A stretch of DNA of 46,241 bases from Thermoleophilia bacterium. GTDB taxonomy: Bacteria > Actinomycetota > Thermoleophilia > BMS3ABIN01. Below, piece by piece: positions 1-46,241 of this stretch (position 1 is its first letter; every line of letters begins with the position of its first letter). The position numbers and the translations under genes were made by a program. Where the stretch lies: positions 1-46,241 of the forward strand of contig JACWAD010000043.1 of the NCBI GenBank assembly GCA_014874175.1. Reading direction: 5' to 3'. A model generated the notes under the pieces. The model saw only the letters and a program-made list of their open reading frames with translations. It was not told the origin of the DNA and did not search any database.

Positions 1-1222
1 ACCAGAGGCAGACAGGAATCTGCGTCGAGTAAAAGAGCTGGCCGGGCAGTGCTACCATGCAGTCCACCAGGTCGGCCTCGATGATGTTCTTCCTAATATC
101 GCCCTCGCCTGACTGGTTCGATGACATGGAGCCGTTCGCCAGCACGAAGCCGGCCAGCCCCGTGCGCGCCAGGTGATAAATGAAATGCTGCACCCAGGCG
201 AAGTTGGCGTTGCCCTTGGGCGGCACGCCGTAGGCCCAGCGCTTGTCGGCCTTGAGCAGTTCGCCGCGCCAGTCGCTGTCATTAAACGGCGGGTTGGCCA
301 GCACGTAATCGGCCTTGAGGTCGGGGTTCCCGTCGTTGTGGAAGGTGTCGCCGTGGGCGATCCGGGCGTCGATGCCGCGGATGGCCAGGTTCATCTTGGC
401 CAGGCGCCAGGTGGTGTAGTTTGATTCCTGCCCGTAGATGGCGATATCACCGAGGTTGCCGCTATGGGCTTCGATGAACTTCTCGCTGCTGACGAACATG
501 CCGCCGGAGCCGCAGCAGGGGTCGTAAACGCGGCCCTGGTACGGCGCCAGTATCTCCACCAGCACGCGCACCACGCGGGAAGGCGTATAGAACTGGCCGC
601 CCTTCTTGCCCTCGGCGCTGGCGAACATGGCCAGGAAATATTCGTAGACGCGGCCGAGGATGTCCTTGGCGCGGTCGGCGGGGCTGCCGAGGCCGATGTC
701 GCTGACCAGGTTGATAAGCTGGCCGAGGCGTTGCTTGTCGAGGCCGGGGCGGGCGTAATCCTTGGGCAGCACTCCCTTGAGCGAGGGATTGTCGCGCTCG
801 ATGGCGCTCATGGCATCATCGACGAGCTTGCCGATGGCGGGCTGGGGCGCGCTGGCCTTCAGATGCGCCCAGCGGGCTTCCTGCGGCACCCAGAAGATGT
901 TGACGGCGCGGTACTCGTCCGGGTCTTCGGGGTCGGCGCCCTCGGCCACCTGCGCGGTCAGTTCTTCGTGCTTGGCCCCGAAGGCGTCGGAGATGTACTT
1001 GAGGAAGATGAGGCCGAGGACGACGTGCTTGTACTCGGCGGCGTCCATGTTGTTGCGCAGGGCGTCGGCTGCCTGCCAAAGCTTCTGCTCGAAACCGATA
1101 TGGCCGCCATTTGCGGGCTTTTTGGCTGAGGCCCGGTTTGGCTTTGCTTTTTTCCGGGCGGCAGGTTCTTCAGGCCTGGCATCCGTCCCGGACTTTATGG
1201 CCCCCTTGGGTCTTCTTGCCAT
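1..1222 (-). CDS. hsdM: Type I restriction-modification system DNA methylase subunit M (N6-adenine), 3' part cut by the left window edge
   Basis: Reverse-strand frame starts [15 protein letters not shown]... and contains [51 protein letters not shown] and the NPPF motif ([12 protein letters not shown]). The frame is open to base 1 and absent from the ORF track because it has no stop in the window. Confidence 0.93.
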
Positions 1223-1441
1223 AAAACCTCCAGGTCAACTCCGGATTCCCAATGATGGAGACGGCAGCGGACAGAATTATATCACCCGTAACTTGGGAAG
1301 TAGCGAGAATATTCCAAAGCTTTAGGGCCTATCCCGGCAGGCATATTCTGCTTCGGCCGGCTGCAAAGGCCATGGGCTGCGACTATAACCTTTTCGCTCG
1401 GCCTCGCCACGAACAGCCTACCGAGATAGGCCCTCAGAAGC

Positions 1442-1468
1442 AAAAAAGCCGCCACAATCGGCGGCTTT
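1442..1468 (-). terminator. Rho-independent terminator downstream of tRNA-Asp
   Basis: Minus strand: AAAGCCGCC-GATTGT-GGCGGCTTT followed by a T-run; sits just 3' of tRNA-Asp. Confidence 0.75.
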
Positions 1469-1479
1469 GCAGTTAAAAA

Positions 1480-1557
1480 TGGCGGGAGCGACGGGACTCG
1501 AACCCGCGACCTCCGGCGTGACAGGCCGGCGTTCTGAACCGACTGAACTACGCCCCC
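1480..1557 (-). tRNA. tRNA-Asp(GTC), CCA encoded
   Basis: Cloverleaf: acceptor GGGGGCG/CGCTCCC, anticodon arm CCGGC-CTGTCAC-GCCGG, T-arm GCGGG-TTCGAGT-CCCGT, terminal CCA. Confidence 0.97.
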
Positions 1558-1689
1558 AAGCCAGACTCAATTGTACGAAAGACCGCCCCGGAAAGGAAAT
1601 GAACCGGCTGATCTTTCGTGAAGACAAATAATAGGGGAAGGCGTACAGCAGGTCAAACTGGAAATCCGCACACCGCTTAAGCGGGGTTT

Positions 1690-1716
1690 AAAAAAGCGGC
1701 CTCCGAAGGAGGCCGC
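1690..1716 (-). terminator. Rho-independent terminator, probably for the DUF2769-like gene pair
   Basis: 9-bp perfect stem GCGGCCTCC-TTC-GGAGGCCGC followed by six T on the minus strand. Confidence 0.65.
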
Positions 1717-1974
1717 AAGGAAAGTGCTAGTGTGCTGCCGGACTAATCGTCACAAGAGCCACCCGGGCGGCTCAAGCCCCAGCCGCTATCGTCAAACGTC
1801 AAGTCAACGACATTCCCCAGTTTCTTCACTTTGGGACGCACGTAAATCCTACCCACCGCTTACCCCTTTGTTGAATTATTACAAACCAAATCATTATAAG
1901 ATCGGTCATGTAAAAAAACAATCAGGGAATTCCCGTAGAAAAACTTTCAAAACCGGGGAATTTTCAAGCCGGGT

Positions 1975-2361
1975 TCAGGCGCTGCCGCTTAGGCAAAAAT
2001 AAGTGCTTCCCAACTTGTTTTGCTGCCAGACGACGCAGTCCGGACACTGGCACATTTTCCCCTCGTCCAGATCGCCGCAATTTGACTTGCCGACAGCTTC
2101 CGAACAATAAAGCTCCTGCATACCAGCGGGTTTTGGCTCGGTAAAAGAGTGCTTTTTGCCCACCACGTTCTTTTCCAGCTCCTGCATGTCCATTTCATAC
2201 GCCTCGGGATGCAAATGATATTCCTTTAGAATTTCACCCACCTTCAGCCTGAACAGCCGCCACTCCTCATTTTTTGCGGCGATGCACGCACTTTTTAGCT
2301 GCACCGGGCAGACCGGGCAGAGGCATTTTCCGTAGTTGCTGATATTCAGTTTTACAGTCAC
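1975..2361 (-). CDS. Cys-rich protein, DUF2769-like
   Basis: CLCPVCPVQLKSAC ... LYCSEAVGKSNCGDL ... CQCPDCVVW ... YFCLSGSA; GTG start overlaps the upstream stop (GTGA). Confidence 0.6.
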   Translation of the reverse strand: MTVKLNISNYGKCLCPVCPVQLKSACIAAKNEEWRLFRLKVGEILKEYHLHPEAYEMDMQELEKNVVGKKHSFTEPKPAGMQELYCSEAVGKSNCGDLDEGKMCQCPDCVVWQQNKLGSTYFCLSGSA

Positions 2362-2711
2362 CGCTCCACCTCCGCGGCGCTGCCAAGCAGGCAGTAATTG
2401 CTTTTGCTAAGTCCGGCCTCCAGCTGCACCGGGCAGGCGGGGCAGAGGCACTTTTTCCGGCTGCTTAGGTCTTCACATGAAGATTTGCCGATGGCGCAGT
2501 AAATCCCGGGCATTATCGCGGGAGGAGGCATGAGCCCCTCCCTCTCGATCGCCTCGGCCCTGGGCGCCAGCTCCTCTTCCTGGCCGCGGACGCAGGCGCT
2601 GCTGCGGTTGACCGGGCAGCCGCCGCAGAGGCAGGCATTATAGGAATCGCGGTTGTAGTCAACTTTGGCCGTGTCCGCTCCTCGATCCGCTGCAGGCAGA
2701 TAACGTATCAC
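2358..2711 (-). CDS. Cys-rich protein, DUF2769-like (tandem paralogue)
   Basis: CLCGGCPVNRSSAC ... IYCAIGKSSCEDL ... CLCPACPVQLE ... YCLLGSA; same Cys layout as the neighbouring ORF. Confidence 0.6.
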   Translation of the reverse strand: MIRYLPAADRGADTAKVDYNRDSYNACLCGGCPVNRSSACVRGQEEELAPRAEAIEREGLMPPPAIMPGIYCAIGKSSCEDLSSRKKCLCPACPVQLEAGLSKSNYCLLGSAAEVER

Positions 2712-2834
2712 TTATTTTGAACCCTTCAGGCGAACTTGAAACCCGCTTTTGACAATTCAGGCGAAATAAATATCACTGATATGAACTTGCTCAAGGCAAA
2801 AAGGCGAGGCGGACATTTCCGGACAGGCGGGTGT

Positions 2835-5390
2835 TTAGGCCAGGCGCCCGCGCCTGCCCTGCAGAAATTTAAGCAGCTCAAACCAGGCAATGCTGGCAAA
2901 ACCTGCTACAAAAGAGACACCGATGTCAACAGGCTTCAGCTGCTCGAAAAGAAACAGGCTCTTCAGGAATGGCACGTAAAGCACCAGGCCCAGGAAGACA
3001 GGAACGCTTCCCAAGAGCAGCCAGAGAGCGCGGTTCCTGATGCGAATAGTCTCAAATATAGTTTTGGACCAGGACCTGTTGGTCAGAATCAGGCCCAGGT
3101 TGGCGAAAATTAGGGTCGTGTAGGTCATGGCCCGGATCGTGCCCAAGCCGTGGCCGCGGTAATAAAAGAAAGCGTAGAAAAACAGCACGATTGCCAGCAC
3201 GCTTAAGCCCTGCAGCGCGCTGAGCGACAGGGCGCGGCGGCCAAAGAGGGGCGCGCGCGGATTGCGGGGAGGCCTGCGCATCACGTCCGCCTCTTCGGGC
3301 TCAGCCTCAAAGACGACGGAGCTGGCAGGGTCAATTATCAGCTCCAGGAAGACAACATGGACCGGCATCAAGATCAGAGGCCAGCCCAGCAGCACCGGCA
3401 CAATGGTCAGCCCGACAACAGGCACATGGACGGCGACGATGTATGCCATTGCCTTTTTGATATTGTCATAAATCCTCCGCCCCAGCCGCACGGCGCGTAC
3501 GATCGAGGAGAAATCGTCGTCAAGCAGCACCATCGCCGCCGACTCGCGGGCCACATCCGTGCCGCGGCCGCCCATGGCGATGCCGATGGCGGCCGCCTTC
3601 AGCGCCGGCGAGTCGTTGACGCCGTCCCCCGTCATGGCCACCACCTCGCCCCCGGCGGCAAGAGCCTGGACCAGCCGCAACTTCTGCTCCGGGACGACGC
3701 GCGCAAAAATATTAGCTGATCGGACGCGGCGCCTAAGCTCCTCATCCGGCATCTGTTCCAGCTCGGGGCCGGTAATCACCTCCTCGCCACCCCTAAGTCC
3801 CATCTGGCGCGCAATGTTTAGCGCCGTCCCCGGATAATCGCCGGTCATCATGATGACGCGGATGCCGGCGCGGTAACATTCTTTAATAGCTTCCGGCACT
3901 TCCGGCCGCAATGGATCCGAGAGGCCCAGCAGCCCGACAAACTCAAAATCGAAGTCATGCTGCCTTGAAGGAAGCGCATCGTTCAGGCGAAAGCGGGCCC
4001 GCCCCACTCCCAGCACCCGCTGGCCGGCCTCCGCCAGCCGGCTGATCTCCCGGTCCAGCTCCTGCAACCGGTTGCCGCCTAAATGGCACAAGTCTGCAAT
4101 TGCCTCCGGGGCGCCCTTGGCGGCAATGACATACTCGTCGCCATCCGGTGACCGCCAGACCTGGGACAGCGCCATCAGCTCTTCCGATAGCGGATAGGAC
4201 TGGACAAGCTTCCAGTTGTCGTGCAGGTGCTCGGTACGGGCCAGCTCATGTTCGCCCAGGCGCCGGATCGCTTTCTCCATCGGGTCGAAGGGATCCCTCT
4301 GGCTGGCCAGAATGCCGTACTCAACAAGCTGGTGGAAATCTTCAGGGATTCCCCCTGCTCCAATTCCTTTCCCCAGGTCAAAATACTTGCCATTGACGAC
4401 AAGACTGCCGGCAGCCATCCGGTTAAGCGTGAGGGTGCCGGTCTTGTCGACACAGAGCGCCGTCGCCGCCCCCAGGGTCTCAACCGCCGGCATGCGCCTG
4501 GTAAGCACCCGGTTCTTTGATATTTTCCAGGCACCCAGGGCCAGAAAAACTGCCAGGACTACCGGGAACTCCTCCGGCAGCGTGGCCATCGCCAGGGTTA
4601 TGCCCGCCAGGAGGCCGCCCAGCCAGTCTCCCCGGGTGGCGCCATAAGCCACAGCAACAATGACGCAGAGCGAAAGCCCGATGGCGGCCAGGTTGCGCAC
4701 CAGCCGCTTCGTCTGGAGTTGCAGGATGGTGGCCCTGGGCTCGATTGCCTCCAGAGACTTGCCAATCTGACCCATTTGCGTGGCGCCGCCGGTTTTTTCC
4801 ACCTTGGCCAGGCCGCGGCCCCGAACAACAAGCGTGCCGGAGTAGATAAAGGGAAGGCCGTCGCCGCCCGGCCTGGCCGCCCGCGCCCCGCCGCGGGCGT
4901 CTTTTAGCACCGGCGCCGACTCGCCGGTGAGCAGGGACTCATCCACGTAAAGATTTTCGCTGAAAGAGAGCCTGGCGTCTGCGGGCACGCGGTCGCCTTC
5001 ATCGATAACGATGATGTCGCCCCGCACTACCTCCCTGCCGGCGATACGGCTGACTTTGCCGCCGCGGATGACGCGCGCCCGGGGGCTGGAAAGTCCCCTG
5101 AGCGCCTCCAGGGCGCGCTCGCTCTTGCGCTCCTGGTAGAAAGTAATACTCATTACCACAAAAACGAAAAAAAGCAAAAGGAAAGCTTCTTCGAGGTTGC
5201 CAAGGGCAAGGTAGAGGCTGCCCGCGGCCATCAGTAGCAGGAACATCGGCTCGCGGGCAACATCAAGCGCGATTCGAGGAAGGCTGCGCCTGCCGGCGGA
5301 AGGCAGCTCGTTGTAACCTTCAGACTGAAGGCGCTTTCGCGCCTGCGCCCGGGAAAGTCCACTAATGGATGATATGTCAACCTGCCGCAA
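2835..5390 (-). CDS. Cation-transporting P-type ATPase (P2 / Ca2+-ATPase-like)
   Basis: CVDKTGTLTLN phosphorylation motif, LTGES, MTGDGVNDSPALKAAAIGIAMG hinge, PEEFPVVLAVFLALGAW in M4, N-terminal cation-ATPase domain (GLSRAQARKRLQSEGYNEL). Confidence 0.95.
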   Translation of the reverse strand: MRQVDISSISGLSRAQARKRLQSEGYNELPSAGRRSLPRIALDVAREPMFLLLMAAGSLYLALGNLEEAFLLLFFVFVVMSITFYQERKSERALEALRGLSSPRARVIRGGKVSRIAGREVVRGDIIVIDEGDRVPADARLSFSENLYVDESLLTGESAPVLKDARGGARAARPGGDGLPFIYSGTLVVRGRGLAKVEKTGGATQMGQIGKSLEAIEPRATILQLQTKRLVRNLAAIGLSLCVIVAVAYGATRGDWLGGLLAGITLAMATLPEEFPVVLAVFLALGAWKISKNRVLTRRMPAVETLGAATALCVDKTGTLTLNRMAAGSLVVNGKYFDLGKGIGAGGIPEDFHQLVEYGILASQRDPFDPMEKAIRRLGEHELARTEHLHDNWKLVQSYPLSEELMALSQVWRSPDGDEYVIAAKGAPEAIADLCHLGGNRLQELDREISRLAEAGQRVLGVGRARFRLNDALPSRQHDFDFEFVGLLGLSDPLRPEVPEAIKECYRAGIRVIMMTGDYPGTALNIARQMGLRGGEEVITGPELEQMPDEELRRRVRSANIFARVVPEQKLRLVQALAAGGEVVAMTGDGVNDSPALKAAAIGIAMGGRGTDVARESAAMVLLDDDFSSIVRAVRLGRRIYDNIKKAMAYIVAVHVPVVGLTIVPVLLGWPLILMPVHVVFLELIIDPASSVVFEAEPEEADVMRRPPRNPRAPLFGRRALSLSALQGLSVLAIVLFFYAFFYYRGHGLGTIRAMTYTTLIFANLGLILTNRSWSKTIFETIRIRNRALWLLLGSVPVFLGLVLYVPFLKSLFLFEQLKPVDIGVSFVAGFASIAWFELLKFLQGRRGRLA

Positions 5391-5608
5391 GGCGCCCCGC
5401 TTTTATCTGGCAAAACTGCTGTCAGGCTTTGCCTTTAAGTCCCGTGATTCTAACACTAAAGAACCGGTCGCAATGCTCGAGAGCGGCGCCACCGGCGGCT
5501 TTTGCGGACAGGATTCACCTTCAGACAGCGCTCAGGCGCCGCCGGGATCGAAAAACCGCTGGCTTGGCTAAGGATGGCAATCCCGGGCAGGCTTGTTACA
5601 CTTAAAAC

Positions 5609-6262
5609 ATGTGCGGCAGCTTCCAGCAACCCGGCAGCATCAGAATTTTTGAAGAATTTGCCCGCCTGACCGGCTCGCCTTTAAACCGCCTATTAGGGGC
5701 AGAAGCAGCAGGGGCAGGCGAGCGCACATTAAGGCCGTTTAATGAAGCCCTGGTCATATTTGCCGGAGAGGACGGCGGCCTGAAGCTTGCACCAATTTAC
5801 TGGCAGTTGATCCACGACTGGGAAAAAGAGTTTAAATCCCGGTACACCTGCTTCAACGTCAGGGCTGAATCCCTGGACAAGCCGCATAACCACAAGCTCC
5901 TTCTCTCCCGCCGCTGCATCTTTCCCGCAGCCGGCTTTTTTGAAAACAGGCATGCAGATGGCGAGCCGCTCAGGCCGCGGCAGGTCTACAAGTTCAGCCT
6001 GCCCGGCCAAAGCCTGATGGCCCTGGGAGGCATTTACTCTGTCTGGACAAATCCTGGAAACGAACAAGACCGCCGGTTGAGCGCAGCCATCATTACGGTA
6101 AGGCCAAACCCCGCAGTCGGCAAAATACACAGCCGCATGCCATTAATTGTGCCCCCGGAACGGATCTGCGGCTGGCTGGACCCTGGCCTTAATGACACAG
6201 AAAAAATAAAAGAAATGATCCGCCCCTATGAAGGCCGGCTGGAGGCTGAGCGGCGCAGCTAG
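5609..6262 (+). CDS. SOS response-associated peptidase family protein (SRAP, YedK/HMCES-like)
   Basis: Starts MCG (catalytic Cys2); FNVRAES, SRRCIFPAAGFFEN, IHSRMPLIVPPE motifs of the SRAP family. Confidence 0.92.
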   Translation: MCGSFQQPGSIRIFEEFARLTGSPLNRLLGAEAAGAGERTLRPFNEALVIFAGEDGGLKLAPIYWQLIHDWEKEFKSRYTCFNVRAESLDKPHNHKLLLSRRCIFPAAGFFENRHADGEPLRPRQVYKFSLPGQSLMALGGIYSVWTNPGNEQDRRLSAAIITVRPNPAVGKIHSRMPLIVPPERICGWLDPGLNDTEKIKEMIRPYEGRLEAERRS

Positions 6263-6520
6263 GTGAAAAACTGTGATCACCCGGGCAATGTTCTGGGGCT
6301 TGAGAATTATTTTTCGCTCCAGGAAGCGAATAATAACAGAGGGCCGGCCGGATAAAAGCATCCGATCCTATACTGGTGGAGCTAAAGGGATGAAAACAAC
6401 CGCCTCTTTCGACAGAAGGCGGCGGGAGTCTGACCGCGAAATGATAACCGATGAATGGATTATCTCTGTCATGAAAACGCCCATTCGCAAGGAGAAACAA
6501 GCTGACGGGCGCGGGGCGCG

Positions 6521-6700
6521 GGCCTCACTCAAGAGGTGGTCGCTGAAAGAATGGGGACGACCAAAAGCGCCATCTCCAGGCTGGAGGCTGCCGGGATAGT
6601 TTCCCCATCGGTGACGACGCTTAAGAAGTACGCTCAGGCGATTGGCCGCGAGGTTAAGATCGAACTCGTACCTGCTACCAGAATCAGGACGAAGTGGCCA
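6521..6700 (+). pseudogene. C-terminal remnant of an XRE-family (HigA-like) antitoxin
   Basis: GLTQEVVAERMGTTKSAISRLEAAGIVSPSVTTLKKYAQAIGREVKIELVPA; the N-terminal part is missing (in-frame TGA immediately upstream). Confidence 0.65.
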
Positions 6701-7524
6701 GAAGGGTCGGCTCCAACCCCAGCTCTGTCATGCGTTGGCGAGATGCCCGTGACAGGGATCCAAGGCAGGGGCTTAAGCCAAAGCCCGCCACCGGCCGCCC
6801 TGCGAAACTGACGCCCTCCCAGAAGAAACGCCTGACCAAGCTGCTGCTAAAGGGCGCCATGGCCAGCGGCTACCGCACCGAGCTATGGACCACCGCCCGC
6901 ATCGCCGAAATCATCAACCGGAATTTCGGCGTCACCTACCACCGCGACCACGTCGGCCGCCTCCTGGCCTCGCTGGGGTTCAGCTACCAAAAGCCCGAGA
7001 GGCGCGCCCTTGGGCGTGACGATAAGGCCATCGAAGAATGGAAGCGCAAGGAGTGGCCCTGGGTAAAAAAACGCTCAGCGGCTGGGCGCCCACATAGTGT
7101 TTGTGGACGAATCCGGATTTTTGAAGGCGCCGCCGGTCAGAAACACCTGGGGGCTTATGGGGCAGACACCGGTTGTCCGCCACCATCAGGTCCGCCAGCG
7201 CATCTCGGTGATATCGGGCCTGTCGGTCAGCCCTAAAAGGCGGCGCCTGGGCGTGTATTTCAATCTGCATGAAAAGAACATCCGCCAGGCCGAGGTCATT
7301 ACCTTTCTGACTACCTGCTTAAGGCACTGCGGGGCTATGTCATCGTCGTGTGGGACAACAGTCGTACCCACAGGGGGGCTCAGATTAGAGACTTTTTGAA
7401 AGGAAAGCGGCGGCTGCATCTTGAGGCCCTTCCCTCTTACGCGCCGCAGCTCAACCCCGCCGAGGGGATCTGGTCGCAAGCGAAGAATACCCTGGCCAAT
7501 GGCCGGCCGGGCTTGGTTGAATAA
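6694..7524 (+). pseudogene. IS630-family transposase, two frameshifts
   Basis: VARRVGSNPSSVMRWR HTH and GYRTELWTTARIAEIINRNFGVTYHRDHVGRLLASLGFSYQKP; then IVFVDESGF (D1), VIVVWDNSRTHR (D2), LNPAEGIWSQAKN (E) in shifted frames; shifts at ~7065-7072 and ~7310. Confidence 0.87.
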
Positions 7525-7637
7525 CTTCGATGCATCTGGTTGACACACTTGATGACATCTAAAGCTCGCAGAGCAATCTTCGTGCCTGCATCCATAAATC
7601 CGATCTTCCCCTTTTTTTGTCCTGATTGTTGCTTTGC

Positions 7638-7949
7638 TTATGCAGAGGTCAATATTTGCTTCCGAGTTAGCAGGATAAGCAACACAAGAAATGCTGGCAT
7701 GAAAGCCTTTACTGTGATGGTCCCGCTGTGGTCGCGGTGGCTGTGCCCGTTATAGTGACGCCATGCGTGCCCTTCTGTAAGGGTGCCCCTGGACGAACGA
7801 AGTAAATTAGTGACTGTTGCCTGTTCCGCCTGCGAGAGGTTCGGATCTCTGAGTGTCATTATGCTTTTATCAGCATCAACCTGAGCCTGTGCCTCCGTTG
7901 TTGACCCGGAGAAACCTTGATAAATAACATATCCGACAACGCCTACCAA
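7638..7949 (-). CDS. Hypothetical small membrane protein, possibly truncated
   Basis: Frame shows a hydrophobic N-terminal helix (FFIGSVAVVILVGVVGYVIYQGF, partly upstream of the listed start) and a C-terminal hydrophobic helix; no recognised family. Confidence 0.3.
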   Translation of the reverse strand: MVGVVGYVIYQGFSGSTTEAQAQVDADKSIMTLRDPNLSQAEQATVTNLLRSSRGTLTEGHAWRHYNGHSHRDHSGTITVKAFMPAFLVLLILLTRKQILTSA

Positions 7950-8222
7950 AATTACTACGGCAACAGACCCTATGAAGAAAACTTATTTATCTATTGAAAC
8001 AAGGGCAATATGTGATGGTCTACTTCACTCCAAAAATGGAATTTCCAATAGTCTGCGTCACCAAGGTCAAAATTGCAACTAATCCAGGGAACGTCTGAAC
8101 AAGCCAGCATCGAAAGCGACTTGATGCCTGAGGTCATCGATTTCCATTGATATTTTCTTATAGACTGCATATATCGCTGATTTCATGGGCCTTTATTGAC
8201 CCATTTCCTGATTTATGGCGCA

Positions 8223-8530
8223 CTAGATCTGTTGATACAATAATTGTTTCCTGACCAGGTAGAGGTTGGCGAGGCTAAAGAGCGTGAACTGCTGCGCCGC
8301 GTTTTTGATGATGCCGCGGTACCTGACCTTGCGATAGCCGAATATGCATTTGACCACGTGATACGGATGTTCACCCCTGGCCCGAGTCTGACTCATGCGA
8401 CTGTTTCGCTGCCTATCTTTCTTGCTGAGCTTTTGCCCTCGGGCTGCCTTCTTCGATACACACCATTTCACGCCCCGCGCTTCAAATTCCTGTTGCTTGT
8501 GGCGTCAACGATGGTGCCTTCCCTAGGCCC
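8223..8530 (-). pseudogene. IS5-family transposase, C-terminal part, internally deleted
   Basis: REGTIVDA immediately followed (frame change) by HKQQEFEARGVKWCVSKKAARGQKLSKKDRQRN...TRARGEHPYHVVKCIFGYRKVRYRGIIKNAAQQFTLFSLANLYLVRKQLL. Confidence 0.75.
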
Positions 8531-8539
8531 TTCCGGCAG

Positions 8540-8558
8540 CTATTCTATGATAGAATAG
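8540..8558. repeat. 19-bp perfect palindrome (9-bp arms, 1-nt centre)
   Basis: ctattctat-g-atagaatag at the junction of the two IS5 fragments. Confidence 0.85.
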
Positions 8559-8583
8559 CCAAAAGTCAACCGAGGAGGTAATC

Positions 8584-8994
8584 TTGAAACAACCCAGTTT
8601 CGCCACTCTGGCTTACGCAGGCAAGAAAAAGCAGACCAGGAAAGAGAAATTCCTTTCCGAGATGTACCAGATTATCCCCTGGAGGCAACTTGTGCGGCTG
8701 ATAAACCCGTATTATCCCAAGGCAGGAAACGGCCGCGCGCCCATGGGCGTCGAGAAAATGCTCAGAATCTACTTCATGCAGCAGTGGTTCAGCCTCTCAG
8801 ATCCGGCCATGGAAGACGCCCTCTACGACTCAAACGCCATGGTTCGCTTCGCCGGCATCGATTTAAGCTCAGATCCGGTTCCTGATGAGAGCACCATCCT
8901 TAAGTTCAGACATCTTCTGGAGAAGCACAATCTCACCAGGCGGATATTCGCCAGCACCTGCCGCCACCTGGAAGAACACGGCTTGATGCTGGGG
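8584..8994 (+). pseudogene. IS5-family transposase, N-terminal part
   Basis: MKQPSFATLAYAGKKKQTRKEKFLSEMYQIIPWRQLVRLINPYYPKAGNGRAPMGVEKMLRIYFMQQWFSLSDPAMEDALYDSNAMVRFAGIDL...VPDESTILKFRHLLEKHNL...EEHGLML, then homology ends. Confidence 0.87.
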
Positions 8995-9067
8995 AAAGAG
9001 GGAATGGAAAAATCTGCGAGTGTAAAACTGGCGTATAATAATTGCGGGATTAGCAGGTGAAAAGTGG

Positions 9068-9142
9068 TGGTGGGCGATGGCGGATTTGAACCACCGACCC
9101 CCTGCTTGTAAGGCAGGTGCTCTCCCGCTGAGCTAATCGCCC
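9068..9142 (-). tRNA. tRNA-Val(TAC), CCA encoded
   Basis: Acceptor GGGCGAT/ATCGCCC, anticodon arm CCTGC-CTTACAA-GCAGG, T-arm GGTGG-TTCAAAT-CCGCC, CCA. Confidence 0.97.
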
Positions 9143-9148
9143 CATAAC

Positions 9149-9245
9149 TGGATTTTGGACTTCGGACTTTGGATACTGGATAACCCAATGGGTTTTTAAT
9201 TTTTACGTTCTTTCCAAAGTCCAATATCCAAAACCCAATGTCCGG
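9149..9245. repeat. Pair of inverted 7-nt-phased repeat arrays (heptamer element)
   Basis: TGGATTT|TGGACTT|CGGACTT|TGGATAC|TGGATAA ... TTTCCAA|AGTCCAA|TATCCAA|AACCCAA|TGTCCGG. Confidence 0.85.
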
Positions 9246-9251
9246 GTGTTC

Positions 9252-9327
9252 TGGTGCCCCCAGGGGAATTCGAATCCCCGCCGCCGCCTTGAAAGGGCGG
9301 TGTCCTGGGCCACTAGACGATGGGGGC
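9252..9327 (-). tRNA. tRNA-Glu(TTC), CCA encoded
   Basis: GCCCCCA acceptor, anticodon arm CCGCC-CTTTCAA-GGCGG, T-arm GGGGATTCGAATTCCCC, CCA. Confidence 0.97.
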
Positions 9328-9335
9328 AAGCAGAC

Positions 9336-9465
9336 TCTGGATTTTTAACGCTGGATGCTGGAAAAACCATATCCTTCGCTTCGCTCAGGATGACAACCAG
9401 TGCTTAAAATATCATCATCGTTCTGTACTTTTTCCAGTTATAAAATCCGGTATCCAGCGTCCCTT
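9336..9465. repeat. Heptamer element with inverted arms enclosing a TCCTTCGCTTCGCTCAGGATGAC motif
   Basis: Left arm CTCTGGA|TTTTTAA|CGCTGGA|TGCTGGA; right arm contains TTTTTCCAG...ATCCGGTATCCAGCGTCC. Confidence 0.7.
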
Positions 9466-9470
9466 CAACT

Positions 9471-9546
9471 TGGTGAGCCGTACTGGACTCGAACCAGTGA
9501 CACCCGGATTAAAAGTCCGGTGCTCTACCAACTGAGCTAACGGCCC
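9471..9546 (-). tRNA. tRNA-Lys(TTT), CCA encoded
   Basis: Acceptor GGGCCGT/ACGGCTC, anticodon arm CCGGA-CTTTTAA-TCCGG, T-arm ACTGG-TTCGAGT-CCAGT, CCA. Confidence 0.97.
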
Positions 9547-9566
9547 AAAAAACCCGATCTTAGAAA

Positions 9567-9618
9567 TTGGACCTTGGATTTTGGAATCCAATATCAAAAG
9601 TCCGAAATCCAATGTCCG
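9567..9618. repeat. Heptamer repeat array, inverted halves
   Basis: TTGGACC|TTGGATT|TTGGAAT|CCAATAT|CAAAAGT|CCGAAAT|CCAATGT|CCGG. Confidence 0.8.
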
Positions 9619-9691
9619 GTTGTGAGTGTACTATAGCCGCGTGCCTGCAGACAAACAGCCACCCGGTTTCTTGCAAAAAGTTGCGCAGTAG

Positions 9692-9726
9692 TATCCAATA
9701 TCCAAAGTCCAACATCCAATATCCGC
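9692..9726. repeat. Heptamer repeat array, 5 units
   Basis: TATCCAA|TATCCAA|AGTCCAA|CATCCAA|TATCCGC. Confidence 0.85.
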
Positions 9727-9807
9727 TTTGATGCTTCACTTTCCCCCAAAGCGGGGAATATCAAAACGCGGCATCCGGCATCATTCTTTTTCGGGCAGGA
9801 GGATAGC

Positions 9808-11850
9808 ATGAGCAGGACGGAAGACCTGGACCAGCGCTGCATCAATACGATCAGGTTCCTGGCCGTGGACGCGGTCCAGAAAGCCAACTCCGGCCATCCG
9901 GGCATGCCCATGGGCGCAGCTCCAATGGCCTATGTCCTTTGGACCAAATTTCTTAAATTTGATCCAGATAACCCCGGCTGGCCCAATCGGGACCGGTTTA
10001 TCCTTTCCGCCGGTCATGGCTCGATGCTGCTCTACTCCCTGCTTTACCTGACCGGTTACAGGGATATGACCATGGAGCAGATCAGGAACTTCCGCCAGTG
10101 GGACAGCATTACACCCGGCCATCCCGAGAGCCTGCTGGCGGACGGCATCGAGGTGACGACGGGGCCGCTAGGCCAGGGATTTGGCAACGGCGTGGGTACG
10201 GCCATTGCTGAGCGCCATCTGGCTTCTCTTTACAACACGCCCGATCACAACATCATTGACCATTACACTTATGCCATCACCAGCGATGGAGACCTGATGG
10301 AGGGGATTTCGTCTGAGGCGGCATCCATCGCCGGCCATCTGGGGCTGGGCAAGCTTGTTTACCTCTATGACGACAACCATGTTTCTATCGAAGGCAGCAC
10401 GAATCTGGCATTCACCGAGGACCGCGGCCGCCGCTTCGAGGCTTACGGCTGGCACGTGGAGCATGTCGAGGACGGCAACGATCTGGGCGAGATCGAGACG
10501 GCAATCGAGGCGGCCAGGCTGGAGCTGGAGCGTCCTTCTCTTATTATCGTGCGCACTCATATCGGCTACGGCAGCCCCCACAAGCAGGACACCGCGGCCG
10601 CCCACGGGGAACCTCTGGGCGCCGAGGAAGTCAAGCTGAGCAAGGAGGCGCTGGGCTGGCCGCCGGAGCCTGATTTTCTTGTCCCCAACGACGTGCTTGC
10701 CCATTTCCGCGAGGCCAAGGCGCGGGGGAAACTGCTAAACGGCGAGTGGCAGAGCCGATTTTCGGCCTACGAGCAGGAAATGCCCGAGCAGGCGTCCCGC
10801 TTTCAAGCGGCCCTGAAACGGGAGCTGCCGGAGGACCTGGATAACATCCTTCCCGAGTTCAAGCCCGGGGACGGGCCGATGGCCACCAGAGTAGCATCCG
10901 GCAAGTGCATCAACGCCCTAGCTCCGAAGCTGCCGCAGCTGCTGGGCGGTTCGGCCGACCTGGCGCCATCGACAATGACCCTGATAGAAGGCGCCGGCGA
11001 CTTCGAGCCTGGCCAGACGGGACGGAATCTCCACTTTGGCGTGCGCGAGCACGGCATGGGCGCTATCGTCAACGGCATGGCCCGCCACGGTGGCGTCATT
11101 CCCTACGGGGCCACCTTCCTCATTTTCTCCGATTACATGCGCGCCGCCATCAGGATCGGGGCGCTGCAGCAGGCGCCCGCCATCTGGATATTCACGCATG
11201 ACAGCGTCGGCCTGGGCGAGGACGGCCCCACCCATCAGCCGGTCGAGCACCTGATGTCGCTGAGGGCCGTGCCCGGCCTGGTGCTGATACGCCCCGCCGA
11301 CGCCCGGGAGACCGTAGCCGCCTGGCGCGAGGCCTTAAAGCTGCACCGGCGGGGAGTGCCGGTGGCCCTGGCGCTAACCCGGCAGAAGCTGCCGGTGCTG
11401 GAGGAAACACAGGCAGACGGCGTGGCCAGAGGGGCATATGTGCTTTCGGAGGCAGAGGGTGGCAGCGGCGCCATTGACGTCATTCTGATAGCCACCGGCT
11501 CGGAAGTACACGCAGCCCTTAATGCCAGGCAGCTGCTAGAAGAAAGAAAATTAAAGGCGCGGGTGGTAAGCATGCCCAGTTGGGAACTTTTTGAAGAGCA
11601 GGACGAATCTTACCGGGAGTCGGTCTTGCCGTCCCGGATCTCCGCCCGCGTTTCCGTGGAAGCCGGGGTCACCCTTGGCTGGAGCCGTTACGTGGGCGAC
11701 CGGGGGGCCTCGGTGGGGATTGACCGCTTCGGCGCCTCGGCCCCGGGGGATATTGTCATGGACAAGCTGGGCATCAACCCCGCAAACGTGGCTGGGAGGG
11801 CGGCGGAGCTGGTGGCGTACGAGCCGGGCAACGCGGTTTGGGACATGTAG
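9808..11850 (+). CDS. tkt: Transketolase
   Basis: [34 protein letters not shown], ThDP motif [54 protein letters not shown]. Confidence 0.98.
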
Positions 11851-11853
11851 AAG

Positions 11854-13395
11854 TTAATGGAGGAAGTGCCGCACCCTTGTGAAGATCATGGCGACGCCAT
11901 GCTCATCGCAAACCTTGATGGCCTCCTGGTCGCGGTTGGCGCCGCCGGGTTGGATAACACAGGTAATGCCCTTCGAGATGAGCAGGTCCAGCGCGTCGGT
12001 GAAGGGGAAAAAGGCGTCGGAGCCGCATGAAGCGCCCTCGATGTCATCCTGGGCTTTGTGCAGGGCCAGGTTGGCGGCGTCAACCCGGCTCATCTGGCCG
12101 GCGCCGATGCCCGCTGTTGCCAGATTCCTGGCGACGACGATGGCGTTTGAGCGGGCATGTTTGGCCACCCGCCAGGCAAACAGGGCGTCTCCCCATTCGT
12201 CCTCGCTCGGATGCCGCTTGGTCACTACCTTCATATTCTCCCGCTCATCCATGCCGGAGTCCTTGTCCTGCACCAGCATGCCGCCCATTACGCGCTTGTA
12301 ATCCGGCTCGCCGGTGACCGCCTTGCGCCGCTCCTCGTTGACCAGTATCCTGATTCTTGGTTTCACGGTCAGAACCTCGACCGCCTCGGCGGTGAAACCG
12401 GGCGCCACCAGCACCTCGATAAACTTTTTAGCCATTTGTCCAGCCAGCTCCTCGTCGATGATCCTGTTTACGGCCACGACTGAGCCGAAGGCGCTGATCG
12501 GGTCGGCCGCCCACGCTTTCCGGTAAGCGCGGATAATATCTTCGGCCACGGCGACGCCACAAGGATTGTTGTGCTTGACAACCACAGCGGCCGGCAGCGA
12601 GAACTCCCTGAGCAGCTCGCGGGCGCTGTTTAAATCGAGCAGGTTATTAAAACCAAGCTCGATGCCGTGCAGCTGGGTGACGCGGCTGAGCAGGTGGCGG
12701 CGGGCGCCGACCTCGGCATAATAGGCCGCCCGCTGGTGCGGATTCTCACCGTAGCGGAGCGGCTGCACTTTCTCGAAGTCCAGCAGCATGAAAGGAGGAA
12801 AATCATCCTCGCCCTCGCTGAACCAGTTGGCGATGACGGTGTCGTAGTGGGCGATGCTGTGGAAGGTCTGCGTGGCCAGCCGGCGCAGCGTCGCCGCGCT
12901 CAGCTGGTTGTCATTTGACTTCATTTCCTCAATGATGCCAGTATAGCTGCGCGGATCGCTCACCACGGCCACGCTCTTGAAGTTCTTTGCCGCCGCCCGC
13001 ACCATCGTGGGGCCGCCAATGTCAATGTTCTCGATAATTTCTTCCTCGCTGACGCCCCGGCGGCCGGAAACTTCCTCAAATGGATACAAATTGACAACAA
13101 CCATGTCAATTGGTTTGATATTATGCTCTTTCAGCGTCAGCATGTGCTCATGCTTGCCGCGGTCAGCAAGCAGCGCCGCGTGGATGTGGGGATGGAGCGT
13201 CTTGACGCGGCCGTCGAGCATCTCGGGGAAACCGGTGACGTCGCTGATGGGAACGACCTTGATTCCTTTTTCCTCCAGGAAGCGGGCGGTGCCGCCGGTG
13301 GAAATGACCTCTACCCCCAGGCCCGTAAGAGCCTGCGCAAATTTATCAAGACCAATCTTGTTGGAAACGGAGATGAGCGCGCGTTTGACTTTCAA
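11854..13395 (-). CDS. purH: Bifunctional AICAR formyltransferase / IMP cyclohydrolase
   Basis: KRALISVSNKIGLDKFAQAL...STGGTARFLEEKGI...LDGRVKTLHPHIHAALL; C-term DAFFPFTDALD...ITCVIQPGGANRDQEAI. Confidence 0.98.
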   Translation of the reverse strand: MKVKRALISVSNKIGLDKFAQALTGLGVEVISTGGTARFLEEKGIKVVPISDVTGFPEMLDGRVKTLHPHIHAALLADRGKHEHMLTLKEHNIKPIDMVVVNLYPFEEVSGRRGVSEEEIIENIDIGGPTMVRAAAKNFKSVAVVSDPRSYTGIIEEMKSNDNQLSAATLRRLATQTFHSIAHYDTVIANWFSEGEDDFPPFMLLDFEKVQPLRYGENPHQRAAYYAEVGARRHLLSRVTQLHGIELGFNNLLDLNSARELLREFSLPAAVVVKHNNPCGVAVAEDIIRAYRKAWAADPISAFGSVVAVNRIIDEELAGQMAKKFIEVLVAPGFTAEAVEVLTVKPRIRILVNEERRKAVTGEPDYKRVMGGMLVQDKDSGMDERENMKVVTKRHPSEDEWGDALFAWRVAKHARSNAIVVARNLATAGIGAGQMSRVDAANLALHKAQDDIEGASCGSDAFFPFTDALDLLISKGITCVIQPGGANRDQEAIKVCDEHGVAMIFTRVRHFLH

Positions 13396-13442
13396 TTGGA
13401 CCTCCCCTGCAAAGCTCAGGAATTAATAACATAAAACAACGA

Positions 13443-14087
13443 CTATTCAACCAGGACCCGGCGCGGGTTGTCCTTGTCGAAGCTGACGCGGCCGGCGGTG
13501 ATCAGCTCGATCGCCTGCGGCAGCAGCCTGTGCTCGACCTCATGGATGCGGGCGGCCAGGCTTTCGACCGTGTCATTATATGCTATGTCCACAGCTTCTT
13601 GAAGAATGATGGGGCCGGTGTCGGTGCCTTCGTCGACAAAATGTACGGTTACGCCGGTTATGCGGACGCCGTAGGCGAGGGAGTCCTCGATGCCGCTGCC
13701 GCCGGGGAAAGCCGGCAGCAGGGCCGGGTGCAGGTTGATGACGCGCTTGGGGAAACGCTCCAGAAGGGCCGGCGTCACGACTCGCATATACCCGGCCAGA
13801 ACCACAAGCTCCACGCCGCGGCGCTCGAGCTCGGCGGCAATGGCAAGGTCGTGCTCCCCGCGACCGGCAAAATCCTGGGGGCTGATGACAACGGCGGGGA
13901 TGCCGGCCTTCCGGGCCCGCTTAAGTCCGTAGGCTTGCGGCCTGTCACTGATGACCACGGCCACCTCGATCCCCTGCGGGCCCCGGTGCAGTTTGTCGAT
14001 GATGCTGCCAAGGTTGGTCCCGGAGCCCGAGATCAGCACTCCCAGGCGGAAGGGACTGCTGTTGCGGCTTCCGGGCTCAGTTCCCAT
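13443..14087 (-). CDS. purN: Phosphoribosylglycinamide formyltransferase
   Basis: RLGVLISGSGTNLGSIID, LAGYMRVVTPALLERFPKRVINLHPALLPAFPG, TVHFVDEGTDTGPIILQ; start taken at MGTEPG. Confidence 0.96.
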   Translation of the reverse strand: MGTEPGSRNSSPFRLGVLISGSGTNLGSIIDKLHRGPQGIEVAVVISDRPQAYGLKRARKAGIPAVVISPQDFAGRGEHDLAIAAELERRGVELVVLAGYMRVVTPALLERFPKRVINLHPALLPAFPGGSGIEDSLAYGVRITGVTVHFVDEGTDTGPIILQEAVDIAYNDTVESLAARIHEVEHRLLPQAIELITAGRVSFDKDNPRRVLVE

Positions 14088-15111
14088 TGATGATCTCAAA
14101 CCTGTTTTTACCGGGCTTAACGCTGCCAATCGCCACCGCTCCCGGCCCAGCCGCCAGCGCTTTTTGCCTGCAGGCGGGCGGGACGATGGCCACGTAGCCG
14201 ATGCCCATGTTAAAGGTGCGCCTCATCTCGGAGGCCTCAACGTTTCCCAGGCGCGCCAGCAGGCTAAACAGGGGCGGCTCCTGCCAGCTGGAAAGATCAA
14301 TGCGGGCTTGAAGCCCGTCCGGGATGACACGGGAGATATTTTCCTCCAGGCCGCCGCCGGTGATATGGGCCATGGCCTTCACCCCGCAGGCAGCCAGGAG
14401 CGCTTCAACCTGGGCCGTGTAGATGAGGGTTGGCTCCAGGAAGACATCGCCGGCGCGGCCTAGCCCAGGCAGCTCATCATCAAAGGAAATATTTTTGACC
14501 TCAAGTATTTTTCTTACCAGCGAAAAACCGTTGCTGTGGACGCCGCTGGAAGGCAGACCGACAATGACGTCCCCGGCCTCGACCCGGCCGGGAGTGATGA
14601 TCTTCTCTTTTTCCACCACCCCGACGGCGAAACCGGCCAGGTCGAACTGGCCGCCCCGGTAGAGATCGGGCATCTCCGCCGTCTCGCCGCCCAGCAGGGC
14701 GCAGCCGGCGCGGCGGCAGCCCTCGGCGACGCCCTCCACCAGCGCCGCCGCCTTTTCCGGAACGAGGCGGCCCACGGCAATGTAATCGAGAAAGAAGAGC
14801 GGACGGGCGCCGGTGGTGATGAGGTCGTTGACCGACATCGCCACCAGGTCGATGCCGACGCCCCCGTAGCGGCCCATTGCCTCGGCGATGAGCACCTTGG
14901 TGCCGACGCCATCGGTGGCGGCCACCAGCACCGGGTTTTTCATTCTGGGCAGCTCGACAAGGCCGGCAAAGCCGCCCAGGCCTCCGATGACGCGGACGCT
15001 GCCGGAAGTGGAAGCAACCGCGGTGCTGATCCTTCTTACCACCTCTGCGCCGGCGTCAACGCTTACGCCCGCGCCGGCATAGGTAAGACGGTCTTTTCCG
15101 CCGCCGCTTAT
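14077..15111 (-). CDS. purM: Phosphoribosylformylglycinamidine cyclo-ligase (AIR synthetase); start codon unusual
   Basis: LTYAGAGVSVDAGAEVVRRI at the N-terminus, DGVGTKVLIAEAMGRYGGVGIDLVAMSVNDL, GLPSSGVHSNGFSLVR. The conserved N-terminus lies upstream of the track start (15042). Confidence 0.93.
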   Translation of the reverse strand: MSGGGKDRLTYAGAGVSVDAGAEVVRRISTAVASTSGSVRVIGGLGGFAGLVELPRMKNPVLVAATDGVGTKVLIAEAMGRYGGVGIDLVAMSVNDLITTGARPLFFLDYIAVGRLVPEKAAALVEGVAEGCRRAGCALLGGETAEMPDLYRGGQFDLAGFAVGVVEKEKIITPGRVEAGDVIVGLPSSGVHSNGFSLVRKILEVKNISFDDELPGLGRAGDVFLEPTLIYTAQVEALLAACGVKAMAHITGGGLEENISRVIPDGLQARIDLSSWQEPPLFSLLARLGNVEASEMRRTFNMGIGYVAIVPPACRQKALAAGPGAVAIGSVKPGKNRFEIINGN

Positions 15112-16577
15112 GCCACCGGCTCCTTCTTGGCGTTGGCATCGGGGGCGTCCTGCTCCACCTGCTCGAACCGGTGCTTGCTTGCCTTCAAGTCTTCCGGGAT
15201 GTCAATAGGGTAATGCCCGGTGAAGCAGGCGCGGCAGAAGCGCTGGGCCGGCAGTCCCACGGCCCGCTGCAGTCCCTCCAGGGTGATGTACTCCAGCGAG
15301 GTCGCGCCCACATGGCGGCGGATTTCGTCGATGTCTTTCTCGGAAGCAATCAGCTCCGTGCTGGTGGAAGTGTCAATGCCAAAGAAGCAGGAGTGCGTGA
15401 TTGGCGGCGAGCTGATGCGCAGATGCACTTCCCGGGCGCCGGCCGCGAACAGCATCTGCACGATCTTGTGAGTGGTGTTGCCGCGTACGATGGAATCGTC
15501 CACGACCACCAGCCGCTTGCCCTTAATCAGCTCGGCCAGCGGATTGAGCTTGACGCGGATGCCGTGCTGGCGCAGGTCTTGATCAGGCTGGATAAAAGTG
15601 CGGCCCACATAGCGGTTCTTGATCAGACCCTCGCCGTAGGCAATGCCGCTTTCGCGGGCAAAGCCGATGGCGGCGGGCGTGCCGGTGTCGGGAATGGGAA
15701 TCGCCATGTCGGCACGGGCGGGGAACTCACGCGCCAGCTCCTCGCCCATGCGGTTGCGGATGCGCGAGACGGTCTGGCCCTCGATCACGGAGTCGGGCCG
15801 GGCAAAATAGATAAACTCGAAGATACAAAGCCCCTGGTCGCGGGCGGGGGGCACCACCTGGCTAAGCTCCATTTTGCCGGGCGTAAGCACAACCATTTGA
15901 CCCGGCTCCACTTCCTGGACAAAGCTGGCGCCAACGATGTCGAGGCCGCAGCTCTCTGACGCGATCACGAAATTGCCGTCTTCCAGCCTGCCCACTGAGA
16001 GCGGCCGCACTCCCCAGGGATCGCGGAAGCCCACCACAAGGCCCTGGCCCAAAAGCACCACCGAGAAGGCGCCCCGGATCCGGGGCATGACCGCCGCCAC
16101 CGCTGCCGGGATGTCCGGCGCCGGGTTGGTGGCTATCAGCGCCGCCAGCAGCTCGCTGTCGCTGGTGGAGGTGAATTTGACATCATGGCCGGAAAGCATC
16201 TGCCGCAGCTCGGCTGTGTTGACAATATTGCCGTTATGAGCCAGGGCGACGGTATGCCCGTCGCGGACGTGGCAGACCGGCTGGGAGTTGCACCAGCGCG
16301 TCGAGCCGGTGGTGGAGTAACGGACGTGGCCGATTGCCGCCTGCCCGGAGAGGCTCTTTAAAGTCTCCTCCTTGAAGACCTGGGACACCAGGCCCATGTC
16401 CTTGAAGACGGTCAGGTGGCCATTGTCGGAGACGGCGATGCCGGCGCTCTCCTGGCCGCGGTGCTGCAGGGCAAACAGCGTGAAGAAGACCAGCCGGCTG
16501 ACGTCGCGCCCGGGGGCGCTGATGCCCACGATGCCGCAGGCCTCTTCCGGTTTATCATGTTCAAGAATTATGGCCAC
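15108..16577 (-). CDS. purF: Amidophosphoribosyltransferase
   Basis: [48 protein letters not shown]-binding motif. Confidence 0.98.
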
Positions 16578-16605
16578 AATGCCTCATACCCGTATGCCGC
16601 ATCCG

Positions 16606-18849
16606 TTACCGGTTTGCAAGATCACCCGCCCGGGGGGCGCCGTTTCCGGCAACCATCGCCTCCAGGGAAGTCTCCCATGCCTGCTTTATCTGCGCCAGCG
16701 GCAGGTCGATCAGGCTGTTTGCCCCGGCCGTGACCGCCAGCCTGCCGCCGCCGGTTCGGCCGATCTGCTTCAGCGGCACGCCGGCCGCCAGCTTAAGCAG
16801 GCGCTCGAGGTCGGCCTCCGCCGCCGTCAGCACAACCAGCCCCGGCGCCTCCCCAAACAGGAGGATGTCCGGACGGCTGACCTCGTCAAGACTGATAACG
16901 GCGCCGATGCCGCCGGCAATCGCCGACTCCGCCAGGCAGCAGGCAAGGCCGCCGTCGCTGACGTCATGGGCGCTTTTTGCCAGCTCCTTGATGATAGCCT
17001 CTCTAAGCAGCAATTGCATCTTTTTTTCCGACTCAAGGTCAACATCCGGAATGCGCCCCGCCACCTCGCCGAAAACGCTGAGCTGGTACTCGGAACCGTC
17101 CACTGCCGGCTCAGCAGCACCCAGAAGCAGGACGGCATCGCCCGCATCCTTGAAGGCGTGGTCCCGGATACGGCTGGCGTCCTCAACCAGGCCCATCATG
17201 CCGATAACCGGGTTGGGATAGATGGCCTTGCCAAAACTCTCGTTGTAAAAACTGACGTTGCCGCCCGTCACCGGGGTCCCAAGAGCCTGGCACGCTTCCT
17301 TCATGCCGGCCACCGCCTCCCTGAACTGATGGTAGATGCCGCCCTTCTCCGGATTGCCAAAGTTGAGGCAATTGGTGATCGCCACGGGCCGCGCCCCCAC
17401 GCAGGAAAGGTTGCGCGCCGCCTCCGCGACCACGGCGCGGGCGCCCCGGCGCGGATCAAGGTAGCAGCGGCGGCCGTTGCCGTCGGTGGTCAGGGCGACT
17501 CCCTGGCGGCGCCCTTTCAGGCGCAGCACCGCCGCCTCGCCGCCGGGCCAGAGGGCGTTGTTGGTTTGCACCATGTGGTCGTATTGCTGCCAGACCCAGC
17601 GGCGGGAGCAGATATTGGGCGAGGTCATCAGCTTCAGCAGGACCGCGCCCAGATCGGGCGGCTGCGGGTAGCGGTCCGGCGGCAGCAGCTTATCAGTTTC
17701 ATGGCCGGGCCGGGCCGGCTTGACAATATAAGTCGGCGCTTCGTCAACAAGAGCCGCCACCGGCATGTCTCCGATCAGTTCTTCCCCGTTGAAGACGCGC
17801 AGGCGGCCGTTTCCCGTCACCCTGCCCACCACGGTGGCGTCCAGATCCCATTTGGCGCAGACATTTTTGACAGCAACCTCGTTTTGTGTAGTAGTGCAGG
17901 CCAGCATTCGCTCCTGCGACTCGGAGATCATGATCTCGAAGGGCTCCATGCCCTCCTCGCGCAGCGGCACCCGGGAGATATCGAGATCAATGCCGGAGCC
18001 GCCCTTGCTGGCCATCTCGCTGGCGGAGCTGGAAAGGCCGCCGGCGCCCAGGTCCTGGAGGCCCACCAGCAGCCTCCGGTCGCGCATCTCCAGGCAGGCC
18101 TCAAGCAGCTTCTTTTCCGTGAAGGGATCGCCCACCTGCACCGTGGGGCGCTTCTCCTCTGCAGTTTCGTCAAACTCGGCTGAGGCAAGAACGCTGGCGC
18201 CGCCAATGCCGTCGCGGCCGGTGGTGGAGCCGATCAGGAAAATCAGGTTGCCCTCGCCCCTGGCCGACGCCTTTAAAATGTCGCCGTGCTTGACAAGGCC
18301 GACACACATAACGTTGACCAGGCAATTGTCCTCGTAGGAGTCCTCGAAGTGGATCTCGCCGCCGATGGTGGGGATGCCCATGCAGTTGCCGTATGCGGCG
18401 ACGCCAGCCACAACGCCTTCAAGCAGGAACCGCTGCCGCGCCTTGGCCAGCGAGCCGAAATGGAGCGGATCGAGGCAGGCGATCGGGCGGGCGCCCACGG
18501 CGAATATGTCGCGAACGATGCCGCCGATGCCCGTGGCCGCCCCCTGGAAGGGCTCAATCGCGGAAGGATGGTTGTGGCTCTCGATCTTCATGGCAATGGC
18601 AAGTCCTTCGCCTATGTCAACAATGCCGGCATTCTCGCCCGGCCCCTGGAGGATGCAGTCGCCGCCGGTGGGCAGATCTCCCAGCAGCGGCCGCGAGTGC
18701 TTGTAGCCGCAGTGTTCGCTCCACATCAGCGAGAAGATGGCCAGCTCCACGTAATTGGGCTCGCGCCCCAGGCGGGCGCAGATGTCGTCGTACTCACTGG
18801 CCTTGAGGCCGAGGAGCTCGTAGGCGGGCCTGTCAGTTCCGAGTTCCAA
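16606..18849 (-). CDS. purL: Phosphoribosylformylglycinamidine synthase subunit PurL
   Basis: GREPNYVELAIFSLMWSEHCGYKHSRPLL, KIESHNHPSAIEPFQGAATGIGGIVRDIF, VGLQDLGAGGLSSSASEMA. Only in-frame start seen is TTG at 18849. Confidence 0.97.
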   Translation of the reverse strand: MELGTDRPAYELLGLKASEYDDICARLGREPNYVELAIFSLMWSEHCGYKHSRPLLGDLPTGGDCILQGPGENAGIVDIGEGLAIAMKIESHNHPSAIEPFQGAATGIGGIVRDIFAVGARPIACLDPLHFGSLAKARQRFLLEGVVAGVAAYGNCMGIPTIGGEIHFEDSYEDNCLVNVMCVGLVKHGDILKASARGEGNLIFLIGSTTGRDGIGGASVLASAEFDETAEEKRPTVQVGDPFTEKKLLEACLEMRDRRLLVGLQDLGAGGLSSSASEMASKGGSGIDLDISRVPLREEGMEPFEIMISESQERMLACTTTQNEVAVKNVCAKWDLDATVVGRVTGNGRLRVFNGEELIGDMPVAALVDEAPTYIVKPARPGHETDKLLPPDRYPQPPDLGAVLLKLMTSPNICSRRWVWQQYDHMVQTNNALWPGGEAAVLRLKGRRQGVALTTDGNGRRCYLDPRRGARAVVAEAARNLSCVGARPVAITNCLNFGNPEKGGIYHQFREAVAGMKEACQALGTPVTGGNVSFYNESFGKAIYPNPVIGMMGLVEDASRIRDHAFKDAGDAVLLLGAAEPAVDGSEYQLSVFGEVAGRIPDVDLESEKKMQLLLREAIIKELAKSAHDVSDGGLACCLAESAIAGGIGAVISLDEVSRPDILLFGEAPGLVVLTAAEADLERLLKLAAGVPLKQIGRTGGGRLAVTAGANSLIDLPLAQIKQAWETSLEAMVAGNGAPRAGDLANR

Positions 18850-18904
18850 GTTTGAAGTCCCTAGTTCAAAGTTCCTAGTCCAAAGTTTCGAGTCCCGAGT
18901 TTAA
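18835..18904. repeat. Perfectly phased heptamer array, 10 x 7 nt, each unit beginning AGT
   Basis: AGTTCCG|AGTTCCA|AGTTTGA|AGTCCCT|AGTTCAA|AGTTCCT|AGTCCAA|AGTTTCG|AGTCCCG|AGTTTAA. Confidence 0.95.
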
Positions 18905-18932
18905 TGCCAGCGGCGGGCTAAACTGCTTGTGT

Positions 18933-19667
18933 TCATGACTTATTTTTAAGCACGCTGATAATAATAGATTTGAACACCCCGCGGCCGTCGGCGCCGCCCA
19001 CAAGCGGGTCACAGACCCGCTCCGGATGCGGCATGAGGCCAAAAACGTTGCCTTCGCGGTTGCAGACGCCGGCGATATTTCCCAGCGAGCCGTTGGGATT
19101 GGCTTCTTTTGCGGCGTTGCCGGACTCATTACAATACCTGACCACGATTTGATTCCGATCTTCCAGCTCCGCCAGGCCGGCCTCATTAATGAAATAATTT
19201 CCTTCCATATGGGCGACGGGAATCCTGATAATTTGACCTTGCTCATACTTGCCGGTAAAAGGCATGGAGGTGTTTTCAACCCGCAGGTTGACAAGCCGGC
19301 AGACAAATTTGAGACCCTGGTTGCGGTGCATGGCGCCGGGGAGCAGCCCCGCCTCCAACAGGATCTGGAAGCCGTTGCAGATGCCGATTACCAGGCCGCC
19401 GGCGGCGGCGAACCGCCCGACGGCCTTCATTATCGGGGAGAAACGGGCAATGGCGCCCGGGCGCAGATAATCGCCGTAGGAGAAGCCGCCGGGAAGAATG
19501 ACGCAGTCGAGGCCGTCTAGCTGCGTGTCTTTGTGCCAGAGGTAGCGGGCTTCGGCGCCGGTGAACGTTCCCACGGCGTCATGGCTGTCAGCGTCACAGT
19601 TGGAGCCGGGGAAGACAACGACCCCGAAGCGGACGGTTTTGATCTCGGTCTGTGGCAGGGCAAGCAA
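18933..19667 (-). CDS. purQ: Phosphoribosylformylglycinamidine synthase subunit PurQ
   Basis: [65 protein letters not shown]. Confidence 0.98.
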
Positions 19668-19675
19668 CTTCTGTT

Positions 19676-19918
19676 CTACTCGGGCACGAGCTCGAACTGG
19701 AAATCTTCAATGATCGGGTTGGCCAGGAGCTTCTTGCACATTTTGTCAACTTCGGCAGCGGCGTCCCCGCCGCCGGGCAGGTCAAGCTCGATGTACTTGC
19801 CCACGCGCACGCCCGTGACGCCCTTAAAACCCAGCGCCGGCAGGGCGCGCTCGATGGCCACGCCCTGGGGATCCAGGATCCCTTCCTTGGGCGTTATGTA
19901 AACCTTCGCTTTCAATAT
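19676..19918 (-). CDS. purS: Phosphoribosylformylglycinamidine synthase subunit PurS
   Basis: [47 protein letters not shown] start at 19918 with GGAGGAGA just upstream. Confidence 0.95.
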
Positions 19919-19928
19919 TCTCCTCCCA

Positions 19929-19965
19929 ATCAAGAGATTCTTCGCAGCTAAAGCGGCTCAGAATG
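19929..19965. repeat. Short interspersed motif AGATTCTTCGC...GCTCAGAATGAC
   Basis: gagattcttcgcagctaaagcggctcagaatgacg; related to tccttcgcttcgctcaggatgac at ~9371-9393. Confidence 0.6.
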
Positions 19966-19974
19966 ACGCATCAT

Positions 19975-20679
19975 TTATTTCTCCACCCTTTTCAGCATCT
20001 CCGCATACGCCTCTTCCACCTCGCCCAGGTCGCGGCGAAAGCGGTCCTTGTCCAGCTTCTTTTTTGTATTTGCGTCCCAGAAACGGCAGGTGTCGGGGCT
20101 GATCTCGTCGCCAAGTATGATATCGCCCTCGCGGTCTTTGCCGAACTCCAGCTTGAAATCAACGAGCATCACGCCCCTCTCGGCGAAGAAGCCTGTCAGG
20201 ACGGAATTGATCTTAAGAGCAAGCCTCTTGATCTCGGCCAGCTCTTCGCCGCTTACCAGCTCCAGCTCCGCGATGTGGGCATCGGTAACGAGCGGATCGC
20301 CGAGCGAATCATCCTTGAGGAAAAACTCCAGCAGCGGCGCCTTGAAGCGGGCGCCTTCCTCAAACCCCAGCCGCTTGCAGATAGAGCCGGCGGCGTAGTT
20401 GCGCACCACCACTTCGACCGGGTACATATCCAGCTTCTTGCAAAGCAGCGTGTCGTCAAATATCTGGTCCAGCAACTGGGTGGCGACGCCGTTTTCCTCC
20501 AGCAGCCGGAAAAGCACGGCCGATATCCTGGCGTTGCGGGCGCCCTTGCCGGCGATCTGGCCTTTTTTCTTGCCGTCGAAGGCGGTGGCGTCGTCCTTGA
20601 ACTGCTGCGCCACCTCGCCGGGATTCTCGGTGGCCCAGACGATCTTCGCTTTGCCTTCGTATAATTTTTGTGGCGTCAT
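19975..20679 (-). CDS. purC: Phosphoribosylaminoimidazole-succinocarboxamide (SAICAR) synthase
   Basis: MTPQKLYEGKAKIVWATENPGEVAQQFKDDATAFDGKKKGQIAGKGARN, VEVVVRNYAAGS, LVDFKLEFGKDREGDIILGDEISPDTCRFWD. Confidence 0.98.
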   Translation of the reverse strand: MTPQKLYEGKAKIVWATENPGEVAQQFKDDATAFDGKKKGQIAGKGARNARISAVLFRLLEENGVATQLLDQIFDDTLLCKKLDMYPVEVVVRNYAAGSICKRLGFEEGARFKAPLLEFFLKDDSLGDPLVTDAHIAELELVSGEELAEIKRLALKINSVLTGFFAERGVMLVDFKLEFGKDREGDIILGDEISPDTCRFWDANTKKKLDKDRFRRDLGEVEEAYAEMLKRVEK

Positions 20680-20867
20680 CGCTAACCTTTCCTTGTTTAA
20701 TCTCAGATCCGGACCGTCAAAGCCGCGCCGGATGTTTTCCGGAGCGGTTCGGCTTGCGGCCACCGGGTTACGCAAGCCAACAGTGTTAAACGCGAATCGA
20801 GCAACTCACAACCGCAAACGTAAACGGAGGAAAATGTCCGGCGGCGGCCACCCGCCTGTTGTAAGCT

Positions 20868-22169
20868 TCATGCCTCCAACCCTTCCAGCCGCTCAAATAC
20901 AACATGGATGTTCTCCAGGTAGCGGGAAGGGTCGAAGCAGCTTTCCAGCTCGGCTCCAGTGAGGGACGATCTGACGGTTTCGTCTTTTAACAACAGTTCT
21001 TTAAAGCTGGTCTGGCGCTCCCAGGCCTGCATGGCGCTGGTCTGGACCACGCGGTAGGCCTCCTCGCGGGAAAGCCCCTTGTCAATTAATTTTAGCAGAA
21101 CCGATTGGGAGAAGACCAATCCGTAGCTGGCCTGGAGGTTGGCCAGCATCCGCTCCGGATAAACCACGAGGCCATCCATCACCTCCGCCCATTTATAAAG
21201 CATGTAGTCAAGCAAAATGGTGCTGTCCGGCAGGATGACGCGCTCTGCCGAGGAATGGGAGATGTCGCGCTCGTGCCAGAGGGCGTTGTTCTCCAGCGCC
21301 GCCAAGGCGTTGGCGCGGATAATGCGCGCCTGGCCGCACATGCGCTCGCTGATGATCGGGTTGCGCTTGTGCGGCATCGCCGATGATCCCTTCTGGCCCG
21401 GCCTGAACGGCTCCTCCGCCTCCAGCACCTCGGTGCGCTGCAGGTGGCGCACCTCCGTCGCCATTTTCTCGACGCTGCCGGCGATAACGGCCAGCGCCGT
21501 CATCAGCGCGGCGTGGCGGTCCCGCTGGATCACCTGGGTAGAGGCCGGCGCCGCCGCCAGGCCCAGTTTATGGCAAACCTCTTCCTCAATGTCAGGAGGG
21601 ATCATGGCATAGGTTCCCACCGCCCCCGAGATCTGCCCCACGGCAACCTCCTCACGAGCCCGCTCCAGCCGGCCAATGCCGCGGGCGACCTCAAAGCACC
21701 AGACGACCAGCTTGAGACCGAAAGTCACCGGCTCGGCATGGATGCCGTGGCTGCGGCCAGTCATCACAGTATCCTTGTGCTCGAAGGCGCGTTTTTTCAG
21801 CACGCCCAGCAGGTGGCGCAGGTCCAGAAGGAGGATGTCGCATGCCTCCTTGAGCTGCAGCGCCAAGCCGGTGTCCAACATGTCGGAGGAAGTCATGCCG
21901 TAGTGGATGTATCTGGACGCCTCGCCCACATGCTCGCCGACATCGGTGAGGAAGGCAATCACGTCGTGGCGGGTCTCTTTCTCGATCTCAAGCACGCGCG
22001 CCACGTTAAAAGCGGCTTTTTCCTTCATCTGTTTAAGCGCCCCGGACGGGATCAGCCCCCGCTCCGCCCAGGCCTCGCAGACAGCGATCTCCACCTTCAG
22101 CCAGGTGGCCATCCGATGCTCGTCGGTCCAGACGGCTGACATCTCGGAGCGTGAATATTTTGGTATCAA
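20868..22169 (-). CDS. purB: Adenylosuccinate lyase
   Basis: EASRYIHYGMTSSDMLDTGLALQLKEA, GRSHGIHAEPVTFGLKL, signature GSSAMPHKRNPI. Confidence 0.97.
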   Translation of the reverse strand: MIPKYSRSEMSAVWTDEHRMATWLKVEIAVCEAWAERGLIPSGALKQMKEKAAFNVARVLEIEKETRHDVIAFLTDVGEHVGEASRYIHYGMTSSDMLDTGLALQLKEACDILLLDLRHLLGVLKKRAFEHKDTVMTGRSHGIHAEPVTFGLKLVVWCFEVARGIGRLERAREEVAVGQISGAVGTYAMIPPDIEEEVCHKLGLAAAPASTQVIQRDRHAALMTALAVIAGSVEKMATEVRHLQRTEVLEAEEPFRPGQKGSSAMPHKRNPIISERMCGQARIIRANALAALENNALWHERDISHSSAERVILPDSTILLDYMLYKWAEVMDGLVVYPERMLANLQASYGLVFSQSVLLKLIDKGLSREEAYRVVQTSAMQAWERQTSFKELLLKDETVRSSLTGAELESCFDPSRYLENIHVVFERLEGLEA

Positions 22170-22406
22170 ACGGCCTCTTGTCGGGTCGCGGACGTTTAAT
22201 CGACGGCCTTATTATTTAATGAACCGGCCAGAGTTTCCACCCCGAAAATGGTATGGCCTTGATAAGGATGAGCGGTGGCGGCACGGCTAAGCCCGGCCGC
22301 GCCCGCGCAGCTTTGCCAGCGCCGCTCTGCCCGCGCCGTATTCTGCTCTGATATAAAATTACTTGCAAAAGTTAATTTATTGTTTATAATAAATTTACGG
22401 TGATCA

Positions 22407-23627
22407 ATGATTAATTGTAATTTTGAAAATCCCTTCAGGCCGGGCGCTGGACACCGGCCGCCGCACCTCGCCGGCCGCGAGCCCGAGACGCGCGAGTTCA
22501 TGCGGCTGCTCTCCCAGCAGACGGTGCTGGAGAACCTCATCCTCACCGGGCTCAGGGGCGTCGGCAAGACGGTGCTGCTCGACGCGCTCAAGCCGCAGGC
22601 CATCCGCGAAGGCTGGCTCTGGATCGGCACCGACCTGTCCGAATCAGCCAGCGTCAGCGAAGAGGCGATGGCCATCCGCCTGCTGACCGATCTTTCGGTC
22701 GTGACCTCCACGCTGGTTTACGAGCGGAGCGAAGAGCTCATGGGCTTCACCGAGCAGGCCCAACTTGACAAGACCCTGAACTTCCACACGCTCAGGGCGA
22801 TCTTCAACGCCACGCCTGGACTCGTGAGCGACAAGCTGAAAAACGTGCTCGAGATAGTCTGGCGCGTGCTCTGGGCGCACAACGCCCGCGGTCTGGTCTT
22901 CGCTTATGACGAAGCGCAGAACCTCGCCGACCAGGCCCACAAGGAGCAGTATCCGTTGTCGCTGCTGCTGGACGTATTCCAGTCGCTGCAAAAGAAAGAC
23001 ATCCGGTTCATGCTGGTGCTTGCGGGGCTGCCGACGCTCTTCACCAAGCTGGTGGAGGCGCGCACCTACGCCGAGCGCATGTTCCACCTGGTCTTCCTCG
23101 ACAGCCTTGACGAGGAAGCCAGCCGCGAAGCCATCCTCAAACCGATCGAGGCCGCCGACTGCCCCCTGAAACTGAAAAAGAAGACTGTGACGACCATCAT
23201 TGATCTCTCCGGCGGTTACCCGTACTTCCTGCAGTTCATCTGTCGCGAGGTGTACGACGCCTTCATCCAGCAGCTTGACTCCGGCAAGGAAGTCTACGTG
23301 CCGGTAGACGAGATCGTGCACAAGCTCGATACCGACTTTTTCGCCGGCAGGTGGAACCGGGCCACCGACCGGCAACGCGACCTGCTGGCCGTCATCGCCG
23401 GGTTGCCTGATTGTGACAGGGAATTCTCGGTGCAGGACATCGCTGCCGCGTCGGCCGCCAACGGCGGCAAGCCGTTCAGCGCCAGCCAGGTCAGTCAGAT
23501 GCTGGCCTCGCTGGGCAACGCCGGGCTCGTCTACAAGAACCGGCACGGCAGGTACTCGTTCGCGGTGCCGCTGCTGGGGCAGTTCATCCGCCGGCAGGAA
23601 GCGCCGGCGCCTGGCGACACTATGTAG
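22407..23627 (+). CDS. AAA-family ATP-binding protein (Orc1/Cdc6-like AAA ATPase)
   Basis: Walker A TGLRGVGKTVLL, Walker B LVFAYDEAQNL, sensor FMLVLAGLPTLFTKL, GGYPYFLQFICREVYDAF, C-terminal winged-helix-like segment. Confidence 0.8.
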   Translation: MINCNFENPFRPGAGHRPPHLAGREPETREFMRLLSQQTVLENLILTGLRGVGKTVLLDALKPQAIREGWLWIGTDLSESASVSEEAMAIRLLTDLSVVTSTLVYERSEELMGFTEQAQLDKTLNFHTLRAIFNATPGLVSDKLKNVLEIVWRVLWAHNARGLVFAYDEAQNLADQAHKEQYPLSLLLDVFQSLQKKDIRFMLVLAGLPTLFTKLVEARTYAERMFHLVFLDSLDEEASREAILKPIEAADCPLKLKKKTVTTIIDLSGGYPYFLQFICREVYDAFIQQLDSGKEVYVPVDEIVHKLDTDFFAGRWNRATDRQRDLLAVIAGLPDCDREFSVQDIAAASAANGGKPFSASQVSQMLASLGNAGLVYKNRHGRYSFAVPLLGQFIRRQEAPAPGDTM

Positions 23628-23640
23628 GGTTTCGAGCGGC

Positions 23641-24001
23641 TGCGGAGACGCCGGCCGCTGTTGCCGGCTTCATAACGCTGTCCGCCACCCGGGAAGAGGA
23701 GGACGGTAGTGGATCTGACGCAGTACTGGAAACGCATCATGTCATCAATCCCAGGGTCGAGCTGTGCTTTATCCGCTATAACCCGATCCGGCAGCTGCGC
23801 ATAACTGGTGAAGTTGACATCATTCGTGATCGGTCCTCAAAGGAAGCGGCGCCGGCGGAACGGCCCATCCTGAGGACGCTTGGACTGGAGCGAGCGGACG
23901 ATCCGAACTTCGTCGTCTTTCGCGTCGCTCACGGCGAAGCGCATTTCTGGTCGTGGGAAAATAACACAAAAGAGCATGATATCCCAATTATAACTTTTTA
24001 G
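23641..24001 (+). pseudogene. Fragment resembling a pyridoxamine-5'-phosphate-oxidase-like (FMN split barrel) protein
   Basis: Open frame AAETPAAVAGFITLSATREEEDGSGSDAVLETHHVINPRVELCFIRYNPIRQLRITGEVDIIRDRSSKEAAPAERPILRTLGLERADDPNFVVFRVAHGEAHFWSWENNTKEHDIPIITF*; no convincing start codon, not in the ORF track. Confidence 0.5.
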
Positions 24002-24198
24002 CGTCCGGCCGCCGGCTGCGTCTCATGGTCGAGACTGCCACCAGGTCTGACTGACAAGCTGGGACCGCACGACAGATATGAAGAAGGCGCGGCGAAACGG
24101 GTATATGAAAAACAAGGTCTTTAGGTATCCGCCGGGGACTGATGCGGCGGGCGCTTCCACGAGGCCAACCTGGTCAGCGATTTGAGGAGGATGGGATT

Positions 24199-24687
24199 AT
24201 GGCTACCGAGAAAGCAATGTTTGGCGCCGGCTGTTTTTGGGGTGTAGAGGAGGTTTTCCGCGCGATGGACGGAGTCGTTGACACAGCGGTCGGCTATTCC
24301 GGCGGCATGATGGAGTATCCTTCCTATGAGGATGTCTGCACCGGTCAGACCGGCCACGCCGAGGTAGTGCTGGTGGATTACGACCCCGAGAAGATCTGCT
24401 ATGAGGCGCTGCTGGGAAAGTTCTGGGAGATACATGACCCGACGACGTTGAACCGGCAGGGGCGGGATATCGGCACGCAGTACCGTTCGGTCATCTTTTT
24501 CTTCACGCCGGAGCAGGAACAGGCCGCGCTCAAGTCGATGGCGGAACTGGAGAAATCAGGAGAGTACCGGCAAGGAAAATATCTGCGGCCGATAACCACC
24601 GAGATACTAGCCGCCGGTCCGTTCTACCGGGCGGAGGAGTATCACCAGCGCTACTTCGAGAAACAGGGCCGGTTGAGCTGGAGGTAG
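24199..24687 (+). CDS. msrA: Peptide-methionine (S)-S-oxide reductase MsrA
   Basis: [61 protein letters not shown]. Confidence 0.98.
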
Positions 24688-24716
24688 GCCTCTTGACGAA
24701 ATCGCCGCCGGCCGAC

Positions 24717-25166
24717 TCAGACCGCCAGAATTTTCCCAGCCATAATGGCCGCGTTTTTGGCGCCGTTAATCGCCATGCATGCCACGGGGACGCCGGGCGG
24801 CATCTGGGCGATGGCAAGCAGCGAATCAAGGCCTCCCAGATCCCCCGTGTGAATGGGCACGCCGATAACCGGCAGGGATGTCAGGGAAGCAATCACACCC
24901 GGCAGCGCCGCCGCCATGCCGGCGCCGGCGATAACGACCTTAAGGCCGCGGCCGGCCGCCGTCTCCGCATATTGAACCAGCTTCTTGTGGTCGCGGTGGG
25001 CGCTGATGACGCTGATCTCATAAGGGATCTCCAGCTTGTCAAGCTCGTCGGCAGCCGCCTGCATTATTTCGCGGTCAGATTCGCTGCCTATGACGATCCC
25101 CACCTGCGCCTCTCCGGCGCCGGCCTCCTCAAGCAGGGGCTCCAGCTCTTCAAGTGTGTTGCTCAT
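24717..25166 (-). CDS. purE: 5-(carboxyamino)imidazole ribonucleotide mutase / AIR carboxylase PurE
   Basis: VGIVIGSESDREIMQAAADELDKLEIPYEISVISAHRD, AGAGMAAALPGVIAS, GLDSLLAIAQMPPGVPVACMAINGAKNAAIMAGKIL. Confidence 0.95.
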   Translation of the reverse strand: MSNTLEELEPLLEEAGAGEAQVGIVIGSESDREIMQAAADELDKLEIPYEISVISAHRDHKKLVQYAETAAGRGLKVVIAGAGMAAALPGVIASLTSLPVIGVPIHTGDLGGLDSLLAIAQMPPGVPVACMAINGAKNAAIMAGKILAV

Positions 25167-25207
25167 GACGGCCTCCCGTTAGATTGCCTCTGGACCCGCC
25201 CCGCCGC

Positions 25208-26494
25208 TCACCGGGATACGGCTTCTTCCGCCGCCGGCTCAGCGGCAATGTCACTACGGAACTGCATCCCATCAAAATGAAGCCTTGCTACGGCACCATA
25301 TGCTTTCTGGCGCGCTTTCCTGAATGTGCTGTCAAGGGCGCTGATGGCAAGTACCCTGCCGCCGGCGGTGACAAACTTGCCGTCCGCTTCCGCCGTGCCG
25401 GCATGGAAGACCTCGACTCCGGGGAGGCCGCCGTCCAGGTCCAGGCCCGCGATCTCGTCTCCTTTGCTGGAAGAAAGCGGGTAGCCGGCGGAAGCGGCGA
25501 TCACGGTGACGCAGCGCTCGGGGCGCCAGCTGAGATTGTGTCCGGCAAGCGTGCCGGAAGCGCAGGCAAGCATCAGCTCCACCAGGTCGCTCTGAAGCCG
25601 GGGCAGAATTGCCTGCGTCTCGGGATCGCCAAAACGGACGTTGAACTCCAGCACCTTGGGGCCGGCCTCGGTAAGCATCAGCCCGGCGTAAAGAACGCCC
25701 CGGAACTCAATGCCGCGCCGCTTCAGCTCGGCCACCACCGGGCGATGCACCATTTCGATGATCTCATCAACCAACTGCGGCGGCACCCTCGGAACCGGGC
25801 TGTAGCAGCCCATGCCGCCGGTGTTGGGGCCGCGGTTGCCGTCGTAAATCCTTTTGTAATCCTGAGCCGGCTCCAGCGGTAGGATGGTATCGCCGTCGCA
25901 TAGCGCCAGCACCGAGCACTCGTGGCCAACGAGGCATTCCTCGACCAGCACCTCCAGGCCGGCCTCGCCAAAGGACCGCTCCACGAAGCAGCGCTCCAGC
26001 GCATCGCGGGCCTCCTCGGGCTGCTGGGCGATGATGACTCCCTTGCCCGCCGCCAGGCCGTTGGCCTTGATCACCACGGGAAAGATACTGTCCTCAATGT
26101 GCGCCGCAGCGGCGGCATATTCGCTGAAGCGGGAGTATCCAGCTGTCGGCACCCCGGCGGCGTCCATGACCTCCTTGGCGAATCTTTTGCTGCCCTCGAG
26201 CATGGCCGCGTCACGGCGCGGGCCGAAGACGGTAAAGCCGGCATCGATGACCGCGTCGGCCAGCCCGGCGCAGAGCGGCGCCTCCGGACCGACCACCACC
26301 AGGCCGGGGCGGGTCTTTCGGGCAAAGCCAACGATTCCCTCTATGTCAGCATCGGACACGGAGTGGCAGACAGCCTGCCGGGAGATGCCGGCGTTGCCGG
26401 GGGCGCAGTGAACTTCCGAAACCAGGCTGCTGGCCACGGCTTTCTTGACAATGGCGTGCTCACGGCCGCCCGAGCCTATTACGAGGACGCGCAT
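25208..26494 (-). CDS. purD: Phosphoribosylamine-glycine ligase
   Basis: MRVLVIGSGGREHAIVKKA, VVIKANGLAAGKGVIIA, PNTGGMGCYSP, EFNVRFGDPETQAILPRL. Confidence 0.98.
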   Translation of the reverse strand: MRVLVIGSGGREHAIVKKAVASSLVSEVHCAPGNAGISRQAVCHSVSDADIEGIVGFARKTRPGLVVVGPEAPLCAGLADAVIDAGFTVFGPRRDAAMLEGSKRFAKEVMDAAGVPTAGYSRFSEYAAAAAHIEDSIFPVVIKANGLAAGKGVIIAQQPEEARDALERCFVERSFGEAGLEVLVEECLVGHECSVLALCDGDTILPLEPAQDYKRIYDGNRGPNTGGMGCYSPVPRVPPQLVDEIIEMVHRPVVAELKRRGIEFRGVLYAGLMLTEAGPKVLEFNVRFGDPETQAILPRLQSDLVELMLACASGTLAGHNLSWRPERCVTVIAASAGYPLSSSKGDEIAGLDLDGGLPGVEVFHAGTAEADGKFVTAGGRVLAISALDSTFRKARQKAYGAVARLHFDGMQFRSDIAAEPAAEEAVSR

Positions 26495-26582
26495 GGCTTT
26501 AATCCTTTAATCCCATTCTCCCTGTATGAAATGGTTTTTCCGCAGGCATGGATCTTTATGTCACAATCACGCGGTTCGTAAG

Positions 26583-26654
26583 GGATGGCGGGCTGTGTTC
26601 CGCGGAGCGGTTCTCCCCGAGTCAAAAAAACGCGCGGGACCCAGCCCGCCATCC
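26583..26654. other. Long inverted repeat between divergent purD and ychF
   Basis: GGATGGCGGGCTG (26583-26595) and its exact reverse complement CAGCCCGCCATCC (26642-26654), enclosing 46 nt with a smaller CCGC-GGAG-CGG type stem. Confidence 0.75.
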
Positions 26655-26756
26655 TCTTCGCCTGCGTTATTTTATATTGCCCGCGAACCTCGCTCAAGAA
26701 GCCTGCCCGCCGGGTAAGATATACTGACTGAACTTGCAAACACCGAAAGTGAACAA

Positions 26757-27851
<1,095 letters not shown>

Positions 27852-27871
27852 GAATCATTTCCGGTTAACAA

Positions 27872-27985
27872 ATGCTGAATGCGGATTTTGGGTTGCGGAA
27901 TGAAACCCCAAAGGCTATAACCGATTTGTTTTTTCATTCCCCATTCCGAATCCGGGGAATTTAAATCTTCCGTATTCCGAATTTT
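27872..27985. repeat. Heptamer-type element with inverted arms between convergent ychF and purA
   Basis: Left arm ATGCTGA|ATGCGGA|TTTTGGG|TTGCGGA|ATGAAAC; right arm CATTCCC|CATTCCG|AATCCGG plus TATTCCGAATTTTTTAC. Confidence 0.7.
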
Positions 27986-29329
<1,344 letters not shown>

Positions 29330-29417
29330 TTATCAGACTCGTTGTTGTGAGCTGAGTACGCGGTTACATGGGTTTGCCGCCGCGCCAAGACCCCGAACCC
29401 GAATTTCGAAAGATAAA

Positions 29418-29452
29418 ACTTGGAACTGGAAACCAGGAACTAGGAACTTAGC
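29418..29452. repeat. Heptamer array, 5 units, inverted relative to 29279-29299
   Basis: ACTTGGA|ACTGGAA|ACCAGGA|ACTAGGA|ACTTAGC. Confidence 0.85.
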
Positions 29453-30852
29453 TTTTCCGCCGCCGCCCGCGCCGCCACAACGCCGGACGCCGCGGCCTGC
29501 ACGAGCCCGCGGGTGACGCCGGCGCCATCGCCGACAGCATACAGGTTCCCGACTTTTGTCTCCAGCGACCGCCTCAGCTTCAGCCGCGCCGAATAGAACT
29601 TTACCTCGACACCGTAAAGCAGCGTCTCGCGCGAGTTGACGCCGGGCACAAGCTCGTCCATTGCTTCCAGCATGTCAAGAATGTTGCGCAGATGGCGGAA
29701 CGGCAGCACGAAGGAAAGGTCGCCGGGCGTGCATTTTTTCAGCGTTGGCTGCACGGTGCTGCGCGCCAGGCGGGCCGTGGTTGTCCTTTGACCGATCTGC
29801 AGATCGCCCAGCCGCTGCACGATGATGTCCTCACCCAGCAGGTTGGCAAGCCGGGCGATGGAGCGGCCGTAGGAAAGGGGATCCTTGAAGGGCTCCGTGA
29901 ACCTTGTGCTGACCAGCAGGGCAAAGTTGGTGTAACCGGAGCCATGGTCACTGTAGCTGTGGCCGTTGACCGTGATTACGTCGCCGTACGCCTCCTTGGA
30001 GACATAGCCCTCAGGATTCATGCAGAAGGTGCGCACCTGGTCCTCAAACGTCCTGGAATAATGAAGCAATTTGGCCTCGTAAAGCGCTTCGGTCAAGGGT
30101 TTCATGATTAAGGATGGAACCTCAACCCTGACACCAATGTCAACGGCGTTATTGACCATGCCGATGCCGAGCGCCTGCGCCTGGCCGACAAACCAGTCCG
30201 CGCCTTCCCTGCCGGGAGCGGCAATAATAACCTTTGCCCGGATGGCGGTCCCGTCATCGAGCTCAACCCCCGCCGCCTTGCCGGACTCCACCAGGATCTT
30301 GCCCACGGGCGTACGGGTCGCCACCTCAACCTTGCCGTCCAGGTCATCGCGCATTGCCTGAAGCACCACCGGGCAACGGTCGGTGCCCATGTGGCGGATA
30401 GGATCAGAGATCAACTTCAGGCCGGCCAGCATGGCCCGCTGCCGGATTTCCTCAACCAGGTCGCGGTCAGCGCCGTGGACGTGGCGGGGGGCGCCGTATC
30501 TGAGAAAGGTCTCGTCAACATAGTTGATAAGCTGGACGAGTTGCTTAAGCCCGACAAACTCACCCAGCCAGCCGCCCACTTGCGGCGACAGCGTCAGCTT
30601 GCCGTCGCTAAAGGCGCCAGCGCCCCCCCAGCCGCAGGTGACCGAGCATGGGCGGCAGCCGATCTCGCAGCCGACCAGGTGCTCACCCCGCACCGGGCAT
30701 TTGCGCCTGGCCATCTCAAAACCCTTCTCCAGGATGAGCACACGCCAGTCATTCTTGCGTGTTAACTCAAGTGCGGCAAAGATACCGGCAGGCCCGGCGC
30801 CGACGATGACAGCATCGTATATCTCACTGCTAAATTTGTGGCGAGGAGTCAC
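29440..30852 (-). CDS. FAD-dependent dehydrogenase/oxidoreductase (COG2509-like)
   Basis: YDAVIVGAGPAGIFAALELTRKNDWRVLILEKG, GWGGAGAFSDGKLTLS, FCMNPEGYV, NLYAVGDGAGVTRGLVQAAASGVVAA; GTG start chosen just before the dinucleotide fold. Confidence 0.88.
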   Translation of the reverse strand: MTPRHKFSSEIYDAVIVGAGPAGIFAALELTRKNDWRVLILEKGFEMARRKCPVRGEHLVGCEIGCRPCSVTCGWGGAGAFSDGKLTLSPQVGGWLGEFVGLKQLVQLINYVDETFLRYGAPRHVHGADRDLVEEIRQRAMLAGLKLISDPIRHMGTDRCPVVLQAMRDDLDGKVEVATRTPVGKILVESGKAAGVELDDGTAIRAKVIIAAPGREGADWFVGQAQALGIGMVNNAVDIGVRVEVPSLIMKPLTEALYEAKLLHYSRTFEDQVRTFCMNPEGYVSKEAYGDVITVNGHSYSDHGSGYTNFALLVSTRFTEPFKDPLSYGRSIARLANLLGEDIIVQRLGDLQIGQRTTTARLARSTVQPTLKKCTPGDLSFVLPFRHLRNILDMLEAMDELVPGVNSRETLLYGVEVKFYSARLKLRRSLETKVGNLYAVGDGAGVTRGLVQAAASGVVAARAAAEKLSS

Positions 30853-31006
30853 ACTGCCTATTTTATCAAAGCCGGAGGCTGCAGGCGTCCTACGGGCGCC
30901 GCGGTCAGCTTCAGCCGGGAAGGAAAACAGCAGCAGCCAGCAGGACTGCAGCCAGCGCAGCCAGCCATCTGGCATCCTGATCAAGCACCCATCTCACGGA
31001 ATTCTC

Positions 31007-31294
31007 CTATCCCTTGATATCAGCTATAAGCTGATCGACGGGCACAGCCGGCATTGTTTGCAGTTGCACCGACCCCCGTGAGCCGATCTCGACTGACATC
31101 TTCACAATTACGTCGTTATTGTCAGCTTCGAGGATGTTGACAAAGTCATACTGTCCCAGGACTGCATACTGCGCCAGCACCTTGACGCCCATTGCTTCCA
31201 GATCATGATTGACTTCCTTGATTCGCTCCGGGTTTTTCTTGATGGTCTTGCTGCCCTCTTCCGTCAACTTGCTGAGCGCAACATATACTGGCAT
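31007..31294 (-). CDS. GYD domain-containing protein
   Basis: MPVYVALSKLTEEGSKTIKKNPERIKEVNHDLEAMGVKVLAQYAVLGQYDFVNILEADNND, typical GYD family layout. Confidence 0.85.
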   Translation of the reverse strand: MPVYVALSKLTEEGSKTIKKNPERIKEVNHDLEAMGVKVLAQYAVLGQYDFVNILEADNNDVIVKMSVEIGSRGSVQLQTMPAVPVDQLIADIKG

Positions 31295-31457
31295 GTCTTC
31301 TCCTTTCTTCAGGTGGACAGGGCGTTTTCAAGCCAGAAAGCGCCATTTGCAAGGTAAGACACGATACCCGCAAGGGCCGCGGCCTAATCACCGGCAATGC
31401 CGCATATAATTTTTCCGGGCAGGGAATTATCAAAGTGCCCACCCGGGAGCTCCCGGA

Positions 31458-31676
31458 ATGTCTTCGGCAGCGCTTATCCTGAAAATAATTCTCGCCTTTG
31501 TCCGCCGCTACGGCAAGGTTGCGCCCCGTGAAGTCGCCGGAGTTTTTTCTCTGCCGGCAGAAGAGGCGGACGAGTGGGAGAGACTCGAGGCAAAAGGTCA
31601 GCTCAAGAAGCAAAAAGCCGGAAACGGCTGGTTTTATTTGACCCTTACGAATGCACCACGGGAATCGGCAGGATAA
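31458..31676 (+). CDS. Small hypothetical protein, possible winged-helix fold
   Basis: 72-aa ORF with helical N-terminus and LEAKGQLKKQKAGNGWFYLTL wing-like segment. Confidence 0.45.
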   Translation: MSSAALILKIILAFVRRYGKVAPREVAGVFSLPAEEADEWERLEAKGQLKKQKAGNGWFYLTLTNAPRESAG

Positions 31677-31992
31677 GAACAAGGATTGCAATCAGGGCGG
31701 CAAAGGAAAATGAGGCCACGCCGGCCGCCCAGCGCCGGTTGCGCCGGCGGTTATCCGGGAAAAATCTGTTCAGCGCTTTCAGGTGGGCAAAAGACTGCAG
31801 TGCGAGAAACACGACCGGCGCCGCCCAGAAGGCAACCCAGAACAGGGACGATGAGGCCGGCAAGAGATGGCGCGCCATCAGGCTTGCGAGCGGCGAAAAC
31901 ATGTAACCTTCTCCCAAAATCACCAGGGCGAGCCCCCAGGCAAGATTAAAGAGAATCCGGTTCTGCTTGTCGATTTTTAGGTCATTAACCAA
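31645..31992 (-). CDS. Hypothetical integral membrane protein
   Basis: Three hydrophobic segments (ILFNLAWGLALVILGEGYMF; LFWVAFWAAPVVFLALQ; VASFSFAALIAILVLILPIPVV); TTG start at 31992 inferred. Confidence 0.5.
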   Translation of the reverse strand: MVNDLKIDKQNRILFNLAWGLALVILGEGYMFSPLASLMARHLLPASSSLFWVAFWAAPVVFLALQSFAHLKALNRFFPDNRRRNRRWAAGVASFSFAALIAILVLILPIPVVHS

Positions 31993-31997
31993 GTTTC

Positions 31998-32066
31998 CAG
32001 TTCCCGGCTTCAAGCTGCCGGGTTGCGCTTTTCGCTCCGAAATCGGTGTGATTTTTGGTTTATCCA
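31998..32066. repeat. ~70-bp dispersed intergenic repeat, copy 1
   Basis: cagttcccggcttcaagctgccgggttgcgcttttcgctccgaaatcggtgtgatttttggtttatcca; near-identical to 33516-33585. Confidence 0.95.
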
Positions 32067-32148
32067 GCATCCTGAATCCAGAATCCGGCATCTGTTTTAC
32101 ATGGTTTTTGGTTCATTCAATGTCCAATATTCAAAGTCCAATATCCGG
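32061..32148. repeat. Heptamer arrays downstream of recR
   Basis: TATCCAG|CATCCTG|AATCCAG|AATCCGG|CATCTGT and CATTCAA|TGTCCAA|TATTCAA|AGTCCAA|TATCCGG. Confidence 0.85.
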
Positions 32149-32150
32149 GT

Positions 32151-32744
32151 TTAGATTTCCCGCCGCCCCAGCATCGCCCGGCTGACCGTCGCCTCGTCGG
32201 CATACTCAAGGTCGGCCCCGACTGGCAGGCCGCTGGCCAGCCGCGTCACTCTCACCTTGCCGCGCAGCTCCTCGGCAATGAACATCGCCGTGGATTCCCC
32301 CGAAGTGTTTGGGTTGGTGGCCAGAATGACCTCTGCAACCTCGCCTTTTCCCACACGGTCCACCAGCTCCCTGATGTGCAGGTGCTCGGGATCGACCCCG
32401 TCGAGGGGAGACAGCGCACCGCCAAGCACATGATAGAGTCCCCGGTAATCGCCGCCTTTTTCAATCGGAATAATGTCGCTGGGCTCCTCAACAACACAGA
32501 TGAGCGAGGCGTCACGGCGCGGATCGCGGCAATAAATGCAAAGGTCATCCTCGCTGAAATTAAAACACCGGCGGCAGAAGTGGATCTTCTCCTTGACGTC
32601 AACAATTGCCTGCGACAGAAACCCCGCTTCTTCCGGGGGCTGGCCCAAAATGAAAAAAGCGATCCGCTGCGCCGAGCGGCGGCCAATGCCGGGCAGCTTT
32701 GCCAGCTCGGTTATCAGTTGTTCAACAGAATCGGGGAAAGCCAT
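32151..32744 (-). CDS. recR: Recombination mediator RecR
   Basis: LITELAKLPGIGRRSAQRIAFFIL, CRRCFNFSEDDLCIYC zinc motif, Toprim VVEEPSDIIPIEKGGDYRGLYHVLGG. Confidence 0.98.
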   Translation of the reverse strand: MAFPDSVEQLITELAKLPGIGRRSAQRIAFFILGQPPEEAGFLSQAIVDVKEKIHFCRRCFNFSEDDLCIYCRDPRRDASLICVVEEPSDIIPIEKGGDYRGLYHVLGGALSPLDGVDPEHLHIRELVDRVGKGEVAEVILATNPNTSGESTAMFIAEELRGKVRVTRLASGLPVGADLEYADEATVSRAMLGRREI

Positions 32745-33164
32745 GGTTCAAAGTTCAATGTTCATCCAATTCATTCAGGAATGAGCTCGGGGTTTGTATG
32801 GGTTTGCCTATGTCCTGCTATGTCCTGCCTATGTCCGGCCGACTCCGCAGCGTCGGACGGCGGTCAGTGACTGGAAAAACTTTTCTTGGCTCCGCAACCC
32901 GGCCCTTAAGAGCCTCAGACATGCTCGCCGGGAGAAAGTTCTTAGGGCCATCGCTGCCGTCCTCCTTGCTCCGCTTCGGCCTCCCTACGGCCAGATCTCG
33001 GCAAGCCCCTCGCATTTTTTCCTGACTATCATGAGTGAATAGGTGATCAGTAAATTTAAAGTTCAAAGTTCAAAAAAATAGCAAAAATATTCACTGCCAT
33101 CCTCCACTGCACCCACGCTCCTCCAAGTTCTTCTTTGAACTTTGAACCCGGAGCTCGAGACAAT

Positions 33165-33479
33165 TTACATGCCGGGAATATTCAGGCCGCCCGTAAGCCC
33201 GCCCAGCTTGCGGGAAGCCAGCTCCTGCGCCGCCCTGAGCGCTTCGTTGGTTGCAGCCAGCACCATGTCCTCCAGCATTTCTGTATCTTCCGGGTCAACC
33301 GCCTGGGGATCGATCTTGATTGAAACAATTTTTAAATCGCCCGTCGCCCTGACGCTGACCATGCCGCCGCCGGCGCTGGCCTCAACCTCTTCATGGGCCA
33401 GTTCCTCCTGCGCCTTGGCCATCTGCTTCTGCATCTGCTGCATCTGCTTCATCATCTTGCCCATGTTCATGTTCTGCAT
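33165..33479 (-). CDS. YbaB/EbfC family nucleoid-associated protein
   Basis: MQNMNMGKMMKQMQQMQKQMAKAQEELAHEEVEASAGGGMVSVRATGDLKIVSIKIDPQAVDPEDTEMLEDMVLAATNEA. Confidence 0.96.
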   Translation of the reverse strand: MQNMNMGKMMKQMQQMQKQMAKAQEELAHEEVEASAGGGMVSVRATGDLKIVSIKIDPQAVDPEDTEMLEDMVLAATNEALRAAQELASRKLGGLTGGLNIPGM

Positions 33480-33515
33480 CTTAGCTCCTCCCAACCCGCA
33501 AATGAGGCATCAACA

Positions 33516-33585
33516 CAGTTCCCGGCTTCAAGCTGCCGGGTTGCGCTTTTCGCTCCGAAATCGGTGTGGTTTTTTGGTTTATCCA
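33516..33585. repeat. ~70-bp dispersed intergenic repeat, copy 2
   Basis: cagttcccggcttcaagctgccgggttgcgcttttcgctccgaaatcggtgtggttttttggtttatcca. Confidence 0.95.
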
Positions 33586-33614
33586 AAGTCCAATATCCAA
33601 AGTCCAGCATCCGC
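33580..33614. repeat. Heptamer array, 5 units
   Basis: TATCCAA|AGTCCAA|TATCCAA|AGTCCAG|CATCCGC. Confidence 0.88.
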
Positions 33615-33616
33615 TT

Positions 33617-35242
33617 TTAGATTTCTTCCGCTCCCAGCTCTTCCTTGATCATGGTTATGACTTCCTCAGAGCTAGGCGGTTTTGACTTTTTCACTGGTGC
33701 CAGCCCTTCGCTGATGGTGCAGATCAGCCTGATGTCGGAACCGGTCACCTCTTTCAGCGCCTCAGTGACAATGGCCGCGTAAGCCGGTTTTTCCACCTGC
33801 CCTTTATGAAACTCGGCGTCCGCCGGGAAACCGATGGTAAGCACATTGCCGTCTAAATCGACGGGCCTGGATTCCTGCAGTAATGAATATACCGGGATCT
33901 TTTTTTTCTTCACCTGGGAAAGAATAACTCCCCAGGCGCGGGAAATTTTATCAATGGTAAGCTCCGGTTTAACCTGTCCGGCCGCCGCCCGTGCCGGTTC
34001 TGACGCAGAGGCTGTGCTGGCGCCGCGGACATCTTCTGCCTGCGCCGGCGCATCGCGAACGACCCCGGCGCTGTCCGGCCTGCCGGCCTGCCCCAGGCTG
34101 CCTTCCTCCAGCCGCTCCAGCCGGAACAGCAACGATCTCGCGGACAGGTCAACTTCCGGGCGGGTGATGGCAATAAAGGCCAGCTCCAGCTGCAGGCGCG
34201 GGTCGCTGCCCAGCCTGATTTCACCCTGAGCCTTCAGGATCAGTTCAATGAAGCGCATCACCTGGGCGGGCGCCAGCAGCCGTGACTGGCCCCTAAGGCG
34301 GACGATTTCCTCAGCCGGCACTGCTTCCAGCACGGCGCCGGCATCATCCAGTTGCTGCAGCAGAAAAATGTGACGCAGGTGGCCGATGAGCTCTCCGGCA
34401 AACTGCCCCAGATCCCGGCCCTGTCCGGCCAGGCGGTCGATAAACAGGAGGGCGCCGCGCACGTCTGATTCGGCAACTATGTCAACTGCCTCAAGCAGGA
34501 GATCCGAGGGAGTGGCGCCCAGAAGCGAGAGCACATCGGCCACGGAGATCTTGCCTTCACAGTAACTCGCCAGCTGGTCCAGAGTGCCGATGGCGTCCCG
34601 GAAGGCGCCGGCCGAGTTGCGGGCGATTGCAGCCAGGCCGGCTTCGTCAATGGCGATGCCCTCGGTGGCGGCGATATGCTGAAGCACTTTAAGCACCATG
34701 TCCGCGGTGGGGCGCCGAAACTCAAATTTTTGACAACGCGACTTGATCGTGGGTATAACCTTGTGAGCCTCGGTGGTGCAAAGCACAAAAATCACATGCG
34801 CCGGCGGCTCCTCCAGCACCTTCAGGAAAGCGTTGGAGGCCTCCTTGGTGAGCATGTGCGCCTCATCAAGAATATAGACCTTGGCGCGTCCGCCCACCGG
34901 TGAGAAAGCCACCTTGTCGCGGATGTCACGAATGTCGTCGATGCCGCGGTTGCTGGCGGCGTCCATCTCGATGACGTCCAGCGACGTGCCGGCGCTGATG
35001 CCGGTACAGCTCTCGCACTGGCCGCAGGGATGCGCCGCCGGCCCCTGGGCGCAGTTGAGCGCCTTGGCCAGCAGCTTGGCTGTGGAAGTCTTTCCGGTCC
35101 CGCGGGAGCCGGCAAAAAGGTAGGCATGGCTCACCTTGCCGGCGGCGATGGCGTTCTCAAGCGTCCGCGTAACATGCTCTTGGCCAACGACCTCCTCAAA
35201 CGTGGCGGGGCGGTACTTGCGATATAAAGACAGATGTGACAT
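33617..35242 (-). CDS. dnaX: DNA polymerase III subunit gamma/tau
   Basis: YRKYRPATFEEVVGQEHVTRTLENAI, AYLFAGSRGTGKTSTAKLLAKALNC, VYILDEAHMLTKEASNAFLKVLEEPPAHVIFVLCTTE. Confidence 0.98.
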   Translation of the reverse strand: MSHLSLYRKYRPATFEEVVGQEHVTRTLENAIAAGKVSHAYLFAGSRGTGKTSTAKLLAKALNCAQGPAAHPCGQCESCTGISAGTSLDVIEMDAASNRGIDDIRDIRDKVAFSPVGGRAKVYILDEAHMLTKEASNAFLKVLEEPPAHVIFVLCTTEAHKVIPTIKSRCQKFEFRRPTADMVLKVLQHIAATEGIAIDEAGLAAIARNSAGAFRDAIGTLDQLASYCEGKISVADVLSLLGATPSDLLLEAVDIVAESDVRGALLFIDRLAGQGRDLGQFAGELIGHLRHIFLLQQLDDAGAVLEAVPAEEIVRLRGQSRLLAPAQVMRFIELILKAQGEIRLGSDPRLQLELAFIAITRPEVDLSARSLLFRLERLEEGSLGQAGRPDSAGVVRDAPAQAEDVRGASTASASEPARAAAGQVKPELTIDKISRAWGVILSQVKKKKIPVYSLLQESRPVDLDGNVLTIGFPADAEFHKGQVEKPAYAAIVTEALKEVTGSDIRLICTISEGLAPVKKSKPPSSEEVITMIKEELGAEEI

Positions 35243-35301
35243 TAGCCGGAATATTAGAGATCTCGATACTGGACAAAGACATGGGTGCTGGTGGCTTTAT
35301 C

Positions 35302-35329
35302 CATCCAATGTCCACCATCCACCATCCGC
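35302..35329. repeat. Heptamer array, 4 units
   Basis: CATCCAA|TGTCCAC|CATCCAC|CATCCGC. Confidence 0.7.
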
Positions 35330-35334
35330 TTTTT

Positions 35335-35604
35335 GACCGTGCACCCACCGTTGAAACAAGGCTTCCGGGCGTGCACCAGGCAGACGGCTCCGGCCAGGCA
35401 ACCCTGCGGCACATGAAAGAGATCGCTTACCGCTGCTTCCTTCCGGACCTGACGGGGTTCACGACGTTCCATTGCGCAGGACCTGACCTTCAGCACCGCC
35501 GGCAAGGCCACTGGCCCCGCAGGCCTGCCCCGAAGGTGGGAGTTCAGCCCCGCTGTAGCGGATTGCGGGTACAGGGCACCGCTGGCTCCCCGCCTAGCAC
35601 GGTC
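35335..35604 (-). ncRNA. ffs: Signal recognition particle RNA, large bacterial type (~270 nt)
   Basis: Conserved helix 8 core GTCAGGTCCGGAAGGAAGCAGC on the minus strand; exactly complementary ends GACCGTGC ... GCACGGTC; located just upstream of dnaX. Confidence 0.92.
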
Positions 35605-35669
35605 ACTAGTATCTTAGATAGAAACCGGCGGCAACGCAATTCAACGCAATCATGAATGCACCAAGAACA

Positions 35670-35696
35670 GGGGGCGGCGCCTGCGGCGCCGCCCCC
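35670..35696. other. Perfect 12-bp GC hairpin
   Basis: GGGGGCGGCGCC-TGC-GGCGCCGCCCCC; no T-run on either side. Confidence 0.7.
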
Positions 35697-35821
35697 TAAA
35701 ACCAGTTCTGCCGATCACCGGGGCATCTATCGGAACCTGTTTGTATGTCTTTAACAGCTCCTGGAGGATATCTCCCGTCAGGGCAGAATCTGCAAACAAA
35801 ACCACAAGGGGAGGTAACAGC

Positions 35822-36148
35822 ATGGCTGGCAACAAGGCGTTGCAGGAGAAGTTTACGTTTGCCACCGTTATTATCGGGATCGCATTCCTGCTGATTGTTT
35901 TCCTCGTCTCGGCGCTGCTTTTTCGGAATTCAGACAAGGCGGCGGAAAACATCGTCGCCGTGCTGGGTGCAGTGACGGGCGTGCTGGGAACGATGATCGG
36001 CTACGTGGCCGGCCAGTCGGGCAAGGAGAAGGCGGAGAGGCGGGCGGCGGCGGCCGAGCAGCGGCTGACGGCGGTGGCCGAGAAAGGCGATAGCAATATT
36101 ATTGCCGAGGCCAAGGCTGAGCACCCGCACCTGTTCAAGGACTGGTAG
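35822..36148 (+). CDS. Small hypothetical protein with two TM segments and a charged C-terminal tail
   Basis: FTFATVIIGIAFLLIVFLVSALLF and IVAVLGAVTGVLGTMIGYVAGQSG then an Ala/Glu/Arg-rich helix; GGGGAGG RBS upstream. Confidence 0.65.
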   Translation: MAGNKALQEKFTFATVIIGIAFLLIVFLVSALLFRNSDKAAENIVAVLGAVTGVLGTMIGYVAGQSGKEKAERRAAAAEQRLTAVAEKGDSNIIAEAKAEHPHLFKDW

Positions 36149-36163
36149 CGGCTCGCTCAGCTC

Positions 36164-36943
36164 TTATTGTTTCGCCACCGTATTCAAATAGGTAATGATA
36201 TTCGCCTTGTCCTCGGCGCTGATTCCGGAGCCGGTAAAACCAGCCATCTGGTTTACGATGGCGCTCCACTCCTGGCCCGTATGCTGACCGGGTGGATAAA
36301 GCGCATGGCACTGCGAGCACTTGACCTGCCAGGTTTCCTGAGCCGCGTCGGGCGACGGCGTCTGCGGCATCTTTGCCGGCGGAGGAATCGGCACGGACGG
36401 GCTTTGCTTGGGTGGCCCGCCGGTGTGGCATTTGTTGCAACTGGTCTGGCTGGAATGGCACTGGAAGCAGTAAGCCATCCGCGGCCGGTTGGTGGGGTTG
36501 ATGTTGAGATCATGGGCAATATTGCGGTGGCAATCGGTGCACTTGGCCCCCAGCGCCAGATGTTTGGCGTGGGAGATGTTGATGTTTAGAACGTTGTGCT
36601 TAAAGCCGGCAGTGTCGTTCTTGCCGGTCATGTTCTGATGGCAGCGGACGCAATTGCCGTTCACGCGGTCGGGCTTGGCCGAGTAGCCGCCGCGGTAGCC
36701 ATCGGTAATGAAGCTGCCGCCGCCGGCCGCGTGACATTCAATACAGCCGACAGTGCCGTAACCGGGATGTACTTTCGAGGGCTGGCTGATATCGGCTGTC
36801 TCGCCGGTTCCGTGGCATGTCAGGCAAAAAGTAGGGCTTGTGGTTGTAAAATGAGCCAGCCCCAAAAGCGGCGACACCGCCGCCAGAATTACCACTACGA
36901 CGATCAGCCCCCACACCGGCTTGGAAAACTTTGGTTTTTTCAT
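36164..36943 (-). CDS. Membrane-anchored heptaheme cytochrome c
   Basis: N-terminal TM anchor then 7 CxxCH motifs: CLTCH, CIECH, CVRCH, CTDCH, CFQCH, CNKCH, CSQCH; last heme in a class-I-like tail (TGQEWSAIVNQMAGFTGSGISAEDKANIITYLNTVAK). Confidence 0.93.
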   Translation of the reverse strand: MKKPKFSKPVWGLIVVVVILAAVSPLLGLAHFTTTSPTFCLTCHGTGETADISQPSKVHPGYGTVGCIECHAAGGGSFITDGYRGGYSAKPDRVNGNCVRCHQNMTGKNDTAGFKHNVLNINISHAKHLALGAKCTDCHRNIAHDLNINPTNRPRMAYCFQCHSSQTSCNKCHTGGPPKQSPSVPIPPPAKMPQTPSPDAAQETWQVKCSQCHALYPPGQHTGQEWSAIVNQMAGFTGSGISAEDKANIITYLNTVAKQ

Positions 36944-36955
36944 CGTTCGCCCAGC

Positions 36956-39310
36956 CTATTCCTTGATTTTGCCAACGGTGACGATGATATCGTCCCAGGC
37001 CTGCCCGCCGCCGACCGGATCCGTCATCACCGGGACAATGGACTTGGGATTTGTGCCGATACCGCCCTTTTCCTTCCACCAGATGAGCTCCGTATTGGGG
37101 TTTTTCAGCTCCCTGGGCACCTCGTCATCGTTAATCTTCTCGCCCTGGGCGATGCGGCCGTATCCGCTGTGGCCAACGCCATTGGCCATCGCCACCACGC
37201 GCGGATGAATGCCCTCGGTCAGGAAGGCGGTCGACTCAAGAGCTCTTATTCGCGGATTGAGCTGGCTATCATCCACCGGCGTGATTCCCTGGCCGGTGCG
37301 GGCAGTCCGCACCACCCTGACCTTGTCGCCGTCCTTGATGCCGAGCTGCTTGGCCGTGACCGGATTGATCCAAACCGGGTTGTCATGAAGGATCTCGTCC
37401 AGCCACATGCAATTGGCAGTCTTGTCGGTCTGAACTGCGGTATCAAAAATGGTTAGCACCAGCTCGTCTTTTGACAGCAAGGAAAATGCCGGGACAGCTT
37501 CATATACCGGCAGCGGCGAGAACCCTTTATCCTTGAGCCGGGACGAAAAAACCTCGATCTTGCCGGAAGGAGTGTTGAAGCCGCCGTTATTAAAGGAGCC
37601 ATAGTCGGGCTTGCTTCTGGGGTTAAACCAGACGCCGTGCTGTTTCAGGTAATCGATGCCGCCTGCCGCGGCCAGGCCGCTAACATTCTGGATGCGGCCC
37701 TTCAGGTAATCTTCCACCGATCTGAAGCCAAAATACTGCTCCATACCGCCTTTCACCGAGTTTGCCAGCGCCGTGGCAATTTCAAAGAAGGATTTGGAGT
37801 CGCTCAGCGGCGGCACCACCGGCTGCCGCAGGGCAATAAACGGAACCTGTTCCAGGGAAGGCCTGACTTCAATGTCCCAGCCTTCCAGGTACGTCGTTTC
37901 CGGCAGTACGATGTCGGCCAGGGCGGCGGTCTCGGTCATGAATGGGGTAACGGCAAGGTGAATCGGCACTATCGTATCATCCTTGAGCAGATCGGCCAGG
38001 CTGCCGCCGTCTGGATTTGAGTAGACCGGATTGTAGGAATGCGTTATCAGAAGGCCCACCTGGTAATTGCGGTCACGGATAAGCTGCCAGGAGCGGTCTA
38101 TAGACTGCTGGCTGGCAAGCGGCAGGTCGGCAGGATTGCTGAGGGGAGTAGGCGCCGGCGCCGGAGGGGCCGGGTCGGCGTCGGGCAGATTATACTCGCG
38201 GGGCAGACAGAGCCCGCCGCGGTTGTCTATGTTACCGGTAATGATATTAAGCAGCATCACGGCGCGCTCGTTCTGGGTGCCATTAACCATGCCGTCAGAC
38301 AGGGTTGTGGCAGGGCTGGTGGAGGCAAATTCAGTCGCCACGCGCCTGATAACCGCAGCGCTAACACCTGACGCCGACGCCGCCTTCTCGGGCGTAAACT
38401 GGGCCAGGTGAGACGCAAGGTCCGCGGAGCTGATGTTGGTCCACTGATCGATGAAGGCGGCGTTGTGCAAACCTTCCTGCATGATCACGTTTGCCATCGC
38501 CAGCGCCACAATTGCGTAAGTCCCGGGGTTGATGTAATAAACCTCATTGGCGCGCGTCGATGTATTGGTAAGGCGCACGTCGAACACCACCATTTTCGCC
38601 TGGTTTACCTGAACGCCATCAATTAGCCGGCGGGCAAACCCCACAAACTGGGGATGGCTTTCAAGCGGGTTGGCGCCAAAAGCAAGGATGTACTTGGTGT
38701 TGGCAATGTCGGGCATGTCCCCGGCCGCCCCCCAGGTCAGCTGGGTGGCCACTTGTTTATTGGCCCCAAAAATACTTGCCGCCCCCAGCGCGTTTGCCGA
38801 GCCAAATGCGTAGGCCAGGCGCCTCCCCAGCACATCATGCTCCAGATCCTCGGTCATATAAACGAGTTGACCCGGTTTGGATTTAAGCGGCTGCATTGCC
38901 TTGGCCACCTCATCATAGGCCTGCTCCCATTTAATCTTGGCCCAGCGGTTCTGGCCGCGGGCGCCGACCCGCTTGAGCGGCGTCAGGATGCGGTCGGGAT
39001 CGTAGAGCGCGTTGATGCCGGCCTGGCCGCGGGCGCAAAGCGCGCTGCCGTTGCTGATGTGTTTGGGGTTGCCGCCGATCTTGACCAGCTTGCTCTCTTC
39101 AACATAGCCGATAATGCCGCAACCCGCCGGGCACTGCGTGCAGGTGCTGGGCAGGAAAGAGCGGGGGAGGCCGGAGACCCGGTTGACAGACCGCCCGCCA
39201 TCCATCATCTCCATCGCCTGGGCAAGGGGGTGCAGCTGGCTCTCGATCGCCAGCAGCGCCGTTCCCGCTGCTCCCAGCTTGAGAAAATTCCTGCGGCTGA
39301 TGCTTCGCAT
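36956..39310 (-). CDS. Molybdopterin oxidoreductase-family (CISM) catalytic-type subunit with Tat signal
   Basis: SISRRNFLKLG Tat motif, CTQCPAGCGIIGYV...CARGQAGINALYDPDRILTPLKRVG, YILAFGANPLES, C-terminal dinucleotide-binding domain (NPVWINPVTAKQLGIKDGDKVRVV). Confidence 0.93.
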   Translation of the reverse strand: MRSISRRNFLKLGAAGTALLAIESQLHPLAQAMEMMDGGRSVNRVSGLPRSFLPSTCTQCPAGCGIIGYVEESKLVKIGGNPKHISNGSALCARGQAGINALYDPDRILTPLKRVGARGQNRWAKIKWEQAYDEVAKAMQPLKSKPGQLVYMTEDLEHDVLGRRLAYAFGSANALGAASIFGANKQVATQLTWGAAGDMPDIANTKYILAFGANPLESHPQFVGFARRLIDGVQVNQAKMVVFDVRLTNTSTRANEVYYINPGTYAIVALAMANVIMQEGLHNAAFIDQWTNISSADLASHLAQFTPEKAASASGVSAAVIRRVATEFASTSPATTLSDGMVNGTQNERAVMLLNIITGNIDNRGGLCLPREYNLPDADPAPPAPAPTPLSNPADLPLASQQSIDRSWQLIRDRNYQVGLLITHSYNPVYSNPDGGSLADLLKDDTIVPIHLAVTPFMTETAALADIVLPETTYLEGWDIEVRPSLEQVPFIALRQPVVPPLSDSKSFFEIATALANSVKGGMEQYFGFRSVEDYLKGRIQNVSGLAAAGGIDYLKQHGVWFNPRSKPDYGSFNNGGFNTPSGKIEVFSSRLKDKGFSPLPVYEAVPAFSLLSKDELVLTIFDTAVQTDKTANCMWLDEILHDNPVWINPVTAKQLGIKDGDKVRVVRTARTGQGITPVDDSQLNPRIRALESTAFLTEGIHPRVVAMANGVGHSGYGRIAQGEKINDDEVPRELKNPNTELIWWKEKGGIGTNPKSIVPVMTDPVGGGQAWDDIIVTVGKIKE

Positions 39311-39322
39311 GCGTAGCTCCCC

Positions 39323-40243
39323 TTAACTGAGCGGGATCGTCTGCCCGCCGATGACCATCACAAAGCGCATTGCGTATACACCGATATTGACCAGGATCGA
39401 AGCAACCACTATCGCTGTTAAATTCTTTCGCGTCGGCCCCAGGACCAGCACCATCGGCACAATGGAGCCGAGGAAAATCTCCACTCCCAGGAAGATGGGG
39501 GCAAAGTTGCCGGTCAGGATGAGCATGCCGGCCTGATAGGCGTCCGAATGCGCGGTAAGCAAAACCAGAATGTCCGACACAATCAGGAACAGGTCCAGCA
39601 TGATTGTGTAGGCCATAAACTGCGCCAGCTGAATGATCAGCTTCCTGTCCTTTGCCCGCTGCTCTTCCGTGGCGCTTTTGTCAAACCATTTCCAGCGGAC
39701 GGCGGCAACCACGACAACCAGGCCAATTCCGGACACCATAGCCGACACGAGAAAGATTGTGGGCATGGCGGCCGTGTTCCAGAGCGCCCGCGCCTTGGCC
39801 AGCGCCAGGATGAACCCGGTATAGCCGTGGACCGATATCGCCAGGGGAACGCCGAGAATGCCCAGGATCTTCGCCGGCGTCTGGTGGTTGGTGAAGACCA
39901 TGACTGCGTACACGATGCCCATGATCGGATAGGCCGTCAGCAGGAAAGAGCCGTAGGTAATTGGTGAAGTCCAGTTATAAAAAAGGAACAGGTGCCAGAA
40001 ACGCAACGGTTGCCCCAGGTCGGCGATCAGGTTCAGGGGAGCGATCATCAGGAGGATTGGCGCCAGCACGGCTGTTATCCTGCCAATTGGCTTGAACTCC
40101 TTTCGCCCCAGCAGCGTCGCCACTACCGATATGACAAAGGATCCGGCGCTCAGTCCGGTGAAGAAAAAGTACTGGGCAATGTACATCACCAGCGGCAGCT
40201 GGTGCTGAACCGAGTAGACTACATTTACGTCTGTGTTGTCCAT
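39323..40243 (-). CDS. NrfD/PsrC-family membrane subunit
   Basis: MYIAQYFFFTGLSAGSFVISVVATLLG, LNLIADLGQPLRFWHLFLFYNWTSPITYGSFLL, multiple TM helices; start at MDNTDVN inferred. Confidence 0.92.
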   Translation of the reverse strand: MDNTDVNVVYSVQHQLPLVMYIAQYFFFTGLSAGSFVISVVATLLGRKEFKPIGRITAVLAPILLMIAPLNLIADLGQPLRFWHLFLFYNWTSPITYGSFLLTAYPIMGIVYAVMVFTNHQTPAKILGILGVPLAISVHGYTGFILALAKARALWNTAAMPTIFLVSAMVSGIGLVVVVAAVRWKWFDKSATEEQRAKDRKLIIQLAQFMAYTIMLDLFLIVSDILVLLTAHSDAYQAGMLILTGNFAPIFLGVEIFLGSIVPMVLVLGPTRKNLTAIVVASILVNIGVYAMRFVMVIGGQTIPLS

Positions 40244-40286
40244 ATTGGAACCTGGCCCTTCTTTCTTGACCTTTTGCAGCCCGCAG

Positions 40287-40919
40287 TTATAAACGCAGCT
40301 GGAAGAATGTGCCTTCCGTCCAGTAATTGATATTCTTCTCATCGTTGCTCATGGCGGTCTCATCGCCTGCGATGTAAAAGACATTCGGCTCGGTTTCCAT
40401 CTCTTTCTTCAGCACGGTGGTGGCGTTGGAAGCCAGCAGTTGTGAGACCTCGCTTTTGTCGTCGTTGCGGTCGCCGAAGACCATTGCCCTCGTGGGGCAG
40501 CTCTCGACACAGGCGGGCTCCAGTCCGGCGTCGACGCGGTGCTGGCAGAAATAGCATTTCTCCACGATGTTCTTGAACGGGTTGACGTAACGGACATCAT
40601 ACGGGCACGAGGCGATACAATATTTACAGCAGATGCAGCGGTGCGGATCGACAACGACGATTCCGTCGTCACGCTTGTAGGAAGCCTGGGTAGGGCAGTT
40701 GCGTACGCAGATGGGATTGGTGCAATTATTGCAGAGCCGGGGAAGGTAGAAACGTCGCGTGGAAGGGTACGGGCCTTTCTCGATTATCTTGACCCAGGTG
40801 GCGTTGACCTCAAGCGGCACGGCCATCTCCGCCTTGCAGGCGACCGTGCAGGCGTGACAGCCGATGCAGCGGCGCATGTCGATCACCATCGCGTAACGCT
40901 TCGTGGCCAAAGTGGCCAT
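40287..40919 (-). CDS. 4x[4Fe-4S] electron-transfer subunit (PsrB/NrfC-like)
   Basis: CIGCHACTVACKAE, CNNCTNPICVRNCPT, CICCKYCIASCPYDVRY, CYFCQHRVDAGLEPACVESCPT. Confidence 0.95.
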   Translation of the reverse strand: MATLATKRYAMVIDMRRCIGCHACTVACKAEMAVPLEVNATWVKIIEKGPYPSTRRFYLPRLCNNCTNPICVRNCPTQASYKRDDGIVVVDPHRCICCKYCIASCPYDVRYVNPFKNIVEKCYFCQHRVDAGLEPACVESCPTRAMVFGDRNDDKSEVSQLLASNATTVLKKEMETEPNVFYIAGDETAMSNDEKNINYWTEGTFFQLRL

Positions 40920-41127
40920 GCTACCCTCCCTGATTCATGCGGTTAACTGACCGCAGTCACAGCCGTGCCCATCCCTTGCCCTCCATCCCCGGACCCGCTT
41001 AAACCTCACAAACCCTGGCGGCTCGGGCTGCTTCTTGGCAGCAGCACAGGAGCATGCCATCCATGCGCAGCAAAGGATAGGGTAAAATGCAGAGTTTCCG
41101 CCTAGCGTAAATTACCTGCGTATCTTG

Positions 41128-41271
41128 CTACTTGCTATCCTCATCCTGTTGGAGCTTCCTTGCCAACCAGTTAATAAACGGGGGTATGCCGAACGTAAGA
41201 CCAGTCAGTATTAAAACTGTCATGGTCACGTTGACAAGGAAGAACCGCAAATTCTCTTCTATATACCACAT
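41128..41271 (-). CDS. 47-aa single-TM peptide in the respiratory cluster
   Basis: MWYIEENLRFFLVNVTMTVLILTGLTFGIPPFINWLARKLQQDEDSK; start chosen at the inner Met. Confidence 0.55.
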   Translation of the reverse strand: MWYIEENLRFFLVNVTMTVLILTGLTFGIPPFINWLARKLQQDEDSK

Positions 41272-41406
41272 ATCTAATCTTAAGTAAAGCCAAGCTGCTG
41301 GCGCCGGTTTAACGCTGGACCGTCCCACCCCCAAAACGAAGGGTCCAACCCTTGCTGAGCAATTACAGCTTCAGCGCCGGTTTCCCTAAAACCCGGCGCG
41401 GCAGGC

Positions 41407-42417
41407 CTAAGCTCCGTACTGGGCCGCAGCCGCTCCTGCCGCCGGCTGGCCTTTGAAGCTGTGGCACTGGCCACAGAACTGGCCCGCATAGTGCTGGGTC
41501 TTGTCGCCGTGGCAACCCGTGCATGCATCACGACTGGTCACCCGCCACTGATGCGGCCAGTGACAAGACTGGCACTCAGCCTGCGAATGGGCGCCAACCG
41601 CATGCAGCCCCTCTGTCTTCACCTTCCCGTGGCAGGAATTGCAATCCACCACCGGCTTTGCCGCCTGATGCAGTTTGTGACACTGCATGCAGTCCCACTT
41701 CATCGGCCCGTTATCGGGGAAAACCACCGTTCTCGGGGCCAGCTGATGCGGAAACGCCACCTGGACCGGAAGCTTCTGGTGACAGCTCAAACAGGTCTCA
41801 CGCGTCGGCCTGAGCGGGCTGTTCTCCGCCAGAAACGGGTGACATTCCTCGCAATGAAGCTCCGCCATCTGCGGAACCTTGATTGCCGCCTTCTCGCCTG
41901 CGACCTCGCCCGGATGGCAGGCGTCGCATATATATGTCGACGGCTCAAACCGGTGCAGGTTCATGCCATGACAAACCTGACAGGCGATATTTGCCTTGTC
42001 GGCGTGCACCTTGTGACCCGCCGTGTTGGCAACCTGCACCCATTCCGGATCGCCGCTGTAATGACAGCTCTTGCAGGCGGCGTCCGTAACACTGGCATGA
42101 TTCGTAACGCGGTCCGGCTTGTTTATCAAATAATTGACAACAAGCTCCGCGCCCGTTACCGGGCTGACTTCATGGCAGCTGTGGCAGTTGACATTGCTAT
42201 GCGAGCTTGTTGACCACTTGCTCCATGCGGTATCCATGGTGTGGCACAGCCGGCAGAAATTCGGGTCATCCTGCGTATAGCTGTAGAGCCTAAAGCTTCC
42301 GTAGCTGCCACTGAATAAAACAATCAGCGCCGCCGATGCCAATACCGTCTTCTTTGTCCTCGAAAGGCGAGAGATTCTCTGGAAAAGGCTCCTCGCCTTG
42401 CGCCCCAGCCACCTCAT
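41407..42417 (-). CDS. Dodecaheme membrane-anchored cytochrome c (NapC/NirT-type N-terminus)
   Basis: N-terminal TM helix; 12 CxxCH motifs counted: CRLCH, CHSCH, CKSCH, CQVCH, CDACH, CEECH, CLSCH, CMQCH, CNSCH, CQSCH, CTGCH, CGQCH. Confidence 0.95.
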   Translation of the reverse strand: MRWLGRKARSLFQRISRLSRTKKTVLASAALIVLFSGSYGSFRLYSYTQDDPNFCRLCHTMDTAWSKWSTSSHSNVNCHSCHEVSPVTGAELVVNYLINKPDRVTNHASVTDAACKSCHYSGDPEWVQVANTAGHKVHADKANIACQVCHGMNLHRFEPSTYICDACHPGEVAGEKAAIKVPQMAELHCEECHPFLAENSPLRPTRETCLSCHQKLPVQVAFPHQLAPRTVVFPDNGPMKWDCMQCHKLHQAAKPVVDCNSCHGKVKTEGLHAVGAHSQAECQSCHWPHQWRVTSRDACTGCHGDKTQHYAGQFCGQCHSFKGQPAAGAAAAQYGA

Positions 42418-42797
42418 CGCGGATCACGAGGACAATCTCGGCCCCCCGCCCTATAACATCTGCCATTCTTGGCCCATTCCATGCCGCCCTCCCTGAGGTT
42501 GGAATGAGATGCTACAGGCACTTTCCTAATTACCCTTGCGGGTATTCTCGAACAAATCTTATTCTTCCCCTTTTAAATTGTCAAGAAACGAATTTAAGTA
42601 AACAGATACAACTAAATTACCTGCATTAAATGCCTTTTCTGCTCTGGGCAATATTTGATCAAGCATGATAATTTCGAGGCCCGCGCCCTTGTTGCAAGGC
42701 GCTGCCGCTGATACAATTTAACTTCCACGAGCGGTCTTGGGGGCGGGCGCAAGCCATTTTTTGCTCATCAGAAACCCTTGCAAAAGATTATGGGCTG

Positions 42798-43727
42798 ATG
42801 CATGTCGCCATCGAAATTGAAGTCTTGACCAAGACCTTCGGCCACGGACCGGATGCAATCACTTCTGTCGACGGCCTTAGCCTCCATGTTGACAAAGGTG
42901 AGATTTTTGGTTTTTTGGGGCCCAACGGCGCCGGTAAAACCACCACAATGAAGATGCTGGCCGGCATCATTTTCCCCACCTCCGGAACCGCCCGCCTGCT
43001 TGGAAAGCCTGTCGGGGACGTGGCAACAAGGGCGCGCATTGGTTTCATGCCCGAAACCGTGCGCTTAAACACGTTCATGCGCGCCGATGATTTTCTCGCG
43101 TTCAACGCGCGTCTTTACGGCATGGACCCCGGCCGCAGCCGCCAAAGAGCCATTGAAGTGCTGGCCCAGACCGGCCTTGCCGGCAGGGCCCGCTCACGGG
43201 TGAGAGACTTCTCCCAGGGAATGATGCAGCGGATTGTGCTGGCCCAGGCTATCATCAACAAGCCGGATCTGCTGTTCCTGGATGAGCCGGCTTCGGCTCT
43301 CGATCCTGTGGGACGGCGTGACCTCAGGGAAATCATCATGCGGCTCAGGAACGGCGGCACCACGATATTTCTTAATTCCCACATGCTCTCGGAAGTGGAG
43401 CTGGTTTGCAGCCGCGTCGGTATTCTCAATCATGGCAAACTCATCCGCATTGACAAACTGACCTCCATCACCAGGCCCGTGCAGGTAGTCGATGTCAGGG
43501 CTGAAGGACTCTCAGAGGAGACGGCAGCCGCCGTCAGGCAACTGGCCGACAAGGTCGAGTTTGGCCCGGATGGCCGCTTCACGGCAACCCTTGACAGCGA
43601 AGAAAAGATTGGCAGACTGGCGGAGATTATCACCCTCGGCGGCGCGACGCTAAAAGAGTTTTCGCCGCGCCACTTGTCTCTTGAGGCGGCTTTTCTGAAG
43701 GAAATCGGGGAGGACAAGGACGGTTGA
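42798..43727 (+). CDS. ABC transporter ATP-binding protein
   Basis: FGFLGPNGAGKTTTMKMLAGI, FSQGMMQRIVLAQAIINKPDLLFLDEPASALDP. Confidence 0.97.
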   Translation: MHVAIEIEVLTKTFGHGPDAITSVDGLSLHVDKGEIFGFLGPNGAGKTTTMKMLAGIIFPTSGTARLLGKPVGDVATRARIGFMPETVRLNTFMRADDFLAFNARLYGMDPGRSRQRAIEVLAQTGLAGRARSRVRDFSQGMMQRIVLAQAIINKPDLLFLDEPASALDPVGRRDLREIIMRLRNGGTTIFLNSHMLSEVELVCSRVGILNHGKLIRIDKLTSITRPVQVVDVRAEGLSEETAAAVRQLADKVEFGPDGRFTATLDSEEKIGRLAEIITLGGATLKEFSPRHLSLEAAFLKEIGEDKDG

Positions 43728-44515
43728 AAACGATCGCCATTTACACTATCGGGCAAACGCTCAGGTCAAGGAGCATGATAGCCGGGCTGGCAGTTAGCCT
43801 GCTTTACCTGGCAGCGGTGCCGTTGCTTAGCACGACGGGCGGCGGACCGGTTATGGTCGGCGGCAGCGGCGAAGGAGGAGGCGCAGCACCCCAGTTCCTA
43901 ATGTTTTCCTTAAGCGGGCTCAATCTGATCGGCATGTTCATGGCGCTGTTTATTGCGCTGGGGTCGATTCAGTCCGAGATCGATAATGGGACCATGGCCC
44001 TGATCATCACCAAGCCGCTGAGCCGCAGCCGGGTAATCACCGGCCGGTGGGCAGGATATGCGCTGCTGCTGACGGGATACGTTCTCGTCATCGGCCTTGT
44101 TCTCTGGCTCGCTGTTCTGCTGGGCACGGGCACGCTGTTTTTAGGCTTCATGCCGGCCCTGGCGCTGGTAGGCCTGAACGTGATTACAATGATGACGCTG
44201 ACATTTGCCATTTCTGTTTTCTTGCCTGCGGCGGCAAATGCGGTCCTGGTATTCCTCGTCTTCATCGCCACCACCAATCTTAGCCTTATCAACATTGCCG
44301 GCGGCGGCGCAGGGGGGCCGGCAGTGGCAGTGATTGGCAACGCCTTTCGGCTGGCGCTGCCGGTCGGCGTGGTCGGCGATCAGATGCATAGGTTTCTGGC
44401 GAGCGCTCCGGACCAGCCTGCGCTCAGCAGCCTGTTTATCGCCTATGAGGTTTTTTACATCGTGGCGCTGCTGCTGCTGGCGGCAACCGCGTTCAAGAGC
44501 AAGGATCTTAAGTAG
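43724..44515 (+). CDS. ABC-2 type transporter permease
   Basis: Overlaps the ATPase gene; six hydrophobic segments; QSEIDNGTMALIITKPLSRSRVITGRWAGYALLL typical of the NosY-like/ABC-2 family. Confidence 0.88.
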   Translation: MKTIAIYTIGQTLRSRSMIAGLAVSLLYLAAVPLLSTTGGGPVMVGGSGEGGGAAPQFLMFSLSGLNLIGMFMALFIALGSIQSEIDNGTMALIITKPLSRSRVITGRWAGYALLLTGYVLVIGLVLWLAVLLGTGTLFLGFMPALALVGLNVITMMTLTFAISVFLPAAANAVLVFLVFIATTNLSLINIAGGGAGGPAVAVIGNAFRLALPVGVVGDQMHRFLASAPDQPALSSLFIAYEVFYIVALLLLAATAFKSKDLK

Positions 44516-44547
44516 CAGAGCAGGCCGGCAGTCCGGCTACTGCTCTG
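44516..44547. terminator. Bidirectional hairpin between convergent permease and ferredoxin genes (candidate)
   Basis: CAGAGCAG-GCCGG-cagt-CCGGC-ta-CTGCTCTG; overlaps the ferredoxin stop codon; no T-run. Confidence 0.4.
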
Positions 44548-44737
44548 TCATGCTAATGGCTTCCGTTGGGCAGGATTCTTCACATGTGGCACAACCATCA
44601 CAAACGTCATCTTTAGCCAGGACCGCCACGTCTTCCGAGTCAAGCTCGAGGCATTCATTAGGGCATTCGTCAACACATATGCCACATCCGGTACATTCTT
44701 CAACATCAATTTTCGGCTTTTCCGCCAATGAGGCCAC
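44537..44737 (-). CDS. 2x[4Fe-4S] ferredoxin
   Basis: CTGCGICVDECPNECLELD ... CDGCATCEESCPTEAI. Confidence 0.93.
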   Translation of the reverse strand: MASLAEKPKIDVEECTGCGICVDECPNECLELDSEDVAVLAKDDVCDGCATCEESCPTEAISMTEQ

Positions 44738-44919
44738 CTCCAGTTCAGGGCCGGTTTATTATCAAAACACCGTAAGTGGTGCGGCAAATTGCGGGGACTT
44801 TATTTTAGGCTAGCGGAAGTAACAAGTGCATGCAAACCGGGAAACTGTCAGTTGATTTCGATCACGAGAGGATTATCACCGGTGCCGGACAAATGGGCTG
44901 CGGGGAAGACGCCCTGCCT

Positions 44920-45744
44920 TTATCCAAGACGCCAAACCTGAAATCCAAGCAGGGTTAAGAAAATTGCCGCAAGTATAAATGTGCAAAAGAGGGGCATTAA
45001 GAACGCCGCGATGACGTTGGCTCTTTTTTGCTGCGGGAAGCACCTTCTCACAATCAACAGGTATGGAACAGACTGCAACAGAAAGATGGCAAAAGTCACT
45101 AACGCAACCGTTGCTGTCGAGATAAATTGCCGGAATACAAAATCCGCCAGGCCGAAAAAATAGGCTGCGCCGGCAATAACAATCACTGCCAGCCAACCAG
45201 CGTCGAAAATTTTCCGGCGGCGCCAACCATCGGCGTGATCGTCAGGCGAAAAGAAAGCGTAACTGAGAAGAGTGGCGGCCATGGCGCCCGCCAGGGCAAC
45301 GATGCCTGTGGAAACTGATACAGCGCGCCAATATGACCTGAGGTCTTGCCAGTAAACATTACCCCAGGGGCCATGGAGCTTCTCCAGATATATAATTATG
45401 GCTACGTCAACGGCAAATCCAGTAACTGCGGCTATCGCGTAAATCATCCGCTTCGGCGGTTTTAAGAAGGCCAGGAAAAAAGACGCGTTGATGAACATCA
45501 CGATAAAAAACACCGACAGAAACCCGAAAAGGAAAGAACCCGTAAATGCATCATATAAACTGCGCACCGGGTCGTCCTTTGGCAACTGGCCGGGAATTGA
45601 GGGAAGGTATGCCCGCAGCAATTGACCCATCATAATATGCCAGGAGGCGTAAATTGTGAATGACAGCGTCAGCAAAAAAACAAAGTGCCTGGCCGGGTTC
45701 CTCAGGGGCGTTTCCATGGCCCGTTTATCTTCGATCGCTTGCAT
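44920..45744 (-). CDS. Hypothetical polytopic membrane protein
   Basis: 274-aa ORF with about seven hydrophobic segments; no family recognised. Confidence 0.65.
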   Translation of the reverse strand: MQAIEDKRAMETPLRNPARHFVFLLTLSFTIYASWHIMMGQLLRAYLPSIPGQLPKDDPVRSLYDAFTGSFLFGFLSVFFIVMFINASFFLAFLKPPKRMIYAIAAVTGFAVDVAIIIYLEKLHGPWGNVYWQDLRSYWRAVSVSTGIVALAGAMAATLLSYAFFSPDDHADGWRRRKIFDAGWLAVIVIAGAAYFFGLADFVFRQFISTATVALVTFAIFLLQSVPYLLIVRRCFPQQKRANVIAAFLMPLFCTFILAAIFLTLLGFQVWRLG

Positions 45745-45850
45745 ATGAAGCGCTCCTCATCAAACACCTCATTTCAGACATGTGTGCCCAAGGGCCTGTC
45801 CCGGTATGCCCAAGAACAAAGGCATCTGGATCGATAGAGGCAGCCTTCGT

Positions 45851-46241
45851 TCACGGCAGCGGCCCTGGAAACCAGTATGTCCTCCCGGCGTCATCCCGGC
45901 AGCTGGCATAGGTCTTGGCCATGAACCTGTCAACGCCTGCGGGGACCAGATACTTAAGCGTTATCGTTTCAGCTGCACCCGGATTAAGATCAGTGACGCC
46001 AAGCGGCAGGCCTGTGGCTACGTCAACGCCGCCGGTGCAGACGGAGGCGACGACCGCAATGTCTTTGGCAAGCCCCGTGCCTGGGTTGCCAATATTATAG
46101 TCAACCGAGATCTGCCCGCTCTGGTAGTCTTCCAGGCTGGCCCAGTAGACGTTCCTCACAGACCAGGAGAGGCCCGGAGCCTCAGTGATGGCGGTTGCAA
46201 TGTTGGAGGGCGGCGAGAACTGCCCCGCCTTGTCCATGGCC
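45851..46241 (-). CDS. Hypothetical protein with CARDB/Ig-like C-terminal domain, start beyond the right window edge
   Basis: SWSVRNVYWASLEDYQSGQISVDYNIGNPGTGLAKDIAVVASVCTGGV...TITLKYLVPAGVDRFMAKTYASC; frame appears open to the edge. Confidence 0.5.
   Translation of the reverse strand, partial: AMDKAGQFSPPSNIATAITEAPGLSWSVRNVYWASLEDYQSGQISVDYNIGNPGTGLAKDIAVVASVCTGGVDVATGLPLGVTDLNPGAAETITLKYLVPAGVDRFMAKTYASCRDDAGRTYWFPGPLP

Follow-up and report, generated by a model that had tools for sequence, protein, structure and literature searches.

The analysed stretch of DNA, called the window below, comprises positions 1 to 46,241 (46,241 nucleotides) of contig JACWAD010000043.1 from assembly GCA_014874175.1, a MAG of a Thermoleophilia bacterium (Actinomycetota). 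Six genes follow one another on its minus strand from position 42417 down to 36164, coding in this order for the following products:

41407..42417, minus strand: C12, a 12-heme c-type cytochrome (12 CxxCH) with an N-terminal helix anchor and an NrfH-like first part
41128..41271, minus strand: a 47-aa single-helix membrane peptide with the motif MWYI..FF..N..T..L..FG.PP.INWL
40287..40919, minus strand: FeS, a PsrB/TtrB/DsrO-like subunit for four [4Fe-4S] clusters (Fer4_11, 8e-28)
39323..40243, minus strand: NrfD, a predicted NrfD/PsrC-type quinone-interacting membrane subunit (PF03916, 6e-47)
36956..39310, minus strand: MoB, a Mo-bisPGD-family subunit with a Tat signal (PF00384, PF04879, PF01568)
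36164..36943, minus strand: C7, an N-terminally anchored hexaheme part followed by a C-terminal class-I-like monoheme domain (7 CxxCH)

The earlier note had described six same-strand genes in this order, with a membrane-anchored multiheme cytochrome at either end and 19 CxxCH motifs in total. This was borne out with essentially the same coordinates: we counted 12 motifs in C12 and 7 in C7, and membrane anchors are predicted on both. Two of the gene starts were revised, although the genes themselves are real: the peptide begins at 41271 instead of 41334, and the start of NrfD was moved from 40342 to 40243 because its homologues align only from there, which removes the overlap with the FeS gene. 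Scans for sigma-70 promoters and terminators gave no result above chance. An Ig-like domain at the right edge of the window, considered as part of a third multiheme protein, was rejected because it recurs in heme-free proteins. A literature search of open-licence papers retrieved no published description of the six-gene cluster.

All six genes are retained in 16 further loci of the same Thermoleophilia family with largely the same neighbours (a 17th locus, L013, is cut by a contig end), with fixed heme numbers and MoB identities of 62–87%. The gene set recurs in Chloroflexota minus the 47-aa peptide, which was not seen in the loci inspected there. A search for the six-gene order, as proposed earlier, found no deviation from it within the Thermoleophilia family, whereas in Chloroflexota the genes are arranged differently. 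The suspected micro-membrane protein proved to be real: it has one predicted helix and lies between the C12 and FeS genes in 16/16 relatives' loci checked (tblastn E values of 1e-12 to 3e-26).

All 12 CxxCH motifs of C12 are kept in 17 of 18 aligned rows, the remaining row being frameshifted (relative G001), and the 7 motifs of C7 occur in 16/16 Thermoleophilia rows. Because these numbers recur across the rows and C12 contains 12 conserved distal His residues outside the motifs, one per heme, the 19 motifs are not a product of chance. The first heme motif of C12 is of the CxxCHxM type (C55–M61) with an invariant M61, and residues 20–119 match NrfH (2j7a_C) in a profile comparison; the scores with TIGR03153 (35 bits) and the NrfH equivalog model (35–40 bits, cut-off 134.2) stay below the cut-offs. 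C7 matches cytochrome c7 and DHC/SorB-type families, and within its hexaheme part the last three hemes could be aligned to an ActA-like cytochrome at a probability of 84%.

The FeS subunit contains 17 Cys, sufficient for four clusters, and scores 204 bits with the TtrB model (cut-off 416) and 193.5 bits with the DsrO model (cut-off 200). For NrfD, eight helices are predicted from eight hydropathy peaks, and D75 is invariant in the alignment within the motif LIxDLxQPLRF. Its best solved match by profile comparison is PsrC (2vpw_C), tied with ActC, and its score with the NrfD equivalog model amounts to 74.8 bits at a cut-off of 347.6. The HMM search of each subunit suggested in the earlier note thus ended with none of them attaining a curated family cut-off.

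The Cys residues 57/60/64/92 for the [4Fe-4S] cluster of MoB are intact, whereas the Mo-ligating Cys is replaced by F181, and there is no Cys within residues 93–367. None of 20 members (16 from Thermoleophilia and 4 from Chloroflexota) has a Cys at this position, which is occupied by F, Y, H, Q, E or G; an adjoining Asp is present in 11 of 16 family members and absent in the MoB of the window. W300 and R488 of PsrA, fixed in the Cys-keeping enzymes, are changed in both MoB and the ACIII/Qrc-type proteins. Judged by these residues, MoB is a former molybdoenzyme subunit which no longer ligates Mo, and it is probably Mo-free. The 'complete CISM core' assumed earlier was therefore overstated, as the Mo-ligand Cys, whose loss went unmentioned in the earlier note, is missing from MoB; its assignment as a Mo-family subunit holds for the matching domains but not in the sense of a catalytic site. 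AlphaFold models of MoB (pLDDT 52) and C12 (pLDDT 46) were too poor for interpretation, and a fold search with the former listed PsrA on top, but was uninformative with TM-scores of only ~0.3 or less.

In the phylogeny of MoB, the Cys-less members accompanied by two cytochromes form one branch among Cys-keeping enzymes (SH-aLRT 99), with Cys-keeping relatives without the two cytochromes as the sister branch. Cys-less proteins of the ACIII/Qrc type form a separate branch, and a single origin of the Cys losses was rejected (AU p = 0.0003). This reference branch consists of two ActB/QrcB-like proteins from Chloroflexota MAGs, one of which (L092) was tied to solved ActB; a characterised QrcB was not found in 8, then 39 genomes. 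The tree check called for in the earlier note therefore places MoB outside the ACIII/Qrc-type branch as represented by these two proteins, with no characterised QrcB included. The sister complexes, all uncharacterised, are encoded on a plasmid of Azoarcus KH32C, in Nitrospiraceae UBA9217 and by a paralogue in family member G009. They combine FeS and MoB (31–36% identity) with NrfD and/or TorD and retain the Mo-ligand Cys; neither C12 nor C7 adjoins them, nor does the C12 and C7 pair adjoin any other Cys-keeping relative whose neighbourhood was read.

The closest solved relative of MoB is PsrA (2vpw_A, E 4e-63) and its best curated model PhsA, with 352.5 bits or half of the cut-off of 694; the cut-offs for TtrA, ArrA and DmsA are likewise not attained. 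PsrB- and PsrC-like partners are shared with Psr/Phs, but the complex differs in having two multiheme cytochromes and in lacking the Mo-ligand Cys that defines Psr, Phs, Ttr and Arr. To our knowledge, Qrc and ACIII are the two examples so far of respiratory complexes keeping a Mo-family subunit without metal. In Qrc (QrcABCD) of sulfate reducers, a membrane-anchored multiheme cytochrome is combined with an NrfD protein, a subunit for four clusters and a Mo-family protein devoid of cofactor (PMC6303296, PMC13059093), the same kinds of parts as those reported here, including a Mo-family subunit without Mo ligand, for which the absence of metal is predicted in our case. In contrast, Qrc contains one multiheme cytochrome (hexaheme QrcA) instead of two with 12 and 7 hemes, and a QrcD with 10 helices (PMC6303296) instead of the 8 predicted for NrfD. 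MoB and NrfD score 153 and 40.5 bits with the QrcB and QrcD models (cut-offs 440 and 570), and the type described here was found in Actinomycetota and Chloroflexota. ACIII (ActABCDEF) likewise joins a Mo-family domain without Mo ligand to multiheme and monoheme cytochromes, and C7 resembles it by linking an ActA-like heme part with a class-I-like domain. However, ActB fuses the Mo-like and FeS domains which are separate genes here, ACIII contains two NrfD-like subunits (ActC and ActF) instead of one, and it lacks the additional 12-heme cytochrome. MoB matches ActB chains only weakly, while the scores of an ActB-like control are higher and its matches span most of the protein. The inner-membrane complexes Cbc3–Cbc6 of Geobacter, which combine multiheme cytochromes with membrane subunits and are tied to extracellular electron transfer, were also considered (PMC11434368, PMC10989804); an identity with Cbc6 (CbcMNOPQR) was dropped on the basis of the literature, as the descriptions consulted name no Mo-family subunit.

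With a probability of about 0.68, we regard the cluster as encoding a quinone:multiheme-cytochrome oxidoreductase, most likely menaquinol-oxidising, which would have arisen independently of Qrc and ACIII from a disarmed Psr/Phs-like molybdoenzyme. From the composition and conservation of the cluster, the Tat signal, the loss of the Mo ligand and the separate branch of MoB, all read from sequence, we infer that the six gene products form one Mo-free complex transferring electrons between menaquinone and c-type cytochromes. In line with the Tat signal of MoB and the anchors on C12 and C7, it would sit on the outer side of the cytoplasmic membrane; a gene for menaquinone synthesis (futalosine pathway) was found in the host genome. 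NrfD would bind menaquinol at the outer side and pass electrons to the four-cluster FeS subunit, MoB would serve as a scaffold and one-cluster relay, and C7 and C12 would gather the electrons for soluble or surface partners; with its NrfH-like start, C12 may also contact the quinone. Quinol oxidation is the likeliest direction because NrfD belongs to the 8-helix PsrC/NrfD group, most named members of which oxidise quinols (PMC8076601, PMC6303296). The quinone-linked conduit suggested in the earlier note is thereby supported, but its extracellular partners have no direct support, because the one other multiheme cytochrome found in the host genome is part of a Rieske/cytochrome b cluster.

A reversed direction, overlapping with this reading, is possible but rather unlikely: a donor outside the cytoplasm would feed electrons into C7 and C12, and menaquinone would be reduced by NrfD as in Qrc. 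The kinship in parts with Qrc fits this, and the host genome already encodes two other Rieske/cytochrome b complexes, which would make a further quinol oxidase partly redundant; moreover, full-length COX1 was not found in most of the family. The eight helices of NrfD compared to the ten of QrcD speak against it.

We consider it still more doubtful that MoB is part of a genuine oxidoreductase, binding a Mo/W bis-pterin without protein ligand and acting on a small substrate, with C7 and C12 as the link to cytochrome partners. Arsenite oxidase (AioA) binds Mo without a protein ligand, and because MoB retains D244, which we take to be the guanine-side Asp and which is lost in ACIII/Qrc-type proteins, along with most cofactor-domain positions, it may still hold a pterin, or Mo without a ligand like that enzyme. 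The Asp adjoining the lost Cys in 11 of 16 family members, though not in the MoB of the window, likewise counts against a complete loss of Mo. The genome contains moaA, indicating Moco synthesis, and a candidate Sec formate dehydrogenase. TorD-type chaperones normally go with Mo cofactor insertion, and in the majority of sister genera their genes separate that of MoB from that of C7, which counts against a Mo-free MoB; yet the genome of the window yielded no match for TorD. The free variation at the ligand position resembles that of a site released from selection, and further losses concern W309 and R477, plus D265 within Thermoleophilia. Finally, a decaying Psr/Phs-like operon next to unrelated cytochromes, as the lost catalytic ligand and the frameshifted C12 of G001 might suggest, is highly improbable in view of the open frames, fixed heme numbers and MoB identities across the whole family and the same association under a different gene order in a second phylum.

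Returning to the quinone:cytochrome oxidoreductase, we lean slightly towards regarding it as a third independently evolved class built on a disarmed molybdoenzyme subunit, in which an NrfD of eight helices is joined by two multiheme cytochromes and which occurs in Actinomycetota and Chloroflexota. If true, this independent third case would show that a substrate reductase can be turned into a quinone:cytochrome complex by a repeatable route, and the living Cys-keeping sister enzymes, one of them in the same bacterial family, would provide close before-and-after pairs for the role of the disarmed subunit. For these little-known, uncultured actinobacteria with few cytochromes, the complex is a candidate for the link from quinone to c-type heme.

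The six same-strand genes that an earlier note had placed at 36164-42417 were borne out, all on the minus strand, and comparison with homologues shifted the starts of NrfD and the micro-protein. In the order C12, micro-protein, FeS, NrfD, MoB and C7, the products are as follows:

C12 (12 hemes) and C7 (7 hemes), minus strand: two cytochromes with cytochrome c7/c3-type matches (Pfam, NCBIfam)
Micro-protein, start 41271, minus strand: one-helix peptide of 47 residues, start set from homologues
FeS, minus strand: PsrB-like subunit matching Fer4 families (Pfam/NCBIfam)
NrfD, start 40243, minus strand: membrane subunit matching the NrfD family (Pfam/NCBIfam)
MoB, minus strand: subunit with Mo-bisPGD domains and a Tat signal (Pfam/NCBIfam)

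No subunit scored high enough to pass the threshold set for any respiratory NCBIfam model; FeS came closest, with 193.5 of 200 against DsrO. A small SLATT-like membrane protein (35741-36148, plus strand) adjoins the cluster and is conserved there in two genus members (G001, G002).

The window is a single contig of a 107-contig, 1.78-Mb assembly that is 96% complete, and its named relatives, which are MAGs, carry the labels Thermoleophilia, Actinomycetes or Gaiellales (Actinomycetota). MoB orthologues of 62-87% identity were found in 17 of the 18 other family genomes searched, the sole exception being 69% complete; the rest of the class gave distant matches only. The six-gene order recurs at sixteen family loci, with one further locus cut by a contig end, and is usually followed downstream by dnaX and ybaB where the contig extends that far. 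In the alignments, 17 of 18 C12 rows contain 12 hemes and all 16 family C7 rows contain seven. C12 also has an invariant CxxCHxM and, beyond the His residues of CxxCH, twelve well-conserved ones, as many as twelve hemes with bis-His ligation would require. The C12 gene of relative G001 (L024:11337-12481) is split near its end by a real frameshift or an assembly error, with 11 hemes in one frame and the last in another.

FeS, NrfD, MoB and C7 are also present at four Chloroflexota loci, two from named MAGs (L056, L058) and two (L168, L169) found among 400 genomes drawn from that phylum. Their gene order differs from that in Thermoleophilia, a 12-heme C12 is present at three (none on the short contig of L056), a Band-7-type protein adjoins three, C7 is longer at three (9, 9 and 16 hemes), and the micro-protein was not seen at the four. 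Because the shared parts recur in different orders, these sequences suggest that they may function together.

The alignment column of MoB residue F181 contains Cys in PsrA, ArrA, acetylene hydratase and PhsA; in PsrA-type enzymes this Cys ligates Mo. It is absent from every member of the Thermoleophilia and Chloroflexota MoB group, being replaced by F, Y, H, Q, E or G, but is kept by all tree relatives outside the ACIII/Qrc-type branch. Residues 93-367 of the window's MoB include no Cys, and the [4Fe-4S] residues Cys 57, 60, 64 and 92 are invariant. Three Cys-keeping sister proteins (L059, L060, L061) represent the reverse case, lacking the third Cys of the usual FeS motif (CWQCVNTDAN). Among columns with 85% or more conservation across Cys-keeping enzymes, clear family changes affect C181, G237, D265, W309 and R477; C181, W309 and R477 are changed likewise in the Chloroflexota members and ACIII/Qrc-type proteins. 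D244 is retained in the family but lost from the ACIII/Qrc-type proteins.

In a maximum-likelihood tree, the Thermoleophilia and Chloroflexota MoB form a single branch (support 100/99), whose sisters keep the Cys and come from Azoarcus KH32C, from a Nitrospiraceae MAG and, as a paralogue, from the same family. The ACIII/Qrc type, represented by five proteins of which none is a characterised QrcB or ActB sequence, forms a separate branch (100/100); one of them, L092, matches solved ActB chains along most of its length and adjoins a 5-heme protein. A constraint joining both Cys-less groups was rejected by the topology test, the MoB group persisted after adding two Chloroflexota rows (SH-aLRT 99), and the Cys state requires two changes on the enlarged tree. 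A loss of the Mo ligand that was independent of the ACIII/Qrc type and coincided with the acquisition of both multiheme cytochromes is well supported.

The window's genome contains menaquinone (futalosine-type) and Moco genes as well as a candidate selenocysteine formate dehydrogenase (contig C62, L137:7296-11420), whose in-frame TGA, probably encoding selenocysteine, is shared by most family genomes. Full-length COX1 was found neither in this genome nor in most of the family. In most sister genera TorD genes separate MoB from C7, and a search of the window's genome gave no match. Two other quinol:cytochrome systems are present, a QcrCAB-like one (C101) and a multiheme-Rieske-cytochrome b cluster (C30). 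In the latter (L136:6779-9507), the gene of a NapC-like cytochrome, which has 7 CxxCH and helices at its C terminus, directly precedes Rieske, cytochrome b and subunit-IV-like genes, a predicted multiheme bc-type complex. Because this cytochrome gene was the sole further multiheme gene among the first 100 motif places listed and contigs C73-C107, no dedicated surface conduit was seen in that part of the incomplete assembly. At the contig edge (45851-46240, minus strand), lies a C-terminal Ig/CARDB-like domain that several of the genome's proteins share; it also ends 6-heme proteins adjoining another Mo enzyme with TorD (L140, L141).

The eight-helix NrfD contains an invariant Asp in the usual region of the quinone site. 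Tat-exported MoB with FeS, as well as the anchored C7 and C12, would face outward. These features fit quinol oxidation at the outer face by NrfD, from which electrons would pass through the FeS relay to the hemes. For Qrc, electrogenic activity and an outer-side quinone site have been published (PMC6303296). The alternative of electron flow in the opposite direction makes the same claim on composition. The parts are known, the arrangement was not found described in the literature, and the loss of the Mo ligand is a well-supported, unexpected twist. With a probability of 0.68, the cluster encodes a Mo-less quinone:cytochrome complex, for which quinol oxidation is the favoured direction.
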